64,000 bases of DNA from NCBI GenBank assembly GCA_947466585.1, contig CANIEU010000004.1:62001-126000 (forward strand). The letters are read 5' to 3'. The DNA is from Fibrobacterota bacterium (GTDB lineage: Bacteria > Fibrobacterota > Fibrobacteria > UBA11236). Shown here one piece after another: positions 1-64,000 of the stretch. Every line of letters starts with the position of its first letter. The first letter of the stretch is position 1. Made by a program: the position numbers and the translations under genes. The notes under the pieces are model-generated. The model did no database searches. It was given only the letters and a program-made list of their open reading frames with translations, and had not been told where the DNA came from.

Positions 1-1161
1 AAATCAGGTAGCGTCTCTACCACCGGCATCAACGGCAAATGGCTAAAGGTACGCATGGTCAGCGAGTTGAGCGTCGGCGGAACCACCGTCGCCGACACCC
101 TAGATTATGACACAAGTGATCTCGATCGTGAATTTCTCGTGATCCACGATTCGACCTTTCTCAAGGTCACCTACAATTTCCTTGAGGGTGCCGTAGATAC
201 TATTGATCTGGAAGCCCATGCGGCCGCCTCCAATTGGGAGTTGGAAGGCGATACGGTTACGATCACGAGCACGGGGAACTTACTCAAGGTGGTAACCTCC
301 TCCGCAGGGGGCCTTTCGACCCGCGATGAGTATGTGCTGCACACCGCGGGTTTCCCTCCGGCAAGCTGGGGACCTGACACCACGGGCACGGATACTACGG
401 CAAGTGGTTCGGTCACGTCTTGGATCCTGAACAGAGATATTTATAGCGTCACCGATTCTGCGGGCACACGTCGGGACACGAACGATTACGCCGGGCGCCA
501 GGAAGAGGATCTGTTCTATCTCCGTATTTACGCCGATAGTCTCGTTGCGGTGAATCTTCCTGATACCGCTTTGCTGAGTGATACCCGGATCGATGCGGCA
601 CATTGGCTGACCCGTGGCGATGACACCCTGACCCTTTCGGTAACGGGCACTAAGCTGACGGTTTTGAGTACGTATTACGATGCGGAAAATAATGTGAGGA
701 CTACTACGCGCAACGAGTATACCCGAATCTCCGTGTTTCCCCCGGCAAATTGGAACGCCACTCCTCCGACAAACGCGACCCCCGTCACGGTGGATGTCGA
801 TGAGATCACGGATACGTTGGGCGAGAACGTGACCAACTGGTATTCCTTTACGGCGGGGGCGGGCAAAACTTATTACCTCCGCACGACCTCCACTTCGGAC
901 GGGGTCGATACTTACATCCGTCTTTATTCGTCGACGGGCGAACGACTTGCATGGAATGACGACGATGAGGATTACCTCGCAGTAGGGTACAATGCGGGGC
1001 TCCAGTGGACCGCGCCGGCATCGGGTACCTACTGCTTCTCGGTCCGCGGGTTCGACGATATCGAAGTCGGATCCTATAAGGTCATGGTCGGTAAAATCAA
1101 CGTGATCCCCAAGCGCGCCGCGTTGCCGGCGGTCCCCAAGGTCAAGGTGCCGAAGCGCTGA
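1..1161 (+). CDS. Secreted protein with C-terminal PPC domain, 5' end outside the window
   Basis: The frame is open from base 1, so the gene is cut by the left edge; 386 residues are visible. Residues about 260-350 look like a bacterial pre-peptidase C-terminal (PPC) domain, with the NWYSF, YYLRT and DTYIRLYS strands followed by acidic NDDDEDY and YCFSVRG. Before it lie two related beta-rich units, each closing on FPPASW (118-123) or FPPANW (246-251), about 128 residues apart. PPC domains are common on secreted enzymes, and the protein is probably exported or on the cell surface. The catalytic part, if any, is upstream. An internal ATG at 55 has no convincing ribosome site and is probably not the start. 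The enzyme class cannot be told. Confidence 0.75.
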   Translation, partial: KSGSVSTTGINGKWLKVRMVSELSVGGTTVADTLDYDTSDLDREFLVIHDSTFLKVTYNFLEGAVDTIDLEAHAAASNWELEGDTVTITSTGNLLKVVTSSAGGLSTRDEYVLHTAGFPPASWGPDTTGTDTTASGSVTSWILNRDIYSVTDSAGTRRDTNDYAGRQEEDLFYLRIYADSLVAVNLPDTALLSDTRIDAAHWLTRGDDTLTLSVTGTKLTVLSTYYDAENNVRTTTRNEYTRISVFPPANWNATPPTNATPVTVDVDEITDTLGENVTNWYSFTAGAGKTYYLRTTSTSDGVDTYIRLYSSTGERLAWNDDDEDYLAVGYNAGLQWTAPASGTYCFSVRGFDDIEVGSYKVMVGKINVIPKRAALPAVPKVKVPKR

Positions 1162-1221
1162 TCTTCGTAACGGTTTGAAAGTGCGGTTTCATCGGATCGA
1201 ACCGATGAGTAACTTGGCCAT

Positions 1222-2145
1222 ATGCTGCGCGGGGCCATTTTCATCGGAGCGAGACTTCTCGCCCCCTTTCTTGCTCAGCCCGTGTGCGCCGATCTGTTTC
1301 CGCAACCGGTGACGCTCGGCGGTTCTCTGATCTACGCTCAGCCCGTGATCGCGCTGGAAACGAATTCGGAGGGGGGTAGGGTCGAGTTCGCTGCGCGGAC
1401 CCACGCGCGTCCGGGACTCGAGGCTACCTACGGCCGTTTCAACCTTTCGGTGTCGGCGATCTCCGCCGGATCGGATGGTAATTGGTTGACGCCCAAGATA
1501 CCCGCACCTGATTGGAATGATGTGCGCACCCGTTATCATGGAGACTTGTGGGGCGCCGAGGCCTTTCATCAGAACGTCCGAGGGTTCGATCGCCAATCCG
1601 AAGCGAGTCATCACACCGCACCCGAGTCGCGTTCCGCCATGTCGTTGCAGTCCAGCGGCGCGACGGTTTACCGTTCCATCGATCCCGACTCGCGCGTCTA
1701 TCGACTTTCGGAAGGGCTCGATCAAACGGGTGCCAACTTCGACGTATTCTGGACGCTCGGTATGTCGCACCTCAAGTTGCGCGATGACACACCGCTTCTG
1801 GAAGGATTGTACGCGCCCGACTCGAAATTCGAAAACGTGTATGCGGTGGACGTGACGAGCCTCGCGCTCGGAGCGGGTTACGCGATTTCAAGCAACATGG
1901 ACGGCCTCTATTTCGATCAGGCTTTGTTCGGCGGCTATGGTCCGCAAATTCGGACCTGGGGTGGGCATTCCGAGGCCGCGTGGAAACTGGTTCGGGTGAA
2001 TCTGCGGGCCCGCTTGGGTGTGCGCAACCGCTGGTTCGACGCGGGGGTGGGGTTCGAGAACGAGGCGCACGCGGCCCTGGCTGGTTCGGAGAGGCTGGTT
2101 TTGAATGCCCTGTCCGCGCAAGTGAAGGTGGATGTTTTTTTGTGA
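1222..2145 (+). CDS. Hypothetical exported envelope protein (DUF4421-like)
   Basis: This 307-residue protein has an N-terminal hydrophobic stretch (GAIFIGARLLAPFLAQPVCA) that looks like a signal peptide. The rest alternates short polar and aromatic strands, such as LEATYGRFNLSVSA and VNLRARLGVRNRWFDAGVGF, as expected for an outer-membrane beta barrel. The order of strands loosely resembles the DUF4421 family of FCB-group proteins, but I cannot confirm that. It ends just before cmk on the same strand, with 49 bases between them. No catalytic motif is visible. Function unknown. Confidence 0.55.
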   Translation: MLRGAIFIGARLLAPFLAQPVCADLFPQPVTLGGSLIYAQPVIALETNSEGGRVEFAARTHARPGLEATYGRFNLSVSAISAGSDGNWLTPKIPAPDWNDVRTRYHGDLWGAEAFHQNVRGFDRQSEASHHTAPESRSAMSLQSSGATVYRSIDPDSRVYRLSEGLDQTGANFDVFWTLGMSHLKLRDDTPLLEGLYAPDSKFENVYAVDVTSLALGAGYAISSNMDGLYFDQALFGGYGPQIRTWGGHSEAAWKLVRVNLRARLGVRNRWFDAGVGFENEAHAALAGSERLVLNALSAQVKVDVFL

Positions 2146-2194
2146 CGCTCCGAATACCAAGGATTACGCCACATCATTCCTATTTTGCCGAGCC

Positions 2195-2857
2195 ATGCTC
2201 CCCATCATCGCCATAGACGGCATCAGCGGCGCCGGTAAGTCCTCCACCGCCAAACGTGTCGCCGCCGAACTCGGCTTCTGTCACATCGATACCGGTGCCA
2301 TGTACCGCACGCTCACCTGGGCCGCCCTGCAAAAAGGGCTTCGGCCCGACCAGACCGCGGAGCTTGGAAAGCTCGCGCAGTCCCTCCGGTTCGAGTTCAA
2401 CGAAGAGAACCGAATCCGCGTGAATGGGGAAGAGCTCGATCCGCATATCCGTTCTCCCGAGGTTAGCGCCCAGGTTTCGACCTACTGTCAGCCCATCGAG
2501 GTGCGGCAGGCCATTGTGGAGCAGCAACGCAAGCTCGGTCACAGCCGCCCGACCTTGCTGGAAGGCCGCGATATCGGCACCGTGGTGTTCCCGGACGCCC
2601 GCTGGAAGTTTTATATGACCGCAAACCCCGAAACCAGGGCAAAACGGCGGGTTTTGGAGTTGAAAGCTGCCGGAATCGAAGCTTCGGAAGACGAAATCCT
2701 TCAAAATCTGCTGGAGCGTGACGAAAAAGACACGAATCGGGCCAACAGTCCGCTCCGCAAGGCCGATGGGGCGGTCGAAATCGACACCAGCGGGTTAACA
2801 ATGGACGAGCAAGTTTCTATGATTTCCCGCCTTGTTCGCCGGGATTTGGCTGTGTAG
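2195..2857 (+). CDS. cmk: Cytidylate kinase
   Basis: A 220-residue enzyme that phosphorylates CMP and dCMP with ATP in the cytoplasm. The P-loop GISGAGKSS is at residues 8-16, followed by the typical HIDTGAMYR substrate motif, LEGRDIGTVVFPDA, and the RDEKDTNRANSPL lid region. An in-frame start 21 codons earlier lies inside the preceding gene; the ATG at 2195 gives the usual family start and length. rpsA follows 107 bases later on the same strand, the classical cmk-rpsA pairing of many Gram-negative bacteria. Confidence 0.95.
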   Translation: MLPIIAIDGISGAGKSSTAKRVAAELGFCHIDTGAMYRTLTWAALQKGLRPDQTAELGKLAQSLRFEFNEENRIRVNGEELDPHIRSPEVSAQVSTYCQPIEVRQAIVEQQRKLGHSRPTLLEGRDIGTVVFPDARWKFYMTANPETRAKRRVLELKAAGIEASEDEILQNLLERDEKDTNRANSPLRKADGAVEIDTSGLTMDEQVSMISRLVRRDLAV

Positions 2858-2964
2858 GGGCGCATCGCATGCGCCCGACTTGATTCCATCCCCGACCTGC
2901 ATCCGCCAAGGACAGCCTCTCCCGAATGTTTGGGAGAATAACCCGTTCGAGGCCGGAGAACCCC

Positions 2965-4692
2965 ATGTCTGAATCCAAACTCCTTTACGGCAGCGCCGAA
3001 GATCTTCTCGACTTCGAGAACGAAGCCGGTCTCACCGAAGAGGCGCGCACCGCCCTCCTCTCCCAGTACGCCGGCACGCTCGGCACGTACAAAGAAGGCA
3101 GCATCGTCAAGGGCCGCGTCATCCGCGTCACCGGCGACGACGTTTTCGTCGACATCCGCTTCAAGTCCGAAGGCGTGATTCCCAAGTCGGAATTCCGCGA
3201 TGAAGCCGAGCTCGTGCCCGGCACCGAGATCGAAGTTTATCTCGACCAGGTCGAGAACAACGAAGGCCAGGTCATCCTGTCCAAGCAGCGCGCCGACTTC
3301 ATGCGCGTGTGGGAACGCATCCGCGAAGCCTTCGAGCGTGAAGAACTGGTGCTCGGCACCATCACCCGCCGCATCAAGGGTGGCGTCGTGGTCGATCTCT
3401 TCGGCATCGAAGCCTTCCTCCCCGGCTCGCAGATCGATCTGCGCCAGGTTCCTGATCTCGACTCCCTGCTCGGCCAGAAGATGGACTTCAAGGTCATCAA
3501 GGTCAACAAGCTGCGCCGCAACATCGTGGTCTCGCGCCGCGTTGTGCTGGAGCAGGAGCGCTCCAAGATGCGCGACCAGATCATCGATACGCTCGAGAAG
3601 GCTCAGATCCGCGACGGTGTGGTCAAGAACATCACCGACTTCGGCGCCTTCATCGATCTCGGCGGCGTGGACGGTCTCTTGCACATCACGGACATGTCTT
3701 GGGGCCGCGTAAGCCACCCGAGCGAAGTCGTGAAGCTGGGTGACCGCGTCAAGGTCGTCGTGCTCGACTTCAACGAAAAGAAAGAGCGCATCTCGCTCGG
3801 CATGAAGCAGCTTTCCAAGCATCCTTGGGAAGATGTCGCCGCCAAGTACCCCGAGGGTACGCGCGTCAAGGGCAAGGTCGTGTCGATCACCGACTACGGC
3901 GTGTTCGTTGAAATCGCGCAGGGCGTCGAAGGCCTCGTGCATATCTCCGAAATGTCTTGGACGCAGCATGTCAAGCACCCGTCGCAGCTCGTGACCGTCG
4001 GTCAGGAGATCGAGGCGATCGTGCTGAAGCTCGACCCCGAGAACGAGAAGATCTCGCTCGGTCTCAAGCAGATCCAGCCGGATCCCTGGGCGGCCATCGA
4101 GGACGAACTCCCCGTGGGCTCCAAGGTCAAGGGCGAAATCCGCAACCTCGCCGCTTTCGGCGCGTTCATCGAAATCAAGGAAGGCGTGGACGGACTCATT
4201 CACGTTTCCGACATGTCCTGGACGAAGAAGGTCAATCACCCCAGCGAAATCCTGAAAAAGGGCGACGTGGTGGAGTGCATCGTGCTCGCGATCGACAAAG
4301 AGAAGCGTCGCATCTCGCTGTCGATGAAACACCTCGAGGAAGATCCCTGGGATCTCGTGCCCTCGGAATACCCGGCCGGCAAGGACGTGAAGGCCACCAT
4401 CTCGCGCCTGCTTGATCGCGGTGCGGTTGTGGAACTGACGAACGGCGTGGAGGGTTTCATCCCCATGTCGAAGCTGACCACGGACAACATCAAGCACCCC
4501 TCCGAAGCCTTTAAGGCCGGTGAGGAAGTGCCTGCGGTGGTGACCGAGATCGACGTCAACGCCCGCAAGATGACCCTGAGCGTCGTGGATTACTTCAAGA
4601 ACAAGGAAGACGCCGAATGGCGCAACTACCTCGAAGCCCACAAGCCCCGCGCCACCACCATCGGTGATGTGGTCAAGGTCGAAGGCGAATAA
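2965..4692 (+). CDS. rpsA: 30S ribosomal protein S1
   Basis: A 575-residue protein with six S1 RNA-binding repeats at about residues 43-110, 128-195, 212-282, 297-367, 384-454 and 470-540. The four central repeats carry the clear motif [22 protein letters not shown] or close variants. S1 docks mRNA on the small ribosomal subunit. The ATG at 2965 is preceded by GGAG at 2955-2958 with six bases of spacing and gives the normal N-terminus; an ATG 13 codons upstream is less likely. A strong terminator follows, so cmk-rpsA appears to be a closed unit. The third base is strongly C/G-biased, as expected of a highly expressed gene here. Confidence 0.97.
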
Positions 4693-4714
4693 TCTACCGG
4701 TAACGGATGATTTC

Positions 4715-4746
4715 GAAGGGCTCCGGTAACGGAGCCCTTCTTTTTT
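4715..4746 (+). terminator. Intrinsic terminator of rpsA
   Basis: A perfect 11-bp stem, GAAGGGCTCCG at 4715-4725 with its complement at 4730-4740, closes a GTAA loop and is followed directly by six T residues. It lies 22 bases after the rpsA stop codon. Confidence 0.93.
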
Positions 4747-4804
4747 GTGTTCCGGTTGCAGACCTTTTCGTGGGGTTTTTTGCGGTTCTTTGTAATTTCC
4801 GCGG

Positions 4805-7800
4805 GTGCCTTTCCAACCCCTCTTCCGGTTCGTTTCGACAGCATCCGCTTCCACGCTGGGTGCCGTACTTTGCCTCATCTTCGGTGCACTCGCACCACAT
4901 CCGGTCTCCGCAGCAGAAACGGTGCTTGAAGACTCGCCCGGCCGGCTTGTTCTCGAAGTCGAGGTCTCGGCCTTTGAGGCAGTGGCAAGCAATGGTGGGG
5001 GTTCCGCCTCCCGGTTGATCGCCCCCGGGTTCATTGGCCCCGTCGAAACCGGCGCGCCCGATCTGCCCTGGATGCGCTTTCAGGTGGCCACCGGCGATCG
5101 CATGCCTACCGTGGTGATCGAACCGCTCGAATGGGTCGATGTCTCTCTCCCGGGCGCTCTGGCGGGTGTTCCCCGCTGGATCACCCCCTCGAATGCCGAG
5201 CCGGCGCACGATGCTCAACTTTTTGCGGCCGCACAGGGGATCAATCCGCAGGTCTCCGAGATTTCCCTGAACCGCGGGCTTCGTTTGCGGGCGATCACGT
5301 TTCCCGTCGCCTCGTATTCCGGGGGAGCCTATGCGAGTTTGATGAAGAAGTTCCGCGTACGGATCGACTTCCCTGGCCCTGGCTCCGCACCCAACTCCGG
5401 CGTGCGGTCTTGGCTCGAATTCGCCGGTGTCAAAAATCCGAACGGCGGGCAATATCTCACCGCCCTTCTCAAAACCAGCGCCTTGGCGCGGCGGGCGGCC
5501 ACGCAGGCCATCACAACATTCGATCCTTCTGCTCCGCGTATCAAGATCACCATCGGCGACCGGGAACTCGATGGCCTCGACGAAGACGGTGTTTACGCAT
5601 TGACCTATTCGCAGGTCGCGTCTCTCGCGGGCACGGGATTGATCGGGACGTCGGTCTCGACCCTCCGCATGTATGCGGGTCCGCAGGATACTGCCACGCG
5701 GCGATTGGACACGCTCTTTGCGCCCACACTACGCGAGATCCCTCTCGAGGTGCGCGATGCCAACGCGAACACGACCTTTGATGCCGGGGATACGATTCTG
5801 TTTTATGCCCATGGCACCAGCATTTGGAAGCCTTACCCCGGCGCCACCGGTGCCGTTCGGTGGGAATTCAAAAACGATCCGTGGTCATTCGAGAATCGCT
5901 ACTACCTGCAGTGGGGTGGCGTTGCGGGTGTGCGCATTCCAACCGCACCTATCGTTGCCACCCCCGACACCGTGTCTAAGTCGCCTTACTACCTGCGGGC
6001 GGAGCGCGATCTGCTGACGGGGAGTTGCGATCTCAGTGGTGCATTCGATGCCGAAACCGGTTTCATCTGGAGTTGGTTCCATCGCTTTTCCTGTACCTAC
6101 GGATCCGTTCCCGGGTTTGGGAATACCACTCCGACCCTAACGCGTTCCCAACTCCGGCGTCCGGCCACCGATTCCTTGGCGGGACGCGCCTCGGATTCCG
6201 TGTTTTTTGGTTTCTTCGCTTATGGCGGACCGCAGGCCAACTCCTATGTGCCTTGGTCGCAAGGCGTCTCCCTTCCGTTTGCCACCCAAAACGTACCCGG
6301 TGCCTGGTATGCCAAAACCACCAACTTTTTCGGAAACGCGACCGATCTCGACAGTGTGAAGTGGGGCGCGAACATCCGGTTCGACGGATATTCCATTCGC
6401 TATGACCGTTCCCTGGCTTGGCTAGAGGGCCGACAGATTTTTCCTGCGGTCAATGGCGCACGGGTTGCCTATCGAGTGACGGGAGCACCGGCAACGATGC
6501 GTGTATTACGGATTGATGAAGGAGTGGGGGCTCGGTGGCTTGCCGTTTCCGCACTGGCTGGTAGTGCGGCTGCCTTCTCGGACAGCATCGGACCGTATGC
6601 CAATGTCCGTTATGTGCTCTTTGCCTCCACGCCACTAAACTTGACCACTTCCGCCTTGGCGCTGGAAGCCGCAACGTCGGCGGATGGTGTCATCACAAAC
6701 CTACGTGACGGCTCTATAGAGGGTGTGCAACAAGATCCCGAGTATCTGATTCTGGCACCTGCCGCCTTGTTGCCAGAGGCGGTGCTACTTCGCAATTATC
6801 GCCAAAGCTCCGCGCGATTGAATCCGATGGTGACGGCCGTGGTACGCATCGAAGATGTCTACCGCGATTGGTCGGGTGGACGTCTTTCTCCGGTGGCCAT
6901 CCGGAATCTGATCCGCTGGGCGGCGAAACGGTGGGGGGCGGGAGATGCTCCTGGCCGACTCAAATACGTGGTGTTCTTCGGAGACGGCAATTACGACTAC
7001 CGCAACATTCTGAATGGAACCACCGCCGCGGCCTCGCCCAACCACATTCCGCCCTTTAACTGGTTGGGTGCGGAATCCGATGCGAACCCGATGAGCACGG
7101 ATGATTTTTATGGAGTGATTGATTCCGGTGCGAATTGGGATACTTCACCCCCGACCATGGCCATCGGTCGATTGCCGATGCAAACGCGTACACAGGCGGC
7201 TGCCTACCTCGATAAAATCGCCCGTTACGAAAACCCGGTCTATGCGGGAGAGTGGCGCAGTCGTATTCTGCTCACAGCCGACGACCAGTTTCAGCGCGGA
7301 AATGTGGACAATGCCGGCAGTCATACGGAGCAAGCCGAGGACCTTGGAAACAAAATCCTCGGCCAGGATCCGGGCCTTCGCGCCGAGAAGATTTATCTGT
7401 CCGATTACCTCTCGAATGCCGCCGGGTTGAAGCCCGAAGCGACGCAGGATTTGATCAATCAATACAACCGCGGGGTTTTGTTTTCCACCTACTTCGGGCA
7501 CGGTGCTTACAACCAAATGGCTGATGAAGTACTTCTGAAAACCAATGACGGGTTGTCCCGCATCCGGAACCCTGACCGGAGTTTTTTCATGACCTTGTTC
7601 AGCTGCACGGTCGGTCGCTTCGATAAACTTGCCGATGAGGGAATGAGCGAACAATTCTTGAGGCAGAAGGATTATGGGGCCATCGGAACGCTTTCGGCTT
7701 CGCGCGAGTCCTATGCGGATGTGAACGCCTATCTCGGAAACGCCTTTAGCGCAAGGGTTTTTAGCGCCACGTCCGACACCTCCATCGTCACCGTGGGCCG

Positions 7801-8995
7801 TGCCGTGATGCAAGCCAAGAATGCCATCGGTTTTCAAAATCGATATAATAATCAGAAATATGTTTTGCAGGGAGAGCCGGTTCTGGTGCTCAGCCGGCCG
7901 GGAGTAGGACTGCAACTTCAGGCTGCTCCCGACACCTTGCAGGCGCTGGGTTGCGATTCCATCCGGGGCAAGGTGACACGAGGTAGCGGGCGCGGTGCGG
8001 TAAGCGTGCGCATCGTTTCGGGCGATATTCCCAAAACTTATCCGGGTATCACCGGGTCCAGTTCCGTGGCCCAAAAACGTGGCAAAATCCTTTTCGAGCG
8101 TACGGTGCCTTATGTCGATTCCGTATTCGCGCTCCAGTACTTCATTCCGCGCGATGTGCCCTTCGGTGATTCCACCGCAAAAATCCAGGTTTTCGCGTGG
8201 GACTCGACACAGCTTAGAGAGAGCGCAGTGCTGGTATCCAATATCCGGATTTCCGGAACCGCGACATCCTCGTGCATGATCAATGATCAACGCGGACCAC
8301 GCATCGCGGTGTCGGGTTGTAATTCCCGGGAAGCGGGGGAGACCGATTTTCCCGACAAGGTCAAAATCGGTTTGCCGTATTGCTTGCAGATCAGCGTGAG
8401 CGACACTGGTGGCGGCGTATTGGCGGGCGAAGGTCCGGATCAGGGCACTACCGTACAGGTGGTCGGCTCCATTGCGCCCTTCCAACCGCAGGCGGGCGAA
8501 GATGAACTGGCGTATAAAACCTATCAGGTGACGCTTTCCAAACAAGATATCTCCGAGGGAAGCCATCTTCTGAAAATATCCGCGCTCGACGGATTCGGAA
8601 ACCTGAGCCAGCGCGCTATCACATTGCAGGTTTCACAGGATACCATCTTGACCTTCGTACGCGCGTTCAATGTGCCCAACCCTCTCAAGCGCGGCGAGAC
8701 CACCTTCTGGTTCTCCACGACGCTTCCAGACGATGAAGGGGGTGCCTTGCAGGAACCCTTGACAGACCGCCTCCGGTTCGATTTACGGGTCTTCAATCAG
8801 TCCGGTTATCTCGTCCGTGAATTCCGCAATGCCCGCTCCGGAGAGACGCGCTGGGACGGTCGCGATGCGTGGGGGCAGACTCTCGCGAACGGGGTCTACT
8901 TCTACGATGTCACCGTAACCTGGAATGAAGACAAGGGCGGCCCTGTGGGCGGCCGCAGTGTTTCACGCAAGAATACGCTGGTGATTTCACGATAA
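4805..8995 (+). CDS. C25 (gingipain-type) cysteine peptidase, PorU-like T9SS sortase candidate
   Basis: A 1396-residue exported protein that starts with GTG; an in-frame stop lies 12 bases upstream, so no longer start is possible. Residues about 18-37 form a signal peptide ending VSAAE. The central region is a C25 peptidase: His899 in YFGHG and Cys934 in LFSCTVG are 35 residues apart, close to the spacing of the gingipain catalytic pair. The C-terminal 110 residues contain an FlgD-like Ig fold (FNVPNP, GYLVREF, WDGRDAWGQTLANGVYFYDV). Size and layout match PorU, which removes sorting domains from T9SS cargo at the outer membrane. A plain secreted peptidase is the alternative. The last nine bases overlap the convergent ThiO-like gene. 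Confidence 0.85.
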   Translation: MPFQPLFRFVSTASASTLGAVLCLIFGALAPHPVSAAETVLEDSPGRLVLEVEVSAFEAVASNGGGSASRLIAPGFIGPVETGAPDLPWMRFQVATGDRMPTVVIEPLEWVDVSLPGALAGVPRWITPSNAEPAHDAQLFAAAQGINPQVSEISLNRGLRLRAITFPVASYSGGAYASLMKKFRVRIDFPGPGSAPNSGVRSWLEFAGVKNPNGGQYLTALLKTSALARRAATQAITTFDPSAPRIKITIGDRELDGLDEDGVYALTYSQVASLAGTGLIGTSVSTLRMYAGPQDTATRRLDTLFAPTLREIPLEVRDANANTTFDAGDTILFYAHGTSIWKPYPGATGAVRWEFKNDPWSFENRYYLQWGGVAGVRIPTAPIVATPDTVSKSPYYLRAERDLLTGSCDLSGAFDAETGFIWSWFHRFSCTYGSVPGFGNTTPTLTRSQLRRPATDSLAGRASDSVFFGFFAYGGPQANSYVPWSQGVSLPFATQNVPGAWYAKTTNFFGNATDLDSVKWGANIRFDGYSIRYDRSLAWLEGRQIFPAVNGARVAYRVTGAPATMRVLRIDEGVGARWLAVSALAGSAAAFSDSIGPYANVRYVLFASTPLNLTTSALALEAATSADGVITNLRDGSIEGVQQDPEYLILAPAALLPEAVLLRNYRQSSARLNPMVTAVVRIEDVYRDWSGGRLSPVAIRNLIRWAAKRWGAGDAPGRLKYVVFFGDGNYDYRNILNGTTAAASPNHIPPFNWLGAESDANPMSTDDFYGVIDSGANWDTSPPTMAIGRLPMQTRTQAAAYLDKIARYENPVYAGEWRSRILLTADDQFQRGNVDNAGSHTEQAEDLGNKILGQDPGLRAEKIYLSDYLSNAAGLKPEATQDLINQYNRGVLFSTYFGHGAYNQMADEVLLKTNDGLSRIRNPDRSFFMTLFSCTVGRFDKLADEGMSEQFLRQKDYGAIGTLSASRESYADVNAYLGNAFSARVFSATSDTSIVTVGRAVMQAKNAIGFQNRYNNQKYVLQGEPVLVLSRPGVGLQLQAAPDTLQALGCDSIRGKVTRGSGRGAVSVRIVSGDIPKTYPGITGSSSVAQKRGKILFERTVPYVDSVFALQYFIPRDVPFGDSTAKIQVFAWDSTQLRESAVLVSNIRISGTATSSCMINDQRGPRIAVSGCNSREAGETDFPDKVKIGLPYCLQISVSDTGGGVLAGEGPDQGTTVQVVGSIAPFQPQAGEDELAYKTYQVTLSKQDISEGSHLLKISALDGFGNLSQRAITLQVSQDTILTFVRAFNVPNPLKRGETTFWFSTTLPDDEGGALQEPLTDRLRFDLRVFNQSGYLVREFRNARSGETRWDGRDAWGQTLANGVYFYDVTVTWNEDKGGPVGGRSVSRKNTLVISR

Positions 8996-10171
8996 CGACG
9001 AGTCAACGTCCTGCCCTTGCAAACACCCCGTCCGCCAGGGATCAAACGGGCGTAGGTCCACCGGCGGTTTTTCGTGGTTCAACAGAGCCGAAAGGCAACG
9101 GGCACCCAGCGGCGCCAGGCTGATACCGCTTTTATAGAGGCCGGTGCCGATGGCGATTCCCGCAGCCTTGTCGACCCACCCGAAAAGGGGAAGACGGTCG
9201 GCGCTGCGCGGCCGCAAGCCGCTCCACGATTCCACCCAATCCGGTTTGATTTTTGGAAAGAACTTTTGGAGTTGCATGGTAAGATGTCGGTCACCGATGG
9301 CATCGAACCCTTCGTCCCACACGCGGGGCTCGGTTGTCGCTCCGGCAATGAGCGTATCCCCGCGCGGGATCAGGTAAAACCGTTCGCCTCCATGCAGCAT
9401 GGTCTTGGTTCCATGGAAATTGGGCAGCTGCGCCAATTGGCCCTTTACGGGGAAGAGCGGCATGGAGAGGCCGAGAAGCGCAAGGGGTTCGTTGCACCAC
9501 GCTCCTGCAGCGATCAATACTTGGCTAGTGCGAAGAGAGAAACCCGGTCCCGACAAATGATGCAGGGTTCCTTCGGCGCGGTTTTCCTGCGTCCACCCGG
9601 TGAGTTGCGTCTCCGCAAACAATCCGGCGCCCAAATTCCGCAGTGCCGCTTGCAACGCTTCGAGCAGCGCGCGGTTGTTGACGTAGGCCTCTCCCGGAAA
9701 GTGATACAAGTGCACCGGACCGGGGGCGCCGTGCGGTTTCAGAAATTCGGGCCAATCCGCGAGACGCGTGAACCGTGAAGCGCGCTCCCGGCGGAGCTGA
9801 TCCTCGCGTTCGTGGAGAATCCGTTTGGTCTCTGCGTCGTCTCCCACGAAGATTTGGTAATCGCCGGCCTGTTCATACGGGACGGTAAGACCCGAAGCTG
9901 CTTCCACGCGCGCGAGCCAGTCAGGATACATCGGCACCGATCGCAAATGAAAACTGCGGAAAGGAGAGCTGCCGATCAGGCCGCCGCGCGTGACCAGAAT
10001 GCCCGCCGCAGCCCACGAAGCCTTTTGCCCAAAGGCATTCGGATCGATCACCGCCACACGCTTGCCCCGCGAGGCTTCCTCGAAAGCCAGGGATAGACCC
10101 ATCACCCCCGCACCTAGAACGGCGAGGTCATAAGGAGATGCAGTTGGGTCCGGCCTCGGAGAAGGATTCAT
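8987..10171 (-). CDS. FAD-dependent amine oxidase, ThiO-like (glycine oxidase family)
   Basis: A 394-residue enzyme of the D-amino-acid oxidase fold. The FAD-binding VLGAGVMGLSLAFE motif lies near the N-terminus and is followed by the acidic VAVID strand end. KASWAAAGI and the C-terminal WSGLRPRSADRLPLFGW match glycine oxidase ThiO, which makes the imine used for the thiamine thiazole. The ATG at 10171 overlaps the stop of the upstream dipeptidase as ATGA. No other thi gene is near, so a general amine or D-amino-acid oxidase working after the two peptidases is equally possible. Confidence 0.8.
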   Translation of the reverse strand: MNPSPRPDPTASPYDLAVLGAGVMGLSLAFEEASRGKRVAVIDPNAFGQKASWAAAGILVTRGGLIGSSPFRSFHLRSVPMYPDWLARVEAASGLTVPYEQAGDYQIFVGDDAETKRILHEREDQLRRERASRFTRLADWPEFLKPHGAPGPVHLYHFPGEAYVNNRALLEALQAALRNLGAGLFAETQLTGWTQENRAEGTLHHLSGPGFSLRTSQVLIAAGAWCNEPLALLGLSMPLFPVKGQLAQLPNFHGTKTMLHGGERFYLIPRGDTLIAGATTEPRVWDEGFDAIGDRHLTMQLQKFFPKIKPDWVESWSGLRPRSADRLPLFGWVDKAAGIAIGTGLYKSGISLAPLGARCLSALLNHEKPPVDLRPFDPWRTGCLQGQDVDSSLS

Positions 10172-11592
10172 GTGCGGGATGTGGGGTTGCGTTTGCTTTC
10201 GAATTCTCCAAGGTTGGCGAAGAACCGGATTTGCGATCGCACGGCTTTGTCGAAATCTCCGAGGTGCAGCGATTCGTTTTCGGAATGCGCATTGGTGTAG
10301 GGGTCTTCGATGCCCACAAGCAAGGCGGGGACGTCGCCGAGCACGCCCGTAAACATGTCCACGAAGGGAATGGTGCCGCCGCAGCCGATGCAAACGGCCT
10401 CGCTGCCATATCCGGCCGAGAGACTTTTTTTCGCAACTTCAAACACAGGGTGATCGGGTCGAGTCTTCCAGGGTTTGGCTCCCTGTTCGGGTACGGCCTC
10501 AAGGCGCAGTCCCCACGGACAGGTCGCTTGCAGGTGCTCGAGCACGATGGCGGTGCAACGATCCGGGTCCATGCCGGGAGCGAGACGCAACCCGATGCGG
10601 GCCCACGCGGAATCGAGCAACACATTGCCGGCGGATTTTCGGAGCCCGGCTTCGACAGCGTTGATGGAAAAGGCGGGTTCGCGCCAAGTCATGGAGAGCA
10701 GTTCGGAGGCGGAACCGAAAAGAGAAACGCCTTCCAAGATACCGGCCTGCTCTCTGAAAATTTCTTCCGTCATTCCCAATGCGCGGAAGTCCGCGGATTC
10801 TTCCGGGGTGGGGGGGACGACCTGCTCCAGCAATCCGGGGACGGCCACACGACCGCGTTCATCGGTCAAGGTCGCGAGCATTTTGCAGATGCCCGCGACG
10901 GGGTCGGGAATGGGGCCGCCCCACATGCCCGAGTGCAGCGGCGATTTGAGCGCGGCAACCGTGACATCGATGGTAATGAGTCCGCGTAAACTGGTGGTCA
11001 AGCTGGGCTTGCCGACATCGTAATTGGAAAGGTCGGTGAGCACCATGTAGTCGCAGGCGAGACGCGACTTGTAATGCTGCAAGTATTCGGCGAGATGGGG
11101 GCTGCCAATTTCCTCTTCGCCTTCGATCAGAACCTTGATGTTGACGGGTAAGGTGCCGGCGGTTTTGAGCCAAGCTGCGAGGGATGCCGCATGCACTGCA
11201 ATGCCGGCCTTGTCGTCGGCGGTGCCGCGTCCGTAGAGCCGTCCATCGCGTTCGGTCGGTTCAAAGGGCGGCGACTTCCACAATTCCTCGCGCATCGGCG
11301 GTTGCACGTCGTGGTGCGCATAGAGCAGAACCGTCGGTGCGTTTTCTGGGCCGGACCATTCCGCGAACACGCACGGGTGCGTTCCGGGCAGATCCCAAAG
11401 TTCTACGGTGGGCATGCCGGCATCGCGTAACCACGAGACGGTTGCCTCGGCGGAACGCTTCACGTTTTCGGGATCGTACCCGGCAAAGCTGACGCTCGGA
11501 ATGCGCGCGAGGGCTTTCAAGGATTCGACATGCGCATCCCGGTTTGCCTCGTAATGTGAAAGAGCGCGGGCGAGGGCATCCGTTGGGCTCAT
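10168..11592 (-). CDS. M20 family dipeptidase (metallopeptidase)
   Basis: A 474-residue cytosolic metallopeptidase. The M20 motifs are present: LYAHHDVQP for the first metal ligand, GRGTADDKAG for the bridging Asp, EGEEEIGSP with the catalytic and ligand Glu, and a C-terminal GCGGTIPF loop with the last His/metal region. Members cut dipeptides and related amides. It overlaps the oligopeptidase gene upstream and the ThiO-like gene downstream, both as ATGA, so the three are probably translated together. The order suggests peptide breakdown to dipeptides and then to amino acids. Confidence 0.9.
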   Translation of the reverse strand: MSPTDALARALSHYEANRDAHVESLKALARIPSVSFAGYDPENVKRSAEATVSWLRDAGMPTVELWDLPGTHPCVFAEWSGPENAPTVLLYAHHDVQPPMREELWKSPPFEPTERDGRLYGRGTADDKAGIAVHAASLAAWLKTAGTLPVNIKVLIEGEEEIGSPHLAEYLQHYKSRLACDYMVLTDLSNYDVGKPSLTTSLRGLITIDVTVAALKSPLHSGMWGGPIPDPVAGICKMLATLTDERGRVAVPGLLEQVVPPTPEESADFRALGMTEEIFREQAGILEGVSLFGSASELLSMTWREPAFSINAVEAGLRKSAGNVLLDSAWARIGLRLAPGMDPDRCTAIVLEHLQATCPWGLRLEAVPEQGAKPWKTRPDHPVFEVAKKSLSAGYGSEAVCIGCGGTIPFVDMFTGVLGDVPALLVGIEDPYTNAHSENESLHLGDFDKAVRSQIRFFANLGEFESKRNPTSRT

Positions 11593-13325
11593 ACTGCGGC
11601 GGCCCATTCCGCACGGACCGCCTCGATCAGCGGGCGTATGGTGGCTTCGGTCATATCGAACTTGCCCCCTGCGGCGGCGAACAGTTCGGCGAGTCCGCGC
11701 GTGCCGCCCAGCGAGAGGGCGAGCTTGTAGAGCGACAGCGCCTCGGTCGGGTTGTCGAGCGAGCGCTTCCACACCTGCAAGGCGCCTAACTGGGCGATAC
11801 CGTACTCGATGTAATAGAACGGGTATTCGAAGATATGCAGCTGCCGATGCCAAGCGTGGGCGCGATATTCTTCGAGACCGCTCCAGTCGATGTTCGGGCC
11901 GAACCGCGCGTCGAGGTCGAGCCAGAATTGCGTCCGCTGCGCCGGCGTATGATCGTGGGTGTAGATCCAGTGCTGAAAGGCGTCGATGGTGGCCACCCAA
12001 GGCAATATGCGGAATACCTCTTCGTCTTCGGCGCGGATGGCGCGGCGCGCTTCTTCGCGGCCGTAGAAGATTTCGAGATGCTTCGCGCCGAGACGTTCCA
12101 TCGACATGGAGGCGACCTCGCAGAACTCCATCACCGCGTGGCGGTTGAAGGGCAGCGCCTCGTCGCGCGCGAGCAGGTAGTGGAAGGCGTGTCCCGCCTC
12201 GTGCAGCAACGTGAACACGTCCTGATTCAGGCCCACCGAGTTCATGAAGATGAAGGGCAGGCGGGTTTCGGTGAGGCTGCTCTGGTATCCGCCCGGAGCC
12301 TTGCCCACGCGGTTTTCGAGGTCCATCAATCCGCCGTCGCGCAGCACCGAAAACAGCTCGCGCAATTCGGGATCAAGCTTGGCGAAAATGGTATCGACAC
12401 CCGCCACGAGCTCTTCCGAGGTCTTGAACGGTTTAAGAGGCACACGTCCGTGCGAGTCGCAGTTCAAATCCCAAGGGCGCAGCGTTTCGAGCCCGAGCGC
12501 CCGGCGGTGCCCCTCCAAAGCTTCGCGATATACCGGCACCACGGCCTTTTCCACCGCGGCATGAAAATCAAAACATTCTTTCGGCGTGTAGTCCCGGAGA
12601 TTGTTTTGGAAGGTATAGTCGACGAATTCAAGACCCACATTGGCCGCGACCTTTTTGCGCAGCACCAGCATCTGGTCGTACAACGCGTCGAGCGCATCGC
12701 GATCTTGCAAGCGGCGCGCTGCGATTGCGCGCCAAGCTTTTTCGCGCTTTTCTCGATCAGGCTCCTGCAGAATGGGGGAGAGCTGACTGAGGGTTTTGGT
12801 TTCGCCTTCCCACTCAACCGTTTGTGAGCCGGTGATCTTTTGGTACTCGTTCGAAAGCTTGGTGAGCTCGGTGTAGAGCGGGATGTTTTCTTCGCGGTAC
12901 AGTTCGATGCCGCTTTTGACTGCGGTAATCCACTTAGCGTGGTCTTCGGGAAGATGCACAGTATCGGGGTGCGCGATCAGTTTGCGGTTCAGCGCGTCGC
13001 CGATGGGTGCGAGTTCGGGATCGATTTTTTCCACGAAGTGCAGGTACGCGGCCTCGATGGTTTTGTCTTGCGTGTAACAGGTCATTTCTATGTAGCGGCG
13101 GGCGCTCTCTTCGCCCACGGCATCCGAAATTTCGGACCAGTCGGCGATCCACTGCTTGAGCGCATGCGCATCCGGCAGCGGACGCTTTTGCAGTTCGTCC
13201 CAAAGCGGTTTTTGAGCGTCCCAATCTCCGAGGTCGATTTCTTGGGGAACGAAGCGGCGAGGGTAAAGGGTCGAGGGTCTCTTGGCGGTCTGTTGCCAGG
13301 CGAGTTTCGGTGCGGGCGCGATCAT
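11589..13325 (-). CDS. pepF: M3 family oligoendopeptidase
   Basis: A 578-residue zinc peptidase of the M3B oligoendopeptidase F group. The zinc site HEAGH is at 375-379 within FTLLHEAGHAFHYLL, and the typical third-ligand region (FCEVASMSMERLG) follows about 30 residues later. The length is normal for the family. The ATG at 13325 is the start that removes a non-homologous 32-residue extension; an AGAAGAG stretch just upstream is a weak ribosome site. It is the first gene of the coupled three-gene peptidase set. No signal peptide is seen, so it should act in the cytoplasm. Confidence 0.9.
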   Translation of the reverse strand: MIAPAPKLAWQQTAKRPSTLYPRRFVPQEIDLGDWDAQKPLWDELQKRPLPDAHALKQWIADWSEISDAVGEESARRYIEMTCYTQDKTIEAAYLHFVEKIDPELAPIGDALNRKLIAHPDTVHLPEDHAKWITAVKSGIELYREENIPLYTELTKLSNEYQKITGSQTVEWEGETKTLSQLSPILQEPDREKREKAWRAIAARRLQDRDALDALYDQMLVLRKKVAANVGLEFVDYTFQNNLRDYTPKECFDFHAAVEKAVVPVYREALEGHRRALGLETLRPWDLNCDSHGRVPLKPFKTSEELVAGVDTIFAKLDPELRELFSVLRDGGLMDLENRVGKAPGGYQSSLTETRLPFIFMNSVGLNQDVFTLLHEAGHAFHYLLARDEALPFNRHAVMEFCEVASMSMERLGAKHLEIFYGREEARRAIRAEDEEVFRILPWVATIDAFQHWIYTHDHTPAQRTQFWLDLDARFGPNIDWSGLEEYRAHAWHRQLHIFEYPFYYIEYGIAQLGALQVWKRSLDNPTEALSLYKLALSLGGTRGLAELFAAAGGKFDMTEATIRPLIEAVRAEWAAAV

Positions 13326-13437
13326 GGCGGGTCTCTTCTTTGTGATGCTGTGCAGAAACAGGAATTTAACAAGAACGGCTATCGGGAAGGCGCGGTCCGC
13401 ATGCGGGGAACTCCCTCCCATTACTTATTTTCAAACC

Positions 13438-13749
13438 ATGCCTGCTTACGCCAATAGCTCCGATAAAAGTCATTTCGTGTGCCCGAACTGCGGAGCCGAT
13501 GTGCCCCCCAAAGCCTTGGCCTGCCCCGAGTGCGGTGCCGACGAAAATGCGGGATGGAACGACATCGGGTATGTGGGTGGCGGCTTGTCCGATCCTGAGG
13601 ATGTTTTCGGTCAAGAGGATTACCGCGCTGCCTTCGACCGCGAATTCGGCGAAGTCGTCAAACCCGACGGCATCAAGCCGATCTGGTGGATCACGGGGAT
13701 TGTATTGCTGGCAATTTTCCTGTACGGAGCTCTTCGTTCGTTCCTGTAA
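13438..13749 (+). CDS. Small zinc-ribbon membrane protein
   Basis: A 103-residue protein with a four-cysteine zinc ribbon at residues about 15-33 (CPNCGADVPPKALACPECG), an acidic middle and one C-terminal transmembrane helix (WWITGIVLLAIFLYGAL). This is the common bacterial zinc-ribbon-plus-anchor design, function unknown. The ATG at 13438 starts directly ahead of the ribbon; longer upstream frames run into the divergent pepF promoter region. prfC follows 102 bases later on the same strand. Confidence 0.75.
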   Translation: MPAYANSSDKSHFVCPNCGADVPPKALACPECGADENAGWNDIGYVGGGLSDPEDVFGQEDYRAAFDREFGEVVKPDGIKPIWWITGIVLLAIFLYGALRSFL

Positions 13750-13851
13750 ATCGGCGATCCGCCGCAGGCACACCGCTTAGCTCCACCGCGTCCCGAACGT
13801 AGTAGGGGTGCCACCGAAACCCGCCCAAAACGGCTATCTTTCCCCCTCCCC

Positions 13852-15450
13852 ATGACCCTCGAAGAAGAAATCCTCCGGCGCCGCACGTTCGCGATCGTAA
13901 GTCACCCTGACGCGGGTAAAACCACGATCACCGAAAAGTTTCTGTGGTTCGGTGGAGCGATCCGCGAGGCGGGCCACGTGCGCGCCAAAACGGGGAAAAA
14001 GTTCACCACCTCCGACTGGATGAAAATCGAGCAGCAGCGCGGTATTTCTGTGTCGTCCTCGGTGCTCTCCTTCCCGTACTCCGGCTGCCAGATCAACCTC
14101 GTGGACACCCCGGGTCACCAGGACTTTTCCGAAGACACCTACCGCGCGCTCACCGCCGTCGATTCCGCGCTCGTGCTGATCGACTCCGCGAAGGGTGTCG
14201 AATTGCAGACCATGAAGCTGATGGAAGTCTGCCGTTTGCGCAAGACGCCGATCACGGTTTTCATGAACAAAATGGATCGTGATGCGCTCGACCCGTTGGC
14301 TCTGATGGACGAAGTGGAGCGCGTGCTCGGCGTGCAATGTGCCCCGCGCACCTTGCCCATCGGCAACGGCAAAGCATTTCAGGGCGTGTATTCCTTCATC
14401 GATGATACGGTGCATTTGTTCCAGCCCGAATCCGATACGGGCGAGGGTGACATCCGCAAGGTTACGGGCATCGACGATCCCAAACTCGACGAGTGGTTCG
14501 ATGCGAAATATCTCAAGGAGTTCCGCGATCAGGCCGAGTTGGCCATGGGCGCTATGCCCCCGTTCGATCGCGAGAAGTATCTGCGCGGCGATCAGGCACC
14601 GGTGTATTTCGGATCGGGTATCAGCAACTTCGGCGTAAAACACCTACTCGACAGCTTCGTGGCGGTCGCACCATCGCCCATGCCACGGCATGCGCGCGAA
14701 CGCGAAGTCGCGGCCACCGAAGAAAAGTTCACCGGATTCGTGTTCAAGATCCAGGCCAATACCGATCCCAAGCATCGCGACCGCGTCGCCTTCGTACGCG
14801 TGTGCTCCGGAAAGTTCACCCGCGGCGAACGCGTGGTGCATGTGCGTACGGGCCGTCAGGTGCGCCTCGCCGCACCCACCGCCATGATGGCCAATGACCG
14901 TGCGATTCTCGAGGAAGCATTCGCCGGCGACATCATCGGCATTCACGATCCCGGACTCTACAGCATCAGCGATACCCTTTCCGAAACCGAGACGCTGAAC
15001 TTCGACGGCATTCCCGACTTTGCACCCGAGCATTTTTCCAAGGTGTATCTCACCGATCCGCTCAAAAGCAAACAGCTGCAACAGGGGTTGCGGCAGTTGT
15101 CGGAAGAAGGCGCGACGCAATTGTTCTACCCACTCAGCGGCCCCATTCCGGTATTGGGCGTTGTGGGCGTGCTGCAGTTTGACGTGATCAAGTTCCGCAT
15201 CGAAGAAGAGTACGGCGCCAAGTGCCGCTTCGAAGGCGCGTCCATCTGGCAGGCACGGTGGGTGGTGGCCGATAACGCTGCGGATGCCGAAGCCTTGCAG
15301 GATCTCGCCGCATTCCGTGCCGAGCATTTATTCGATCTCGCGCAAGACAAAAAAGGCAACCTCGTTTATCTCTGTCCCAACGAGTTTCGTTTGCAAACGG
15401 TTGAAAAGAATTACCCGAAGTTACGATTCGACAAATTTCACGTCGCCTGA
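13852..15450 (+). CDS. prfC: Peptide chain release factor 3
   Basis: A 532-residue translational GTPase that removes RF1 and RF2 from the ribosome after peptide release. G1 is SHPDAGKTTITE, the switch I region carries GISVSSSVLSF, G3 is DTPGHQDF and G4 is NKMDRD. The RF3-specific C-terminal half contains VYFGSGISNFGV and VGVLQFDVIKFRIEEEY. The length is standard. It is probably a single-gene unit or follows the zinc-ribbon gene. Confidence 0.97.
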   Translation: MTLEEEILRRRTFAIVSHPDAGKTTITEKFLWFGGAIREAGHVRAKTGKKFTTSDWMKIEQQRGISVSSSVLSFPYSGCQINLVDTPGHQDFSEDTYRALTAVDSALVLIDSAKGVELQTMKLMEVCRLRKTPITVFMNKMDRDALDPLALMDEVERVLGVQCAPRTLPIGNGKAFQGVYSFIDDTVHLFQPESDTGEGDIRKVTGIDDPKLDEWFDAKYLKEFRDQAELAMGAMPPFDREKYLRGDQAPVYFGSGISNFGVKHLLDSFVAVAPSPMPRHAREREVAATEEKFTGFVFKIQANTDPKHRDRVAFVRVCSGKFTRGERVVHVRTGRQVRLAAPTAMMANDRAILEEAFAGDIIGIHDPGLYSISDTLSETETLNFDGIPDFAPEHFSKVYLTDPLKSKQLQQGLRQLSEEGATQLFYPLSGPIPVLGVVGVLQFDVIKFRIEEEYGAKCRFEGASIWQARWVVADNAADAEALQDLAAFRAEHLFDLAQDKKGNLVYLCPNEFRLQTVEKNYPKLRFDKFHVA

Positions 15451-15786
15451 GAAAGATCCGAACTGGTAAGGGTTAGGTCGGTGGCGCTATCGCAGCCCGA
15501 CCCCTCCCCCGGGAGCCCCTGATAGCCCCTTTCAACCTCCTAGGGCGCCTCTCAGACTGATATTGACGTTTATTTAACGGTGTATACCCAGATTCCGGGT
15601 TCTTGTGATAAAACGTTTGATTTCATGCCATTGCATGCCATTTCGTCGAACGGTTGAGCGTATTTTGTCTGGATAATACCATTAAAATCCGTCAATTTTT
15701 TCAAAAACCGACGATATTATTTCGGGTACGGTAGTAAATTCCTTCAAACGCGTGTCCTACGCTGGGACACTTCCGGGAGGGTTTGC
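15451..15786 (+). other. Gene-free 336-bp leader before the T9SS-tailed dehydrogenase
   Basis: After the prfC stop the sequence becomes AT-rich from about 15560. It contains the direct repeat CATGCCATT twice (about 15624-15642) and, next to the ribosome site, a hairpin: GTGTCC at 15752-15757 pairs with GGACAC at 15765-15770. GGGAGG at 15775-15780 precedes the ATG at 15787. No clear -35/-10 pair or prfC terminator could be assigned. Confidence 0.5.
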
Positions 15787-17619
15787 ATGAAACGTTCACT
15801 GTCTATATCCACCTTTGCTTTGTCGCTTGTGCTGGGCGTTACGGGAGTGCACGCGCAGTCCTGGACGAACGCTTATACGTCGGCGACTGCCACGGGCACC
15901 TGTACGGGATTGCCCGCGGCGCTCAACACGGGCTTCACCACGACTCCGGTTGTGAGCCAGGCGCTGTTTGCCTCGGTCGCTCCGGTCCGTATTCTGAAGA
16001 TGGCGTTCTGGAAGCAGCCCTCTGCCCAGTACAACGACATCTACATGATTGAAAAAGGCATCTCCAGCGGTACGACCGCCCGTGTCCTGTATTACAACGG
16101 CGCCACCAGCGCTCTCAGCGTGATGGGCACCATCCCGAACGTCAACTTTGGTGGCGGCGGCGTTCAAGAAGACGGTGGAATCGGCATAGCCGTCAATCCG
16201 GTGACTCATGGCACCGACAATTACATCTACATCGACTATTCGGTCGGTAACGCCACCAACGCGGCGTCCTGGACGAACGGTTGGCGCATTTCGCGCTTCA
16301 CGATCGATCCCACAACCAAGGTGATGGATCTCGCCTCGGAAAAGATCCTCCTCACGGTTCCGGCTTGGCACAACGCGCGCTGGCACACCGGTGGCGCCAT
16401 GCAGTTCGACAACTTCGGCAACCTCTACATCGCCACCGGTGATAACGAGGCCCTCGCTACGGGCGCCGGCAACACGGCCGACCTGCGCGGTGCCGTTCTC
16501 CGCATCAAACCAGATACTTCCGCTCGCGGTTATTCGATTCCCGCCGGCAACTTCGGCGACTACTGGGCGCAGAAGTGGCAGGACTCCGGTCTGACTGACC
16601 GTGCCGCGAAGTACCGTGACACCTCCAAGGTCAAGGCCGAGCTCTACGTTAAGGGCAGCCGTAATCCCTACACCATCAGCGTCGACAAGAACCGTCTTGG
16701 CTGGTTGCAGTGGTCGGAATGCGGCCCGGATGCACAGCGCAGCGAAGAGCACAGCTTCACCACCAAGCCGGCGTTCAGCGGCTGGCCTTTCTGGGCCGGC
16801 AATGGCGTGCGTCAGACCGCCAAGGCGGGCAGCTATTCGGAGTCGCCCGACGTGACTGACTGGGCGGCGTTCAACCCGACCACGGTGACGACGCAGATTC
16901 CGTATACTAACTACGTGGGCATCGCGGGTGTTGACACCTTCCCTCCGATGCACGTTCCCTCCTATGTCTACAGCAGCCCGTCTTGCGCGGCCGGCGGTGG
17001 ACCGATCATCCGTTACGATGGTCGCATCAACAACCCGAACAAGATGCCTCCGCACCTTGATTACACTACGATGTTCTCCGACTTCACCGTGACGAGCGCG
17101 ACCTCCATCTGGGCGAAGGCGATCGACACCGCTACAAAGTCCAATAATGCTACGCCCGCTTCGGCGACCTCGGTGTTCACGATGACCAAAACCGGCCGTC
17201 CGAATACGAGCAACCCGGTTGACTTTCAGCAGGGTGCCGATGGTTCGTTGTACATGGTTGACTGGGGCACGGGTTGCTGTAACGTGGACGGCGGTGCCGC
17301 CAACGGCGGTATCGTGCGTATCGCCTACACCGGCACCTGCCAGGATCCGGGTCTCAGCCCGGCCGGCCCGGTTGGGCTTGAATCCCAGATCATTCGCGGC
17401 TCTGTGGAATGGCTCCGTATGGGCGCGAACTCGGTTTTCGTGAATGCCGATGGTCGCCACACGGTCCAGATTCTGGACGTGAGCGGTCGTCTGATTCAGA
17501 CCTTCACCGGCACGGGAACAGCAACCTACAACATGCCGGCACTGGCTAATGGCAAGATCTTCGTGTTGCGCGTCACGACTCCGCTCGGCACTGCCGTGCG
17601 TACGTTCAGCCGCATCTAA
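15787..17619 (+). CDS. Secreted glucose/sorbosone dehydrogenase-like beta propeller with T9SS sorting-like tail
   Basis: A 610-residue exported protein. Residues 1-23 are a clear signal peptide ending GVHAQ. The body resembles the PQQ-dependent glucose/sorbosone dehydrogenase propeller: GGGVQEDGGIGIAVNP, WHTGGAMQFDNFGNLYIATGD, LRGAVLRIKPD and KGSRNPYTISVD. The C-terminal 75 residues (VFVNADGRHTVQILDVSGRLIQTF ending FVLRVTTPLGTAVRTF) look like a type A T9SS sorting domain. It should therefore be exported by Sec, carried through T9SS and cut, perhaps by the C25 protein at 4805. It stands alone with its own terminator. Substrate and cofactor are inferred from the fold only. Confidence 0.8.
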   Translation: MKRSLSISTFALSLVLGVTGVHAQSWTNAYTSATATGTCTGLPAALNTGFTTTPVVSQALFASVAPVRILKMAFWKQPSAQYNDIYMIEKGISSGTTARVLYYNGATSALSVMGTIPNVNFGGGGVQEDGGIGIAVNPVTHGTDNYIYIDYSVGNATNAASWTNGWRISRFTIDPTTKVMDLASEKILLTVPAWHNARWHTGGAMQFDNFGNLYIATGDNEALATGAGNTADLRGAVLRIKPDTSARGYSIPAGNFGDYWAQKWQDSGLTDRAAKYRDTSKVKAELYVKGSRNPYTISVDKNRLGWLQWSECGPDAQRSEEHSFTTKPAFSGWPFWAGNGVRQTAKAGSYSESPDVTDWAAFNPTTVTTQIPYTNYVGIAGVDTFPPMHVPSYVYSSPSCAAGGGPIIRYDGRINNPNKMPPHLDYTTMFSDFTVTSATSIWAKAIDTATKSNNATPASATSVFTMTKTGRPNTSNPVDFQQGADGSLYMVDWGTGCCNVDGGAANGGIVRIAYTGTCQDPGLSPAGPVGLESQIIRGSVEWLRMGANSVFVNADGRHTVQILDVSGRLIQTFTGTGTATYNMPALANGKIFVLRVTTPLGTAVRTFSRI

Positions 17620-17640
17620 CCAGGTCTGATCTTTATCAAA

Positions 17641-17677
17641 AAAGGCCGTCGGGGAAACCCGGCGGCCTTTTGTTTTT
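17641..17677 (+). terminator. Intrinsic terminator of the dehydrogenase gene
   Basis: AAAGGCCG-T-CGGG pairs with CCCG-G-CGGCCTTT around a GAAA tetraloop (17641-17670), followed by a T-rich run. It is 21 bases past the stop codon. Confidence 0.92.
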
Positions 17678-17880
17678 TAGGGGTTTCAGAATGCTAAAAA
17701 GCGGCCGCCGGCTTGCCGGAACCTTGGGTTAGCGTAGAGATCCGAACCGTCCAAAATCCGCACGGAATGCCGACCTTCCCCAATTTTAATCAGGGCCTTT
17801 TTTAGCTTAAATTCGAAAGGGTGACAGGATTTTACAACAAATTCGAGGTATTTAAGCCCTGCCGGAGGTAAACTATATCA

Positions 17881-19779
17881 ATGGATAAAGCTGCTTCGCT
17901 GTACCACACCCATCATCGCTTTCATATTCCGGTCATGGGTACCGGTTTCACCCTTGACACCCCCCTCCGAGTGGCCCAATTTGGCATCAGTTCGGTGATG
18001 TCCTTGGTCGACGATATGTTGATCGAGCGGATCCGCAAGCATTACTGCAAGGTGTACGGGTTGCCCTACGAAGTAATCGTGCAGAGTCATCCGGACGCCC
18101 GGGCGGCACGCATCACCGCCTGGTTGAATCTTGTTCAGGACAAGGTGGATGAACAGGTCGCAGCCATCAAGGCACTGCCGTTTTTACCCGAAGGTGAAGA
18201 GAACAACAAGACCCTTTATTTCTCCTACTTGCCTGATACTTCACCTGTCAAACAGTTGTATCTGCGTTGGCAGGCTGCGGCCACACCGGAGAAACCCGCA
18301 CTCGAAGCGGAACTGAACGACTGCATCGTGGCGGGCATGCTCGATGTGAACATCATGACCAAGCTCGACCGCCTGCCCTACGGCAAGGACGGCCTTCCGC
18401 TTCCCACGGAGTTCAGCGACGCCAAGGCCGCGCTGCGCGGCTTCGCTTTGTCCCGCGCTCGCGGCAACATGGTGTTCAGCGCGGGTATCAACCCAACCCT
18501 GTACGGCAGTCTCGAGCAATTCCCCGACTTCTATCCGACCCAAGGGCCAGACGGCGTCGAGGCTCCCAAGAAGGGCGTGACGCTCAAGGTGACGGACTAC
18601 CGGTCCAGCATGATTCAGGGTCGCTTCCTCGCGAAGAAGGGTATCGAAGTACGCGAGTTCCGCATCGAGTCGGCGCTGAATTGCGGCGGCCATGCCTTCG
18701 CCTCCGACGGATTCCTGATCGGCCCTATCGTGCAGGAGTTCGCCGACAACCGCGAAAAATTCCCTGAGATGTTCGAGCCCCTCATCGAGAACTCCTTCAA
18801 GAAGAAGGGGCTCGAGTATCCCGCAGCGCGCAAGAACCGCCGCATCGATGTGACCGCACAGGGCGGTATCGGTAATCAGGGCGAGATGCGCCGCGTGCTC
18901 GACGGAGCCAACGGAGGCTTCGGCCTCGATGCGACCGGATGGGGAAGCCCCTTTCTGCTCGTGCCCGAGGTGACCTCACTCGATCAGCACACGCGCGACC
19001 AGCTCGCAGCGGCCCGCGAAGAGGATCTTTATCAGAGCGATGCCTCACCGCTTGGCATTTTGTTTAACAACCTGCGTGGGTCCAGCTCCGAAGAGTGGAC
19101 GCACAAGCAGATTGAAACCGGACGCCCCGGATCGGCTTGCCCGAAGGGTTACTTGGTTTCCAACACCGAGTTTACCGAGAAGCCCATTTGCACCGCCTCC
19201 AAGGAATATCAGGCCCTGAAGCTGAAGGCCCTGGGCTATGAAGCGGTGCCGGCTCTCGCGGGCGCGAACCCGGCTCTCAAGTACATCTACGCCAAACAGT
19301 GCATCTGCGATCAGCTCGGCAACGGCGCCTTGATCGAAATGGGGGAGACCGCCGAGCGCGCCCCCGTGTCGGTGTGCCCGGGTCCGAACATCGCCTACTT
19401 CGACCGCATGTACACCATGCGCGAGATGATCGATCACATTTACGGACGCGGCCCTTCGCTGGTTCCCGCCGACCGCCCGCACATGTTCGCCAAGGATTTG
19501 CGCTTGTACGTGGATTACTACGAGCGTCTGGTGACCAAGCACACCTTGGTCGGCGATCCGACCGCGGACTACCTGCGCGAGTTCAAGGAAAACCTGGAAA
19601 CCGGCATGCGCTACTACGCACCGCTGCTTTCGGGAACGCCGTTTCCCGGTGAGAACTTTGCGTCGCTTGCTGCCGAGATCTCGCAGCAGTCCTTGCGACT
19701 CGAGGAGTTGTGGCTCAGCGTGGCTCCTGAAGCCGAGCGTGAGGCTGGTGTGGCCGCGCTGGCGACCTCTGCGCCCTGA
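17881..19779 (+). CDS. Large conserved protein of unknown function with C-terminal cysteine cluster
   Basis: This 632-residue soluble protein has no signal peptide. The N-terminus (RFHIPVMGTGFTLDTPLRVA, then FGISSVMSLVDDMLIE) recalls the start of FMN-binding TIM barrels such as nitronate monooxygenase and glutamate synthase, but the match is only suggestive. Another distinctive block is ALNCGGHAFASDGFLIGP. Five cysteines lie close together at 420, 437, 474, 476 and 499, which could bind an iron-sulfur cluster. GGAGG at 17864-17868 precedes the ATG by 12 bases. I recall similar unnamed proteins in Bacteroidota, but cannot give a function. It is a single-gene unit with its own terminator. Confidence 0.75.
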   Translation: MDKAASLYHTHHRFHIPVMGTGFTLDTPLRVAQFGISSVMSLVDDMLIERIRKHYCKVYGLPYEVIVQSHPDARAARITAWLNLVQDKVDEQVAAIKALPFLPEGEENNKTLYFSYLPDTSPVKQLYLRWQAAATPEKPALEAELNDCIVAGMLDVNIMTKLDRLPYGKDGLPLPTEFSDAKAALRGFALSRARGNMVFSAGINPTLYGSLEQFPDFYPTQGPDGVEAPKKGVTLKVTDYRSSMIQGRFLAKKGIEVREFRIESALNCGGHAFASDGFLIGPIVQEFADNREKFPEMFEPLIENSFKKKGLEYPAARKNRRIDVTAQGGIGNQGEMRRVLDGANGGFGLDATGWGSPFLLVPEVTSLDQHTRDQLAAAREEDLYQSDASPLGILFNNLRGSSSEEWTHKQIETGRPGSACPKGYLVSNTEFTEKPICTASKEYQALKLKALGYEAVPALAGANPALKYIYAKQCICDQLGNGALIEMGETAERAPVSVCPGPNIAYFDRMYTMREMIDHIYGRGPSLVPADRPHMFAKDLRLYVDYYERLVTKHTLVGDPTADYLREFKENLETGMRYYAPLLSGTPFPGENFASLAAEISQQSLRLEELWLSVAPEAEREAGVAALATSAP

Positions 19780-19813
19780 CTCTGGGCCAGGCGATAGGGG
19801 ATACGGAAATGGC

Positions 19814-19848
19814 AAGGGGCGGGTGGGATACCCTTCGCCCCTTTTCTT
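19814..19848 (+). terminator. Terminator after the 632-residue unknown gene
   Basis: AAGGGGCG at 19814-19821 pairs with CGCCCCTT at 19836-19843 and is followed by TTCTTT. A GGG/CCC pair inside the loop can extend the fold. It is 34 bases after the stop. Confidence 0.8.
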
Positions 19849-19982
19849 TGAAGACCCGATTTCGGTTGCGTATGGATTTCGCTCAATATCATGGACTTAG
19901 AGGCCCACTACCCGGTTATCAACAGGGTGTTTTCAAGGCAAATCCTAGCGTAAGCCTCTGATTTGAAGGTCTTCCGCCAAAT

Positions 19983-20021
19983 AAAAAACCCCCTGCGCGA
20001 GACTGTTCGCACAAGGGGTTT
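19983..20021 (-). terminator. Terminator of the histone-tail/pseudo-receiver gene
   Basis: Read on the minus strand, AAACCCC pairs with GGGGTTT and an inner TGCG/CGCA adds to the stem, followed by a run of six T. It lies 28 bases after the stop of the gene at 20049. Read on the plus strand it could also stop leftover transcripts from the gene to the left. Confidence 0.85.
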
Positions 20022-20048
20022 AAAGTCAATGAGTTATCGAAATATGTA

Positions 20049-20870
20049 CTAGTCTTCGGCTCCGCCCGATTTGTCCTTCGCGCCGGTGTCGGTGTTCACA
20101 TCGAGGTCGAACAAACGCTTGAGCGGAATGATCTTGAGGCCCTTGCGCTGGTCGAGCGCGTCGGAGATTTTGTCTGCCGCAAAACCGATCAGCAGGGGAT
20201 GGTCGGGGTGGTTGGCCACGGCCTTGACGAACTGCGAGGCGCTGTAGCCCGGCATCAGAAAGTTGACCACGTAGGTATCGAAGTCGGCTTCCTGCATGAC
20301 TTCCAGGGCTTCTTCGGGATCGTCGGCTACTTCGACCACGGCGTTGGGCAGGATTTGCTGCACGATGGTCACGGTTTCGGTGCGGCGCTGACCCTCTTCG
20401 TCCACCACCAGAATGAAGCGCTCCGACGTGTCGGTGGGCACGAAGGCGGTCTCGAGCGGTTCGTCTTCGTCTTCGCGCAAAGCCTTGATGAGGTCGCGCT
20501 TTTCTTCTTCGAGCAGATCGTCTTTCTCGTCGATGTCGAGAGCGAGGTCATCGAGCGTGCTGCGCACGGCTTTGGCCTTGGAAGGGGCTTTCGAGGCCGT
20601 CGCAGTGGCGGTCGTGGAGACAGTTACCGCAACGGCGGTCTGGATGATTTCGACTTCGAGATGTTCGGCGGCGGGAATTTTTTTGGCGGTCACGGTATTG
20701 GGTTTCGCGGTTCGGGAATTCGGTTGCGGTTTTTTCGGGGCCGGAGTCTTGGCCTTCACCTTGGCTACGGCAACGACCTTGGCCTTTGCCTTGGCCGGAG
20801 CCTTGGCTTTGGGTTTGGTGGAAGACGCGCTCTTGGCTTTCAGCTTAACAGGTTGTTTTTTCGAGCTCAC
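20049..20870 (-). CDS. Lys/Ala-rich histone-like tail fused to a pseudo-receiver domain
   Basis: This 273-residue protein starts with GTG, preceded by a perfect GGAGG at five bases. Residues 1-100 are almost only Lys, Ala, Pro, Thr and Val (KAKAPAKAKAKVVAVAKVKA), like the disordered tails of histone H1-like bacterial proteins. Residues 105-140 are acidic. Residues 150-255 look like a CheY receiver domain: the acidic pair is D157-E158 and Lys251 fits the conserved lysine, but the phospho-acceptor Asp is replaced by Asn203 in YVVNFLMPG. It may bind DNA through the tail and signal without phosphorylation. Neither role is shown by sequence alone. pepP lies upstream on the same strand. Confidence 0.75.
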   Translation of the reverse strand: MSSKKQPVKLKAKSASSTKPKAKAPAKAKAKVVAVAKVKAKTPAPKKPQPNSRTAKPNTVTAKKIPAAEHLEVEIIQTAVAVTVSTTATATASKAPSKAKAVRSTLDDLALDIDEKDDLLEEEKRDLIKALREDEDEPLETAFVPTDTSERFILVVDEEGQRRTETVTIVQQILPNAVVEVADDPEEALEVMQEADFDTYVVNFLMPGYSASQFVKAVANHPDHPLLIGFAADKISDALDQRKGLKIIPLKRLFDLDVNTDTGAKDKSGGAED

Positions 20871-20950
20871 TCGGACCTCCGGTGCGAAAAAAGACCTCTC
20901 CCCTTAGGGCAATGGTAGAAAAGGGCGGAAGGGGGGAGGGACGGAAGACC

Positions 20951-20966
20951 AGCCCGCTAGCGGGCT
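20951..20966 (-). terminator. Perfect palindrome at the pepP stop codon
   Basis: AGCCCGCTAGCGGGCT is a perfect 16-bp palindrome that overlaps the pepP stop codon. As RNA it can form a short GC-rich hairpin, but no T run follows, so it may be a pause or 3' stability site rather than a full terminator. Confidence 0.5.
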
Positions 20967-22431
20967 AATGGCTGATGGCCTGTCGGGCCATCAAGGCTTC
21001 GATTTCGGGGATCTCCCGGGGGATGGAGGCGGAAAGGTTGCGGCATCCGGTCTTGGTGATCAGCAGGTCGTCTTCGATACGGATACCGATCCATTCCGAG
21101 TAACGCTTGCCCTTCAAGGTGATGGCAAAGTGCCCGTAGAGGCCGGGCTCGTTGGAGATCTGCCAGCCGGGTTGCAGGGGGTGGTCCTGATAGATGCGGT
21201 GCGGGTCGCCGTCGTGCTCTTGCTCGCCCATGAGGTGGGAGACCCCGTGAGGCTTGCCTGTGTAGGCGCGCTTAGCCTTTCCACCCTTGGAGAAGAAACG
21301 TTCCTCCAGGCTCTTTTCCAGAAAGGCCCAGACCTTGTCGTTCAGTGCGCGGATGGTGGCGCCGGGTTTGGCGTTACGCTCGTTCTCTTTGGCGGCCTCC
21401 AGCACAATGCCGTAGATCAGGGCCTGCAGGGGATTGAACTTTCCCGAGACCGGCAGCACGCGCGTGATGTCGGCGTGCATGGATCCCCAACGCGCCCCAA
21501 AGTCCATCAGCACCAGGCTACCGGAATGGAGCGGTTCGTCGTTCTTGAGGTAATGCAGCACGGTCGCGTTGCGGCCGCCGGCGATGATGGAGGGGAAGCT
21601 GAGTCCGTAGGGGCTGCGGCGCAGCATGCCATATTGAAGACGGGCTTCCAGGGCGGTTTCGGTGCCGAGTACTCCGGTTTCGGGTGCGGTTTCCAAAAAG
21701 GCGTCGCGTGTGACGGCCACGGCCTTGTCTACGTCTTTCACCTGATCGCGGTCGAGCGGCAGCCGCAGTTCGAAATGGAGCGGAGCGCAGGTGCGGATTT
21801 CGAATGGTCGTTTATCGGCGCGACGCACGCCGCGACCGAGCTTTTCGATACGTTGTTTGAACTCGAAATTGTGGTCGGTGCGGGTTTCCCGCACCTTTCC
21901 CTGTTCGTCGAGATAGCGGTGCCAAAAAGCATAACCGCGCGTCTTTTTCCACCGGCGCACGAGGGTTTCGAACCACGCTTCGAACTCGCCGAGAGGCCTG
22001 ACATCCTTTACGCCGGTGAGGATGCGGATGTCCTCGAGATCGGTGCCGACCGCAGCAGACGTACCGGACGTAGAGGGGATTCCGAAGCGCACACCGTCCC
22101 AAAATTCCCGCTCCGGATTTTTCTCCGGGAGGAAGAGCACTTCTTCACCGCAAAATTTTCCGAGACCGCCGGGAATCAGGGCGAGAATTACGTTCGGCTG
22201 ATTGATGCCGCAGAGGTGCAGCACGGCCGGCTCTTGAAAAATTTTGACCGCGCTCATGATCCAGATGTTTTCGGACCCGGGTTCGCGCGGCACGCCCGAG
22301 AAAATCGCGAAGGAATCGAGGGCATCGAGATGCGCGCGGCGGCGGGCCTTCAGGATCTCCGGAAACCGCGCACCCGACGAACCGACGGGGTAGACCTGGG
22401 AGTAGCGGCGGAGGAGGGAGGGAGATACCAT
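20965..22431 (-). CDS. pepP: Xaa-Pro aminopeptidase (aminopeptidase P, M24B)
   Basis: A 488-residue metallopeptidase that removes N-terminal residues before proline. The pita-bread domain has the five metal ligands: Asp in LVLMDFGARWG, Asp in MHADITR, His in GKPHGVSHLMG, Glu in ISNEPGLYG and Glu in GIRIEDDLL. The N-terminal half matches the aminopeptidase P creatinase-like domain. No signal peptide is present. It lies downstream of leuD, separated by 154 bases that hold an inverted microrepeat element, so it may have its own promoter. Confidence 0.93.
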   Translation of the reverse strand: MVSPSLLRRYSQVYPVGSSGARFPEILKARRRAHLDALDSFAIFSGVPREPGSENIWIMSAVKIFQEPAVLHLCGINQPNVILALIPGGLGKFCGEEVLFLPEKNPEREFWDGVRFGIPSTSGTSAAVGTDLEDIRILTGVKDVRPLGEFEAWFETLVRRWKKTRGYAFWHRYLDEQGKVRETRTDHNFEFKQRIEKLGRGVRRADKRPFEIRTCAPLHFELRLPLDRDQVKDVDKAVAVTRDAFLETAPETGVLGTETALEARLQYGMLRRSPYGLSFPSIIAGGRNATVLHYLKNDEPLHSGSLVLMDFGARWGSMHADITRVLPVSGKFNPLQALIYGIVLEAAKENERNAKPGATIRALNDKVWAFLEKSLEERFFSKGGKAKRAYTGKPHGVSHLMGEQEHDGDPHRIYQDHPLQPGWQISNEPGLYGHFAITLKGKRYSEWIGIRIEDDLLITKTGCRNLSASIPREIPEIEALMARQAISH

Positions 22432-22453
22432 GGAAGGCTCTTTGAGGGCTAAG

Positions 22454-22556
22454 CGTTGGAAGACGGAAGACGGTAGTAGGTTGACGGTAGCAAAACCACC
22501 AAAACAGGCGAATGCGTTTGTGTTCTCAACCGGCTACCGACTACCGTCTACCGTCC
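22454..22556. repeat. Inverted microrepeat element A
   Basis: GAAGACGGTAGT (22466-22477) is matched in inverse at 22540-22551 with one mismatch, and CGGTAGC (22485-22491) at 22533-22539 exactly. The arms are built from short repeats of the type GACGGTAGT, and the left arm has a few extra bases. It fills most of the gap between the leuD stop and the pepP start. Confidence 0.75.
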
Positions 22557-22585
22557 CACGGAGAGCGGACGAAAATCGGCTCGTC

Positions 22586-23200
22586 CTACCACTTCCCGCT
22601 GACATACGGCAGATTGTCCGCAACCTGCTCCACTTCGGAAAGGTGCGAGAGCAGTTCGCTCATCGGATTCCACTGACCGCTCAGGAATTGCGAACGCGGG
22701 CCTTCGGGCATGTCGACCTTGACGGTGACCGGACCCTTGAGCTCGTGGCCCTTTACGTCGAGCGTCCAGTTGGCGGTGGGGTCGCTTTCGGCGGAATCGA
22801 GCAGGCGGTTGATGGTCGCTTCGTCTACGGTGACGCAAGGAATGCCCAGCGAGACGCAGTTGCCGAAGAAGATTTCGGCGAAGCTTTCACCGACAACGGC
22901 TTCGATGCCCCAGCGCATGAGCGACTGCGGCGCGTGCTCGCGGCTGCTGCCGCAACCGAAGTTCTTGTTCACGAACAGGATTTTCCCGCCCTGATATTCC
23001 GGCTTGTCGAAGGTGTGGACCTGGCCCTTGGCGGCGAGGCCGCGGCGGTCGTCTTCGAAAGCGTGCTCGCCGATGCCGTCGAAGGTGACGGTGCGGAGGT
23101 AGCGCGCGGGAATGATGCGGTCGGTGTCGATGTCATTGCCGCGAACGGGAACGGCGCGACCGGAGACGGATTCGATGATGGCGGCGGCGGTGGCTTGCAT
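22586..23200 (-). CDS. leuD: 3-isopropylmalate dehydratase small subunit
   Basis: A 204-residue swivel domain of isopropylmalate isomerase, the second step of leucine synthesis. NDIDTDRIIPARYL near the N-terminus and NFGCGSSREHAPQSLMRWGIEAVV in the middle are diagnostic. The ATG at 23200 is four bases after the leuC stop, so the two subunits are translated from one message in matched amounts. Confidence 0.97.
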   Translation of the reverse strand: MQATAAAIIESVSGRAVPVRGNDIDTDRIIPARYLRTVTFDGIGEHAFEDDRRGLAAKGQVHTFDKPEYQGGKILFVNKNFGCGSSREHAPQSLMRWGIEAVVGESFAEIFFGNCVSLGIPCVTVDEATINRLLDSAESDPTANWTLDVKGHELKGPVTVKVDMPEGPRSQFLSGQWNPMSELLSHLSEVEQVADNLPYVSGKW

Positions 23201-23204
23201 GAGA

Positions 23205-24662
23205 TCAGCCCTGTTTCGCGCTGGTGGTGGAAAGGTTGAAGAAGGTGCGCGCGTCGGTGACCTTGCCCGTAAGGGCTGCGGCGACGGCCATGACCGGGCT
23301 CATCAGCAGGGTGCGGCCCGAAGGCGAACCCTGACGACCCTTGAAGTTGCGGTTGCTCGTGGAGGCGCTGACCTCGCGGTTTTTGAGCTTGTCGGGGTTC
23401 ATCGCCAGGCACATCGAGCAGCCGGGCTCGCGCCACTGGAAACCCGCGTCGGTGAAGATCTTGTGCAGACCCAGCTCTTCGGCGATTTTCTGCACCGGTT
23501 CGGAACCGGGAACCACCATGGCGCGCACTGTGGATGCGACCTTGAGGCCGGGATGGGCCGTGACGGCCTTGGTCACCGCATCGGCGGCTTCCTGCAGGTC
23601 GGAGATGCGGCCGTTGGTGCAGGAGCCGATGAACACGACATCGACGGGCACGCCCGCGATGGGCTGGTTCGCCTCGAGCGACATGTATTCGTAGGCTTCG
23701 TGGATGAGCGGGCGCTCCGATTCCGGAAAGGACTCGGCGGCCGGGATGGATTCGTCCACGGCCACGGACTGAGCGGGCGTGATGCCCCAGGTCACTTGCG
23801 GTGCGAGGGCGCTTCCGTCGATCACGACTTCGTCGTCGAAGGTCGCGTCCGCATCGGAGGCGATGCTCTTCCAGTAGGCCACGGCCTTGTCCCAATCCGC
23901 ACCCTTCGGAGCATACTCGCGGCCCTTGAGGTAGGCGTAGGTGGTTTCATCGGGATTCACGTAGCCGATGCGCGCACCGCCTTCGATGGACATGTTGCAG
24001 AGCGTCATGCGCTCTTCCATCGACATGGCTTCGATCACCGGACCGGCGTATTCGTAGGCGTGGCCCACGCCGCCGTTCACACCGAGTTTGCGGATGATGG
24101 CGAGGATGACGTCCTTGGCGTAGACGCCCGGAGCCAGTTTGCCCGTAACCGTAATGCGACGCACCTTGAGGCGGCCGAGGCTCATAGTCTGCGTGGCGAG
24201 GATGTCAGCAACCTGGCTGGTGCCGATGCCGAACGCGAGCGAGCCGAAGGCCCCGTGGGTCGAGGTGTGGCTGTCGCCGCAGGCGATGGTCATGCCCGGC
24301 TGGGTGAGTCCCATTTCGGGGCCGATCACATGGACGATGCCCTGATGGCCCGACTTGGCGCCGAAGAACGATACGCCGTGTTCACGGGTGTTGTTTTCGA
24401 TGGCCTGCAGCATCTCCTCGGCGAGGGTATCCTGCAACGGGCGCTGCCGGTCGCGGATCTCGGTGGGGATGATGTGGTCGACCGTCGCAAACGTGCGGTT
24501 CGGGTACTTCACCTTCAGGCCGCGGTCGCGCAGGAGCGCGAAGGCCTGGGGAGAGGTGACCTCATGCACGAGATGCAGGCCGATGAGGACCTGGTACTGG
24601 CCCGAGGAGAGTCGACTCACCACGTGGCGGTCGAAGACTTTTTGGTAGAGATTTTTGCCCAT
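23205..24662 (-). CDS. leuC: 3-isopropylmalate dehydratase large subunit
   Basis: A 485-residue aconitase-family enzyme. The [4Fe-4S] ligands Cys348 (GSCTNGR), Cys415 and Cys418 (PGCSMC) are all present with family spacing. [13 protein letters not shown] is also diagnostic. The ATG at 24662 gives the usual [11 protein letters not shown] start; upstream frames are not homologous. With leuD it converts 2-isopropylmalate to 3-isopropylmalate. No other leu genes are in the window. A TlpA-like gene lies 68 bases upstream on the same strand. Confidence 0.97.
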
Positions 24663-24730
24663 AATAGTGGGCCAAATGTAGAAAAAAGGCCGGGTTCGGG
24701 AAACGGAGCGAAAAAAGGTAAAAGTTGCGC

Positions 24731-25237
24731 CTACAGCTGTTCCTGAACGAGCTGTTCGACCTTTTCGGCCGGGTACAGGCCTTCGAGCTTTTGTTTGATC
24801 CTTCCGTCCCGGCCCACGAGAAAGGAGGTCGGGAGGGCCCGCAAACCGCCGAAGGCGGTCTCGGTTTCCTGGTCGCCGATCAGCACGGGATAGTTCACCC
24901 CAAAATGCATGGTGATTGAAATCGCTTGCGAGCCTTCGGCATCGTCGATATTGATGCCCACGACCCGGAACCCGCGGTTGCCGTAGACTTCCTGCAGATG
25001 CACCAAGGTGGGGATTTCGGCGAGGCACGGTTGGCACCAGGTGGCCCAGAATACCACAAGGGTGACCGAGGTGTCCTTGGGCCCGAAGGAGTAGGGTTTG
25101 CCTTCATAGGTCAGCAGGGAGATATCGGGAATTTTATCGGCCGCATTTTTTTTCTCGCAACCAGTCAAAAGTGCTGCGGTAAGCAGTGCCGTGGCCAAGA
25201 GCAGCAGATAAGCGAAGCGCGGGGAGCGGTTGTGCAT
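24731..25237 (-). CDS. TlpA/ResA-like thioredoxin lipoprotein
   Basis: A 168-residue thiol-disulfide protein. The N-terminal helix ends in the lipobox LLTGC with Cys27 as the lipid anchor, so it should face the periplasm. The redox site is FWATWCQPC with Cys68 and Cys71, and the cis-Pro loop is RALPTSFLV. Such proteins reduce apocytochromes or other periplasmic disulfides. No cytochrome genes adjoin it. It lies upstream of leuCD on the same strand, and whether it is cotranscribed is unclear. Confidence 0.88.
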
Positions 25238-25310
25238 AAAGGGAATATACGAAGCGCACAGTGGTCCGGTGAGGTTTGAGGGTCGATGCGTTGGGTACCT
25301 CGCGGATACG

Positions 25311-25340
25311 TCGATTCAAGTCGATTCAAGCCGATTTAAA
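25311..25340. repeat. Three tandem copies of a 10-bp unit
   Basis: TCGATTCAAG is present twice in a row, followed by the diverged copy CCGATTTAAA. It lies between the divergent TlpA-like and ZIP-like genes and has no inverted partner, unlike elements A-F. Confidence 0.7.
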
Positions 25341-25405
25341 ATGCGACGATTGATCGCTGATGCCGAGGTAGCGCGCCACGATCCGTATTTCTACCCTTGA
25401 TCCTT

Positions 25406-26167
25406 ATGTCGAACCTTTGGCTTCCCTTGGGCCTTGCGCTGAGTTCCTGGGCCGGTTTTCTGCTGGGAACATTGCCGTTCCGCATACGTTCCTCGCATCA
25501 CGACCATGATCTGGAACACGAGATCGAGTTCTCGGTTCTGGACTATTTGTATCCGATCACGGTGGCGTTTTTTCTAGGGTACCTGGCCATCACCCTGATT
25601 CCCCACGCCCTGTTCGGCGGTGAAGGAAAGCCAATAGTCGCCTTTGCGGCCGGCGTGGCCGTAATGGCCGTGCTCTCGCGCAAGGTGCTCAAGAAGGATC
25701 CGTGCTGCGAGACGGGGCACGATCACGAACCGATCGGCTGGGCGTTTTTTTTAGCCCTGTCGGTGTGCGCCGTCAACGATGGCATTTTGATCGGGCTTAT
25801 CGATCCGCCTTGGTTCTCGGGGTTGAACCTGGGAATGATCATCCACAAGGTGACTTCGTCTTTCGCACTGGCGTTTGCGCTGGGGCACTGGAACTACAAA
25901 GGTATGCGGCTTGTTTGGCTGGGCGTGGCCAATGCACTTATCAGCCCGGTGTTGTTCTTTGTGGGGCAGGCGCTGAAGGGGCATGCCGCCATTCCGTTCG
26001 ATACGCTGCTGGGCTTTTCGGCGGGCGTGCTGGTGTATACCGTGTTTACGGGCATGTTGCCGCACAGCCGTCAGTTACTGAAGCGTAAACCCGCCGCTTG
26101 GTTCGGGTTCCTCGCCGCACTGGCGGTTTCGGTGGTGCTCGGATTCATCCACCGGGCGTTTCATTAA
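25406..26167 (+). CDS. ZIP-like divalent metal transporter candidate
   Basis: A 253-residue membrane protein with about seven hydrophobic helices. A histidine-rich segment (SSHHDHDLEHEIE) follows helix 1, and CCETGHDHE sits in a later loop. Helices with NDGILIGLIDP and IHKVTSSFALAFALGHWN resemble helices 4 and 5 of ZIP transporters, where such Asn, Asp and His residues bind zinc or iron, but the classical HNFxDG and HExPHE motifs are not intact. The ATG at 25406 is preferred over a TTG three codons earlier. It may be a distant ZIP member or another metal-handling protein. Confidence 0.6.
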   Translation: MSNLWLPLGLALSSWAGFLLGTLPFRIRSSHHDHDLEHEIEFSVLDYLYPITVAFFLGYLAITLIPHALFGGEGKPIVAFAAGVAVMAVLSRKVLKKDPCCETGHDHEPIGWAFFLALSVCAVNDGILIGLIDPPWFSGLNLGMIIHKVTSSFALAFALGHWNYKGMRLVWLGVANALISPVLFFVGQALKGHAAIPFDTLLGFSAGVLVYTVFTGMLPHSRQLLKRKPAAWFGFLAALAVSVVLGFIHRAFH

Positions 26168-26169
26168 TT

Positions 26170-26253
26170 CATCACAACAACACAACAACACAACAATAGA
26201 ACGCAATCGCCTTCGGGGTGTTTTTATTGCTGTGTTGCTGTGATGTTGTGTTG
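26170..26253. repeat. Inverted microrepeat element B
   Basis: Two 28-base arms (26170-26197 and 26226-26253) match in inverse at 24 of 28 positions around a 28-base loop. The arms are made of ACAACAC-type units. The element starts two bases after one stop codon and ends five bases before the convergent hldD stop, so it occupies the whole gap. It may act as a two-way terminator. Confidence 0.85.
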
Positions 26254-26258
26254 TTTTC

Positions 26259-27278
26259 TTACCAACCCAATACGCGTTCATCTTGGTCGAGGTAGGGAAC
26301 GTAGGCGGCGACGCCTTCTTCAAGGCTTTGGATGGGTTTCTCGTAGCCCGCAGCGCGGATCTTGCTGATGTCGGCCTTGGTGAAGTACTGATATTTGCCG
26401 CGCAGCACCTCGGGCATTTCCACAAACTCGATGTGCGGTTCGCGACCCATGGCGGCGAACACGGCGCGCATCATGTCGAGCCAGGTGCGGGCTTCACCCG
26501 TGCCCACGTTGTAGAGGCCGCCCAGTGCTTCGGGATGGAGGAAGTGCAAGGTCATGTCCACCGCATCCATCACATGCAGAAAGTCGCGCATCTGCTCGCC
26601 GTCGCGGTAATCGGGCCGATGTGACTTGAACAGTTTGACGCGGCCTTCGGCGAGAATCTGCGCATGGGCCTTGGCCACCATGCTCTTCATGTCGCCCTTG
26701 TGATATTCGTTGGGGCCGTACACATTGAAGTATTTGAGACCCACGGCACCAGCAGGGCCTTCGAAGGCTCCGTGGCGCAAGGCCCATTGATCGAATAGCT
26801 GTTTCGAGTAGCCGTAGCCGTTGAGCGGGCGCAGGCGCGGCACAACGGCGTGGTCGTCGTCGTAGCCGAGCGAGCCGTCGCCGTAGGTGGCGGCGGAAGA
26901 GGCGTACACGAGGCGCACGGGCTTTTTTTGCGACTGGCACCACTGTGCCAGTACCTTGGTGTATTCGAAGTTGTTTTTGAGCAGCAGCGCCACATCCGCT
27001 TCGGTCGTTGAAGAGATGGCGCCCAGGTGGAAGACCGCCTCGATTCCCGAATCATCAAAGCGACCCGACTGGATCCTGTCCAAAAAATCTTTACGGTCTA
27101 CATAATCCGCGTACTGCAGTGGAACCAGGTTCTTCCAGCGTGCGTCGGAACCCGGGGCGTCGACCAAGATCAGGTTCTCATGGCCGAGCTGGTTGAGACG
27201 GTAGGCGAGGGCACTGCCGATGAATCCGGCTGCACCGGTGATGACGTAGCAGGGAGCGTTTTTGGAACGGTGAGGCAT
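26259..27278 (-). CDS. hldD: ADP-L-glycero-D-manno-heptose 6-epimerase
   Basis: A 339-residue short-chain dehydrogenase/epimerase that makes the heptose precursor of the lipopolysaccharide inner core. The NAD(P) motif ITGAAGFIGSALAYRL is N-terminal, YASSAATYGDG carries the catalytic Ser region, and YGYSKQLFDQW has the Tyr and Lys. KYFNVYGPNEYHKGDMKSMV is highly specific for HldD. The gene is divergent from nth, with only 28 bases between start codons, so the two promoters must overlap. Confidence 0.96.
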   Translation of the reverse strand: MPHRSKNAPCYVITGAAGFIGSALAYRLNQLGHENLILVDAPGSDARWKNLVPLQYADYVDRKDFLDRIQSGRFDDSGIEAVFHLGAISSTTEADVALLLKNNFEYTKVLAQWCQSQKKPVRLVYASSAATYGDGSLGYDDDHAVVPRLRPLNGYGYSKQLFDQWALRHGAFEGPAGAVGLKYFNVYGPNEYHKGDMKSMVAKAHAQILAEGRVKLFKSHRPDYRDGEQMRDFLHVMDAVDMTLHFLHPEALGGLYNVGTGEARTWLDMMRAVFAAMGREPHIEFVEMPEVLRGKYQYFTKADISKIRAAGYEKPIQSLEEGVAAYVPYLDQDERVLGW

Positions 27279-27306
27279 AGACCAAAATTATAACCTTTGC
27301 GCTGCC

Positions 27307-28005
27307 ATGAACACTGCCAAGAAACCGTCGAAAACCCCTTCCAAAAAGGCTTTGGCCCTTCGGTCCAAAATGACCGAACGCGCCGATCGCATCGGGGAAA
27401 TGCTGAATGGGTTGTATCCGGATCCGCCGATTCCGCTCGATCACACGGATGCTTTTTCGCTTTGCGTCGCGGTTCTGATGTCGGCTCAAGCCACGGATGT
27501 TTCCGTGAACAAGGTGACGCCAGAGCTCTTCCGCCGCGCGCCCACGCCCGAGGCGATGGTCAAGCTGGGGCACTCGGCGATTCTCGGAATCATCAAGACC
27601 GTGGGTTTGGCTCCCACCAAGGCTAAGAATATTTGGAATCTGTCACGGATTCTTGTCGAACAGTATGACGGGAAGGTACCGCGCACGATGGAGGAGCTGG
27701 AGTCGCTCCCTGGGGTGGGGCACAAGACTTCTTCCGTGGTGATGTCGCAGGCTTACGGCGTGCCGGCCTTTGCAGTCGACACCCACATTCATCGTCTCGC
27801 CTTCCGCTGGGGCCTATCGAACGGCTCCAATGTGGTGCAAACCGAAAAAGACCTGAAGGCTGTGTTCCCCGAAGACACGTGGAACCTGCGTCATTTGCAG
27901 ATCATCTACTACGGACGGGAATACTGTCCCGCACAGCGGCACGACGCGGAGAAATGCGTGATTTGCCGCTTGTACGGGACGAAGGAAGGTCAGGCTAAAC
28001 GTTGA
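27307..28005 (+). CDS. nth: Endonuclease III-type DNA glycosylase with degenerate iron-sulfur motif
   Basis: A 232-residue base-excision repair enzyme. The helix-hairpin-helix LPGVGHKTSSVV carries the catalytic Lys, and FAVDTHIHRLAFR the catalytic Asp. The C-terminal [4Fe-4S] loop is abnormal: E. coli Nth has C-x6-C-x2-C-x5-C, but here only three cysteines remain, in EYCPAQRHDAEKCVICRLYG, spaced C-x9-C-x2-C, and the protein ends 11 residues later without the fourth. The basic N-terminal tail (KKPSKTPSKKALALRSK) is longer than usual. It overlaps the convergent ychF gene by 11 bases. Confidence 0.93.
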   Translation: MNTAKKPSKTPSKKALALRSKMTERADRIGEMLNGLYPDPPIPLDHTDAFSLCVAVLMSAQATDVSVNKVTPELFRRAPTPEAMVKLGHSAILGIIKTVGLAPTKAKNIWNLSRILVEQYDGKVPRTMEELESLPGVGHKTSSVVMSQAYGVPAFAVDTHIHRLAFRWGLSNGSNVVQTEKDLKAVFPEDTWNLRHLQIIYYGREYCPAQRHDAEKCVICRLYGTKEGQAKR

Positions 28006-29101
28006 ACAGGAAGTGCATGATGTCGGCATCGTGCACCAGATATTCTTTGCCTTCGGTGCGGACGAGACCTTTTTCCTTGGCGGCCTGCCAGCTTCCACAT
28101 TTTTGAAAGTCGTCGAAGCCGAGCGTCTCGGCTCGGATGAAGCCTTTCTCGAAGTCGGAGTGGATGACGCCTGCGGCTTGCGGGGCTTTGCAATCTTTCG
28201 GGATCGTCCAGGCACGGGTTTCCTGCTCACCTGCGGTGAAATACGTCTGCAGGCCGAGCAGCGAGAAGCCTTTGCGGATCACGCGGTCGAGTCCGCTTTC
28301 TTCGAGCCCCATTTCCTTGAGGAAGTCGGCCTTTTCGGCGGCGTCGAGCTCGGCGATTTCGCTTTCGATTTTTCCGCTGATCACGACCACGTCACACTTC
28401 TGCTCGGTTGCGAAAACCTTCACGGCCTCGAGGTGTGCGTTGCCGCTGGTGATTTCGTCTTCGCGCATGTTGGCGCAGTAGAACATCGGCTTGAGGGTGA
28501 GCAGGCCCAGGTCGCGGATCAGGTCGACCTCTTCCAAATTGAGTTCCGCGAGCCGCGCGGGCTTGCCGTCGTCAAGCAGCACCTTAATGCGTTCCAGAAT
28601 ACCTACGCGGACCTTGGCCTCCTTGGCGTCGGGCGCGGTGGCCTGACCGGAGAGCTTTTTGTCCTTCGCGAGCTTTTTATCGAGGGTGTCGAGATCGCGC
28701 AGGGCGAGTTCCAGGTTCACCACTTCGGCATCGTGCGCCGGGTTCACGGTGCCTTCGACGTGGGTCACGTTGACGTCCTCGAAGCAGCGCACTACGTGCA
28801 TGATGGCGTCGGTTTCACGGATATGGGAAAGGAACTGGTTGCCGAGTCCTTCGCCCTGCGAGGCGCCCTTGACGAGGCCCGCGATATCGACGAATTGCAT
28901 GATGGCGGGGAGTTCGCGCTTGGGCTTATAGACCCGTGTCAGTTCGGCCAGACGCGGGTCGGGGATGTTGACCATGCCGACGTTCGGGTCCTTGGTGCAG
29001 AACGGGAAGTTTGCCGCCTCGGCGCCGGCGCTGGTGAGGGCGTTGAAAATGGTCGATTTGCCCACATTCGGGAGCCCGACAATGCCGCATTTGAAACCCA
29101 T
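27995..29101 (-). CDS. ychF: Redox-regulated ATPase YchF (Obg family)
   Basis: A 368-residue P-loop ATPase of the Obg group that binds ribosomes and uses ATP. G1 is [15 protein letters not shown]3 is [17 protein letters not shown], the YchF-specific NMRED replaces the usual NKxD, and the C-terminal TGS domain includes [14 protein letters not shown]. The ATG at 29101 gives the conserved [12 protein letters not shown] start, with GAGG seven bases upstream. It lies 151 bases after the DUF420 gene, with element C between them. Confidence 0.96.
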
Positions 29102-29158
29102 GGAAAGACCTCGGAGGAAAACGGAGACGGGAAAGGTAGAAAGGGGAGGGTGGAGGCC

Positions 29159-29242
29159 GAAATATGAAATCAGAAATATGAAATATGAAAACAACACAGA
29201 ATCGATCCTTGTTTTCCTTTCATATTTCCGATTTCATATTTC
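29159..29242. repeat. Inverted microrepeat element C
   Basis: Two 25-base arms (29159-29183 and 29218-29242) match in inverse at 24 of 25 positions around a 34-base loop. The unit is GAAATATGAAATCA, tandemly repeated. It lies 10 bases beyond the DUF420 stop and before the ychF start. Element E uses nearly the same unit 25 kb away. Confidence 0.88.
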
Positions 29243-29252
29243 TGATTTTGCC

Positions 29253-29795
29253 CTAGGTATAGCTCCGCAGAATGAAAAACACCACCACGCCCGTTATCGA
29301 GACATACAGCCAGATGGGGTAGGTCCAGCGGGCGAGTTTGACGTGGCGGACGAGCTGGCCGGAGAGCGCGAACCAGAAGCTGGTGAGGATCATGGGAAGT
29401 GCGACGGCAGACAAGACGATGTGAGAGATGAGGATCGAGAAATACACCGGGCGGATGAACCCGCGTCCCGGGAACTTCGTTTCGCCGTGGAAGGCGTGAT
29501 AGACGATGTACCCGACCAGGAAGAGCGCCGATGTGGCGAAGGCGGAAAGCATGCGGCGGCGGTGCGCCTCGCGATCGCCGCGCCCGATGGCAGAAAGGCC
29601 GAGCACGATGAAAACCGTGGTGACCGCGTTGCAAGCTGCGTTCATCGCAGGCAGAAAGGCGAGGAAGCCGTTTGTGGTTCCAGTGGTATCGCGTCCGTAA
29701 ATGAGATAGACAAGGAATCCGAGCGCCGCCGCCGATACGAGCGCGATCAGAATTTCGGGGACTTTGGAGCGGGGGGCGGCGAGGTCTTGCGTCAT
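29253..29795 (-). CDS. DUF420 membrane protein (YozB/CtaM-like)
   Basis: A 180-residue protein with five hydrophobic helices. It carries the DUF420 signature: LPAMNAACNAVTTVFI, HRRRMLSAFATSALFLVGYIVYH, FPGRG and RPVYFSILISHIVLS. The conserved His residues suggest heme or copper handling; family members are linked to cytochrome oxidase assembly in Bacillus. No oxidase genes are in the window. It lies 54 bases after the unknown gene at 29850 on the same strand. Confidence 0.85.
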   Translation of the reverse strand: MTQDLAAPRSKVPEILIALVSAAALGFLVYLIYGRDTTGTTNGFLAFLPAMNAACNAVTTVFIVLGLSAIGRGDREAHRRRMLSAFATSALFLVGYIVYHAFHGETKFPGRGFIRPVYFSILISHIVLSAVALPMILTSFWFALSGQLVRHVKLARWTYPIWLYVSITGVVVFFILRSYT

Positions 29796-29849
29796 AGTTG
29801 TATCCTAAGGGTTGTGGATGGAAACGGTGTTGAGGCGGAAAACGCCGGA

Positions 29850-30788
29850 TCAGCGGCCTTTGTGCGCCCAGGGTTTGGATTCGGGGCCGCGCAAAGCGAC
29901 AAGCCGTCCTTCCGTGGCTTCCGCGAATCCGTTGCCCTTGACAAAGGGGTTTACGGTGGTCGGAGTCGCGACGGTCGGCAAGGCTTCGAGCGCAGCAGCG
30001 GCGTTGAGTACGGCACGGCCGAGGCGCAAAGGCCGCATTTCGAGGCACTCGCGATCGGCGCGAATCAAGGTTTTGTCGAAGAGGTTTTCACCCAGCAAGT
30101 CGCGCAGCATTCCGGTCACGAGTCCCGCCGCCGCAACACCGCGGGTTTGCGGAGAGTCTGGAGTGGTTTCGGTCGGTAATTCCAAGATGCCTTCGGATTG
30201 GCCGAATAACGCGCCTGTGGATTTCCAAGCAATGGTGCCTGTGGTTAGAACGCATACGGCCTTGGCACCGGCAGCGTTCCACCGGCTTGCGATGGTCTCC
30301 GAGGATTCGGGCGAAGATGCGTTTGCGGATGTGACGATCCAAACATCCGGAATGGCCGTAAGGCCCGGAGCATACTCTGTGGGAGAAACCCGATCGGCAA
30401 GGGCGATCAACAGGGGTTCCCACTCGACCTTCCGTTCTTCCCGTTTCTCGGCCCAGAAGTTCCCGGAGGCGCCCGCAGTTGTCGTTGCCTCCACCACGGT
30501 GAAGGTGGTTTTCCAGAAGCCTTCGCCGGGGATTTCGGGCGAATGGGCGGGAGAGAAGGCACTGGGTTTGGCTCCGGCTTCGTTCAGCAAGGCGCGCAAT
30601 CGATTGACGCGCGTGTTGTCGCCGGAGACATGCATGCGCAGGGCGATCTTGTGGCGGCGCACCAAAAGCGCGGCAGCCTGGGCGAACGCGGGAAGAGGGG
30701 ATTCTTCCGTAGCGGCTTCCGTGGCGGGGTGCGCTACGTTTACGGTGTAGGCGTTTCCGGAAGGGATCGCCGGTGCGGGAACCGCCAT
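29850..30788 (-). CDS. Unrecognised protein encoded after nadA
   Basis: A 312-residue soluble protein that I do not recognise. It has no signal peptide or transmembrane helix. It is rich in Ala, Thr and Glu. Hydrophobic strands such as PDVWIVTSANA and KAVCVLTTGTIAWK suggest an alpha/beta fold, and TRGVAAAGLVTGMLRDLLGE is a probable helix. The start lies 12 bases after the nadA stop, so it is almost surely in the same transcript. A link to NAD metabolism is possible only by position. Confidence 0.65.
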   Translation of the reverse strand: MAVPAPAIPSGNAYTVNVAHPATEAATEESPLPAFAQAAALLVRRHKIALRMHVSGDNTRVNRLRALLNEAGAKPSAFSPAHSPEIPGEGFWKTTFTVVEATTTAGASGNFWAEKREERKVEWEPLLIALADRVSPTEYAPGLTAIPDVWIVTSANASSPESSETIASRWNAAGAKAVCVLTTGTIAWKSTGALFGQSEGILELPTETTPDSPQTRGVAAAGLVTGMLRDLLGENLFDKTLIRADRECLEMRPLRLGRAVLNAAAALEALPTVATPTTVNPFVKGNGFAEATEGRLVALRGPESKPWAHKGR

Positions 30789-30800
30789 GCTACGCAGGCC

Positions 30801-31853
30801 TCAGGAGGGGATTTCGAGAGGAACGTGGGAGACCGGTTTGCGCTCGACGTATTCGAACATGGCGTCGATGCAACGCTGCGCGCGCAGGCGCACATCTTCG
30901 TCGAGTGTGATTTCGTCTTGCGGGCGCGGCTTGAGCAACACGCGGAGAATCCCTTCGAGCGTGTTCGACTTCATGTACTTGCAAAGCGTGCACGAGCCGA
31001 CGATTTGTTTTTCAGGAAATTCGATTTGCAGGCGCGAGGAGAGGCCGCATTCGGTGAGCATGGCGAAGCGGTCGTCTTTCGATTTCTGAACGTAGTCGAG
31101 CATCTGGCTGGTGCTGCCCACGTAGTCGGAAACCTTGATGATGCCAGGGTTGCATTCGGGATGGCTGAGGACCTTGACGCCGGGGAATTTGAGGCGCAGG
31201 AAACGCACCATTTCAGGGTCATATTCTTCGTGTACGTAGCAGCGGCCTCCAAAAATCTGGATGTCCTTCTCAACGCCGCGGCGCTTCATTTCGTCGACCA
31301 AATTTTGGCCCATCAGTTTGTCGGGCAGGAAATAGATCTTGTCGTTGGGGATGGTTTCCACGATGTGATAGACGTTCGAGGACGTCACGCACACTTCGCA
31401 CTCGGCTTTAACGTCCGCCGTGGTATTGATGTAGCAGACGAAGGTATGCTCGGGGAACTCTTTGCGCAGGCGGCGGACGTCGTCACCGGTGACGGCGTCG
31501 GCCAAGGTACAACCGGTGTCGGTGCCGGGGATGAGCACGCGCTTGCCGGGATTAAGGATTTTGGCGGTTTCACCCATGAAGCGTACAGCGGCGAACACGA
31601 TGGTGTCAGCCGTGGTGCGCGTGGCGTCTTTGGCCAAGGCGTAGGAGTCGCCGGTGTAGTCGGCTACGCCGTAGACGATTTCGGGGGAGACGTAGGAATG
31701 CGCGAGAATGACCGCATTCCGCTCTTTTTTAAGGGCGTTGATGGCGTTCACAAGAGGGGCCATCGACTCGCATTTTTCGGGGGTGAAGGTGCAGGCACCC
31801 CCCGAAATGCGGACATCCTTGAGTTTTTCGTACAGTTCGGCGCCGGTGATCAT
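30801..31853 (-). CDS. nadA: Quinolinate synthase A
   Basis: A 350-residue [4Fe-4S] enzyme that joins iminoaspartate and dihydroxyacetone phosphate to make quinolinate for NAD. ILAHSYVSPEIVYGVADYTGDS, the cysteine in PGTDTGCTLADAV, SHPECNPG and SCTLCKYMKSNTLEGI are family motifs with candidate cluster ligands. The length is typical. nadB and nadC are not nearby; nadD is at 49674. The gene starts just after element D, which separates it from birA. Confidence 0.94.
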   Translation of the reverse strand: MITGAELYEKLKDVRISGGACTFTPEKCESMAPLVNAINALKKERNAVILAHSYVSPEIVYGVADYTGDSYALAKDATRTTADTIVFAAVRFMGETAKILNPGKRVLIPGTDTGCTLADAVTGDDVRRLRKEFPEHTFVCYINTTADVKAECEVCVTSSNVYHIVETIPNDKIYFLPDKLMGQNLVDEMKRRGVEKDIQIFGGRCYVHEEYDPEMVRFLRLKFPGVKVLSHPECNPGIIKVSDYVGSTSQMLDYVQKSKDDRFAMLTECGLSSRLQIEFPEKQIVGSCTLCKYMKSNTLEGILRVLLKPRPQDEITLDEDVRLRAQRCIDAMFEYVERKPVSHVPLEIPS

Positions 31854-31871
31854 GGGATAAAAAGTAGTTCA

Positions 31872-32068
31872 CAGTTTAGGGTTCACAGTTTACGGTGAAC
31901 GCCGAATCCGTAGCTGAATTTTCATTTTCAAAGCCCAAAACAGGCTTGTTTCGTCTCAGATTTAAACACCTGCACAGGGAAACTTCGGAAGAATTTCCAG
32001 ATTTTCGTCAGAAGATTTTAGATGCATTGTGGTGGTTTGGTTCACTGTAAACTGTGAACCCTAAACTG
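31872..32068. repeat. Inverted microrepeat element D
   Basis: Arms of 29 bases (31872-31900 and 32040-32068) match in inverse at 28 of 29 positions and enclose 139 bases. Each arm is two copies of a 14-bp unit, GTTCACAGTTTAGG and close variants. The left arm lies beside the nadA start and the right arm ends seven bases before the birA stop. The enclosed AT-rich stretch has no gene. Confidence 0.9.
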
Positions 32069-32075
32069 CCAACTT

Positions 32076-32792
32076 TTAGGCCAAATACTCCGACACCAAC
32101 CATTCTTCGCGTCCATCGGCGAAGCGCACCTTGAGATGACCTTCCGCATTCAGGTCGACGGGGTACACTTCGGGGCGCGCGGGGCGGTCACGCAGGCGCA
32201 ATGATTTGGTCCATAGCGCGCGCGCGCGCCATTCCTCCACGGTATTCCGCGCCCCGCCGAGGGCCGGCAGCATGAGAAGATCGCGGAGATTCCCGCTGAA
32301 GGATTTGGCCAATGCGAGTCCGGCGTCCTCTCCAATGCCTGCATCTGAGAGCCGGGCACTGGGTGTTCCGCCGTCGACGACTTCGGGTGCTTCGACCAGG
32401 TTGATTCCGACGCCGACGAACAGATGCTCGCTCGTGGCCTCCAGCAGCATGCCGGCGGCCTTACGGCCTTCCCAGAGCAAATCGTTGGGCCACTTGAGGC
32501 GCAGGCCGTCGCGTGCGGCGGGAGGCAGCAGCGCCGCGGTGGACTCCCAGAGGGCGAGTCCGGTCTCGAGGGGGAAAAGGCTAAGACGGTCCGACGAAAT
32601 CAGGGTACGGGGAATCGCAATGGTGAGGTAAATGTTGCCGCGCGGGCTGTGCCACGGGCGGCCGCGCGTACCGCGTCCGCCGGTTTGGACTTCCGAAGTG
32701 ACCAGTAGGAAGTCGTTTCCCGGTGAGGCAGAGGCTTCGCGTCGAGCCGCTTCCATGGTGGAATCGACTGAATCGAAATGCAGATGTTTCAT
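32076..32792 (-). CDS. birA: Biotin--[acetyl-CoA-carboxylase] ligase, no DNA-binding domain
   Basis: A 238-residue biotin protein ligase. The substrate loop is QTGGRGTRGRPWHSPRGNIYLT and the catalytic lysine region is LKWPNDLLWEGRKAAGMLLE; GVGINL follows. The N-terminal helix-turn-helix of E. coli BirA is absent, so this form should only attach biotin and not regulate bio genes. The ATG overlaps the upstream Nudix stop as ATGA. Confidence 0.94.
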   Translation of the reverse strand: MKHLHFDSVDSTMEAARREASASPGNDFLLVTSEVQTGGRGTRGRPWHSPRGNIYLTIAIPRTLISSDRLSLFPLETGLALWESTAALLPPAARDGLRLKWPNDLLWEGRKAAGMLLEATSEHLFVGVGINLVEAPEVVDGGTPSARLSDAGIGEDAGLALAKSFSGNLRDLLMLPALGGARNTVEEWRARALWTKSLRLRDRPARPEVYPVDLNAEGHLKVRFADGREEWLVSEYLA

Positions 32793-33328
32793 CGGAGCAG
32801 CGTTCCGTGCGGGCTGGCGAGAAAGGCAGCGTATTCCGCTTCAAAATTCGGAGTCAGGATACCCGTACCCAATCCGGCTTCGATCTCCGCGCGTGTCAAA
32901 AACCGCACGGCATCGATTTCATCCGGGTCGGGATGGAAGGGGCCGGCGTGCAGACAGAGATAGCTGGCGGTGTTTTCGGATTCTTGATGATCGCGGAGAC
33001 GCGTGACATAGAGGAAGGTCAGGTCCGATTCTTGAAGGACGATGCCGAGTTCCTCTTCGGATTCCCGCAAGGCGGCTTGGAGGTAGGTTTGGCCGAAGCC
33101 CACATGGCCGCCTACGGAAGTATCCCACAGTCCGGGACAGGTATCCTTGGCGGCCGAGCGCTTCTGCAGGAGCAGCGTGCCCTTTTGGGGATGAAGGACG
33201 AGTACGTGGGCGGCACGATGGACCAACTCCGGATTACCGTGCACCAAAAGGCGTTCGACAGGGCCGAGGATTTCGGTATCGTCGTCGCTGACACGGGTGA
33301 GGAGTTCGCTGGGATCGGAAGGAGGCAT
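32789..33328 (-). CDS. Nudix hydrolase with altered Nudix box
   Basis: A 179-residue Nudix-fold protein, most like the YfcD/IPP-isomerase-like branch (VHRAAHVLVLHPQKGTLLLQKRS, then CPGLWDTSVGGHVGFG). The box reads GHVGFGQ, seven residues, then RESEEELGI. The first Glu of the G-x5-E-x7-RE-x2-EE consensus is Gln, while the later metal-binding RE-x2-EE is intact. The substrate is unknown. It is the upstream partner of birA, joined by an ATGA overlap. Confidence 0.85.
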   Translation of the reverse strand: MPPSDPSELLTRVSDDDTEILGPVERLLVHGNPELVHRAAHVLVLHPQKGTLLLQKRSAAKDTCPGLWDTSVGGHVGFGQTYLQAALRESEEELGIVLQESDLTFLYVTRLRDHQESENTASYLCLHAGPFHPDPDEIDAVRFLTRAEIEAGLGTGILTPNFEAEYAAFLASPHGTLLR

Positions 33329-33405
33329 GGTTGCCCTACAATTTAAGCAACCTTGTCGCGTTCCATCTGAGTCGAGGACGGGAGTTGGGAAGGGGCTTTG
33401 GAGAA

Positions 33406-33425
33406 GGGCGCTCCGAGAAGCGCCC
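33406..33425 (-). terminator. Hairpin after the PorV/FadL-like gene
   Basis: GGGCGCT at 33406-33412 pairs perfectly with AGCGCCC at 33419-33425 around a six-base loop. On the minus strand it lies 26 bases after the barrel gene stop. The following bases are only partly T-rich, so it is a moderate terminator candidate. Confidence 0.6.
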
Positions 33426-33451
33426 CGATGCGGCTTCCGCAGCGAAAGAGA

Positions 33452-34666
33452 TTACAAGCCGACGCCGACGCGCAGTGCGTAATACCGGTCTTCGATATGA
33501 CCCGTGTACGATCCGACTTCTTCAGCCCAGCTGGCAGCCTCGATATGAATCGCCGTAAGGAGGTCGAGTCCAGTTCCCGCCGCCCAGTAACCGCCTTTGT
33601 AGCCTCCGGAGAGGCGGAGGCTGGCGAGCCACCACAAATCCTGTTGCACCTCGGCACCGAAATTCACCTTGCTAAGCAAGCGGTAATTCCGCTCATCATT
33701 CAGGATGTCTTCTAGGTCGAGCGCGAGGTTCACCTTGCGGGAGAACATTCTTCCGGTGGAGGCGAGGGGAGGGCTGATGGCGAGACCGACGGTCAGTTCC
33801 GGCGTGACATACTCATGGTTCAGATACATTCCCATGTTCTGCATGGAGGCGCCGAAGCGCAGCCAGGAGGTTTGCTGCCACAGTGCGCCAAGGTCGATGC
33901 CGTGTCCGTAAGTGGTGAAGTCGGACAGATTCGAAAACTTGTCATTGATGGTGTCCTGCACTTGGTTAAGCACCGATTGTCCGCCGTCAGTGGCGAATTC
34001 GGATGCGGCAACCTGGAAATTACGGACGGTTTGACGGTTGGCCAGACGGTAACCGCCGCCGGCGGCAAGTCGGTTGTTCAGGAAGCCGTGGGCACCGGCG
34101 ACTTGAACGACGGCATCGAGCTGGATCGTTTCGATGCCTGCTTGCGGAAGCAGCACGCCGACGTCTGCGTAGGGTGCGATGCGGGCATCTGCCCAGTAAG
34201 CGGCACCGAAATTATGCATGGCGAATTCGGCGCCGTGCAGCAATCCGATTTCGACGGGGCGACGATCGAAAGGTGCCAAGTCGTTGAACAAGGTATTGTC
34301 AGACCGCATGGTGGAGTCGTCTGAAAACGACTTCTTGTGATCCTTGAAGAATCCGTAAAAATCCTTGAAGTCGCCCAGAGGCAACGCTGCCCCAACCATG
34401 TTGACGCGGGCGTTGATGCGGTTGCGGGGATAATTCGCCAAGCCCGGCCGCGCGGCGGCGTTGCCGAGGGCGTTGATCAGGTTTAGGCCTGCGGGGTTGT
34501 AATAGATGGCTTCCTTATCGTCGACGATGGCGACGAAGGCGTTGCCCATCGCCAGGCCGCGGAGCGATCGGTATTGCGGTCCCGAGGCGGCCATAGATGC
34601 GGTAGCCCCTGCGAACAGGAGGGTGGCCGCAAGGGCGGATACGGAGAGTTTGGTTTGTGATTTCAT
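33452..34666 (-). CDS. Outer-membrane beta barrel, PorV/FadL-like
   Basis: A 404-residue protein with a signal peptide ending SMAAS. The mature N-terminus has the motif LRGLAMGNAFVAIVDDKEAIYYNPAGL, typical of FadL, PorV and related FCB barrels. The rest alternates strands, ending in YYALRVGVGL. PorV is the T9SS shuttle that brings cargo to the PorU sortase, and this gene could be that partner, but FadL-type transporters look alike. It is 18 bases downstream of the calcium-loop lipoprotein gene, in one transcript. Confidence 0.8.
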   Translation of the reverse strand: MKSQTKLSVSALAATLLFAGATASMAASGPQYRSLRGLAMGNAFVAIVDDKEAIYYNPAGLNLINALGNAAARPGLANYPRNRINARVNMVGAALPLGDFKDFYGFFKDHKKSFSDDSTMRSDNTLFNDLAPFDRRPVEIGLLHGAEFAMHNFGAAYWADARIAPYADVGVLLPQAGIETIQLDAVVQVAGAHGFLNNRLAAGGGYRLANRQTVRNFQVAASEFATDGGQSVLNQVQDTINDKFSNLSDFTTYGHGIDLGALWQQTSWLRFGASMQNMGMYLNHEYVTPELTVGLAISPPLASTGRMFSRKVNLALDLEDILNDERNYRLLSKVNFGAEVQQDLWWLASLRLSGGYKGGYWAAGTGLDLLTAIHIEAASWAEEVGSYTGHIEDRYYALRVGVGL

Positions 34667-34684
34667 GATTTGGATTCTCCGGTC

Positions 34685-36136
34685 CTAGTAGTTCCGCCAG
34701 CAGCCGCCGATGACGTTTTTCGCATTCTGCAGCTTCGCGGCGAGCGAATCGGGGATGGGACCTCCGAGCGGAATGCGGACTGCGAGAGAATCCTTTTGTA
34801 GGTCCATACGCAGCTTCAATTGTTCGGGTGTGGCATTCTTCTTGATCTTGACCCAGTTGGTGAGCAGCGGATCCGCATTGTCGTCGGAAGGATGTGCCAT
34901 GAGATAATTGCGAATAAACCCGAGCACCTGCGGGCGAGCAGGGTCGACGGCGATGCCCACACGCGATTCGCCACTGTCATTAGTCGAAAGGAAGGGGAAC
35001 GGCGAAACGTTGGGATCCTTCTTGCCGTTGCGATCATTGTCGACGAGGTCGGGCTTGTCATCGGGGATAACGCGCGCATCTTCATCCACGAAGCCGTCGA
35101 AGTCGTTGTCTTTTTCGTCGAGAATTTCCTCGTCGATGCAACCGTCGCCGTCGTTGTCGAGATGGTCGCCAAATTGATAAAACAGGATGGCGTCACCCAT
35201 GCTGGAAATGACGCTATCGAGGTTCTGGCTGGCCTGTTCATTCGCGGATCCGGTATCGGTGCCGCTACTGCTTCCGCCTGTGGACCCACCGATCAGACCG
35301 GCCAATTGTGAGGTGCCGAGCAGGCCAGATTGCATGCCGGCAATGAGGGCATTGAGGTTGCCGGCCGCTGCCGTGTCGTTTTCGAGATCGCCGGCAATGG
35401 TGCTGAGGCTGTCGATGTTAAATCCATCGCTTGAACCAAACTTCAGCTTTTTCATCAGGGCATCTCGGCTGTCGATGGTGTCGTTCTGGTCGAGATCGTA
35501 GAGGCGCGTGATGGTATAGAGAAGGTCGAAAGCGGTGTAATCGAGCACCACGAAGCCATAGGGCATGCGCGAATCGGTGAGCGGAAACTTGTCGCGTTTG
35601 CGTTTACCGGCGACCCCGAGGTCGGCGTCACTGAGGTACTGTTCCATGAACATGCGGCGGACCGAATAGAGCGAATCCTCCTGTGCGGTGGCCGAAGTGC
35701 TGTCGTTGAGATAGCGGAACCAGCGGGTCAAGGTGTCGCGATCGGTGAGGCGACCGAGTACAAGGCGCACCTTCGCGGCGGCTTGAAGGCGGAGGGTGAG
35801 GATGGAATCGCTGTGTTGCAGGAACGCAAATTGAGTCGGATCTTTCGCAGTCGCCTGCATGTCGTTCAAAATGCCGAGCTTGTCGAGCTGATAATAGAGA
35901 ATGGCGGCTTTCGCATATCCGTAATAGGCGAGGGAGTTCGAGCTATCCTGCCGGATCGCCTTGTCGAAGGTGGACATAGCTTTGCCATACTGTCCTGTAG
36001 TGAGATAATGCTGGGCGGTGGTGTTCAGGTCCGCGTCACCCGGGTCGCCTTCGCCATCGGGATTGAAGATGTTGCACCCGACCAAGCTGGTCAGGGTTAC
36101 AAGTGCCAGAGCGTAAATCCATTTCTTCCAACGCAT
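34685..36136 (-). CDS. TPR lipoprotein with calcium-binding loops
   Basis: This 483-residue protein has a signal peptide with lipobox LVGC. Residues about 35-85 hold a TPR-like pair (AQHYLTTGQYGKAMSTFDKA and the next helix). A low-complexity Gly/Ser/Thr linker follows, then two acidic loops, DNDGDGCIDEE and DNDFDGFVDED, of the EF-hand/thrombospondin type 3 calcium type. A Cys near the C-terminus (GGCWRNY) could pair with another. Its gene precedes the PorV/FadL-like barrel by 18 bases, suggesting a joint outer-membrane complex. The divergent YkgJ-type gene starts 44 bases away. Confidence 0.75.
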   Translation of the reverse strand: MRWKKWIYALALVTLTSLVGCNIFNPDGEGDPGDADLNTTAQHYLTTGQYGKAMSTFDKAIRQDSSNSLAYYGYAKAAILYYQLDKLGILNDMQATAKDPTQFAFLQHSDSILTLRLQAAAKVRLVLGRLTDRDTLTRWFRYLNDSTSATAQEDSLYSVRRMFMEQYLSDADLGVAGKRKRDKFPLTDSRMPYGFVVLDYTAFDLLYTITRLYDLDQNDTIDSRDALMKKLKFGSSDGFNIDSLSTIAGDLENDTAAAGNLNALIAGMQSGLLGTSQLAGLIGGSTGGSSSGTDTGSANEQASQNLDSVISSMGDAILFYQFGDHLDNDGDGCIDEEILDEKDNDFDGFVDEDARVIPDDKPDLVDNDRNGKKDPNVSPFPFLSTNDSGESRVGIAVDPARPQVLGFIRNYLMAHPSDDNADPLLTNWVKIKKNATPEQLKLRMDLQKDSLAVRIPLGGPIPDSLAAKLQNAKNVIGGCWRNY

Positions 36137-36180
36137 GCTGATCTCCCGGTAGATGGCCGAAGTTTAGATAATTTAGGCAA

Positions 36181-36978
36181 ATGAACTCATCTGAGGTTGT
36201 GGATTCCGGGCTCAATTCCCCAACTCTTGAGGCTTTGCTAACAGCGATTGCCCGTCTTAAAACGGGCATCGAATCGCTGCCTCCTCAAGAAGCCGTGGAT
36301 TATTACCACCTGCTGACGGCGATATCGGTTCGGTTTGTGCCTGATTTATATGAAGCTTACGATGCCTGTGTAGCTTCGATATTGGCCACTGAAAAGAAAA
36401 AGGTGACCTGTTCGCGGTCGTGTTCTGCCTGTTGCAGCCATTATGTGAGCAGCGTGGAGCCCTTTGAGCTGATCGCTCTGGATTTGCATTTGAAGAAACG
36501 CGAAAACTACGCAGACCTTATTCTCGCAAGTTATAACAGAACTGTCACTTACGAAAAGATTTTGAAGGCCGAAGCATCTGAGGAAAAGCCGGGTGCGGTT
36601 GCCGAGGAGGCCGACGATCGGGCCCTGTACCGTTACTTTTTACGCGGCCGATCTTGCCCGTACTTGGAGAAAGACGGCTCTTGCGGGGTCTACGAGTGGC
36701 GCCCAATGGCCTGTCGCATGTTTTTCGCCGAATCGTCGCCTCGCTTTTGCGCTGGAAAAGCGTTGGCCTCGCCTTGGAACCGCAACTTTCAGGTAGAGCT
36801 ACCCGATGTAGCCGAACAGGCTCTCGCTCGGTGTTCCCGACTATTGGAAGGACTGGAATTGCCCGAAGAATTGTTTCCGGGGATCGTTGCGGTAAACGGC
36901 TTGTTTGGTCGTTACGAAGGGCCTCCCGGGAGAGAGGTGCCTTCCGATTCGAATGGCCCTGAGGTTTCTCTTCCTTAG
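36181..36978 (+). CDS. YkgJ-type cysteine-cluster protein
   Basis: A 265-residue protein of the CxxCxxCC family thought to bind zinc or iron. Cys77, 81, 84 and 85 form CSRSCSACC, and a second group occurs in RGRSCPYLEKDGSCGVYEWRP, MACRMFF and SSPRFC. No signal peptide. Members are suggested to act in metal-dependent protein modification, but no reaction is established. The stop overlaps the convergent slyX stop by four bases. Confidence 0.85.
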   Translation: MNSSEVVDSGLNSPTLEALLTAIARLKTGIESLPPQEAVDYYHLLTAISVRFVPDLYEAYDACVASILATEKKKVTCSRSCSACCSHYVSSVEPFELIALDLHLKKRENYADLILASYNRTVTYEKILKAEASEEKPGAVAEEADDRALYRYFLRGRSCPYLEKDGSCGVYEWRPMACRMFFAESSPRFCAGKALASPWNRNFQVELPDVAEQALARCSRLLEGLELPEELFPGIVAVNGLFGRYEGPPGREVPSDSNGPEVSLP

Positions 36979-37208
36979 GAAGCGAACGGGTCTTCGCCGC
37001 CACCCGACTGATTGGATCCCGATTCCTGAAGTTGCTGCAGGGTGCGTTCTGTGGCATCAAGGCGCGTATGCAAGGTGTGCAGTGCCTCCTTGTATTCACC
37101 CAATTCTTTTTCAAGAAACGCCAGCTTGATTTCGGTTTCCTGCAACCGGGTTTGCAGTTCGCCCAGTTCGTGCCGTTCGTTCTGTTCATCCGGGTTGGGA
37201 GAATTCAT
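36975..37208 (-). CDS. slyX: SlyX-like coiled-coil protein
   Basis: A 77-residue protein made of one long coiled coil, with heptads in LQTRLQETEIKLAFLEKEL and HTRLDATERTLQQLQ. IKLAFLEKEL near the start matches the SlyX family (RLAFQEDTI type). The tail is Ser/Gly/Asp-rich. SlyX function is not known. It ends against the YkgJ-type gene with a four-base overlap. Confidence 0.7.
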   Translation of the reverse strand: MNSPNPDEQNERHELGELQTRLQETEIKLAFLEKELGEYKEALHTLHTRLDATERTLQQLQESGSNQSGGGEDPFAS

Positions 37209-37327
37209 GGACTGAATTTAACCGGATCGAGTACGATGCCGTGCACACGGCGTTTCGGTCGGGAATCCGGGCTTTAATCTTTGGACGGAACCACGTCGCA
37301 GCCCCTTAATTCCTAATTTTCCCGGGC

Positions 37328-38209
37328 ATGACAGCGGAGAATCCCACCTGGCGTACACGCCTGCTTGAACGAACCCGGAAAACCGGGAACACCTTGTGCG
37401 TGGGGCTCGATCCCGTGCTCCAGAAAATGCCCGCAGCCGACGGCAGTAGCGCCGATCGCGTGCGGCGTTTTTATGCGGAGCTGCTGGAGGCGATGGCCCG
37501 CCGCAACCTATTGCCCGCCGCCGTCAAACCCAACAGTGCGTATTTCGAAGCCTTGGGTCTGGAGTCTCTTGGCGTGCTCCAAACCTTGATTCGGGAATAC
37601 CGCGAGGCCGGCGTTCTCGTAATTCTCGACGCCAAACGAGGCGACATCAGCACTTCCTCCGGAGCCTATGCCGAAGCGGCGTTTACCACCTTCGGCGCCG
37701 ACGCAGTCACTGCCGCACCCTACATGGGTTCGGATTCGATCGCTCCGTTTCAGAATACCGCGAAGCCGGGCGAGGGGATCTACGTGCTGGTGCGTACTTC
37801 CAATCCCGGAGCGCGCGATTTTCAGGAGTTAACGGTCGATCTGGGCCAAGGACGCAAACTGCCTTTGTACCGGGTGGTGGCCGAAAAGGTTTCCGGTTGG
37901 GACCGAGGCGATCTCGGCGCCGTCGTTGGGGCTACCGCTCCAGGAGAATTGGAAGATTTGGTCGGCTTTTGGCGCGGACTCGGAAATGAAATTCCGATGC
38001 TAATCCCCGGCATTTCGGTGGGAGGTATCGGCCAAGGTGGGGATATTGCCGAAGTGTTGCGTGCCATTCGGAACGGCGGGGGAGACCCGAATCTGCACCT
38101 GCTCAACAGTTCCTCGGGCGTAAACTATGCCCACACGCGCTTTCCTTCTTTGACTCCTGCCGAAGCGTCGCTCAAGGCCATCGAGGAAATCTTCACCGCC
38201 ATGCGGTGA
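37328..38209 (+). CDS. pyrF: Orotidine 5'-phosphate decarboxylase (type 2)
   Basis: A 293-residue enzyme for the last step of UMP synthesis. The catalytic Asp-Lys-Asp array is in ILDAKRGDIST, the phosphate loop is in the C-terminal half (LIPGISVGGIGQGGD), and the N-terminus NTLCVGLDPVLQKM matches the longer type 2 form found in FCB bacteria and actinobacteria. pgl starts 18 bases later, so the two are likely cotranscribed. The ATG at 37328 follows GGGC without a strong Shine-Dalgarno site. Confidence 0.95.
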   Translation: MTAENPTWRTRLLERTRKTGNTLCVGLDPVLQKMPAADGSSADRVRRFYAELLEAMARRNLLPAAVKPNSAYFEALGLESLGVLQTLIREYREAGVLVILDAKRGDISTSSGAYAEAAFTTFGADAVTAAPYMGSDSIAPFQNTAKPGEGIYVLVRTSNPGARDFQELTVDLGQGRKLPLYRVVAEKVSGWDRGDLGAVVGATAPGELEDLVGFWRGLGNEIPMLIPGISVGGIGQGGDIAEVLRAIRNGGGDPNLHLLNSSSGVNYAHTRFPSLTPAEASLKAIEEIFTAMR

Positions 38210-38227
38210 AGGGGAAAGGAACGGGTC

Positions 38228-38884
38228 GTGCAAGTTTTGGTTCTGGACTCCCTCGAGGCCGTCGCGCAAAAGTCCCTGGAGTTGCTTGGCGGACCGCGGA
38301 TCGCGGTTTCCGGCGGCACCACCTTCGCAGCGCTCTTTCGTCACTGGGTACCGGAGGTGCGTCGCCGCACCGAGTTCGGAGAGAAGCTGCGTTTCTTCGT
38401 GGTGGACGAGCGCAAGGTCGCCTTTGAAGACCCGCTGTGCAATTGGAAATCTTGCTTTGAAGACCTGCTGCTTCCGGCAGGACTCGCGGAACAGAAGGCT
38501 CATTTCGTGACCAATGCTCGCGACTATGCGTCCCTGCTGCAGAAAGAGTTCGAGGCGGCGCCGGTCGTGTTCGACCAAATCTTTCTCGGCATGGGAGAAG
38601 ACGGCCACACCGCCTCCTTGTTCCCGGGTAAAGCGACCTTGACCGATTTGGATTCCGATGTGATTGATGTCACAGATTCGCCCAAAGCTCCGTCGAAGCG
38701 GGTGACGCTCGGACTCAAACCGATTCGCGCCTGTGGGCACTTGATCACCGTGGCGCTGGGTGCGGGCAAGGTCGAAATGGTGAAGCGTTTACAGGCCGGA
38801 GATTCCACGCTTCCTATCACCCTGGCCATGCAGGGGCATCCGCATGCCACCTTGCTGCTCGACCTTGCAGCGGCAGGGTTGTAG
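38228..38884 (+). CDS. pgl: 6-phosphogluconolactonase
   Basis: A 218-residue enzyme of the oxidative pentose phosphate pathway that opens 6-phosphogluconolactone. Motifs are IAVSGGTTFAALF, FFVVDERKVAFEDPLCNW and LGMGEDGHTASLFPG with the catalytic Glu and His. It starts with GTG, with AAGGA shortly upstream. It follows pyrF by 18 bases. No zwf or gnd is in the window. Confidence 0.94.
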   Translation: MQVLVLDSLEAVAQKSLELLGGPRIAVSGGTTFAALFRHWVPEVRRRTEFGEKLRFFVVDERKVAFEDPLCNWKSCFEDLLLPAGLAEQKAHFVTNARDYASLLQKEFEAAPVVFDQIFLGMGEDGHTASLFPGKATLTDLDSDVIDVTDSPKAPSKRVTLGLKPIRACGHLITVALGAGKVEMVKRLQAGDSTLPITLAMQGHPHATLLLDLAAAGL

Positions 38885-39020
38885 CCGTTTACAACTCGAG
38901 CGTCCCCACCGCCCCCCGAACATCGTATCTTCCTCGTTATCTTCTCTCGATCTTTACCCGTAAATTTTTCGGTAGCTTTTCTCGGAAACTTTTCTCGCAT
39001 TCTATCAAAACAGGCCGACC

Positions 39021-39740
39021 ATGAAAAAACCATCCGTGACCTTTTTTCTTCTCGCCGTACTGGCCCTCCTGCCGCTCGGTTGCTTTTCTGCCGACAGCGA
39101 GAGTCGGTTGCGCGCACTTGAAGACAAGCAAGACAGCATTCTCTCGATTTTGCGTGTGATGCAGGAACAAAGCGAATTCGTGGCGCTGCGGGTGGGGTGG
39201 CGTCCGGCTGCGGACAACAAACCGAAGGTTATTCCCGTGGCCAACAGTTTCACGAAGGGCCCGGCCAACGCCGTGCTGACCTTGGTGGAGTTCTCCGATT
39301 TCCAATGTCCCTATTGCGCCCGGTTGGTTCCGGTGCTCGATTCGGTCTTGCGCGCCTATCCCAAGGACGTGCGGTTGGTGTTCAAGCATTTTCCGCTTTC
39401 GTTCCACGCGCAAGCGCGTGAAGCCGCGGCGGCGGGCATCGCCGCCGGCAACCAAGGCAAGTTTTTCGAGTTCCGTTGCCTCGTCATGGCCCAGTACCGC
39501 AGCCTCGATCAAGATGTTTACCTCGCTGCCGCCCAAAAAATCGGGCTCGACATGAACCGTTTCCGCCGTGAAATGGCTTTGACCGATGACGTGAACAAGA
39601 TTCTCGACACCGATATCGAACTCGGCCGCAACATCGGCGTCGAAGGAACGCCGACCTTGTTCGTGAACGGAAAGCTCGCAGAAGACCGTTCCTTCGACTA
39701 TTTCGCCCATCTCGTCGCCGAGGCCCGAAAGTCCAAGTAA
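39021..39740 (+). CDS. DsbA-like thiol oxidoreductase lipoprotein
   Basis: A 239-residue protein with a lipobox LPLGC, Cys21 being the lipid anchor. A short coiled coil (30-50) leads into a DsbA-type thioredoxin domain: FSDFQCPYCARL with Cys96 and Cys99, KHFPLSFHAQA, and the cis-Pro loop VEGTPTLFVNG. It should form or shuffle disulfides in the periplasm. The upstream 136-base gap contains imperfect repeats of CTTTTCTCG. No dsbB is visible. After its stop, 563 bases lack a gene. Confidence 0.9.
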   Translation: MKKPSVTFFLLAVLALLPLGCFSADSESRLRALEDKQDSILSILRVMQEQSEFVALRVGWRPAADNKPKVIPVANSFTKGPANAVLTLVEFSDFQCPYCARLVPVLDSVLRAYPKDVRLVFKHFPLSFHAQAREAAAAGIAAGNQGKFFEFRCLVMAQYRSLDQDVYLAAAQKIGLDMNRFRREMALTDDVNKILDTDIELGRNIGVEGTPTLFVNGKLAEDRSFDYFAHLVAEARKSK

Positions 39741-39852
39741 AGGTTGTCTATTGCCCTCAGCCTAACTCTTCGGCGCTCTCCCTATTATTCCTTGAGCCCT
39801 CTCACCGCGGACCAAACGAAGCTTCACCGAAGCGTTGACGAAGTTTCGTCTA

Positions 39853-40008
39853 GGCCGACCTGAAAGCCATTCGTCGCACAAAGCCGGTGCGAGAACAAGT
39901 GATGCGAGGAGGCCGAGGAAGCGATACTGGAAAAGTATCGCGACGGAGGCCGCCTCTGCACCGCGATGTTCGCAGCCCGGCTTCTCCAGAATGGCTTTCA
40001 GGTCGGCC
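39853..40008. repeat. 156-bp structured element with perfect 20-bp inverted ends
   Basis: GGCCGACCTGAAAGCCATTC at 39853-39872 is repeated exactly in inverse at 39989-40008. Nested inside are AAGCCGG/CCGGCTT (39881-39887 with 39977-39983), TGCGA/TCGCA (39888-39892 with 39970-39974), GAGG/CCTC, GGCC/GGCC, and a GCGATACT/AGTATCGC hairpin (39921-39928 with 39934-39941). A purine-rich GAGGAA/GACGGA internal loop faces itself at 39915-39920 and 39942-39947. This is either a structured RNA gene or a MITE-like element. An open frame runs through it, but an in-frame stop lies at 39900. No known RNA family is recognised. Confidence 0.7.
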
Positions 40009-40009
40009 G

Positions 40010-40046
40010 AAAAAGGGGGCGGCGATCCACCGAAGTGGATCGCCGC
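40010..40046 (-). terminator. Terminator hairpin with UUCG loop
   Basis: On the minus strand, a perfect 12-bp stem (GCGGCGATCCAC and complement, 40019-40046) closes a TTCG tetraloop and is followed by CCCC and five T. It may end transcripts of the helicase gene whose stop is at 40304, and it lies directly against the 156-bp element. Confidence 0.8.
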
Positions 40047-40303
40047 TAATGATTAGGCCGTTATTACCCGCGCAACGGACACTAATCGAGGGAACCGAGT
40101 ACTTTGTTGCCCCCCTAAATTAGGCCCGCCTTCCCGCTTGCGCAACACGTTTCTGTTTTTTTATCGCACATTAAAATTCCGCTAAATTCGCGTGATTATC
40201 GTTTTATGGTGTACAAAGATGTGGCAAATTTTGGACGTATCGACCACTTCAGAATGGATGGAAAGGTCGGTTCGACGCATCCATCGGATGCAGTGATAAA
40301 GGG
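40047..40303. other. Gene-free stretch between the structured element and the helicase gene
   Basis: AT-rich parts alternate with short GC palindromes, including GCATCC/GGATGC near 40278-40292. No open frame of credible length, repeat or RNA gene is seen. Together with 39741-39852 it belongs to the longest gene-free region in the window. Confidence 0.5.
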
Positions 40304-41602
40304 TTAGCGCGTGCGAGCTGGGCGCGAGGGCTTCTCGGCTGGAAGGCCTTGTTCGACACGGATGAATTCGGCCCGTTTGTCAATGCGCACCTTGGCTTCG
40401 TGGACGCGTTTCGCCTGTTTGAGCCACGGATCGCCCTGCGCGTAGGCGGGATGAACCGGAATCGGTCCGCCGAATTCCTTCTCGATGTTGCGGAAGGCGA
40501 GATAGTCGTCGGGCCCGGCAAAGGAAAGGCAGGTGCCGGGGCGTTCGCGGCGCGCGGTGCGCCCTGAGCGATGCACGTACTCGCGATAGTTGCGGGGCAG
40601 GTCGAAGTTGACCACGAGATCGGCCTTGGGAATGTCGAGTCCGCGCGCCGCGAGATCGGTGGCGACCAATACTCGGAATTTCCCGTCCTTGAAACCCTGA
40701 AAGGCCAAGGCGCGTTCGCTTTGAAGGCGGTCGCCATGCAGGGCTCCGGAGGCGACGCCGCGCAGACGCAACAATCCGTTCAGGTGATTGGCCTTTTCGC
40801 GGTTGGCGACGAAGACGATAGCCTGGCCCTTGGTTTCCTTGAGCGTGTCGAGCAGGAGGTCGTTTTTGGTGCGGTTCGATTTGAGGAAAAAGAACTGCTC
40901 CGTCAGTGGCGCGCTCTTGGCCACCTGTACGTGATGCCGGGTGAGTTCTCCCAGCGGCAGGCGCTCGAGGGCATCTTCAGCCCCCGTGGCAGAGAACAAA
41001 AGCGTTTGCCTTTTCTTAGGGACCTTGGCGAGGATTTTACCGACCTGTTCTTCGAAGCCCATGTCGATGAGACGGTCGAATTCGTCGAGCACGAGAAAGC
41101 GGATGGAGCGTAGGAGCGCGGGATCACTCTCGAGGAGATCGATCAACCGACCGGGAGTGGCGATGAGAGTGTGCCACTCGCCTTGAAGGCGTCGGCGTTG
41201 CGCATCCGCATCATGACCGCCCAAGCACAATACAAGCCCCTCACGCGCCCGGTTTGCGGGGCCGTCGATGGCCTGAAGCATTTGGGAAACCTGATAGCCC
41301 AGCTCGCGCGCAGGAACCAGGATCAGATTGCCGTGGCGCGAGGGAAGGCGCGACCATAGGGGCAGCAGATAGGCGAGGGTTTTACCGGTTCCGGTGGGTG
41401 CCACTGCGAGGAAGGACTCCCCGGCAAGGGCCGCAGGAAGGCATGCATCCTGAACCGGGGTCGGCTTTTCGAAGCGAAGGCGTTCGATGGCATCAAACAT
41501 CTTCGCCGGAAGAAAGCGCCACGCGGCGGGGACGGGCATGGCCGCACTGGGCCTGGAAGAAATAGGCTTGGGAAGGCGCGCGCCCGCAGCCGGTTTCTTC
41601 AT
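40304..41602 (-). CDS. DEAD-box RNA helicase (DEFD variant)
   Basis: A 432-residue two-RecA-domain helicase. Motifs in order: the Q-motif region FEKPTPVQDACLP, motif I APTGTGKT, Ia PARELG, TPGR, motif II as DEFD in VLDEFDRLIDMGF, SAT, then VATDLAARGLDIP and HRSGRTAR. The C-terminal tail is basic. Such proteins remodel structured RNA, for example in ribosome assembly or cold response. The ATG at 41602 overlaps the DAHP synthase stop as ATGA. The Glu-to-Phe step in box III to DEFD is an accepted variant in some families. Confidence 0.93.
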   Translation of the reverse strand: MKKPAAGARLPKPISSRPSAAMPVPAAWRFLPAKMFDAIERLRFEKPTPVQDACLPAALAGESFLAVAPTGTGKTLAYLLPLWSRLPSRHGNLILVPARELGYQVSQMLQAIDGPANRAREGLVLCLGGHDADAQRRRLQGEWHTLIATPGRLIDLLESDPALLRSIRFLVLDEFDRLIDMGFEEQVGKILAKVPKKRQTLLFSATGAEDALERLPLGELTRHHVQVAKSAPLTEQFFFLKSNRTKNDLLLDTLKETKGQAIVFVANREKANHLNGLLRLRGVASGALHGDRLQSERALAFQGFKDGKFRVLVATDLAARGLDIPKADLVVNFDLPRNYREYVHRSGRTARRERPGTCLSFAGPDDYLAFRNIEKEFGGPIPVHPAYAQGDPWLKQAKRVHEAKVRIDKRAEFIRVEQGLPAEKPSRPARTR

Positions 41603-42654
41603 GCCGCCTGCAGCGTCTTCGTCATGCTCTTCATGCGCGTGTGGAGGCCGCGGGCTTCCTTGATCACCTGCGCGAGCACGTCGGGCGTGATCGCCTGTTT
41701 GGGATCGTCGCCCACACCGCGCTTCGGTTGGCAATGCGTCTCGATCACCAAACCGTCGGCGCCGTAGGCCACCGCCGCGATGGCGGCGTGCGGAACGTAA
41801 ACGGCCTTGCCGACGCTGTGCGACGGGTCGACGATCACAGGCGCCCAGGTCTTTTCCTTGAGCAGCGGCGTGATGCATTCATCGGGATGGTTGCGGTAGC
41901 CGTCCATGCCCGGTACGGTGCCGCGGGGGCACAGCATGATGTTCGGATTGCCCTGCGCCACGATATATTCGCCCGCGAGGATGAACTCGGAGATCGGGCC
42001 CATGTGCATGCTGCGCTTGAGCAGCACGCGCGTGCCGGTTCCCTTGGTGATGCGCCCCACCTCCTGCAGCAGGCGGTAGTTGAGGGCGCTGCGCGCACCG
42101 ATTTGGAGCGAATCGACGCCGGCGTCGACGCAAATGCGGGCCTGTTCGAAATCCATCACTTCGGTGTTGACCGGCAAGCCGGTCACTTCGCGGGCCTCGA
42201 GCAGGATGTCGAGGCTTTTCGCATCTCCCTGGAAGGAGTGCGGCGAGGTGCGCGGCTTCCACACGCCGCCACGCAGCATGTCGGCCCCGGCGGCCTTGAC
42301 GGCGTGGGCGGTTTCGAGGAAGAAGTTCCGGTTGTTGGGATCGATGGTGCAGTGGCCTGCGATCACGGCGAAGTCACCGGGCAGCACCCGCGAGCCGACG
42401 GTGATCTGGTGCTGAGCAAGGCTGCTCTCGCGGGCCATCAGCTTGTAGGGCACCTGGACACGGTCGATCCGGTCGATGTAGGGGAGACCCTCTATCCGGT
42501 TGATCAATTCCTGCGTGGTTTCGTCGCCCATGAGCGCGTAAATGGAACGCTGGGCGCCGTGGATGGTCTGGATGCCCACCCCGAACTCCGCGGCGATCTC
42601 GGTCACTTCTTTGAGTTCGGCGTCGGTCAGGCGGGGCAGCAGGGGGATAATCAT
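41599..42654 (-). CDS. aroF: 3-deoxy-7-phosphoheptulonate synthase (class I beta)
   Basis: A 351-residue enzyme for the first step of aromatic amino-acid synthesis. The N-terminal 70 residues form the ferredoxin-like regulatory domain of the Thermotoga-type DAHP synthase (IYALMGDET), and the TIM barrel has GHCTIDPNN, RGGVWKPRTSPHSFQG, LLKRSMHMG, the metal-binding Cys in IMLCPRGT, and DPSHSVGK. No chorismate mutase domain is fused. It shares a coupled transcript with the helicase gene. Confidence 0.94.
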   Translation of the reverse strand: MIIPLLPRLTDAELKEVTEIAAEFGVGIQTIHGAQRSIYALMGDETTQELINRIEGLPYIDRIDRVQVPYKLMARESSLAQHQITVGSRVLPGDFAVIAGHCTIDPNNRNFFLETAHAVKAAGADMLRGGVWKPRTSPHSFQGDAKSLDILLEAREVTGLPVNTEVMDFEQARICVDAGVDSLQIGARSALNYRLLQEVGRITKGTGTRVLLKRSMHMGPISEFILAGEYIVAQGNPNIMLCPRGTVPGMDGYRNHPDECITPLLKEKTWAPVIVDPSHSVGKAVYVPHAAIAAVAYGADGLVIETHCQPKRGVGDDPKQAITPDVLAQVIKEARGLHTRMKSMTKTLQAA

Positions 42655-42773
42655 GCGTAAATCCGTGGTTTTTCAGGGAGTTGAACGGTGGAATTTAACC
42701 ATAAAGGCCCGGGAGGGCAATGCAAAGGAGATGTAAAGCGGGGTATCGAAGATTCCCGAACCGCGTGCGGATT

Positions 42774-44612
42774 TCAGGGAAGCACGATCAAACTTTTAAC
42801 CCCGGCACCGCTCGTTTTGAAGAAGTAGAACCCGGGGGGCACGGTGCGGTTTTGGGGATCTTTGAGGTTCCAGGACCAAAACGAGTGGGAACTGTCGGCA
42901 GCGATGGTTGCGACGCGACGACCGGATTCGGCCACGATTTTGAGGCTGTCGTTAAGCCCGCCCTTTGGGGCCAGAAATACGAGGGGAGTCTGTGCGCGGG
43001 TTACGGGGTTGCGCACTGCATAAGTTTCTGCAACCCCTTTCGAAAGAGCCACATGGCGGATTTGTGTAAAAGAAGTGTTCGCTGTGGCCAGACTGGTGGC
43101 GGTGCCCGCAGGAGGGTGGGTCAATAAGACCGCGCCTCCGGTTAATAAGGTGGATTGATATCCGCTGAAGCTGCTGTCGATACGCCGGGACCCGGGAATG
43201 CCGATCAAGGTCACCAAGCCCGTATCGGTGACGGGAGGCCGAAGAATGCGGAAAGTCAACGCGGGGAAATCCAACTGCGTGATGCCCGACGCCGGGAGGG
43301 TGTCTAACCGGGGCTTGGGCCACTGCGGCATGTCGGGCGAAAAGGCTAGAGGTGAGTTTGCCGCGGCGGAACTGCCGGATAGTGTCATGGCGGCGGCGTA
43401 GGCCGTGTAAAGGCTGTCCCAACGTGCCTGGGTACCCACGCCGTGAATCAAGGCCGTGGGAAGATCGTTGGTGGTTGCCAAGGCTTCCCAAATGGCGCGA
43501 TCAAAGGCTGCCCCCAAGGCGTGGGTTAAAAAAATGTGGAAGATTGCGTTGCCGTAGTTTTCGACAGTCTGTGCGGTCATTAGCGAAATCTGGTGGCTTT
43601 TCGGAATGTTGAAGCGGAGATACTGGAAGTAGTCGTTCACGGAAGGGGCAAGACGCTCTTCCATGCCGGTCGCGCTCAGTTCGTACCAGGCGTGAATGTT
43701 ATTGAGCGTGGAATCGTAGGCGTATTGCACGGAGTGGTAAAACTCGTGGGAGGCGGTCACTTGTACGCCTTTTTCCCAGTCGGCCGCACTGTAATCGCGG
43801 TACACCACGTTACCCGGCAGAACCGCCCGCACGGGGCTTCCGCTGATCACGTCGGTCAGCGGGTTGTAGGTCACACCGTAGAGGAAGTCGTTTTCGAACA
43901 GGATGCGGCCGCCTTGTCCGGGCGGAAAGGAGAGGCCGTAGTACGGACCGGAAAATCCGCCGGCTATGTTGGCGTCTGCGATATCGACCACATACCTGCC
44001 CTGCGAAGGCCGATCATAAACATCGGAGGTACTGGTGTAGGCCGGCATGCGCATGCCGATAGAGTCGTAATACTGCCAAGCGCGTTCGAAATACTGTGCG
44101 GCCATCATTATGTAAAGCGGTGTTCCCGCCCCGAGCGAGTCGAGCCGGGCATGGAGGGTCGAATCGCGTTTATAAGTCGTGGTTGACGGAATGGTTCCCA
44201 ACAGGGAATCCACCGTGGACTTGAGGACCACATCTCCCGCATTGTCAGAGACGATGCGTGCGCGATGGACCGACGGGGCGAGGGTGTACTGCAGGGCGAA
44301 GTGGGTGGTGAGGTAGGTTCGGCCTGCGAGTTTGTTGGCCGCTACGCTGGCTGAAAAACCGGGTCCGGATGTTGTGCCCCCGCTGCCGAGCGGGGCGTTC
44401 CGGTTCATCAATTGCGTTATCAACAAGGTCGCACAGCCACGCCCAGGAGGTGCCTCAGCCGTCAGGATGCCGGAGGAAGTAAGCGTCTCTGCCGCAGTCG
44501 AGGATGCGGAGCCGAGTATGCACAGGGCGAAACCGGCGAGGGCGGTCCCGATGGAGACCGTGGAGACCTTGGAGATCGGTGGGTGGAAGACCTTTGTGAA
44601 GGGGGAGCGCAT
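42774..44612 (-). CDS. Secreted zinc metalloprotease (MXAN_6640-like) with FlgD-like tail
   Basis: A 612-residue exported protein with an N-terminal hydrophobic signal (TALAGFALCILGSASSTAAE). HEFYH at 289-293 in VTASHEFYHSVQYAYD is the zinc motif, and a third ligand is probably in ELSATGMEERL. This layout matches MXAN_6640-type putative metalloproteases. The last 70 residues (FWSWNLKDPQNRTVPPGFYFFK) form an FlgD-like Ig fold as in T9SS or outer-membrane cargo. The ATG at 44612 is preferred to a TTG one codon earlier. It lies four bases after the response-regulator stop, so it may be under the same promoter. Confidence 0.8.
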   Translation of the reverse strand: MRSPFTKVFHPPISKVSTVSIGTALAGFALCILGSASSTAAETLTSSGILTAEAPPGRGCATLLITQLMNRNAPLGSGGTTSGPGFSASVAANKLAGRTYLTTHFALQYTLAPSVHRARIVSDNAGDVVLKSTVDSLLGTIPSTTTYKRDSTLHARLDSLGAGTPLYIMMAAQYFERAWQYYDSIGMRMPAYTSTSDVYDRPSQGRYVVDIADANIAGGFSGPYYGLSFPPGQGGRILFENDFLYGVTYNPLTDVISGSPVRAVLPGNVVYRDYSAADWEKGVQVTASHEFYHSVQYAYDSTLNNIHAWYELSATGMEERLAPSVNDYFQYLRFNIPKSHQISLMTAQTVENYGNAIFHIFLTHALGAAFDRAIWEALATTNDLPTALIHGVGTQARWDSLYTAYAAAMTLSGSSAAANSPLAFSPDMPQWPKPRLDTLPASGITQLDFPALTFRILRPPVTDTGLVTLIGIPGSRRIDSSFSGYQSTLLTGGAVLLTHPPAGTATSLATANTSFTQIRHVALSKGVAETYAVRNPVTRAQTPLVFLAPKGGLNDSLKIVAESGRRVATIAADSSHSFWSWNLKDPQNRTVPPGFYFFKTSGAGVKSLIVLP

Positions 44613-44616
44613 CAAA

Positions 44617-45342
44617 TTAAGCTACGAATTTGTAGCCGGAACCGTGAATGGAGAGTATCCAGCGAGGTTTTTTCGGATCTTCTTCGATCAGCTTGCGAAG
44701 CTGCACAATATGGTTGTCGACCGTTCGGCTTTGGATGTACCCCTCAACTCCCCAGATTTTTTGCAAAAGGTCTTCGCGCGTGACCACCTGATTGCGGCGT
44801 TCCCACAACAGTTTGAGAATTTGGGCTTCCTTATATGTCAGCCGGTGGCGCACACCGCGCACATCGATGGTCAGGTTGTTGAAGTCGGCATGCACAGTTG
44901 TTGCACCCTCGGGTCCCGTGCCACAGAAGCGAGCTTCGTCGCCCGGTGTTTCGCGCGGACGAGCGGTGCGGCCGCGCAGCAAGCTACGGACGCGTGCCAG
45001 CAGAATGTTCAAATCGAACGGCTTGGAGAGATAATCGTCGGCTCCTCCGTCGAGGCCTTCGACAACGTCTTCCTTGGAGTCTCTCGCCGTCAGCAGCAAT
45101 ACCGGTGCATCGTATCCCGCCTCACGCAGGTCGGCGAGCAAGCTTAGGCCGTCCTTTCCGGGGAGCATCCAGTCGAGTAGAAAGAGGTCGAAGGGGTTTG
45201 CGGTTCCGTTGCGGGCGACGGTGGTGGCGGCGCTTTCTGCATCGGCGCACACGGTGACCTCATAGCCTTCGCGCCTGAGGTTAAACTCGAGACCGATGGC
45301 AAGACTCTGATCGTCTTCGACAAGGAGGATGCGGGCGCTCAC
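44617..45342 (-). CDS. OmpR-family response regulator
   Basis: A 241-residue regulator. The receiver domain has the acidic pair in LLVEDDQS, phospho-acceptor Asp57 in FLLDWMLPG, the Thr in LLLTARD and the Lys in YLSKPFD. The C-terminal winged helix (LTYKEAQILKLLWERRNQVV, then TVDNHIVQLRKLIE) binds DNA. The start is GTG at 45342, four bases after the kinase stop. Target genes are unknown; the downstream metalloprotease gene is four bases away and is a candidate output. Confidence 0.94.
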   Translation of the reverse strand: MSARILLVEDDQSLAIGLEFNLRREGYEVTVCADAESAATTVARNGTANPFDLFLLDWMLPGKDGLSLLADLREAGYDAPVLLLTARDSKEDVVEGLDGGADDYLSKPFDLNILLARVRSLLRGRTARPRETPGDEARFCGTGPEGATTVHADFNNLTIDVRGVRHRLTYKEAQILKLLWERRNQVVTREDLLQKIWGVEGYIQSRTVDNHIVQLRKLIEEDPKKPRWILSIHGSGYKFVA

Positions 45343-45346
45343 AGGT

Positions 45347-46288
45347 TCACGCTCCGATTCGGGACAGGGGAATGCGGAACGAAAAGGCGTTGCCCTCAAA
45401 TCCCACTCCGGCTTCGGTGAGCGGCTGTGCTTCGGCGTCGCCCTTGTGCAGGCGCGCCACGCTGCGGACGATGTAAAGGCCGAGGCCGACACCGTTTTGG
45501 CGGCGCGTGGTGAGGTTCGGAATGCGGTAGAACTTGTGAAAAATCTTTTTGAGGTATTTGCGCGGAAGCGGGCGGCCGCCGTCGCGCACCTCGAACCGGG
45601 CCGCGTCTCCGTTGCGCGTGACACTCAATTCGGGAGTGGAGCCGCGCCCGTATTTTTCGGCGTTGGTGATCAGGTTGGCGAGCGACATTTCGAGCAGCAT
45701 GGGGTCGGCTTCCAGACGCAGACCCTTTTCAACCTTTAGCCGAATGGGGCGCGGCCATTTGGACACGAAAGTTTGGGCAAGCACGTCCGCGTCAAGGAAT
45801 CGTTTGTGGAGAAGTAGTTGCCCATGCTCGAGTTGTTGGATCTTGAGCAATTGGTCGATGAGCATTCCAAGGCGCGCGCATTCGGAGAGAATGCCGTCGG
45901 CGAAGCGGTCCCGATCTTCGGGTTCGAGCGGGCCCTGGCGCAGGGTCTGCGCGAATATTTGAATGCCCGAAAGCGGCAACCGCAATTCGTGGGTCATCAT
46001 GTTGGTGAAGTCGCGTTGTTGGACCTTGAGGAGGTTGCCGCGCATAACGGCGGCAAAGAACAAGGAAAGCGCGACGATGAGCAAAACACCCGCTGTGATG
46101 CCGAGCACCAGCACGGCCCAACGTCCCGCCGCAGAGAACCCCTGCAACCCGCCATGCAGTTCCGCGTGCATATCGCGGATGGTTAGGTAGTCACGGATGA
46201 TGTAGATGTTCCAAAACACGATGAGCGCGATGGCCATGCAAATCGCCAGCACGAACAACGTGATGTACAGCGTACTCCGCGTTTTCAT
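45347..46288 (-). CDS. Membrane sensor histidine kinase
   Basis: A 313-residue kinase with two helices (about 7-29 and 57-82) flanking a short periplasmic loop of about 27 residues, too small for a classic ligand domain. The phospho-acceptor is His100 in MMTHELRLPLSG. The ATPase domain has an N box (NLITNAEKYG), DGGRPLP, FHKFYRI and GVGLGLYIV. No HAMP domain is evident. It is placed four bases after lnt and four before the response regulator, so envelope lipoprotein state or membrane stress is a plausible signal, by position only. Confidence 0.93.
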   Translation of the reverse strand: MKTRSTLYITLFVLAICMAIALIVFWNIYIIRDYLTIRDMHAELHGGLQGFSAAGRWAVLVLGITAGVLLIVALSLFFAAVMRGNLLKVQQRDFTNMMTHELRLPLSGIQIFAQTLRQGPLEPEDRDRFADGILSECARLGMLIDQLLKIQQLEHGQLLLHKRFLDADVLAQTFVSKWPRPIRLKVEKGLRLEADPMLLEMSLANLITNAEKYGRGSTPELSVTRNGDAARFEVRDGGRPLPRKYLKKIFHKFYRIPNLTTRRQNGVGLGLYIVRSVARLHKGDAEAQPLTEAGVGFEGNAFSFRIPLSRIGA

Positions 46289-46292
46289 GAGT

Positions 46293-47984
46293 TCAATGTA
46301 CTCCTGCCGGGGTCGCCTCGCCCATGCGGATTTGACGGCGAAGGGAACGCGAGGGCAGCAAGGCCAATAACACCCAACCGGCCAAAACACCCATAAACAG
46401 AACGTCCAGGACTCTGCCGGCACGGGTATAGAAGGTATGCCGGTTGGGAAGCGGTACCGCGCGGCGCAGCACTGTGCTATCCATCAAGGCGGTGTGACCG
46501 AGGTCGCGGCCCCAGGCATCGTAAAACACGCTCACCCCGTTGTTGGCCGCGCGGGCCACCGGCATGCCGTTTTCAGCGGCGCGGAAGCGGGCGATGTTGG
46601 CGTGCTGATAGGGTCCGTTGCTGCGACCGAACCAGCCGTCATTGGTGATGTTGACTAGCAAGCGCGCGCCGGCAAGGCGGGCTTCACGTGCGAAGGAAGG
46701 GTAAATGACTTCGTAACAGATCGAGGGGGCCCAGCGGAGGTCACCCTGTCCCCAAATGGGATGGCCGTCTCCCGCACTGAAATCTCCCTCGCCGAGATTC
46801 ACGTAGTTGATCACGGGAAACACGCCGTCGAAGGGGAGCTTTTCGCTAAAGGGGACTAGACGCATTTTGTTGTACTGCACCAAATGCGGATTCCCGCCGG
46901 TCGCCATGGTTTTTTGCGGGCCGGGCGTGAATAAAAACGCAGCGTTGTAAAACCGGTATTCGCTCCACGGACGGCGATCAACCACATAGTCGAGCGATCC
47001 GATCACTAACGGGGCGTTTGCATTGGTTGCGACCGCCTGCAGCGAATCCATCAGATCATCGCGCGTGCGAAGAAAGTCGGGCACCGCTGTTTCCGGCAGA
47101 AGGATCAGGTCCGAACCTCGAACCGGGGAAGGCCCGCCTAGAGATTCGATCTGCATTCCGCTTGCGTGACCAAGCATCGTCCGAAACGTTTTCGCGATCA
47201 CTTCGGCGAAATATCCTTCATCCCACTTTTTGGTTTGGGGAATCGACGGTTGCACCATGCTGATGTCGAGCCGCGGGGCGTTTTGATCGTTGGCCTGATG
47301 CAACATCCGGGTGCCCGTGACACCGAGAAGGAGTGGAACCGCAACGAACAGGAGAGATGGGATCGAGAAAGCCTTGGTCGACAACACGCTGTTCGAGTGC
47401 TTCCCCGACGGCCCCTTTGCATAAGGGAAGAGCGCGAGGAACGCCAACATCAGCAACAGATTGGCATCCAAGATCAAGGTGGAAAGCCCGTATACGCCCC
47501 ACCAAGACACGGTTTGAAACAGCACGGGATGATGACCCAACGTATAGGCCAGATTGTTCCACGGGAACGACATTTCACCCGCGGCGCGAAAGGCTTCGAG
47601 CCCGGCCCAGGCGAGGGGATAGCCGCACAGCAGCGTCGTACGGCGGAGGCCGGGGGGGAGACGCCAAGCGCGCGCGAAACCCAACCCGAGCAGTCCGTTG
47701 AAAAGCGAAAGAAACGCGACGAGTACAACCAGACCTCCGCCTACCACGAAGGCCGGCCCGACCTTCATCACGTTCCAGATCCACCAATACATCACGGTAT
47801 TGTAGGCCAGGCCTGCGAGGAACCAAGCCCGAAAGGCGCGTCCCGGAGTGAGAATCGTGGTGGCGAGAAAAGCCGGTGCAAGCACGGCGAAGGCCAGCGG
47901 ACCAAGCGGAAAGGGCGGGTAACACAGCGCCCAAAGCAGGGAGGCGACGAAGATGGTAAGAGCAGGGAAGAGGTAGACGATCAT
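46293..47984 (-). CDS. lnt: Apolipoprotein N-acyltransferase
   Basis: A 563-residue inner-membrane enzyme that adds the third acyl chain to lipoproteins. The N-terminal half has about seven hydrophobic helices, and the C-terminal nitrilase domain has the Glu in ILLPETAVP, the Lys in YNKMRLVPFSEKLPF and the Cys in SICYEVIYP. The C-terminal helix returns to the membrane. Its many lipoprotein clients in the window include the TlpA-like, DsbA-like, BamD-like and calcium-loop proteins. It is upstream of the histidine kinase gene. Confidence 0.94.
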   Translation of the reverse strand: MIVYLFPALTIFVASLLWALCYPPFPLGPLAFAVLAPAFLATTILTPGRAFRAWFLAGLAYNTVMYWWIWNVMKVGPAFVVGGGLVVLVAFLSLFNGLLGLGFARAWRLPPGLRRTTLLCGYPLAWAGLEAFRAAGEMSFPWNNLAYTLGHHPVLFQTVSWWGVYGLSTLILDANLLLMLAFLALFPYAKGPSGKHSNSVLSTKAFSIPSLLFVAVPLLLGVTGTRMLHQANDQNAPRLDISMVQPSIPQTKKWDEGYFAEVIAKTFRTMLGHASGMQIESLGGPSPVRGSDLILLPETAVPDFLRTRDDLMDSLQAVATNANAPLVIGSLDYVVDRRPWSEYRFYNAAFLFTPGPQKTMATGGNPHLVQYNKMRLVPFSEKLPFDGVFPVINYVNLGEGDFSAGDGHPIWGQGDLRWAPSICYEVIYPSFAREARLAGARLLVNITNDGWFGRSNGPYQHANIARFRAAENGMPVARAANNGVSVFYDAWGRDLGHTALMDSTVLRRAVPLPNRHTFYTRAGRVLDVLFMGVLAGWVLLALLPSRSLRRQIRMGEATPAGVH

Positions 47985-48015
47985 CGGTCGCTGGCTTGGA
48001 TGCGCGGGGTTTGGT

Positions 48016-48768
48016 TCAGCGCTTGTTCTGCGGGTGAAAGAGGACTACGAATTCGCCGCGCGGGGTGACCTTGGCGAAGTGGGCGCTGAGTTCCGAAACC
48101 GGTCCGCGCCGGAACTCTTCGAACTTCTTGGTCATTTCGCGGGCGGCTACCACGTGCAGATCGGGCCCGAATACCTGACCGATTTCTCCCAGGAAGGAGA
48201 CGATTTGGTAAGGGGCAACGTAAAACCCCAAGGTGGGCGCGTGATTTTCGTCTTCGTTCCAGCGTTCCTTGAGATGCTCAAGCTTGTGGATGCGCTGCGC
48301 CGATTTTTTGGGAGGAAAGTTTTCGAACGAAAACCGGTCGGTGGGCAGGCCGGAAGAGGTGATGGCGGCTAAAAGTGCCGAAGGGCCCGGAATCGAATAC
48401 ACCGACACGTTTTCGGCAAGCGAAGCCTTGACGAGATTGAAGGCCGGGTCGGCGATGCCGGGAGTTCCCGCATCGCAAATGAGAGCGATGGCTTCGCCGT
48501 CGCGCAGGCGTTGCACGATGCCGGCGGTCACCTTTTCCTTGTTGAAATCGTGATAGGGTTCGACCGGCTTCCGTACGCCGTAGTGATCGAGCAGCACCCG
48601 GGAGTGCCGCGTATCTTCGGCCAGAATGCGGTCGCACGATTTCAAAATGCGGACGGCGCGGAAGGTGATGTCTTCCAGGTTCCCGATCGGGGTGGCGACA
48701 AGATAGAGGCCAGGGTCGAGCGGGGGGAGTGCCGGCGAGGCGGCGAGCGGGTTCTGTTCGATGGACAT
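48016..48768 (-). CDS. rsmI: 16S rRNA (cytidine(1402)-2'-O)-methyltransferase
   Basis: A 250-residue tetrapyrrole-methylase-fold enzyme. LYLVATPIGNLEDITFRAVRIL at the start, then LAEDTRHSRVLLDHYG, ALICDAGTPGIADP and IPGPSALLAAITSSGLPTDRFSFENFPP are diagnostic for RsmI. It 2'-O-methylates C1402 in the decoding site. lnt is 31 bases downstream. Confidence 0.95.
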   Translation of the reverse strand: MSIEQNPLAASPALPPLDPGLYLVATPIGNLEDITFRAVRILKSCDRILAEDTRHSRVLLDHYGVRKPVEPYHDFNKEKVTAGIVQRLRDGEAIALICDAGTPGIADPAFNLVKASLAENVSVYSIPGPSALLAAITSSGLPTDRFSFENFPPKKSAQRIHKLEHLKERWNEDENHAPTLGFYVAPYQIVSFLGEIGQVFGPDLHVVAAREMTKKFEEFRRGPVSELSAHFAKVTPRGEFVVLFHPQNKR

Positions 48769-48807
48769 GCGGTGAAGTTAGGAATGCCGGGCGCGTTAAT
48801 CGCCGAT

Positions 48808-49677
48808 TCAGCGTTTAGTGACGCGCCCGAACTGATACATCCCCTGCACGGCGACGCGCATGGAGGTCACCGTCCATTCCGCAGGACCGGATCCGGTGCT
48901 GGGGGCCACAATGCTCCAATCAGCATCGCTGTGGAGCGCGAGATGGGAGAAACCGATGCCATAGGCCATCGCCCAGCGTTTGTCGAAGTCTTGTTGAAAG
49001 CCGGTCTGGATTTCGAACCCGGCACCGGCAGGGTCGGTGACGGCCCGCACGCTGCGGTCAGAGGTGCGGATGCCGGTGGGCCCGAAGGACCAGATGTGGG
49101 TGTAGGAGGCGTACAGTCCGGGTTGTCCGTTCACGGAGAGCAAGGCGATGGGAACGAGCCACCGTACGCCGGCACCGGCGAAATGCGCCTGCTGGGTGTA
49201 GCTGTATTCGGTCGGGGAGTCGTTGTTTTTTTGCCCGAGTCCCGTCATGCGGTAGTAGTAGTGTTCGGTCCGCAGCAGAATATCGAAGTGCCTCGAAACC
49301 GGGATGCCCATCATCAAACCGACCGGAAAAAACACGTGGACTGGGTCCTGGCGTTGCAGAATACGTTCGCCATTCGCACCGGCCTGTGCCGACATTTCAG
49401 AGGAAAACAGATCGCGCGCGGAATGTTCCGCGAAGGCCACGCCCGCGTTGAGTGCGACGTAGCGACCGCGCCGTTTCAGTTTGGCGTTCAGGCTGTCGGT
49501 GCGGGCCAGCACGCGCCCGGAATCTTGGGGGGCACCGGGTGGTTTCCCTACTTCGACCTTGCGGATCTCATCGATCTTGGCGGAGTCGCTTTGAAACACC
49601 GGAGAGGAAGTGGCGGCGTCTTGCGCGAAACCGGCTGCGGCGCAAAACAGGATGCTGCAAAACAGAATGCCCTTCAT
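48808..49677 (-). CDS. Exported beta-barrel candidate of unknown function
   Basis: A 289-residue protein with a signal peptide (ILFCSILFCAAAGFAQD). After a polar linker it alternates strands with aromatic girdles, such as HFDILLRTEHYYYRMTGLG, QPGLYASYTHIWSF and VAVQGMYQFG, fitting a small outer-membrane barrel. Its ATG overlaps the nadD stop as ATGA, an odd pairing of an envelope protein with NAD synthesis. No family recognised. Confidence 0.65.
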   Translation of the reverse strand: MKGILFCSILFCAAAGFAQDAATSSPVFQSDSAKIDEIRKVEVGKPPGAPQDSGRVLARTDSLNAKLKRRGRYVALNAGVAFAEHSARDLFSSEMSAQAGANGERILQRQDPVHVFFPVGLMMGIPVSRHFDILLRTEHYYYRMTGLGQKNNDSPTEYSYTQQAHFAGAGVRWLVPIALLSVNGQPGLYASYTHIWSFGPTGIRTSDRSVRAVTDPAGAGFEIQTGFQQDFDKRWAMAYGIGFSHLALHSDADWSIVAPSTGSGPAEWTVTSMRVAVQGMYQFGRVTKR

Positions 49678-50258
49678 GCGAGGGCCTCAGCGCGATACAG
49701 GTTGCGGGCGCGAATCACCTCGGCGACGGCTTGCGGCAACGAAGCGAGCGCAGCCTCGCGATCGCTCGCGAGCCATGTGCGGTAAACGGTGGATTGATCG
49801 GGCATCTCGGGGAAATCCAGGGCGGTCACACCGGCCGGCAACTCACCGAACGGAAAACCCTCTCGTGGATAAACAGCCACGTGCGCGGCAGCCAGCACGG
49901 CTTCGGGCTGATGCCAACTCGGGAAAGCGTTCCAGTTATCGGCACCCAGCAGGAGATGCCAATCGTGACCCTCGCCATGACGGGTCCGCAAGGCGGCTAG
50001 CGTGTGCACGGTGTAGGAGGGGACGGGTAGGGTGGCTTCGATGTCGGATGCTTCGGAACCGGGTTCCTGCGCGGCCAAAGCGCGAGTCATCTGCATACGG
50101 TCGTCGAACGCGGTGGACGGCAGCCCTTTGTGTGGCGGGGTATAAGTGGGGACCCACAGAACCTTGTCGAGACCCAAGCGGGTGCGCGCCGCCCGCGCCA
50201 ACGCGGCGTGGGCCGCGTGCGGAGGATCGAAGGAGCCGCCGAGCACGCCGATGCGCAT
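49674..50258 (-). CDS. nadD: Nicotinate-nucleotide adenylyltransferase
   Basis: A 194-residue nucleotidyltransferase that makes deamido-NAD from nicotinate mononucleotide and ATP. GVLGGSFDPPHAAHAALA carries the HxGH-like site as HAAH, PTYTPPHKG binds the nicotinate ring region, and LLLGADNW follows. The usual C-terminal ISSTxIR motif is altered to DQSTVYRTWL. With nadA at 30801 it covers two steps of NAD synthesis. It is six bases after the BamD-like gene. Confidence 0.9.
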   Translation of the reverse strand: MRIGVLGGSFDPPHAAHAALARAARTRLGLDKVLWVPTYTPPHKGLPSTAFDDRMQMTRALAAQEPGSEASDIEATLPVPSYTVHTLAALRTRHGEGHDWHLLLGADNWNAFPSWHQPEAVLAAAHVAVYPREGFPFGELPAGVTALDFPEMPDQSTVYRTWLASDREAALASLPQAVAEVIRARNLYRAEALA

Positions 50259-50264
50259 AGGAGT

Positions 50265-51182
50265 TTAGTGAGCGGGTTTCTCGAGAGGCGTGGAAACGTT
50301 CTCGCGGGTGGTGTCCTTCGGCTGTTCTACAGGCTTGGCAGCCTTTTCCAGCTCGCGGCGTTCCTTCTCCTTGGTCTTCTGGTACCGAGTTTTGGCCTTC
50401 TCCAGTTTGTGGCGGGTGTCCTTGAGTCGGACGAGGAAGGGGTCGTCTTGGGCGACGCCATCGAATTGTTCCAAGATGCTTTCGGCTTCGGGATACTGAT
50501 CGAGCGCGATGTAGCATTCCGCCAGTTTCAGATTAATCTCGCGGCGGGGAATGCGGTCGCCGTAATCGGCCAGCAGTTGTTTGTAATAGATGGCCGCTGC
50601 CAGCGGTTCGTCCATCCGGCGGTAGAGGTGCGCCACCAACAGGTCGCGGTCGGCCAGCAGTTGACCGAGGCGGTCGAGTTCATTACGAGCGCTGTCGGCC
50701 TGTTCGGCGGTCGGGAACTCTGCGAGATAGGTTTCCAGTTCGCGGATCGCTTCGAGCGTTTTGGTTTGATCGCGCTGCGGGATCAGCACTTGTGCCGCCA
50801 TGCTGCGGGCCATGCGCCAGCGCGCGGTTTCGGCGTAGCGCCGAGAGGTGGGGTAATCGCGCAGAAAGGCTGAGAACTCCTGCTCCGCTTCTTCCCATTC
50901 CTTGAGGCGGAAGTGGGAATCGGAAAGCTCGAAATCGGCCTGCTCCACGTGCTCGGTGCCCGCGCAAGTCACGAGAAAATCGCCGTAGCCTTCTTTCGCA
51001 TAGGCGTAGCGACCCTTGGTGTAGCGATCGTGCAGCTTGTCGAACTTTTCCTGGCAATCGCCTTTGAGATCCTTGGGTTTGCTCGAGGAGCAGCCGACGA
51101 AACCCGGCAAAAAGATCAGTCCGGTCGCCAGAAGGGCGGACAGGCCGAAAACCGAGGAGCGGGATAGGAAGGATCGGATCAT
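50265..51182 (-). CDS. BamD/YfiO-like TPR lipoprotein
   Basis: A 305-residue lipoprotein with lipobox FVGC near residue 30. It has several TPR-like helix pairs: YAKEGYGDFLVTC, EWEEAEQEFSAFLRDYPTS, LAAAIYYKQLLADYGD and LDQYPEAESILEQF, matching the outer-membrane assembly protein BamD/YfiO. The C-terminal 60 residues are a charged, Lys/Glu-rich tail not usual for BamD. The ATG at 51182 is the start that puts the signal at the N-terminus. Upstream lies the 20-bp repeat array. Confidence 0.8.
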   Translation of the reverse strand: MIRSFLSRSSVFGLSALLATGLIFLPGFVGCSSSKPKDLKGDCQEKFDKLHDRYTKGRYAYAKEGYGDFLVTCAGTEHVEQADFELSDSHFRLKEWEEAEQEFSAFLRDYPTSRRYAETARWRMARSMAAQVLIPQRDQTKTLEAIRELETYLAEFPTAEQADSARNELDRLGQLLADRDLLVAHLYRRMDEPLAAAIYYKQLLADYGDRIPRREINLKLAECYIALDQYPEAESILEQFDGVAQDDPFLVRLKDTRHKLEKAKTRYQKTKEKERRELEKAAKPVEQPKDTTRENVSTPLEKPAH

Positions 51183-51246
51183 GAAGGTGTGCGGCTCCTC
51201 GCACTGCTCGGGAACCCGAAACGTGCGGTCATGCGTGAGCCGGCGC

Positions 51247-51326
51247 ACGGGGTGCCCCGTTTTAGAACGAGGCACCCCGTTTAACGATCGGGCGCCTCGT
51301 CCTTGAACGGGGCGCTCCGCGTAACC
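51247..51326. repeat. Four tandem 20-bp units with palindromic cores
   Basis: The units are ACGGGGTGCCCCGTTTTAGA, ACGAGGCACCCCGTTTAACG, ATCGGGCGCCTCGTCCTTGA and ACGGGGCGCTCCGCGTAACC, directly abutting. Each has a GC-rich dyad core, and units 1 and 2 also pair (ACGGGGTGCC with GGCACCCCGT). The array sits between the divergent BamD-like and lptF genes. Spacing of nearly two helical turns per unit would place sites on one DNA face, as for an operator array. Confidence 0.85.
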
Positions 51327-51425
51327 GCCGGAGAGCGGCAAACATACCAACTTGACCCCCCCCTGCACAACGCTGCGGCTTGCTGCAACTTGCCGTAACA
51401 GGCCTAGGTTCTATATTCCCCAGCG

Positions 51426-52859
51426 GTGATCCTCGCGAAATACATCCTTCGGGAACATATTGCCCCCTTTCTGTATTCGTTATTCGTCATCACCTTCCTG
51501 TTTCTGGTCGACTTTCTGATTCGCATACTGTCCTCCATTCTCAGTAAAGGGCTGGATTGGCGGGTGGTGCTGGAAATCGTGGCCCTGAACATGGCCTGGA
51601 TGCTGGCGCTCTCGATTCCGATGGCGGTACTGGTTTCCGCCCTGATGGCTTTCGGCAGGCTTTCGGCCGACAACGAAACCACCGCCCTGCGTGCCCTCGG
51701 CATTTCGCCGCTGAAGGCGATGGTTCCCGTCTTGCTCACCGCCGCCCTGCTTACGGCCGGGTTGATTTGGTTCAACGACCGGGTTTTGCCCGACGCCAAC
51801 TACCGCGCCGCCGCCTTGCGCAACGACATCGGCCGCAAGAAACCCGCAGCCCTGATCGCCCCACGCCGGGTGATCCGGGATTTCGAAGGATATCAACTGT
51901 GGATGAACCGCGTAGACCCGTCGACGGATAAGTTCCAGGGCGTCCGCATCTATCAGCAAGAGCGCGGTCAACCGATGCGGTACACCTATGCCGACTCGGC
52001 GTCTTTGGCCTATACTCCCGACGGCAAGAATCTCCTGATCCATCTCTATCATGGCGAAAACCATGTGATCGAACCGCGGAATCCGAATCAATATCTCCGC
52101 ATCCGGTTTCGCGAACAGACGGCGGCGATTCGGAACGTAGACGCCGCCCTGAACCGCGAGAAGCGCAGCTATCGTACCGACCGTGAAATGTCGGTCGAAG
52201 ACATGATGAAAATCGTGCGCGACAATCAGGCCCAGCTCAAGAATATCAATGAGGAATTTTCGGCCTCGATCTTTGAGGAAATCCGAGGGATGGACCTGCG
52301 TCTGGCCGCCGACTCCGCCAACCCGGTTCCGCCGCGCCTCCTGAATCTCGATTGGAAAAAAGAAATCGGTTTGACGCCCACCCATATCGCGATTGCGCGC
52401 AGACAGGAGTCCGACAAGGTTTTTCTGCTCGAACGTTATGAGGCACGGTCCTCGGCGGTGCGGATGGAAATCAGCCAGTACTTGGTCGAGGTGCATAAAA
52501 AGTATTCCATCCCCTTTGCCTGCCTGATCTTCGTGCTGGTGGGCGCGCCACTGGGCATCATGGCGCGTCGCGGGGGGCTCGGTACCGGCGTGATTTACAG
52601 CCTTGCCTTTTTCGTGTTGTACTGGGTCGCCATGATCCGCGGTGAAGCCTTGTCCGACAAACTCCAACTCAGCCCGTGGGTGGCAATGTGGGGGCCGAAC
52701 GCGCTGGTCGGGGCCGGAGGCTTGTGGCTGGTATGGCGCATGGTGCGCGAGAAATACGTCGCCGTCGAACGCCGCTCCTGGTGGGCGCGCGTGCGGGCGT
52801 TTCTACGCGCATTCGCGAGCCGGTTCCGCCGTGCGAAGGATTCCGGAGCCGCGGCATGA
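51426..52859 (+). CDS. lptF: LptF/LptG family permease (first)
   Basis: A 477-residue membrane protein of the YjgP/YjgQ family that, with LptB, extracts lipopolysaccharide from the inner membrane. Three N-terminal helices (for example ILAKYILREHIAPFLYSLFVITF and MAWMLALSIPMAVLVSALMAFG), a periplasmic beta-jellyroll of about 250 residues and three C-terminal helices (CLIFVLVGAPLGIMARRGG) are visible. It starts with GTG. The stop overlaps the second permease as ATGA. The F/G assignment is by gene order only. Confidence 0.9.
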   Translation: MILAKYILREHIAPFLYSLFVITFLFLVDFLIRILSSILSKGLDWRVVLEIVALNMAWMLALSIPMAVLVSALMAFGRLSADNETTALRALGISPLKAMVPVLLTAALLTAGLIWFNDRVLPDANYRAAALRNDIGRKKPAALIAPRRVIRDFEGYQLWMNRVDPSTDKFQGVRIYQQERGQPMRYTYADSASLAYTPDGKNLLIHLYHGENHVIEPRNPNQYLRIRFREQTAAIRNVDAALNREKRSYRTDREMSVEDMMKIVRDNQAQLKNINEEFSASIFEEIRGMDLRLAADSANPVPPRLLNLDWKKEIGLTPTHIAIARRQESDKVFLLERYEARSSAVRMEISQYLVEVHKKYSIPFACLIFVLVGAPLGIMARRGGLGTGVIYSLAFFVLYWVAMIRGEALSDKLQLSPWVAMWGPNALVGAGGLWLVWRMVREKYVAVERRSWWARVRAFLRAFASRFRRAKDSGAAA

Positions 52860-53932
52860 AGATTTACGCCAAACACGTGCTCAAGAGTTTTCTCGGCCTG
52901 TTTTTGCTGGTCTTCTTCAGCGCCGTCGCTGTGTTTCTCATTATCGACTTCGCGGGCAACAGCCGCGTGTGGATCACGCGCCTGCCTGCGGAGCGTACCG
53001 CCTACTACATCAATTACCTGCCTTACATCGCCTATCTGGTTTGCCCGATCGCTCTGCTGCTGGCTGCGGTTTTCTCGGTAGGCAACCTCGCCAAGCATTT
53101 CGAAATCGTTGCCCTCCGGGCCGCCGGGTTGTCGGTGACCAGCATTCTCGCCCCGGTTTTTCTGGTAGGGTTTCTGGTGAGCGCAGCGATGTTCGTATTG
53201 CAAGACCGCGTGCTTCCCGATGCCAATCAGCGGCGTTTTCAGATTCAGGAGCCGGGCGATGGCATGTTCGACGGCAGCGACCCGCGCGAGCGCTTCAACT
53301 ATCTGTACACCGCTGCGGATGCAACGTTACTGTACTTTCAGCATTACAGCGGACAATTGCGGTCAGGAACCTTGGTGACGGCGCTGCGTCTGAAAAACGG
53401 GTCTCCGGAACTTCGGGTTGATGCGCATACTCTGCAATGGAACGACACCACGGGTTGGTCTTTCCTTTCGGGAACGCGTCGCGCCTTTCGCGGCGACAGT
53501 GTCGTAACGGACACTTTCACCGAGTGGAAGCTGCCCGGGTTTGTCGATCCCCCGGCAGATTTGCTGGACACGCGCGCCTACCCCGATGAAATGTCGCTGG
53601 CAGAGCTCGCGCGTCGGATCGGAGTGCTGCGTCGCAACGGTGAACCCGCCTCCGCCTTGCGAACGCACTGGCACTTCCGCTTTGCCAGCGCGCTCGTCAA
53701 CTTGATCATGGCTATGCTGGGAGCGTTGCTTGCGGTCAATTCCGTGCGCACAGGGCTGGCCCGCAATTTCGGCATCGGCCTTTTCATCACCTTCCTGTAT
53801 TACGTCACCTTGCGGATCGGCCTCGTTTTGGGCGAGAACGGTGGGTTGTCCCCGCCGCTCGCCGCATGGTTCGGGAACCTGGTATTCCTTCCGTTGGCCG
53901 TGACGCTTTGGTGGAGGGCGGCGCGTGCTTGA
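52856..53932 (+). CDS. lptG: LptF/LptG family permease (second)
   Basis: A 358-residue paralogue of the preceding gene. It begins MKIYAKHVLKSFLGLFLLVFF, with a three-helix N-terminal bundle including YIAYLVCPIALLLAAVFSVG, a shorter periplasmic domain and closing helices FASALVNLIMAMLGALLAVN and GIGLFITFLYYVTLRIGLVLG. The two permeases should form the heterodimer of the lipopolysaccharide exporter. The ATGA overlap with the first and eight-base overlap with tadA indicate one operon. Confidence 0.9.
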   Translation: MKIYAKHVLKSFLGLFLLVFFSAVAVFLIIDFAGNSRVWITRLPAERTAYYINYLPYIAYLVCPIALLLAAVFSVGNLAKHFEIVALRAAGLSVTSILAPVFLVGFLVSAAMFVLQDRVLPDANQRRFQIQEPGDGMFDGSDPRERFNYLYTAADATLLYFQHYSGQLRSGTLVTALRLKNGSPELRVDAHTLQWNDTTGWSFLSGTRRAFRGDSVVTDTFTEWKLPGFVDPPADLLDTRAYPDEMSLAELARRIGVLRRNGEPASALRTHWHFRFASALVNLIMAMLGALLAVNSVRTGLARNFGIGLFITFLYYVTLRIGLVLGENGGLSPPLAAWFGNLVFLPLAVTLWWRAARA

Positions 53933-54470
53933 TTCCTCACTTCTCGAATCCCAAGCCGCCCAAGACGAGCGGTTTTTACATGCTGCGCTGAACGAGGCCG
54001 CCAAAGGCGGAGAAAAGGGCGAAGTGCCCATCGGCTGCGTGCTGGTCAAAGAGGGGCGCATTCTCGGACGCGGTCACAACCTAATGGAAACTTTGCGCGA
54101 TCCCACGGCGCATGCGGAGATCCTCGCGATCGGCGCTGCGTGCCAGGCGCTCGACAATTGGCGCCTCGACGGCTGTACGTTGTACGTGACGCTCGAACCT
54201 TGTCCGATGTGTGCGGGCGCTATTCTCAATAGCCGCATTTCCCGCGTGGTGTTCGGCGCGCGCGACAAGCGCTTGGGCGCATTGGGGTCGACCTACGACA
54301 TCCTCGACGAAAATCCCATCAACCGGGTCGTGGTCGTGGAAGGCCCGGCCATGGAAGATGCCTGCCTCGAAATGTTGCGCGCGTTTTTTCGGGAACTGCG
54401 GTCCAAAAAGAAGTCCGAAACGGAAGGACTGAGCCCGGAATCCACCGGAATCGATTCGATTTCGGATTAA
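53925..54470 (+). CDS. tadA: tRNA-adenosine deaminase
   Basis: A 181-residue zinc deaminase that makes inosine at the wobble position of tRNA-Arg(ACG). The zinc site is His63-Ala-Glu65 in TAHAEILAIG and Cys93-x2-Cys96 in EPCPMCAGA. The start is GTG at 53925, eight bases inside lptG. A C-terminal tail of charged residues (KKKSETEGLSPEST) extends past the core. The SRP RNA gene follows at once, a common arrangement. Confidence 0.94.
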   Translation: MLDSSLLESQAAQDERFLHAALNEAAKGGEKGEVPIGCVLVKEGRILGRGHNLMETLRDPTAHAEILAIGAACQALDNWRLDGCTLYVTLEPCPMCAGAILNSRISRVVFGARDKRLGALGSTYDILDENPINRVVVVEGPAMEDACLEMLRAFFRELRSKKKSETEGLSPESTGIDSISD

Positions 54471-54485
54471 AAAAGGTTTCCGGGA

Positions 54486-54514
54486 TTGCGGCCGACCTGC
54501 AATCCTTGTAACTT
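54486..54514 (+). promoter_or_regulatory. Putative promoter of the SRP RNA gene
   Basis: TTGCGG (54486-54491) and TAACTT (54509-54514) are separated by 17 bases, and the predicted RNA 5' end lies eight bases downstream at about 54522. The boxes match the sigma-70 consensus only partly; position is the main support. Confidence 0.55.
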
Positions 54515-54521
54515 TGATCCG

Positions 54522-54643
54522 CTCATCCCGGGAAATACAGGCCCCGCGCAATGCGCGCCGATCCGAACCCCGCCAGGGCGAAAGCAGCAACGGTAGGCTT
54601 CGGCACCATGTGCCGCGATCCGGCTTGCGAGTACCGGGATGGG
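54522..54643 (+). ncRNA. ffs: Signal recognition particle RNA (small type)
   Basis: The conserved SRP domain is present: CCGAACCCCGCCAGGGCGAA and AGCAGCAACGGTAGG carry the asymmetric and symmetric loops and a GAAA tetraloop. The ends pair (CATCCCGG at 54524-54531 with CCGGGATG at 54634-54641), giving about 122 bases. The RNA binds Ffh to target membrane proteins. It sits directly after tadA, as often seen. Exact ends are inferred from pairing. Confidence 0.88.
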
Positions 54644-54688
54644 TCCACAAGGGCTCGATGGCTTCAGTCCTTCGTATAAATAGGAAAT

Positions 54689-54763
54689 CAGAAATAGGAA
54701 ATCAGAAAACTTGGAGAGGGATTTGTCCTGCCAATGCATTTTCTTTCATATTTCATATTTCTG
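54689..54763. repeat. Inverted microrepeat element E
   Basis: Arms of 20 bases (54689-54708 and 54744-54763) match in inverse at 17 of 20 positions. The unit (GAAATAGGAAATCAG and AGAAATATGAAAT) is nearly that of element C. The right arm overlaps the end of prmA, so it encodes that protein's last three residues and stop codon. It lies between the SRP RNA and the convergent prmA gene. Confidence 0.8.
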
Positions 54764-55607
54764 GTTTTTTCTTTCCTGTAAATCCCCACCATTCGCCGAG
54801 TGTGATTTCCGTCTCGATCGCGACGTGATTTTGCGCGAGCCACGGTTTCCAATACGGTTGATCCTCGACACGTTGACCGGAGAACACCAGTCTGCCTTCG
54901 GGGGCGGTACGCGCCAGAAGGTCGCTGAGGTAGGGCCAGGTTTCGGTCCGGATCATATTGATCACGAGCACATCGAAACCCGCCGGAGGGTGCAGGGCAT
55001 CGAGGGTGCCGACGTAGAAGTTCGCCGGAACCGATCCTGGTGAGGGGTTGAGGTCGAGGTTCTCCCGCAGGCACGGCCCTGCGACGGGATCAATGTCGAA
55101 CCCGGTAGCGAGACGCGCTCCGCGACGGGCGGCATACAGGGCCAAAATGCCGGTGCCGGTACCGACATCAAGAACCGACTTACCCTGGAGATCGAGAGCT
55201 TCCATCAAAAGTGCGGCGATGCGAGTGGATTCATGCGAGCCGGTTCCGAAAGCCATTTTCGCTTCGAGCCGGATGACGTGTTTTGCCTCGGCGGGTGCTT
55301 TGACCCAGGGAGGGCAGACGGTGAGCTCGGGTGTGACTTCCACGGGTGTTTGCCGCTCCCGCCAACTGCGATCCCAATCTTCCCACGGACTTTCACCGAA
55401 GGTGACGACGATTTGTTCGCCGAGTGCGGCGCGGGCGGCGCGAGCCGATTCTGCATCTGCGAAATAGGCCAGTACGTTGGTTCCGCCGCCGTCCCCTTCC
55501 TCTTCGGTTCCCAACGCACCCAACTCCATCAATTGGTATTGCTCGGTTTCGGAGGATTCGGGTGTGCATGCGATGCGGAGCCAGTGGTACGAGTCGGGAT
55601 GAGACAT
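54753..55607 (-). CDS. prmA: Ribosomal protein L11 methyltransferase
   Basis: A 284-residue SAM-dependent enzyme that methylates lysines of L11. The SAM site is VLDVGTGTGILALYAARRGA, after EAKMAFGTGSHESTRIAALLM, a PrmA signature; the motif VINMI takes the NPPY-like position. The N-terminal domain contains EDWDRSWRERQTPVEV. The ATG at 55607 gives the normal start. The C-terminus GKKKPEI is read partly from element E. Confidence 0.9.
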   Translation of the reverse strand: MSHPDSYHWLRIACTPESSETEQYQLMELGALGTEEEGDGGGTNVLAYFADAESARAARAALGEQIVVTFGESPWEDWDRSWRERQTPVEVTPELTVCPPWVKAPAEAKHVIRLEAKMAFGTGSHESTRIAALLMEALDLQGKSVLDVGTGTGILALYAARRGARLATGFDIDPVAGPCLRENLDLNPSPGSVPANFYVGTLDALHPPAGFDVLVINMIRTETWPYLSDLLARTAPEGRLVFSGQRVEDQPYWKPWLAQNHVAIETEITLGEWWGFTGKKKPEI

Positions 55608-55891
55608 GGGGGAAAAGTAGTTGGCCCGGATACATGCGAAAAGCCAAATCAATATTGTAAAGGTTTCTGTAGATGTTTTTATCCGACTTTTTATTCGCCT
55701 ATTCAGCATGGTTTTTCCGGTCCAGTGGGTCAGAATCCGTTATCTGCATCCGACTTTCCTGTGCTTTACCCTGATTTCCCTTCGTTTCGAATACTTTCGA
55801 ATGCTTTCCATTGCGGTTCACCCGTTCGAGTTGCGTTCGCTTCCTATATTTGGTGTTTTCTGTTTGCGCCCCGGCGCTTGGAGCCTTGATT

Positions 55892-56911
55892 GTGAAGGAT
55901 ACGCTGATTCAGCGGTCAGATTACGCCGCAGTGTTGGGAGAGGCCCGGGACTTTGTTTCCGAAGGGCTGGAACGCGTCCAAGCCGTGATGGAATCGGTGG
56001 CAATCGGAGCTCCGGGCAATCTTTCCGGACACTTGCAACAACTGTTGAACCGGCGCGGCAAACGCGTCCGTTCCACCTTTCTGCTGCTGTTGGCCCAAAC
56101 CGGAAGCGCGGTGGAATCGTTTGATCTCGAACGCACCGCGCGCGTGTGTGCCGCCATCGAGCTGATCCATCTGGGCTCCCTGATCCACGATGACATCATC
56201 GACGGAAGCGACCTGCGTCGCAACGAAATGACCGCGCATCAGCGCTGGGGAAACCGGGTCGCGGTGCTTTTGGGCGACTACACCTTGTCGAAGTCGATGG
56301 AGCTGATCTGGGAAGATGCGGATCGACGTGTGCCCCAAAGTTTGTGCCGGGCTTCGAGCGCCTTGATTCGTGCCGAAGTACTCGAAGTCGAGCGCGCTGG
56401 GCGCGTCGACCTGACGCTCGAAGAATACCGTGAAATCATTGCCGGTAAAACCGCCGCTCTTTTCGAAGCCTGCGGCGAGTGCGGCGGGTTGTTGGCCGGT
56501 CTGTCTGACGTCGACGTTGCGCGCGCTGCGGATTTGGGCCGGGGTTTCGGCCTCGCCTTCCAGATCGTAGACGATTTGCTGGACTTCGGTGTGGGCGCTG
56601 AGCAGCTCGACAAGCGCATGTTCTCCGACGTGAAAAACGGTTTGCTTACCTTGCCCTTGATCCTGTTCCTGAATACCGCTTCTCCCGCCGATAAGGCGCG
56701 CGCCCTCTCTTTACTGGCCGGGGCGGATCGGGAAGAAAACCAACAAGCCCTGCGCGCCATGCTGGATGCGGGACGGTCTTTTCATGCGGCCCGCGAGATG
56801 GCGCTCGACTACGTGCACTCGGGTCTCGGATTTTTGGAGACCTTGCCGGAATCGCCGGCCGTATCGCACCTCCGTCAGGTGTGCATGTTGATGGCCGATC
56901 GTTCGGTCTGA
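55892..56911 (+). CDS. Polyprenyl diphosphate synthase (IspB-like)
   Basis: A 339-residue trans-prenyltransferase that builds long isoprenoid chains for quinones or related lipids. The two Asp-rich motifs are IHDDIIDGS and VDDLLDF, with the RGKRVRST and LLGDYTLSKS helices of the family. The GTG at 55892 is chosen because GGAG lies eight bases upstream (55880-55883); a TTG at 55811 would add a non-family, hydrophobic 27-residue start. Chain length cannot be told. The 284 bases before it are AT-rich with no clear promoter. Confidence 0.9.
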   Translation: MKDTLIQRSDYAAVLGEARDFVSEGLERVQAVMESVAIGAPGNLSGHLQQLLNRRGKRVRSTFLLLLAQTGSAVESFDLERTARVCAAIELIHLGSLIHDDIIDGSDLRRNEMTAHQRWGNRVAVLLGDYTLSKSMELIWEDADRRVPQSLCRASSALIRAEVLEVERAGRVDLTLEEYREIIAGKTAALFEACGECGGLLAGLSDVDVARAADLGRGFGLAFQIVDDLLDFGVGAEQLDKRMFSDVKNGLLTLPLILFLNTASPADKARALSLLAGADREENQQALRAMLDAGRSFHAAREMALDYVHSGLGFLETLPESPAVSHLRQVCMLMADRSV

Positions 56912-56912
56912 T

Positions 56913-56929
56913 TCCGCAATTATTGCGGA
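56913..56929 (+). terminator. Short hairpin right after the prenyl synthase gene
   Basis: TCCGCAAT and ATTGCGGA are perfect complements around one T, starting one base after the stop codon. There is no T run, so it may serve as a weak terminator or 3' end protector. Confidence 0.5.
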
Positions 56930-56976
56930 GCATACCGGGCGCGCGTTCTTCCCGCGTTTTTTCGAGGTCTTTGAGG

Positions 56977-56982
56977 TATAAT
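56977..56982 (+). promoter_or_regulatory. -10 box of a putative acs promoter
   Basis: A perfect TATAAT at 56977-56982 lies 28 bases before the acs start. No good -35 sequence is found 16-18 bases upstream, so an activator or another sigma factor may be needed. Confidence 0.5.
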
Positions 56983-57010
56983 AAAGGGCTGACCCTGCCT
57001 CGGAGCCTCC

Positions 57011-58972
57011 ATGTCCAAGAATATCGATAGCGTCCTGAACGAAAACCGTGTGTTCCCTCCGTCCGAGGCTTTCACGGCCCGTGCCGCCTTGCGCACCCCC
57101 GAAGAGTATGCGCGTCTGCACCGCTGGTCGGTCGAGCAGCCCGAAGCGTTTTGGGCCGAGCAGGCGGAAGGATTGGATTGGTTCCGCAAATGGGATCGCG
57201 TGCGCAATTGGGACAACCCTCCTTTTGCGAAATGGTTTGAAGGAGGTCGCATCAACGCCGCCTTCAATTGCCTCGATCGCCATCTCGCTGAACGGGGCGA
57301 CAAAGTCGCCATTCAATGGGAAGGCGAACCTGGTACTGCCGAAGACCGCCGCGCCCTGACCTACCGCGATTTGCATCGCGAAGTCTGCGTGTTTGCAAAC
57401 GTCTTGAAGGCCCGTGGGGTGGGGAAGGGTGACACGGTGGCCATCTACATGCCGTTGGTGCCCGAACTCGCGATCGCGATGCTGGCCTGTGCCCGCATCG
57501 GCGCGGTGCATTCCATCATCTTCGGAGGGTTCAGCGCGCCGGCCCTGGTCGATCGCATCACCGACGCTTCCTCGAAGGTGGTTGTCACCGCCGACGGCGG
57601 TTGGCGGCGTGGGCAGGTCGTGCCTTTGAAACACATCGTCGACGACGCGCTTAAAAATACGCCGACCGTGACCAGCTGCATCGTATTGAAAAGGACCGGG
57701 CAGGCCGTGGAAATGGTCCCCGGGCGCGATGTCTGGTGGGATGCCGCCACCGCAGGCGTTTCCTCAGAGTGCCCGGCGGAAGAACTCGATGCCGAACACC
57801 CACTCTTCATTCTCTATACCTCTGGCAGCACAGGCAAGCCGAAAGGAATTTTGCACACCACGGGCGGGTATTTGCTCGGGGCGCAACTGACCACGCGCTA
57901 CGTGTTCGACCTGCGTCACGAAGACGTGTATTGGTGCACCGCCGACATTGGCTGGGTGACGGGCCACAGCTACGTGGTGTACGGACCTTTGGCCAACGGC
58001 GCAACGGTACTGATGTACGAAGGGGCTCCCAACTACCCGGGCCCCGATCGTTTTTGGGAAATCGTGGCGCGTTACAAGGTCAGTATTTTTTACACGGCCC
58101 CCACGGCGATCCGCGCCTTCATAAAATGGGGCGATGCCGAACCCGCCAAGCACGATTTGTCGTCGCTGCGTGTGCTCGGGTCGGTGGGCGAGCCCATCAA
58201 CCCCGAGGCCTGGATGTGGTATCATCGGGTGATCGGGGGAGAGCGCTGCCCCATCGTGGATACCTGGTGGCAAACCGAAACGGGGAGCATCGCGATCACA
58301 CCGCTTCCCGGCATCACTCCCACCAAACCGGGTTCGGCGACCTTTCCGTTCTTCGGCATCGACGCCGCGGTGGTGGACGACAAAGGCAACGAACTCCCGA
58401 ACGGTCAGGGTGGGTTTCTCGTGATCCGCCAGCCGTGGCCCTCAATGCTGCGCACCTTGTGGGGCGACGACGAACGCTTCCGTGATGTGTACTGGAAGCG
58501 CTTCGCCGAGCAGGGTTATTATCTTGCCGGGGATGGTGCCGTGCGCGATCAGGATGGCTACTTCTGGATTCTGGGTCGCATCGACGATGTCCTCAACGTA
58601 TCCGGTCATCGCCTTTCCACCATGGAGGTGGAGAGTGCGCTGGTGGGGCACGATGCGGTGGTGGAAGCGGCCGTGGTCGGTTTCAACCACGAGATCAAGG
58701 GCGAAGGCGTGGCTGCATTCGTGACCCTCGGTGTGGGCGCCGTAAAAACCGATGCGCTGAAGGACCTACTCAAACGTCACGTGCGAGACACCATCGGTGC
58801 CATCGCGGCTCCCGACCAGATTCATTTCACCGACTCCTTGCCGAAAACGCGCTCGGGAAAGATCATGCGCCGGCTGCTGCGTGACGTGGCCAACGGCGTG
58901 GAGTCGAAGGGCGACATGAGCACGCTGGAGGATCTTAATATTCTGGCGAAGCTGCGCGAGGAAGAAGACTAA
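57011..58972 (+). CDS. acs: Acetyl-CoA synthetase
   Basis: A 653-residue AMP-forming enzyme that activates acetate. [20 protein letters not shown] is the ATP-binding loop, WWQTETGSI and [21 protein letters not shown] are acyl-adenylate motifs, and [12 protein letters not shown] carries the conserved regulatory Lys that is acetylated in other bacteria. GGAG lies five bases upstream of the ATG. Full family length. It allows growth on acetate or recovery of overflow acetate. Confidence 0.97.
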
Positions 58973-58982
58973 AGAGTCGGCC

Positions 58983-59066
58983 GTCGGAAGTCGCTAGTCG
59001 TTAGCAAGACAAAAATCACTATGATGATTGCGTTTTTCTTCCGATTTCCGACTTATGACTTCCGAC
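58983..59066. repeat. Inverted microrepeat element F
   Basis: GTCGGAAGTCGCTAGTCG at 58983-59000 is matched in inverse at 59049-59066 at 15 of 18 positions around a 48-base loop. The unit is GTCGGAA/GTCGTTA-like. It starts 10 bases after the acs stop and precedes the mscL ribosome site at 59087. Confidence 0.8.
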
Positions 59067-59096
59067 TAACGAAGAACAGTCCACTCAGGAGGAACC

Positions 59097-59528
59097 ATGC
59101 TGAAGGAATTTCGTGAGTTTGCCTTGCGGGGCAACGTGATCGACATGGGCGTGGGCATCATCATCGGCGCATCGTTCGGGAAGATCGTTACCTCGTTCGT
59201 GAGCGACATTTTGATGCCGCCGATCGGGATGCTGATGGGGCGCATGGATTTTTCGAATCTCTACCTCAGCCTATCCGGTGGGGACTACGCCAGCCTAACC
59301 GAAGCGAAGGCGGCCGGTGCAGCCACCCTGAATTACGGCGTCTTTCTCAACAATGTGATCGACTTCTCCTTCGTCGCCTTCGCCCTGTTTCTGCTCATTC
59401 GATGGGTGAACAAGCTCAAAGGACCCGTACCTGAAGCAGCGGCCCTCAGGGATTGTCCCGAATGCTTGTCGCCGATTCCCGCAGCCGCCAATCGCTGCGC
59501 ACATTGCGGCAGTGCCCTGGGACGCTAG
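59097..59528 (+). CDS. mscL: Large-conductance mechanosensitive channel with zinc ribbon
   Basis: A 143-residue inner-membrane channel that opens under osmotic stress. The N-terminus LKEFREFALRGNVIDMGVGIIIGASFGKIV is the typical MscL helix 1. A second helix is FLNNVIDFSFVAFALFLLIRWVN. The C-terminal CPECLSPIPAAANRCAHCGS is a four-Cys zinc ribbon replacing the usual helical bundle. AGGAGG lies four bases upstream of the ATG. Confidence 0.94.
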   Translation: MLKEFREFALRGNVIDMGVGIIIGASFGKIVTSFVSDILMPPIGMLMGRMDFSNLYLSLSGGDYASLTEAKAAGAATLNYGVFLNNVIDFSFVAFALFLLIRWVNKLKGPVPEAAALRDCPECLSPIPAAANRCAHCGSALGR

Positions 59529-59571
59529 TTTTGCGCTTCTGGCGGGACCACTCTTTGCTATCGTTCCACGC

Positions 59572-59832
59572 ATGAAATTCGAGGAAATCGTCCTATTGGC
59601 GCGTCAGCGCAAAGCCGAGATGCCTGAAGGCCGGTCCACGACCGAGTTGTTCCGCAAGGGTTCCGACGGCATTGGAAAAAAGCTGGTCGAAGAGGCCGCT
59701 GAGAGCTGGATGGCTGCCAAGTTCGAAACGCGCGAGGCGCAGGCGCTCGAATTGTCGCAGGTCTTGTATTACGTCGCTTGCATGATGGCCGAAAAAGGAT
59801 TGTCCTTGGAAGAGATCGAGGCCAAGCTGTGA
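59572..59832 (+). CDS. hisE: Phosphoribosyl-ATP pyrophosphatase
   Basis: An 86-residue MazG-fold enzyme for step 2 of histidine synthesis. KLVEEAAESWMAAK carries the metal-binding Glu cluster, and ELSQVLYYVACMMAEKGLS follows. It is free rather than fused to HisI. The stop overlaps the hisG GTG start (GTGA), coupling the first two pathway steps. The ATG at 59572 is the family start. Confidence 0.92.
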   Translation: MKFEEIVLLARQRKAEMPEGRSTTELFRKGSDGIGKKLVEEAAESWMAAKFETREAQALELSQVLYYVACMMAEKGLSLEEIEAKL

Positions 59833-60671
59833 TCAAGGTCGCCTTGCCCAACAAGGGCCAATTGTTCGAACCCACCATGAATATTCTCGCTGCATGCGGG
59901 TACAAGGTCAGTAAGTCGCTGCGCAGCCTTTCCACCCTCGATACCGAAAACGGCATCGAGTTCTACTTCCTCCGTCCGGGTGACATTCCCATGTACGTTG
60001 CCGAGGGCATTCTCGACGCGGGGGTCACCGGTATGGATTTCGTGGCCGAAAAATCGGTCACGCCCACAAAGCTCCTCGATCTGAATTTCGGCGCTTCCAA
60101 ATTGTGTATTGCGGTTCCGAACGAGAGCCCGTGGAATTCTCTGGACGATCTTTCGGCCGGTAAGGCCCGTATCGCAACCTCCTTTTCGAACATTGTGCGC
60201 CAGAACGGGTTTAAAGGGCCGCTCGTCGAACTCGAAGGCGCGGTGGAGATTTCCATCAAGCTCGGCATCGCCGATGCGATCGTGGATATCGTCGAGACCG
60301 GCACCACGCTCAAGCAGGCTGGGCTGAAAATCATCGGCGAACCGCTGTTCCGCTCCAATGCGGCGCTTTACGCTCATCCCGGACGCGAATTTCAGGAAGA
60401 GATTCTGACGCTCAAAAAGCGGATCGAAGGCAAGCTGCTCGCGCTCGAATACATGATGGTCGAGTACGATGCCCCCGAATCGGTGCTCAAGGATGCCTGC
60501 GCCGTCACGCCCGGGCTGGAATCGCCCACGGTCACGTCGTTGCAAAAGGCCGGTTGGTTCGCCGTGAAGGCGATGGTGAAGCGCCGCGAGTCGCAAAAGG
60601 TGATGGACGCCTTGGCGAAGCTGGGATGTAAAGGCATCCTGCTGACGTCGATCGACAGCGCCCGGATCTGA
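59829..60671 (+). CDS. hisG: ATP phosphoribosyltransferase (long form)
   Basis: A 280-residue enzyme for step 1 of histidine synthesis. IKVALPNKGQLFEPT starts the catalytic domain, DAIVDIVETGTTLKQAGL is the PRPP-binding segment, and the C-terminal 80 residues (SPTVTSLQKAGWFAVKAMVKR) form the regulatory histidine-binding domain of the long type, which works without HisZ. It starts with GTG inside the hisE stop. Confidence 0.95.
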   Translation: MIKVALPNKGQLFEPTMNILAACGYKVSKSLRSLSTLDTENGIEFYFLRPGDIPMYVAEGILDAGVTGMDFVAEKSVTPTKLLDLNFGASKLCIAVPNESPWNSLDDLSAGKARIATSFSNIVRQNGFKGPLVELEGAVEISIKLGIADAIVDIVETGTTLKQAGLKIIGEPLFRSNAALYAHPGREFQEEILTLKKRIEGKLLALEYMMVEYDAPESVLKDACAVTPGLESPTVTSLQKAGWFAVKAMVKRRESQKVMDALAKLGCKGILLTSIDSARI

Positions 60672-60696
60672 CGCTCGGTACTTGGCACCGCGCGGA

Positions 60697-62100
60697 CTAC
60701 TGAAATCCGTAGGTTAGCAGCAGTCGTCCTTCCTGTGTGAACTCACTGCGGGTTCCGTGGTCCCGGGTTTTGGCAAGGCGGTCAAAAGCTCCCAGGCTGA
60801 AGGCCACCCCAACCGGTTTCCACACCGAATGCGCGACCTCGAAGCGGAAGTTGCCGATGAACTCGTCCCCTTTGACTCCGGATCTGGTGTGCAACCAATA
60901 CCGGTCGCTCACGAATGCCGTGTGCCAAATTTCACGCTGCCCCAGTGCGATGCGTGTGTGACTGAATGCACCTGCCCCAAGATTATAGTCGCGTTGCGTT
61001 TGCCGGAAGAACTCCGTGCTCACACCCCCAAGCGGGATGATGCCGATTTGGGTATGCAGGGTGTGGTACCAATTGTCGCCCCAGGTTCGGATGTGCGCAT
61101 ATCCGCCCCCGACGCCGCTGACCCCGAGTTTGTACATGCCGTTGTCGATATAGTCGAAGTTCTGGCCGATGAGCAACTGACCGCGTTGGTGCGCCGAATG
61201 GTAGATCTCGGTCGAGGCGATTTGGGCGCGCGCGCTGACCGTGGAAACCGGATTTTTAACGATGTTGACACCCAAATTGAGGATGAAATAATCGTAAGGT
61301 TTGGGGGCCTTGAACTCGTCGCCGTAAATCACGAGGACTTCGGTATTCGCACGCGGCAGGCGTTGGCGACGGGTGCGGTAGTCCCCATCGGCGGTTACAA
61401 AGAACGGGATCGCTTCACCGGTTGTGGCGCGCAACAACATGGAGCTGCGCCGAAAGCGTGGTTGGTTGCGCCGCGAGTAACCCCGGTAGGTTTCTCCCGA
61501 AAGCAGGCGGTTGAACCCGTTGATCGGGTTGACCACCGTGGCGCCGAATTCGCGCAGGAACCGTTCGAAACCCTTAGAGTTTGGATCGAGCATCGCGTTG
61601 GACAGCCGAAAGGTTACTTCGCCGAACATGGAGCCACCCAAGGTCGTTGTGATTAGGTCGTTGTACGAGGCGTGTTCCGCCTCCATGAAATATTCCCATT
61701 GCAGGCTGCCGAGCGTGGTAAAAGCGGTCGAGACGTAGAAGTCGTTTCCATAGTAACGCGCCGCGGAGTAGTAGAAGCTGCCCTGATAGGGATGCCAGAA
61801 CTGGTTGATCGAGAATTGATCCTTGTCCCACACCCAACCACTGCTCAGGTTTTCGTACATGGTGGAAGGATCGATGTGGGAGAACCCGTAATCCTTGACG
61901 TACCGGTCATAGCTCCACATGGCGACGTTGAAGGCGATCCCCTCTAGCCCCGGTTGGATCCAGGTGGGTTCGGGTTCGGGATCCAGCACCCGGATGGCGT
62001 CGTCTGCATGGGCCGAGCCAATGGTGAGTAGCAGAGCCGCTAGAATCGCAACGGTCGACACCGCTGTGCGGTACCTCGGCTGCCGGAACAAAGTCGTCAT
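60697..62100 (-). CDS. Exported DUF3943 family protein
   Basis: A 467-residue protein with a signal peptide (VAILAALLLTIGSAHAD). The conserved DUF3943 block NQFWHPYQGSFYYSAARYYG is near residue 95, followed by FGEVTFRLSNAMLDP, and the rest is rich in aromatic beta strands, as for an outer-membrane protein. Function unknown. It converges on hisG and is divergent from the DUF4380-like gene, with 52 bases between starts. Confidence 0.82.
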   Translation of the reverse strand: MTTLFRQPRYRTAVSTVAILAALLLTIGSAHADDAIRVLDPEPEPTWIQPGLEGIAFNVAMWSYDRYVKDYGFSHIDPSTMYENLSSGWVWDKDQFSINQFWHPYQGSFYYSAARYYGNDFYVSTAFTTLGSLQWEYFMEAEHASYNDLITTTLGGSMFGEVTFRLSNAMLDPNSKGFERFLREFGATVVNPINGFNRLLSGETYRGYSRRNQPRFRRSSMLLRATTGEAIPFFVTADGDYRTRRQRLPRANTEVLVIYGDEFKAPKPYDYFILNLGVNIVKNPVSTVSARAQIASTEIYHSAHQRGQLLIGQNFDYIDNGMYKLGVSGVGGGYAHIRTWGDNWYHTLHTQIGIIPLGGVSTEFFRQTQRDYNLGAGAFSHTRIALGQREIWHTAFVSDRYWLHTRSGVKGDEFIGNFRFEVAHSVWKPVGVAFSLGAFDRLAKTRDHGTRSEFTQEGRLLLTYGFQ

Positions 62101-62115
62101 TGTGAAAAACTAGTT

Positions 62116-62140
62116 CGCCTCTCCAGAGAGGGCGTTTTTT
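62116..62140 (+). terminator. Terminator-like hairpin in the leader of the DUF4380-like gene
   Basis: CGCCTCT at 62116-62122 pairs with AGAGG-G-CG at 62127-62134 (one bulged G) around CCAG, followed by six T at 62135-62140. It ends 12 bases before the start codon at 62153. No plus-strand gene lies just upstream, so it may be an attenuator rather than the end of a gene. Confidence 0.55.
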
Positions 62141-62152
62141 ATCCTTCTCGAC

Positions 62153-63046
62153 ATGCAAATCCACAACACGACCTTCGACAATCTCGCTGCGGTTGAAATC
62201 GTCACTCCCCGGGCCCGCATGGTGATTGTCACCGAAATCGGGCCGCGCATCGCCTGGCTTTCGGGATTCAAGGGGAAAATCGAAACCCGCAACTTGCTCT
62301 TTTGGGATGCTCCCAAAAAATATCAGCGTGGCGACTGGCTGTTGCGCGGGGGACACCGTATCTGGGGAACCCGTCCGTTGGCAGATGAAACCGCAGAGTG
62401 CTATGCCGCCGACAATGCGCCGTGCACCGTGCGCGTGACCAAACGCGGGGTGACCATTACCGGGCCGCGCATGGAGGCCTACGGAGTACAGAAATCCCTG
62501 ACGGTGCGCGTGCTGGAGGATGAAACCTTCGAGGTCGAAAGCGCCGTCACCAATGTGGGCGATATGCTTTGGTCCGGCGGTGCCTGGGCGCTGACAGCCA
62601 CCCTTCCAAAGAAGGGCACAACCTACGGTATTCCGCTGGGTGACGGCACGGCTTGGGACCTCTTCGCTATCGTGGTGGCCAAAACCTGGGGTGGTCATAC
62701 CACGCTGGTGAATGATCCCCAACTCAAGCTCACAGAAGACAACCTGATCTTTACGCCCAAAGGGCGTGAATTCAAACGCATGGTCCAGGCACCCCAAGGC
62801 TTGATCGGCATGACCGATGCCGTGGAAAAAATCACCTTTCTGAAGCAATCTACCTACGATCCGGCTTTGCGGTATTCGATGAACTGCAACCTCGCGATTT
62901 ACAACGGCCCGGGAAACTTCATGACCGAAATGGAGACCCTTGGAGCCGAGCGCACCCTCCGTCCGAAGGAGACCGCCCGCATCGTTGAAACCTGGGGCCT
63001 GCGGACTGCGGTGGATTGGGCCAAGGCGAAAAAAGTCAAGTTGTAA
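62153..63046 (+). CDS. DUF4380-like (mutarotase-fold) protein
   Basis: A 297-residue cytoplasmic protein without signal peptide. It begins with NTTFDNLAAVEIVTP and has GPRIAWLSGFKGKIETRNLLF, RGGHRIWGTRP and a later FEVESAVTNVG region, in the pattern of aldose-1-epimerase-fold DUF4380 proteins that bind sugars. The catalytic His and Glu of true mutarotases are not clearly identified. The stop overlaps the convergent sigma-factor stop by 11 bases. Confidence 0.65.
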   Translation: MQIHNTTFDNLAAVEIVTPRARMVIVTEIGPRIAWLSGFKGKIETRNLLFWDAPKKYQRGDWLLRGGHRIWGTRPLADETAECYAADNAPCTVRVTKRGVTITGPRMEAYGVQKSLTVRVLEDETFEVESAVTNVGDMLWSGGAWALTATLPKKGTTYGIPLGDGTAWDLFAIVVAKTWGGHTTLVNDPQLKLTEDNLIFTPKGREFKRMVQAPQGLIGMTDAVEKITFLKQSTYDPALRYSMNCNLAIYNGPGNFMTEMETLGAERTLRPKETARIVETWGLRTAVDWAKAKKVKL

Positions 63047-63593
63047 ATTCCGCCTCCTGAGCATCTAGGGCATGGCGGATTTCGAGTGCGAGGTTCCGAA
63101 TGCGTGCCATTTTCCGGGCCACGGTTCCGCGCGAAACTCCCGTGGTCCGGGCTACGGCCTCCTGCCGCATTCCGGCATCGAACAATAGATGCAGGATGCG
63201 GCGATCTTCGGGGTTCAACCGGTCCCATAGCAGGCCCAGAACACCGTTCCACTCTCCTGGGAGCGAGGGGTCCTCATTGAGGCCCGGATCCATAGTGCCA
63301 AACCCTGACTGGTGCGCAGCATACAAGAGCATCCGCTCTTTCCGCCAGTTGCGTCGCCGTATATGATCTAGGCAATGATTGATTGCCACCCGATACAACC
63401 AGGTGCGGGTGTTACTCAGAACGCAACCGGCCGGTTTCTCTACCCCTCCTGCGGCTTTCAGCAGGACCTCTACGGTTAGATCATCCGCATCCTCGTGGTT
63501 TTGTACATATCGCTTGCACGCACGTTGTACATATCCGCGGTGGTGTGTGTATAGCTCCTGGAGGCGTTTCCGAAACATGTCCGGACATCCCAT
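63036..63593 (-). CDS. ECF-type RNA polymerase sigma factor
   Basis: A 185-residue sigma-70-like factor. Region 2 has YVQNHEDADDLTVEVLLKAAGG and WLYRVAINHCLDHIRRR. Region 4 has LNPEDRRILHLLFDAGMRQEAV, then TTGVSRGTVARKMARIRNL. The start is uncertain: ATGs at 63617, 63605, 63593 and 63578 are in frame, and 63593 is a compromise. No anti-sigma gene is beside it. A secreted protein starts divergently at 63706 and may share its promoter region. Confidence 0.85.
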   Translation of the reverse strand: MGCPDMFRKRLQELYTHHRGYVQRACKRYVQNHEDADDLTVEVLLKAAGGVEKPAGCVLSNTRTWLYRVAINHCLDHIRRRNWRKERMLLYAAHQSGFGTMDPGLNEDPSLPGEWNGVLGLLWDRLNPEDRRILHLLFDAGMRQEAVARTTGVSRGTVARKMARIRNLALEIRHALDAQEAEFTT

Positions 63594-63705
63594 GGTTTTG
63601 CGCATGGTGCGCCGCATATGCAACCTTCGTGCCGCGGCCGGAGTTGGCCTCCGAAGCGCGTTGTTTGCGACGCATTCGGGCTTCTGCTTTTCCAGCCCCC
63701 GAAGC

Positions 63706-64000
63706 ATGGGGAAATCGGTTGCTCCGTCCCCGCAGACCAAATTTCACGCCGGACTTTGCGCGGTACTGCTTTTATTGTCCGTTCCATCGCACGCCGATGT
63801 ACCGGTCCCCACCGGAATCGACGCGGCACTTCCGATTGACGCCTCCGCCGCCAACCTTTCCAATGTGGCCAATGCGGGTGAAGGCTGGCGCATTTTTCGT
63901 CTCCGAACCCTGCGGCATGCGCGGGTGGCCACCGATTCGGTCACATGGCGCAGCGGTGTGCCACAAGTCGCCGATTCGGAATGGCTGAAACTTGCGGCAC
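63706..64000 (+). CDS. Secreted protein, 3' end outside the window
   Basis: The frame stays open from an ATG at 63706 to the right edge (98 visible residues). Residues 14-30 (HAGLCAVLLLLSVPSHA) form a good signal peptide with a likely cut before DVPVPTG. The mature part begins with an Ala/Asp/Asn-rich stretch, then GEGWRIFRLRTLRHARVATD. No family can be assigned. It is divergent from the ECF sigma gene with about 110 bases between, so it may be one of its targets. Confidence 0.7.
   Translation, partial: MGKSVAPSPQTKFHAGLCAVLLLLSVPSHADVPVPTGIDAALPIDASAANLSNVANAGEGWRIFRLRTLRHARVATDSVTWRSGVPQVADSEWLKLAA

Follow-up and report, generated by a model that had tools for sequence, protein, structure and literature searches.

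The open reading frame at 17881..19779 (+) of the window, which is the whole stretch of 64,000 nucleotides analyzed, encodes a 632-residue protein of a conserved family that has no Pfam or NCBIfam entry. The family, its invariant residues, its predicted fold and its homology to FabX-like proteins were computed; from these we infer FMN, the type of cluster and its ligands, the substrate, the direction of the reaction and the electron acceptor. FabX is described in PMC8626469 as an acyl-ACP dehydrogenase/isomerase with FMN and a [4Fe-4S] cluster. Judged by alignment and predicted fold, the protein very probably binds a flavin and a cluster in the manner of FabX. The fuller reading, a FabX-like oxidoreductase with FMN and [4Fe-4S] that seeds unsaturated fatty acids (UFA) at low oxygen without FabA, has about an even chance of being correct.

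Gene features and surroundings

The features of the gene are listed below (A2 is the FabX-like Bacteroidales family described further on; the sets of 106 and 69 rows are defined in the next two sections).

17864..17868, + strand: ribosome-binding site GGAGG, 12 bases 5' of the ATG, read directly
17881..19779, + strand: FabX-like flavin/Fe-S family protein, 632 aa, from the ORF and its homologues
18679..18699, + strand: NCGGHAF, residues 267-273, predicted active site with Cys268 and the catalytic-type His271
18859..18885, + strand: QGGIGNQGE, residues 327-335, barrel glycine motif; Q327, G328 and G329 invariant in 69 rows
18937..18978, + strand: GWGSPFLLVPEVTS, residues 353-366, second conserved barrel motif; G353, F358, L359 and V361 invariant in 69 rows
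19033..19455, + strand: cysteine subdomain, residues about 385-525, predicted to bind [4Fe-4S]
19138..19140, + strand: Cys420, predicted cluster ligand, 106/106, aligned to A2 Cys319
19189..19191, + strand: Cys437, predicted cluster ligand, 106/106, aligned to A2 Cys332
19300..19302, + strand: Cys474, predicted cluster ligand, 106/106, aligned to A2 Cys358
19306..19308, + strand: Cys476, predicted cluster ligand, 106/106, aligned to A2 Cys360
19375..19377, + strand: Cys499 (CPGPN), fifth invariant cysteine of the cluster region, 106/106, beyond the A2-aligned range
19483..19776, + strand: C-terminal helical extension past the FabX-like core, residues 535-632, from DSSP of the model
19821..19840, + strand: weak terminator-like hairpin with T-rich tail, a 7-pair stem followed by CTTTTCTTTG

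The frame starts with ATG and has cysteines at positions 56, 148, 268, 420, 437, 474, 476 and 499; the length of 632 residues and the cluster of five (420, 437, 474, 476, 499) are both present as originally described. The gene had been credited with a good ribosome site and its own terminator. The GGAGG is present and acceptable, but its spacing of 12 bases to the ATG is rather long. The terminator is plausible, with its 7-pair hairpin and T-rich tail, but weak, as the four terminator-like sites of the scan compare with 2.9 +/- 1.6 in shuffled sequence. No sigma-70-like promoter was found in the scan.

The source genome (2.24 Mb, 28 contigs, 98.4% complete) contains one copy of the family gene. 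Its neighbors in the window, RF3, a glucose/sorbosone dehydrogenase (GSDH) protein and aminopeptidase P, suggest no pathway. The GSDH-like protein (15787-17616, +), a secreted one, is encoded directly upstream of the family gene, and its gene is followed by a long terminator-like hairpin at 17640-17671. In the protein at 20052-20870 (-), a long N-terminus rich in Ala, Lys and Pro is combined with a response-regulator receiver domain that scores below threshold; three other loci (L002, L003 and L031) have relatives of it near the family gene. Elsewhere in the window, 4805-8992 (+) encodes a Peptidase_C25 protein of 1396 aa in which a CHU_C type IX secretion signal domain is weakly matched; it is read as a sortase or protease of the PorU or gingipain kind. 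A 613-aa secreted-looking protein with no Pfam match is encoded at 42777-44615 (-). By reading, it has an SHEFYH motif and a C-terminal tail resembling a secretion sorting signal, and it is perhaps an unrecognised zinc peptidase.

Family distribution and conserved residues

The protein gave no match at E up to 1 against Pfam, NCBIfam (including the PfaD profile TIGR02814) or PDB sequences. PF03060 and TIGR03151 (nitronate monooxygenase / FabK) matched neither the query nor any of the 19 members of a family alignment, A1, and without a PF03060 match an ordinary PF03060 member was ruled out. Single members of A1 gave scattered weak Pfam and NCBIfam matches, and A1 gave three weak PDB matches (E 0.3-0.64); those in Pfam and the PDB were taken as chance.

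The closest named relative comes from a 'Fibrobacteria bacterium' MAG (80% identity). Among genome contigs, 28 homologous loci were found, from Fibrobacteria, Neomarinimicrobiota, Calditrichota, relatives of Balneola and one Chitinophagaceae MAG. Of 167 Fibrobacterota genomes, 63 have the family, and so do 112 of the 296 genomes from the phylum to which the Aliifodinibius locus L020 belongs (Bacteroidota, broadly defined); a plasmid search gave no match. Literature searches found nothing on the family, but as it lacks a searchable name this says little about whether it has been published.

The first alignment comprised the query and all 28 loci (29 rows). Cysteines 420, 437, 474, 476 and 499 are cysteine in 29/29 rows; position 268 is gapped in one row and cysteine in the remaining 28 (28/28), and positions 56 and 148 are variable. 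Since the six peptide patterns that seeded the search contain no cluster or active-site cysteine, this invariance was not enforced by the selection of the loci, and at 29/29 it argues that the five-cysteine cluster is more than chance. A larger set was drawn from 131 loci, 118 with a family ORF and 13 fetched for other genes, by removing duplicates and any ORF not longer than 450 aa. In the resulting 106 distinct homologues, Cys268, Gly270, His271 and the same five cysteines are each conserved in 106/106. The five cysteines listed in the original prediction are thus correct and conserved in both sets, but the list omitted the invariant Cys268.

Many divergent Fibrobacter members match the family profile only to about position 525. 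In the twelve divergent loci of this genus (L113-L124), insertions as long as 96 residues occur at a few sites, including between cysteines, and many of them are without the C-terminal helical extension; all six cysteines and the GGH are retained.

Predicted structure

An AlphaFold model from 19 sequences had a pLDDT of 86.1. A second model was built from alignment A3, which holds the 69 of the 106 homologues that have mutual identity under 80% and at least 560 aa; its pLDDT was 92.9 and its pTM 0.93. The second model is an FMN-type TIM barrel. In a Foldseek search of the PDB with this model, H. pylori FabX was the best match (E 2.2e-10, TM-score 0.68 by target), followed by PfaD, trans-AT enoyl reductases, FabK and nitronate monooxygenases. 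In VIA-align, five FabX entries stood on top (Z 26.3 to 25.2, rmsd 2.9-3.0), and the best non-FabX entry was FabK (Z 23.9, rmsd 4.9). The alignment to 7e1q (Z 26.3) covers 333 of 366 residues, its last positions being residue 363 of FabX and residue 523 of the model; in it the cysteine subdomain appears to stand where FabX has its C-terminal cluster subdomain. The first model again placed FabX first in VIA-align, while its Foldseek list was led by PfaD.

The N-terminus had been said to recall FMN-binding TIM barrels, and the predicted fold, that of FabX, FabK, PfaD and nitronate monooxygenase, bears this out. Structure prediction thus gave a redox fold. A new flavin and iron-sulfur enzyme had also been proposed. 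The flavin and cluster gain support from the FabX fold and the invariant cysteines, with the cofactors assigned by homology. The novelty is confined to the family, for which Pfam and NCBIfam have no model; as a kind of enzyme it has a precedent in FabX.

Homology to FabX-like proteins of Bacteroidales

The PF03060 search of the 296 Bacteroidota genomes brought up proteins about 419 aa long whose C-terminal part carries six cysteines. Alignment A2 consists of seven of the eight FabX-like proteins read from loci L162-L169, L164 being excluded. Its best match in the PDB was FabX (E 3e-34); two scanned proteins of these loci had no NCBIfam match over cut-off. Several of the loci adjoin phosphoglycerate mutase and glutamate synthase genes, as judged by reading.

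The 106-row family alignment matched A2 in hhalign with a probability of 94.4 and an E-value of 9.4e-8 over 316 columns; A3 matched it with E 1.5e-7. In the controls, the best of 30 column-shuffled versions of A2 gave 0.028 and reversed A2 gave 0.14. Against the family, 15 FabK-like proteins gave E 0.0017, 15 nitronate monooxygenase (NMO) proteins E 0.0019, and 11 ORFs centered on IMPDH-type PF03060 loci, a mixed set with some doubtful frames, E 0.19. As to PF03060 itself, the source genome gave nothing beyond one sub-threshold match, a 547-aa ORF taken as IMP dehydrogenase from match position and length; weak matches in three other genomes (G062, G070, G097) were read as IMP dehydrogenase from their sequences.

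The alignment of the family with A2 pairs His271 with His204, and sets C420, C437, C474 and C476 opposite C319, C332, C358 and C360, one to one. With these four cysteines aligned, homology to FabX-like enzymes appears to extend beyond the barrel into the cluster region. The GGH of NCGGHAF is that of FabX, FabK and NMO and is aligned to the GGH of A2, which is aligned in turn with that of FabX. G328, G329 and I330 are aligned with the GGI of A2, and QGGIGNQGE is probably the FMN phosphate site. Cys268 has no counterpart in A2, where the motif is GPLAGGH. H. pylori FabX did not align to A2 in its C-terminal part, so its C300, C304, C308 and C320 cannot be mapped onto the family. Arg164, the ACP contact of FabX, falls in a three-residue gap beside the conserved Lys252/Lys253, where the alignment is uncertain.

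Fatty acid synthesis genes

FabA over the cut-off was found in 0/167 Fibrobacterota, with weaker FabZ-like matches only. The source genome has FabV and one gene of the PF00487 desaturase family. Its best match to an E. coli-type FabI (28% identity, E 8.6e-11) was read as a FabG-type short-chain dehydrogenase; for comparison, the match in genome G164 is 48% (E 1.9e-74). With FabV present, a role of the family protein as the sole enoyl-ACP reductase of the source genome is ruled out, and with the PF00487 gene it is needless as sole desaturating enzyme as well. A desaturase over the cut-off is absent in 52 of the 63 family-positive Fibrobacterota; these 52 genomes are the cleanest case for a possible FabX-like role. 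Of the Fibrobacteraceae genomes G043-G056 (g5-g7), most have the family and are without a FabV match, FabA over the cut-off or a desaturase match.

These genes bear on the strongest rival explanation, in which the same cofactors would work in the opposite direction, as a ferredoxin-linked enoyl-thioester reductase (FabK/PfaD-like) that receives electrons via the cluster and not from NAD(P)H. PfaD and the trans-AT enoyl reductases are close in fold (4yx6_B, E 3.8e-10), such enzymes dominate the structural match list, and 30 of the 63 family-positive Fibrobacterota have no FabV match over the cut-off. However, FabV is present in the other 33, the source genome included, the profile similarity to FabK is no better than the E 0.0017 given above, TIGR02814/PfaD is unmatched, and the nearest iron-sulfur relative acts as a dehydrogenase (PMC8626469). 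The reductase is considered unlikely.

Genomic neighborhoods and co-occurrence

Neighborhoods were read in 105 loci, many of them short, with Pfam run on one or two representatives per group. RIC is encoded within six genes of the family gene in 17 of the 105 loci. Distances were measured in 15 Balneolota-type loci that had been picked for visible RIC. In 14 of them the RIC gene is immediately upstream of the family gene and in the same orientation, 13 to 304 bases away; the exception is L077, where it has the opposite orientation. Rrf2 regulators are also among the neighbors; L099 has nos genes, nadAB and a copper nitrite reductase-like protein, L105 the cbb3 oxidase CcoNO, and L109 both RIC and Rrf2. 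Several Balneolota loci have, close to the family gene, a 413-aa gene for which the Pfam scan gave no identification. In Calditrichota the next gene encodes an AMP-binding enzyme of the acyl-CoA ligase type, and a related gene lies two genes downstream on the same strand in nine Neomarinimicrobiota loci. An acyl-ACP thioesterase is encoded nearby, on the other strand, in 15 Fibrobacteraceae-type loci. The neighbors in other genomes, suggested earlier as a check, thus include low-oxygen, acyl-ligase and thioesterase genes, but the neighborhoods vary among phyla.

The RIC domain PF04405 occurs in 76/112 family-positive and 42/184 family-negative Bacteroidota (odds ratio 7.1, uncorrected for lineage). 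With the A2-type class set aside, the counts are 76/112 and 42/120 (odds ratio 3.9, likewise uncorrected). This class was defined as the 66 genomes with a best PF03060 E-value between 1e-31 and 1e-21, minus two dropped after inspection of their rows: G312, where the match is a 104-aa frame containing a stop and which is the sole overlap with the family, and G318, a match of typical NMO length. Among the 296 Bacteroidota, 0/64 genomes of the class have the family (uncorrected for lineage), an exclusion that may be a simple consequence of lineage.

The RIC genes, the Rrf2 regulators, the nirK-like and nos genes of L099 and the co-occurrence with PF04405 would also suit an enzyme that acts in denitrification or in the response to nitrogen-oxide stress, that is, a nitronate, nitro-lipid or NO-related oxidoreductase with FMN and Fe-S. 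On the other side, 36/112 family-positive Bacteroidota are without RIC, no such neighbors are seen at Fibrobacteraceae, Calditrichota or Neomarinimicrobiota loci, the NMO profile match is just E 0.0019, and low-oxygen regulation is also compatible with a UFA role. Such an enzyme is judged improbable.

Proposed function

Least probable of all is a role of the cysteines in zinc binding or in structure, with a barrel that is either inactive or a flavoenzyme lacking an iron-sulfur cluster: the AlphaFold model is metal-free, but four cysteines align one to one with FabX-like proteins, the subdomain appears to take the place of the FabX cluster subdomain, and the active-site motif is invariant.

The UFA role is favored because of the relation to FabX, the low-oxygen, acyl-ligase and thioesterase neighbors, and the absence of FabA from the 167 Fibrobacterota; a point against it is the presence of the family in only 63 of them. 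The mutual exclusion with the A2-type class and the parallel with gonococcal NGO1024 described below were also counted in its favor. In the proposed mechanism the TIM barrel (about residues 13-400) would hold FMN beside His271 of NCGGH, and the C-terminal cysteine subdomain (about 385-525) would replace the NAD(P)H-binding part of FabK. One cluster would be bound, most likely via Cys420, Cys437, Cys474 and Cys476. FMN would take electrons from a medium-chain acyl thioester, dehydrogenation being followed by isomerisation from trans-2 to cis-3, and the cluster would hand the electrons to a carrier other than oxygen. The outcome would be the seeding of unsaturated fatty acids in FabA-less bacteria, chiefly at low oxygen.

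A bolder version of the UFA role, possible but doubtful, is that the family represents a second, separately evolved branch of flavin and iron-sulfur enzymes acting on acyl thioesters, with a redox-active Cys268 three residues before the catalytic histidine and a ferredoxin-linked, oxygen-free route to UFA. This branch would be widespread in the Fibrobacterota-Bacteroidota-Neomarinimicrobiota-Calditrichota group and would stand in for FabA as well as for the FabX of H. pylori, which consumes oxygen.

If the UFA role is true, it would explain oxygen-free unsaturated lipids in some FabA-less bacteria, and an unnamed family would become a testable enzyme. A diverged family with a FabX-like predicted cofactor plan is present in over one third of the sampled Bacteroidota and Fibrobacterota.

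Comparison with known enzymes

The closest fold is that of H. pylori FabX (HP0773; PDB 7e1q, 9lt5), which shares with the family an FMN-type barrel with the GGH histidine (His182 in FabX, His271 in 106/106 members of the family) and apparently a multi-cysteine C-terminal subdomain at the same place. Identity across the structural alignment is about 19%. The cysteine spacing differs, being C-x3-C-x3-C-x11-C in FabX (C300, C304, C308, C320) and C-x16-C-x36-C-x-C-x22-C in the family. Unlike FabX, the family has a further invariant active-site cysteine, Cys268, and a fifth cysteine, Cys499; its core is longer (FabX stops at residue 363 where the model stands at 523) and is followed by a helical C-terminal extension of about 100 residues. 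It does not match PF03060, and the position equivalent to Arg164 is gapped. The family is not filed as a FabX orthologue, since the H. pylori cysteine spacing is not found in it and Arg164 lies in a gap. The A2-type Bacteroidales proteins, PF03060-positive and with six C-terminal cysteines, are shorter than the family at about 419 aa.

FabK and nitronate monooxygenase (PF03060) and PfaD (TIGR02814) have the barrel fold in common with the family, but, according to PMC8626469, their characterised members are without its cysteine-cluster subdomain. The same paper places a [4Fe-4S] cluster in FabX only, among the characterised nitronate monooxygenase family as of 2021. The gonococcal FabX homologue NGO1024 (Npd) resembles the family in its low-oxygen context with RIC. 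It is cited as essential for anaerobic UFA synthesis in PMC11300592. According to PMC3032703, it is induced anaerobically in the same stimulon as the RIC protein dnrN and the nitrite reductase aniA, and so keeps the same company as the RIC and nitrite reductase-like neighbors of the family.

Follow-up and report, generated by a model that had tools for sequence, protein, structure and literature searches.

The analyzed window, a stretch of 64,000 nucleotides from a contig of a Fibrobacterota bacterium, includes a pair of convergent genes with a 156-bp palindromic element between them. No obvious gene is found from the stop codon of the first gene, which is dsbA-like (39740), to that of the second, a helicase gene on the minus strand (40304). 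The region is made up of the following features:

39021..39740, + strand: thioredoxin-fold/DsbA-like lipoprotein gene, named by sequence reading; syntenic in relatives
39853..40008, + strand (core orientation): whole element, 156 bp, probably MITE-like, with perfect 20-bp inverted-repeat ends and the architecture common to its family; absent from five orthologous loci
39853..39872, + strand: left terminal inverted repeat (TIR) GGCCGACCTGAAAGCCATTC, 100% complementary to 39989-40008
39873..39882, + strand: left spacer GTCGCACAAA, on direct reading similar to the spacers of copies L003 and L078
39883..39981, + strand: conserved core hairpin of 99 nt, GCCGG...GCAGCCCGGC, which defines the family (covariance model R2, covariation)
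39921..39941, + strand: apical 8-bp hairpin GCGATACT-GGAAA-AGTATCGC, from the fold
39982..39988, + strand: right spacer TTCTCCA, on direct reading xxCTCCA in L003 and L078
39989..40008, + strand: right TIR GAATGGCTTTCAGGTCGGCC, the complement of the left arm
40007..40095, - strand: candidate small RNA with its own terminator, detected by covariance model R3 in ten of ten genomes of the bacterial family; the element lies behind its T-tract
40019..40046, - strand: intrinsic terminator stem-loop of the candidate small RNA, with the tail CCCCTTTTTC
40304..41878, - strand: DEAD-box RNA helicase gene, named by sequence reading, start uncertain; syntenic in relatives

The initial annotation of this DNA had described perfect 20-bp inverted ends, nested helices with purine-rich internal loops and an 8-bp apical hairpin, in an arrangement too ordered for chance, and our analysis bears out this description. 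The two outer arms are fully complementary over 20 bp, and are separated by 116 nt; of the 25 longest close inverted repeats listed in the window, this is the longest that pairs perfectly. All of the internal helices and loops are present in the computed fold of the 156 nt, which has an energy of -98.9 kcal/mol, compared to -54.4 +/- 4.0 kcal/mol for 200 dinucleotide shuffles (z = -11.2), none of which matched it; the structure is thus real. The core scores 89.3 bits (E 1.5e-23) with the covariance model R2 in the window. The adjoining minus-strand terminator was likewise confirmed, its stem (40046-40019) being located at the right end of the element. The comparison of the region to Rfam release 15 yielded no match, either at the gathering score or with the limit raised to E = 1; thus, as far as Rfam is concerned, the earlier statement that no known RNA family fits is correct.

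The pair of DsbA-like and DEAD-box helicase genes is syntenic in the related genomes G001, G002, G003, and G007; in G004, synteny covers the DsbA-like side only. In all five of these relatives, the 156-bp unit is absent from the orthologous place, although the exact junction is not alignable. Approximately 10-120 bp separate the stop codon from the terminator of the small RNA in G001-G004, and other sequence intervenes in G007. The lack of the unit at five orthologous loci indicates that, judging from synteny, it is a lineage-specific insertion directly behind the small-RNA terminator. Because the element is absent from the syntenic relatives, there is no conserved reading frame. The flanks of the element contain no target duplication (TCTA on the left, GAAA on the right).

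A DNA search of the source genome against itself revealed the repeat in six places. Using a covariance model of the 99-nt core, we found the copies that the initial annotation had proposed to look for: 16 in the source genome, about 30 in the congener G003, and none in two further congeners, G001 and G002; weaker copies occur across the remaining family and class. A second covariance model, built from 65 copies, detected the family in 107 of the 168 genomes and 20 of the 41 genera of the phylum. In about 20 copies, the core is flanked by a spacer of 8-15 nt and a TIR on the left and by a spacer of 6-12 nt and the complementary TIR on the right; their long outer inverted repeats occupy equal positions, about 6-15 nt off the core, and most of these copies are 156-165 bp long. 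Similar spacers, TCGTCGnAnnAA and nnCTCCA, are common to the window copy, L003, and L078, and the arm sequences vary between full-length copies with their complementarity kept. Direct flanking repeats were observed at some Fibrobacterota copies (CTAA/CTAA at L063, TTA/TTA at L042, and TAA/TAA at L098). The unit is non-coding, dispersed in multiple copies, and, at 156 bp, within the size range of MITEs (<500 bp). A simple stem pattern was discarded as a family search, as its matches were mostly due to chance.

Many other copies lack TIRs and comprise only the core. The 3' foot of such copies in Fibrobacter and G003 is mostly found -2 to +20 nt from a stop codon, as judged by a longest-ORF heuristic; the genes read toward the hairpin, the orientation is constant, and a terminator often lies beyond. 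At two TIR-less copies of G003 (L070 and L082), the outer stem pairs the final codons of the neighbouring gene with an inverted duplicate of this stretch on the far side of the hairpin; this pattern suggests that a template switch occurred or that a palindrome was the insertion site. An origin of the outer arms as inverted copies of gene ends applies to these few TIR-less copies and is not general. A second small palindromic repeat of 45-60 bp, approximately GAGAATTGAAAGYATGAG-[hairpin]-CGAATC, is nested within or located beside element copies at L004, L088, L095, and L096 (G000, G003).

In the alignment of 65 copies, all 30 pairs show double-sided compensatory changes, the covarying secondary structure that is characteristic of structured RNAs, and 93.4% of the cells are paired. 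The covariation score was 0.706, compared to 0.188 for shuffled and at most 0.114 for slid alignments; the model was used to fit the alignment, but the slid controls are far lower. Hence, the absence of covariation, which had been named at the outset as an outcome that would contradict the original description, was not observed. Among the non-Watson-Crick pairs, G.T outnumbered A.C (39 vs 11 overall and 17 vs 0 in the two basal helices), suggesting that one strand matters more. This excess favours the '+' strand as the one that folds, and model scoring may add some bias. The loop motifs GCGAG, AGG, CGA, and ACGC are individually well kept. Since the core keeps its internal-loop motifs and its stems change compensatorily, the hairpin itself is probably used, more likely on the '+' strand.

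If the core were a functional 3'-untranslated-region RNA that protects or terminates mRNAs, was spread by duplication and is maintained by selection, the MITE ends would be secondary. The covarying stems and the loop motifs held throughout the phylum would be accounted for in this way, as would the strand bias; however, the mRNA next to the hairpin runs on the strand opposite to the favoured one in the very TIR-less copies whose placement at stop codons, in one orientation and often next to a terminator (Fibrobacter, G003), speaks for such a role. Furthermore, G.U pairs make up only about 2%, conservation of the unpaired columns does not significantly exceed that of the paired columns overall (p 0.23), and a host function that is conserved is made less likely by the absence of the family from G001 and G002 and of the unit from the orthologous sites. 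We consider this explanation unlikely. The non-coding RNA proposed in the initial annotation stands in part: the stems covary strongly and many copies are located at the 3' ends of genes, with the RNA role itself remaining a candidate. It is possible that the shorter copies at stop codons are used as a 3'-end RNA element.

We scanned GTDB genomes by motif; the matches listed include Gallionellaceae, Nitrosomonadales, Chitinimonas, Methylotenera, Rhodocyclaceae, and Fibrobacter, as well as Clostridia (tandem arrays) and a Nannocystineae (myxobacterial) MAG. The cross-phylum representatives fold into a single hairpin with the same outer module and have E values of 2e-12 to 6e-3 with the Fibrobacterota model; these R2 scores are not independent because the loci were chosen by motif. 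In Clostridia MAGs (L157, L199, and L226), related core modules are arranged in tandem, head to tail, with a period of about 116-132 bp. The unit of Gallionellaceae and allies is a MITE of 141 bp with the TIR GGGCRCCTCTA, and 39 of the 53 units, a count in which a few loci were entered twice under two locus ids, are flanked by 4-bp target duplications, compared to 3.6% in a mismatched-pair control. Thus, the target-site duplications foreseen for a mobile unit are missing at the window copy, present at a few Fibrobacterota copies, and frequent in these relatives. The same TIR occurs in the source genome at copy L035 (GGGCACCTCTAATGATGG), which was found by the covariance model and not by the TIR pattern; close forms are present at L101 and L105, and the TIR of the window copy is weakly similar. 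The pattern occurs about 175 times per strand in the Gallionella MAG G169 (JANLIB01), and a part of these occurrences belongs to a second MITE, about 110 bp long (e.g., L302-L305), with the same ends as the 141-bp unit (GGGCACCTCTAAAAATTCAGA...GACGAATTTTTAGAGGTGCCC). A comparison of the Gallionella consensus to the PLSDB plasmids produced no match.

No DDE_Tnp_1, DDE_Tnp_1_2, or Y1_Tnp was detected in the fragmented assemblies of the source genome and G003. Regular expressions for insertion sequences with GGGCRCCTCTA ends, applied to all loci, returned MITE-size pairs, the 110-bp MITE, and a few composite cases. The DDE_Tnp_1 loci of G004, G169, and G170 were considered as a source, and those examined had other ends. 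Because no autonomous element with matching ends was found among the loci and the three transposase families examined, in assemblies that are fragmented, we use the term MITE-like and do not assign the unit to a named IS-derived MITE.

An origin of the family as REP-like hairpins, transferred in single-stranded DNA form by a RAYT (a Y1 tyrosine transposase), is quite improbable. The family shares with REPs a palindromic, extragenic, multi-copy character, imperfect hairpins, placement at 3' ends, and strand asymmetry, and Y1 genes are present in some copy-rich genomes (G162, G163, and G056). However, the distribution of Y1_Tnp is not tied to copy number, and it is lacking in the source genome, G003, G007, and several copy-bearing Fibrobacter genomes. 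REPs are palindromes of about 20-40 nt with a GT(A/G)G head (PMC2817692), much shorter than the 97-100 nt core, which has no such head, and the TIRs and 4-bp duplications of the relatives point to a DDE-type insertion. That the element is an unusually long terminator or a chance hairpin is scarcely credible: its location between convergent genes and beside a terminator fits this notion, which is refuted by the 16 related copies, the covariation, and the absence from orthologous sites. Finally, the recombination site suggested in the initial annotation found no support. Integron attC sites have terminal GTTRRRY / RYYYAAC core sites and lie in cassette arrays; on reading the sequences such core sites were not seen, and the copies are dispersed.

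Taken together, the dispersed copies, the full-length architecture, the empty orthologous sites, and the duplications in relatives support the MITE-like mobile unit, the remaining proposal of the initial annotation, and we consider it probable that the feature is a palindromic mobile element of a MITE-like, non-autonomous kind, present here as an old copy that is still full-length. We infer the enzyme, the order of the steps, and the present role as follows. An enzyme encoded elsewhere would recognize the TIRs (canonically GGGCRCCTCTA in several lineages), act in trans, and excise or copy the unit, which would then enter intergenic DNA via a short staggered cut that generates the 4-bp target duplications. 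The window copy would have landed behind the small-RNA terminator, between the two convergent genes, and the hairpin may serve mobility or, once inserted, act as an RNA structure at 3' ends. It should be noted that several facts count against the MITE interpretation: a target duplication is missing at the window copy, its TIR is weakly canonical, many copies are TIR-less, the searches for the three transposase families in the source genome and G003 and for an autonomous element were negative, and the cross-phylum scores depend on the motif. A MITE alone would not be expected to show a fixed orientation at stop codons, and this orientation, together with the conserved interior, fits a simple MITE account poorly.

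Prokaryotic MITEs are non-autonomous, are moved in trans via their TIRs, and generate short duplications, which wane in older copies (PMC10969869). By description, the nearest analogue is QMITE2 of Coxiella burnetii, a short non-coding unit with TIRs of 23-29 bp and a core of 113-145 bp; the whole unit forms one very stable hairpin, is found mainly in 3' UTRs, and has truncated, end-less copies that resemble REPs (PMC10969869). It is thus similar to the present element in size, hairpin form, 3'-UTR placement, and REP-like end-less copies. Unlike QMITE2, the present family has an interior that covaries over a phylum and related modules in other phyla, and direct repeats are absent at the window copy. 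ERIC elements, likened to the present element by description as well, are palindromic repeats of more than 100 bp (unit of 127 bp, PMC2759123) that are intergenic, variable in copy number, reported from Enterobacteriaceae and Vibrionaceae, and able to affect mRNA decay when located at the 3' ends of genes (PMC10969869). The palindromic form, the length, the intergenic location, and the variable copy number are common to both, and an effect on mRNA decay may be; the host range and the 4-bp duplications made by relatives of the present element are differences. Structured RNAs in Rfam share with the present element a covarying multi-helix hairpin.

A literature search on the family, its ends, and Fibrobacter repeats found nothing relevant, and the hairpin family is apparently new to the literature. 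Small palindromic repeats are usually bound to a lineage and decay without structural constraint; the present family keeps its hairpin across a phylum, and apparently beyond, with the stems rewritten. Speculatively, and with a rather low probability, the family represents a mobile hairpin module conserved over several phyla, the GA-rich one-strand loops of which are recognized by a widespread mobilizing or binding protein. If this were the case, recognition would occur as single-stranded DNA or RNA, the canonical TIRs would be one delivery form among others, and the copies abutting stop codons would reflect a second, orientation-specific insertion mode. The family is a good test case for whether the interior of a MITE is selected and what recognizes it, and it accounts for many unannotated intergenic hairpins in genomes of Fibrobacterota and Gallionellaceae.

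The neighbouring small-RNA candidate is unannotated and consists of about 85 nt, CCCTCGATTAGTGTCCGTTGCGCGGGTAATAACGGCCTAATC followed by the intrinsic terminator. It has no Rfam match; covariance model R3 detected one to three copies in each of the ten genomes of the bacterial family, one in the next family, and almost none beyond. Both stems vary in a compensatory manner (GATTAG/CTAATC to GAGTGG/CCATTC and CCGTT/AACGG to CGGTT/AACCG), and a -10-like TATCTTA/TACCTTA is present upstream in several genomes. Other long inverted or tandem-like repeats of the window are located at 29154-29254 (GAAATATGAAATC), 31866-32074 (AGTTCACAGTTTAGGG), and 22462-22555 (GACGGAAGACGGTAG).
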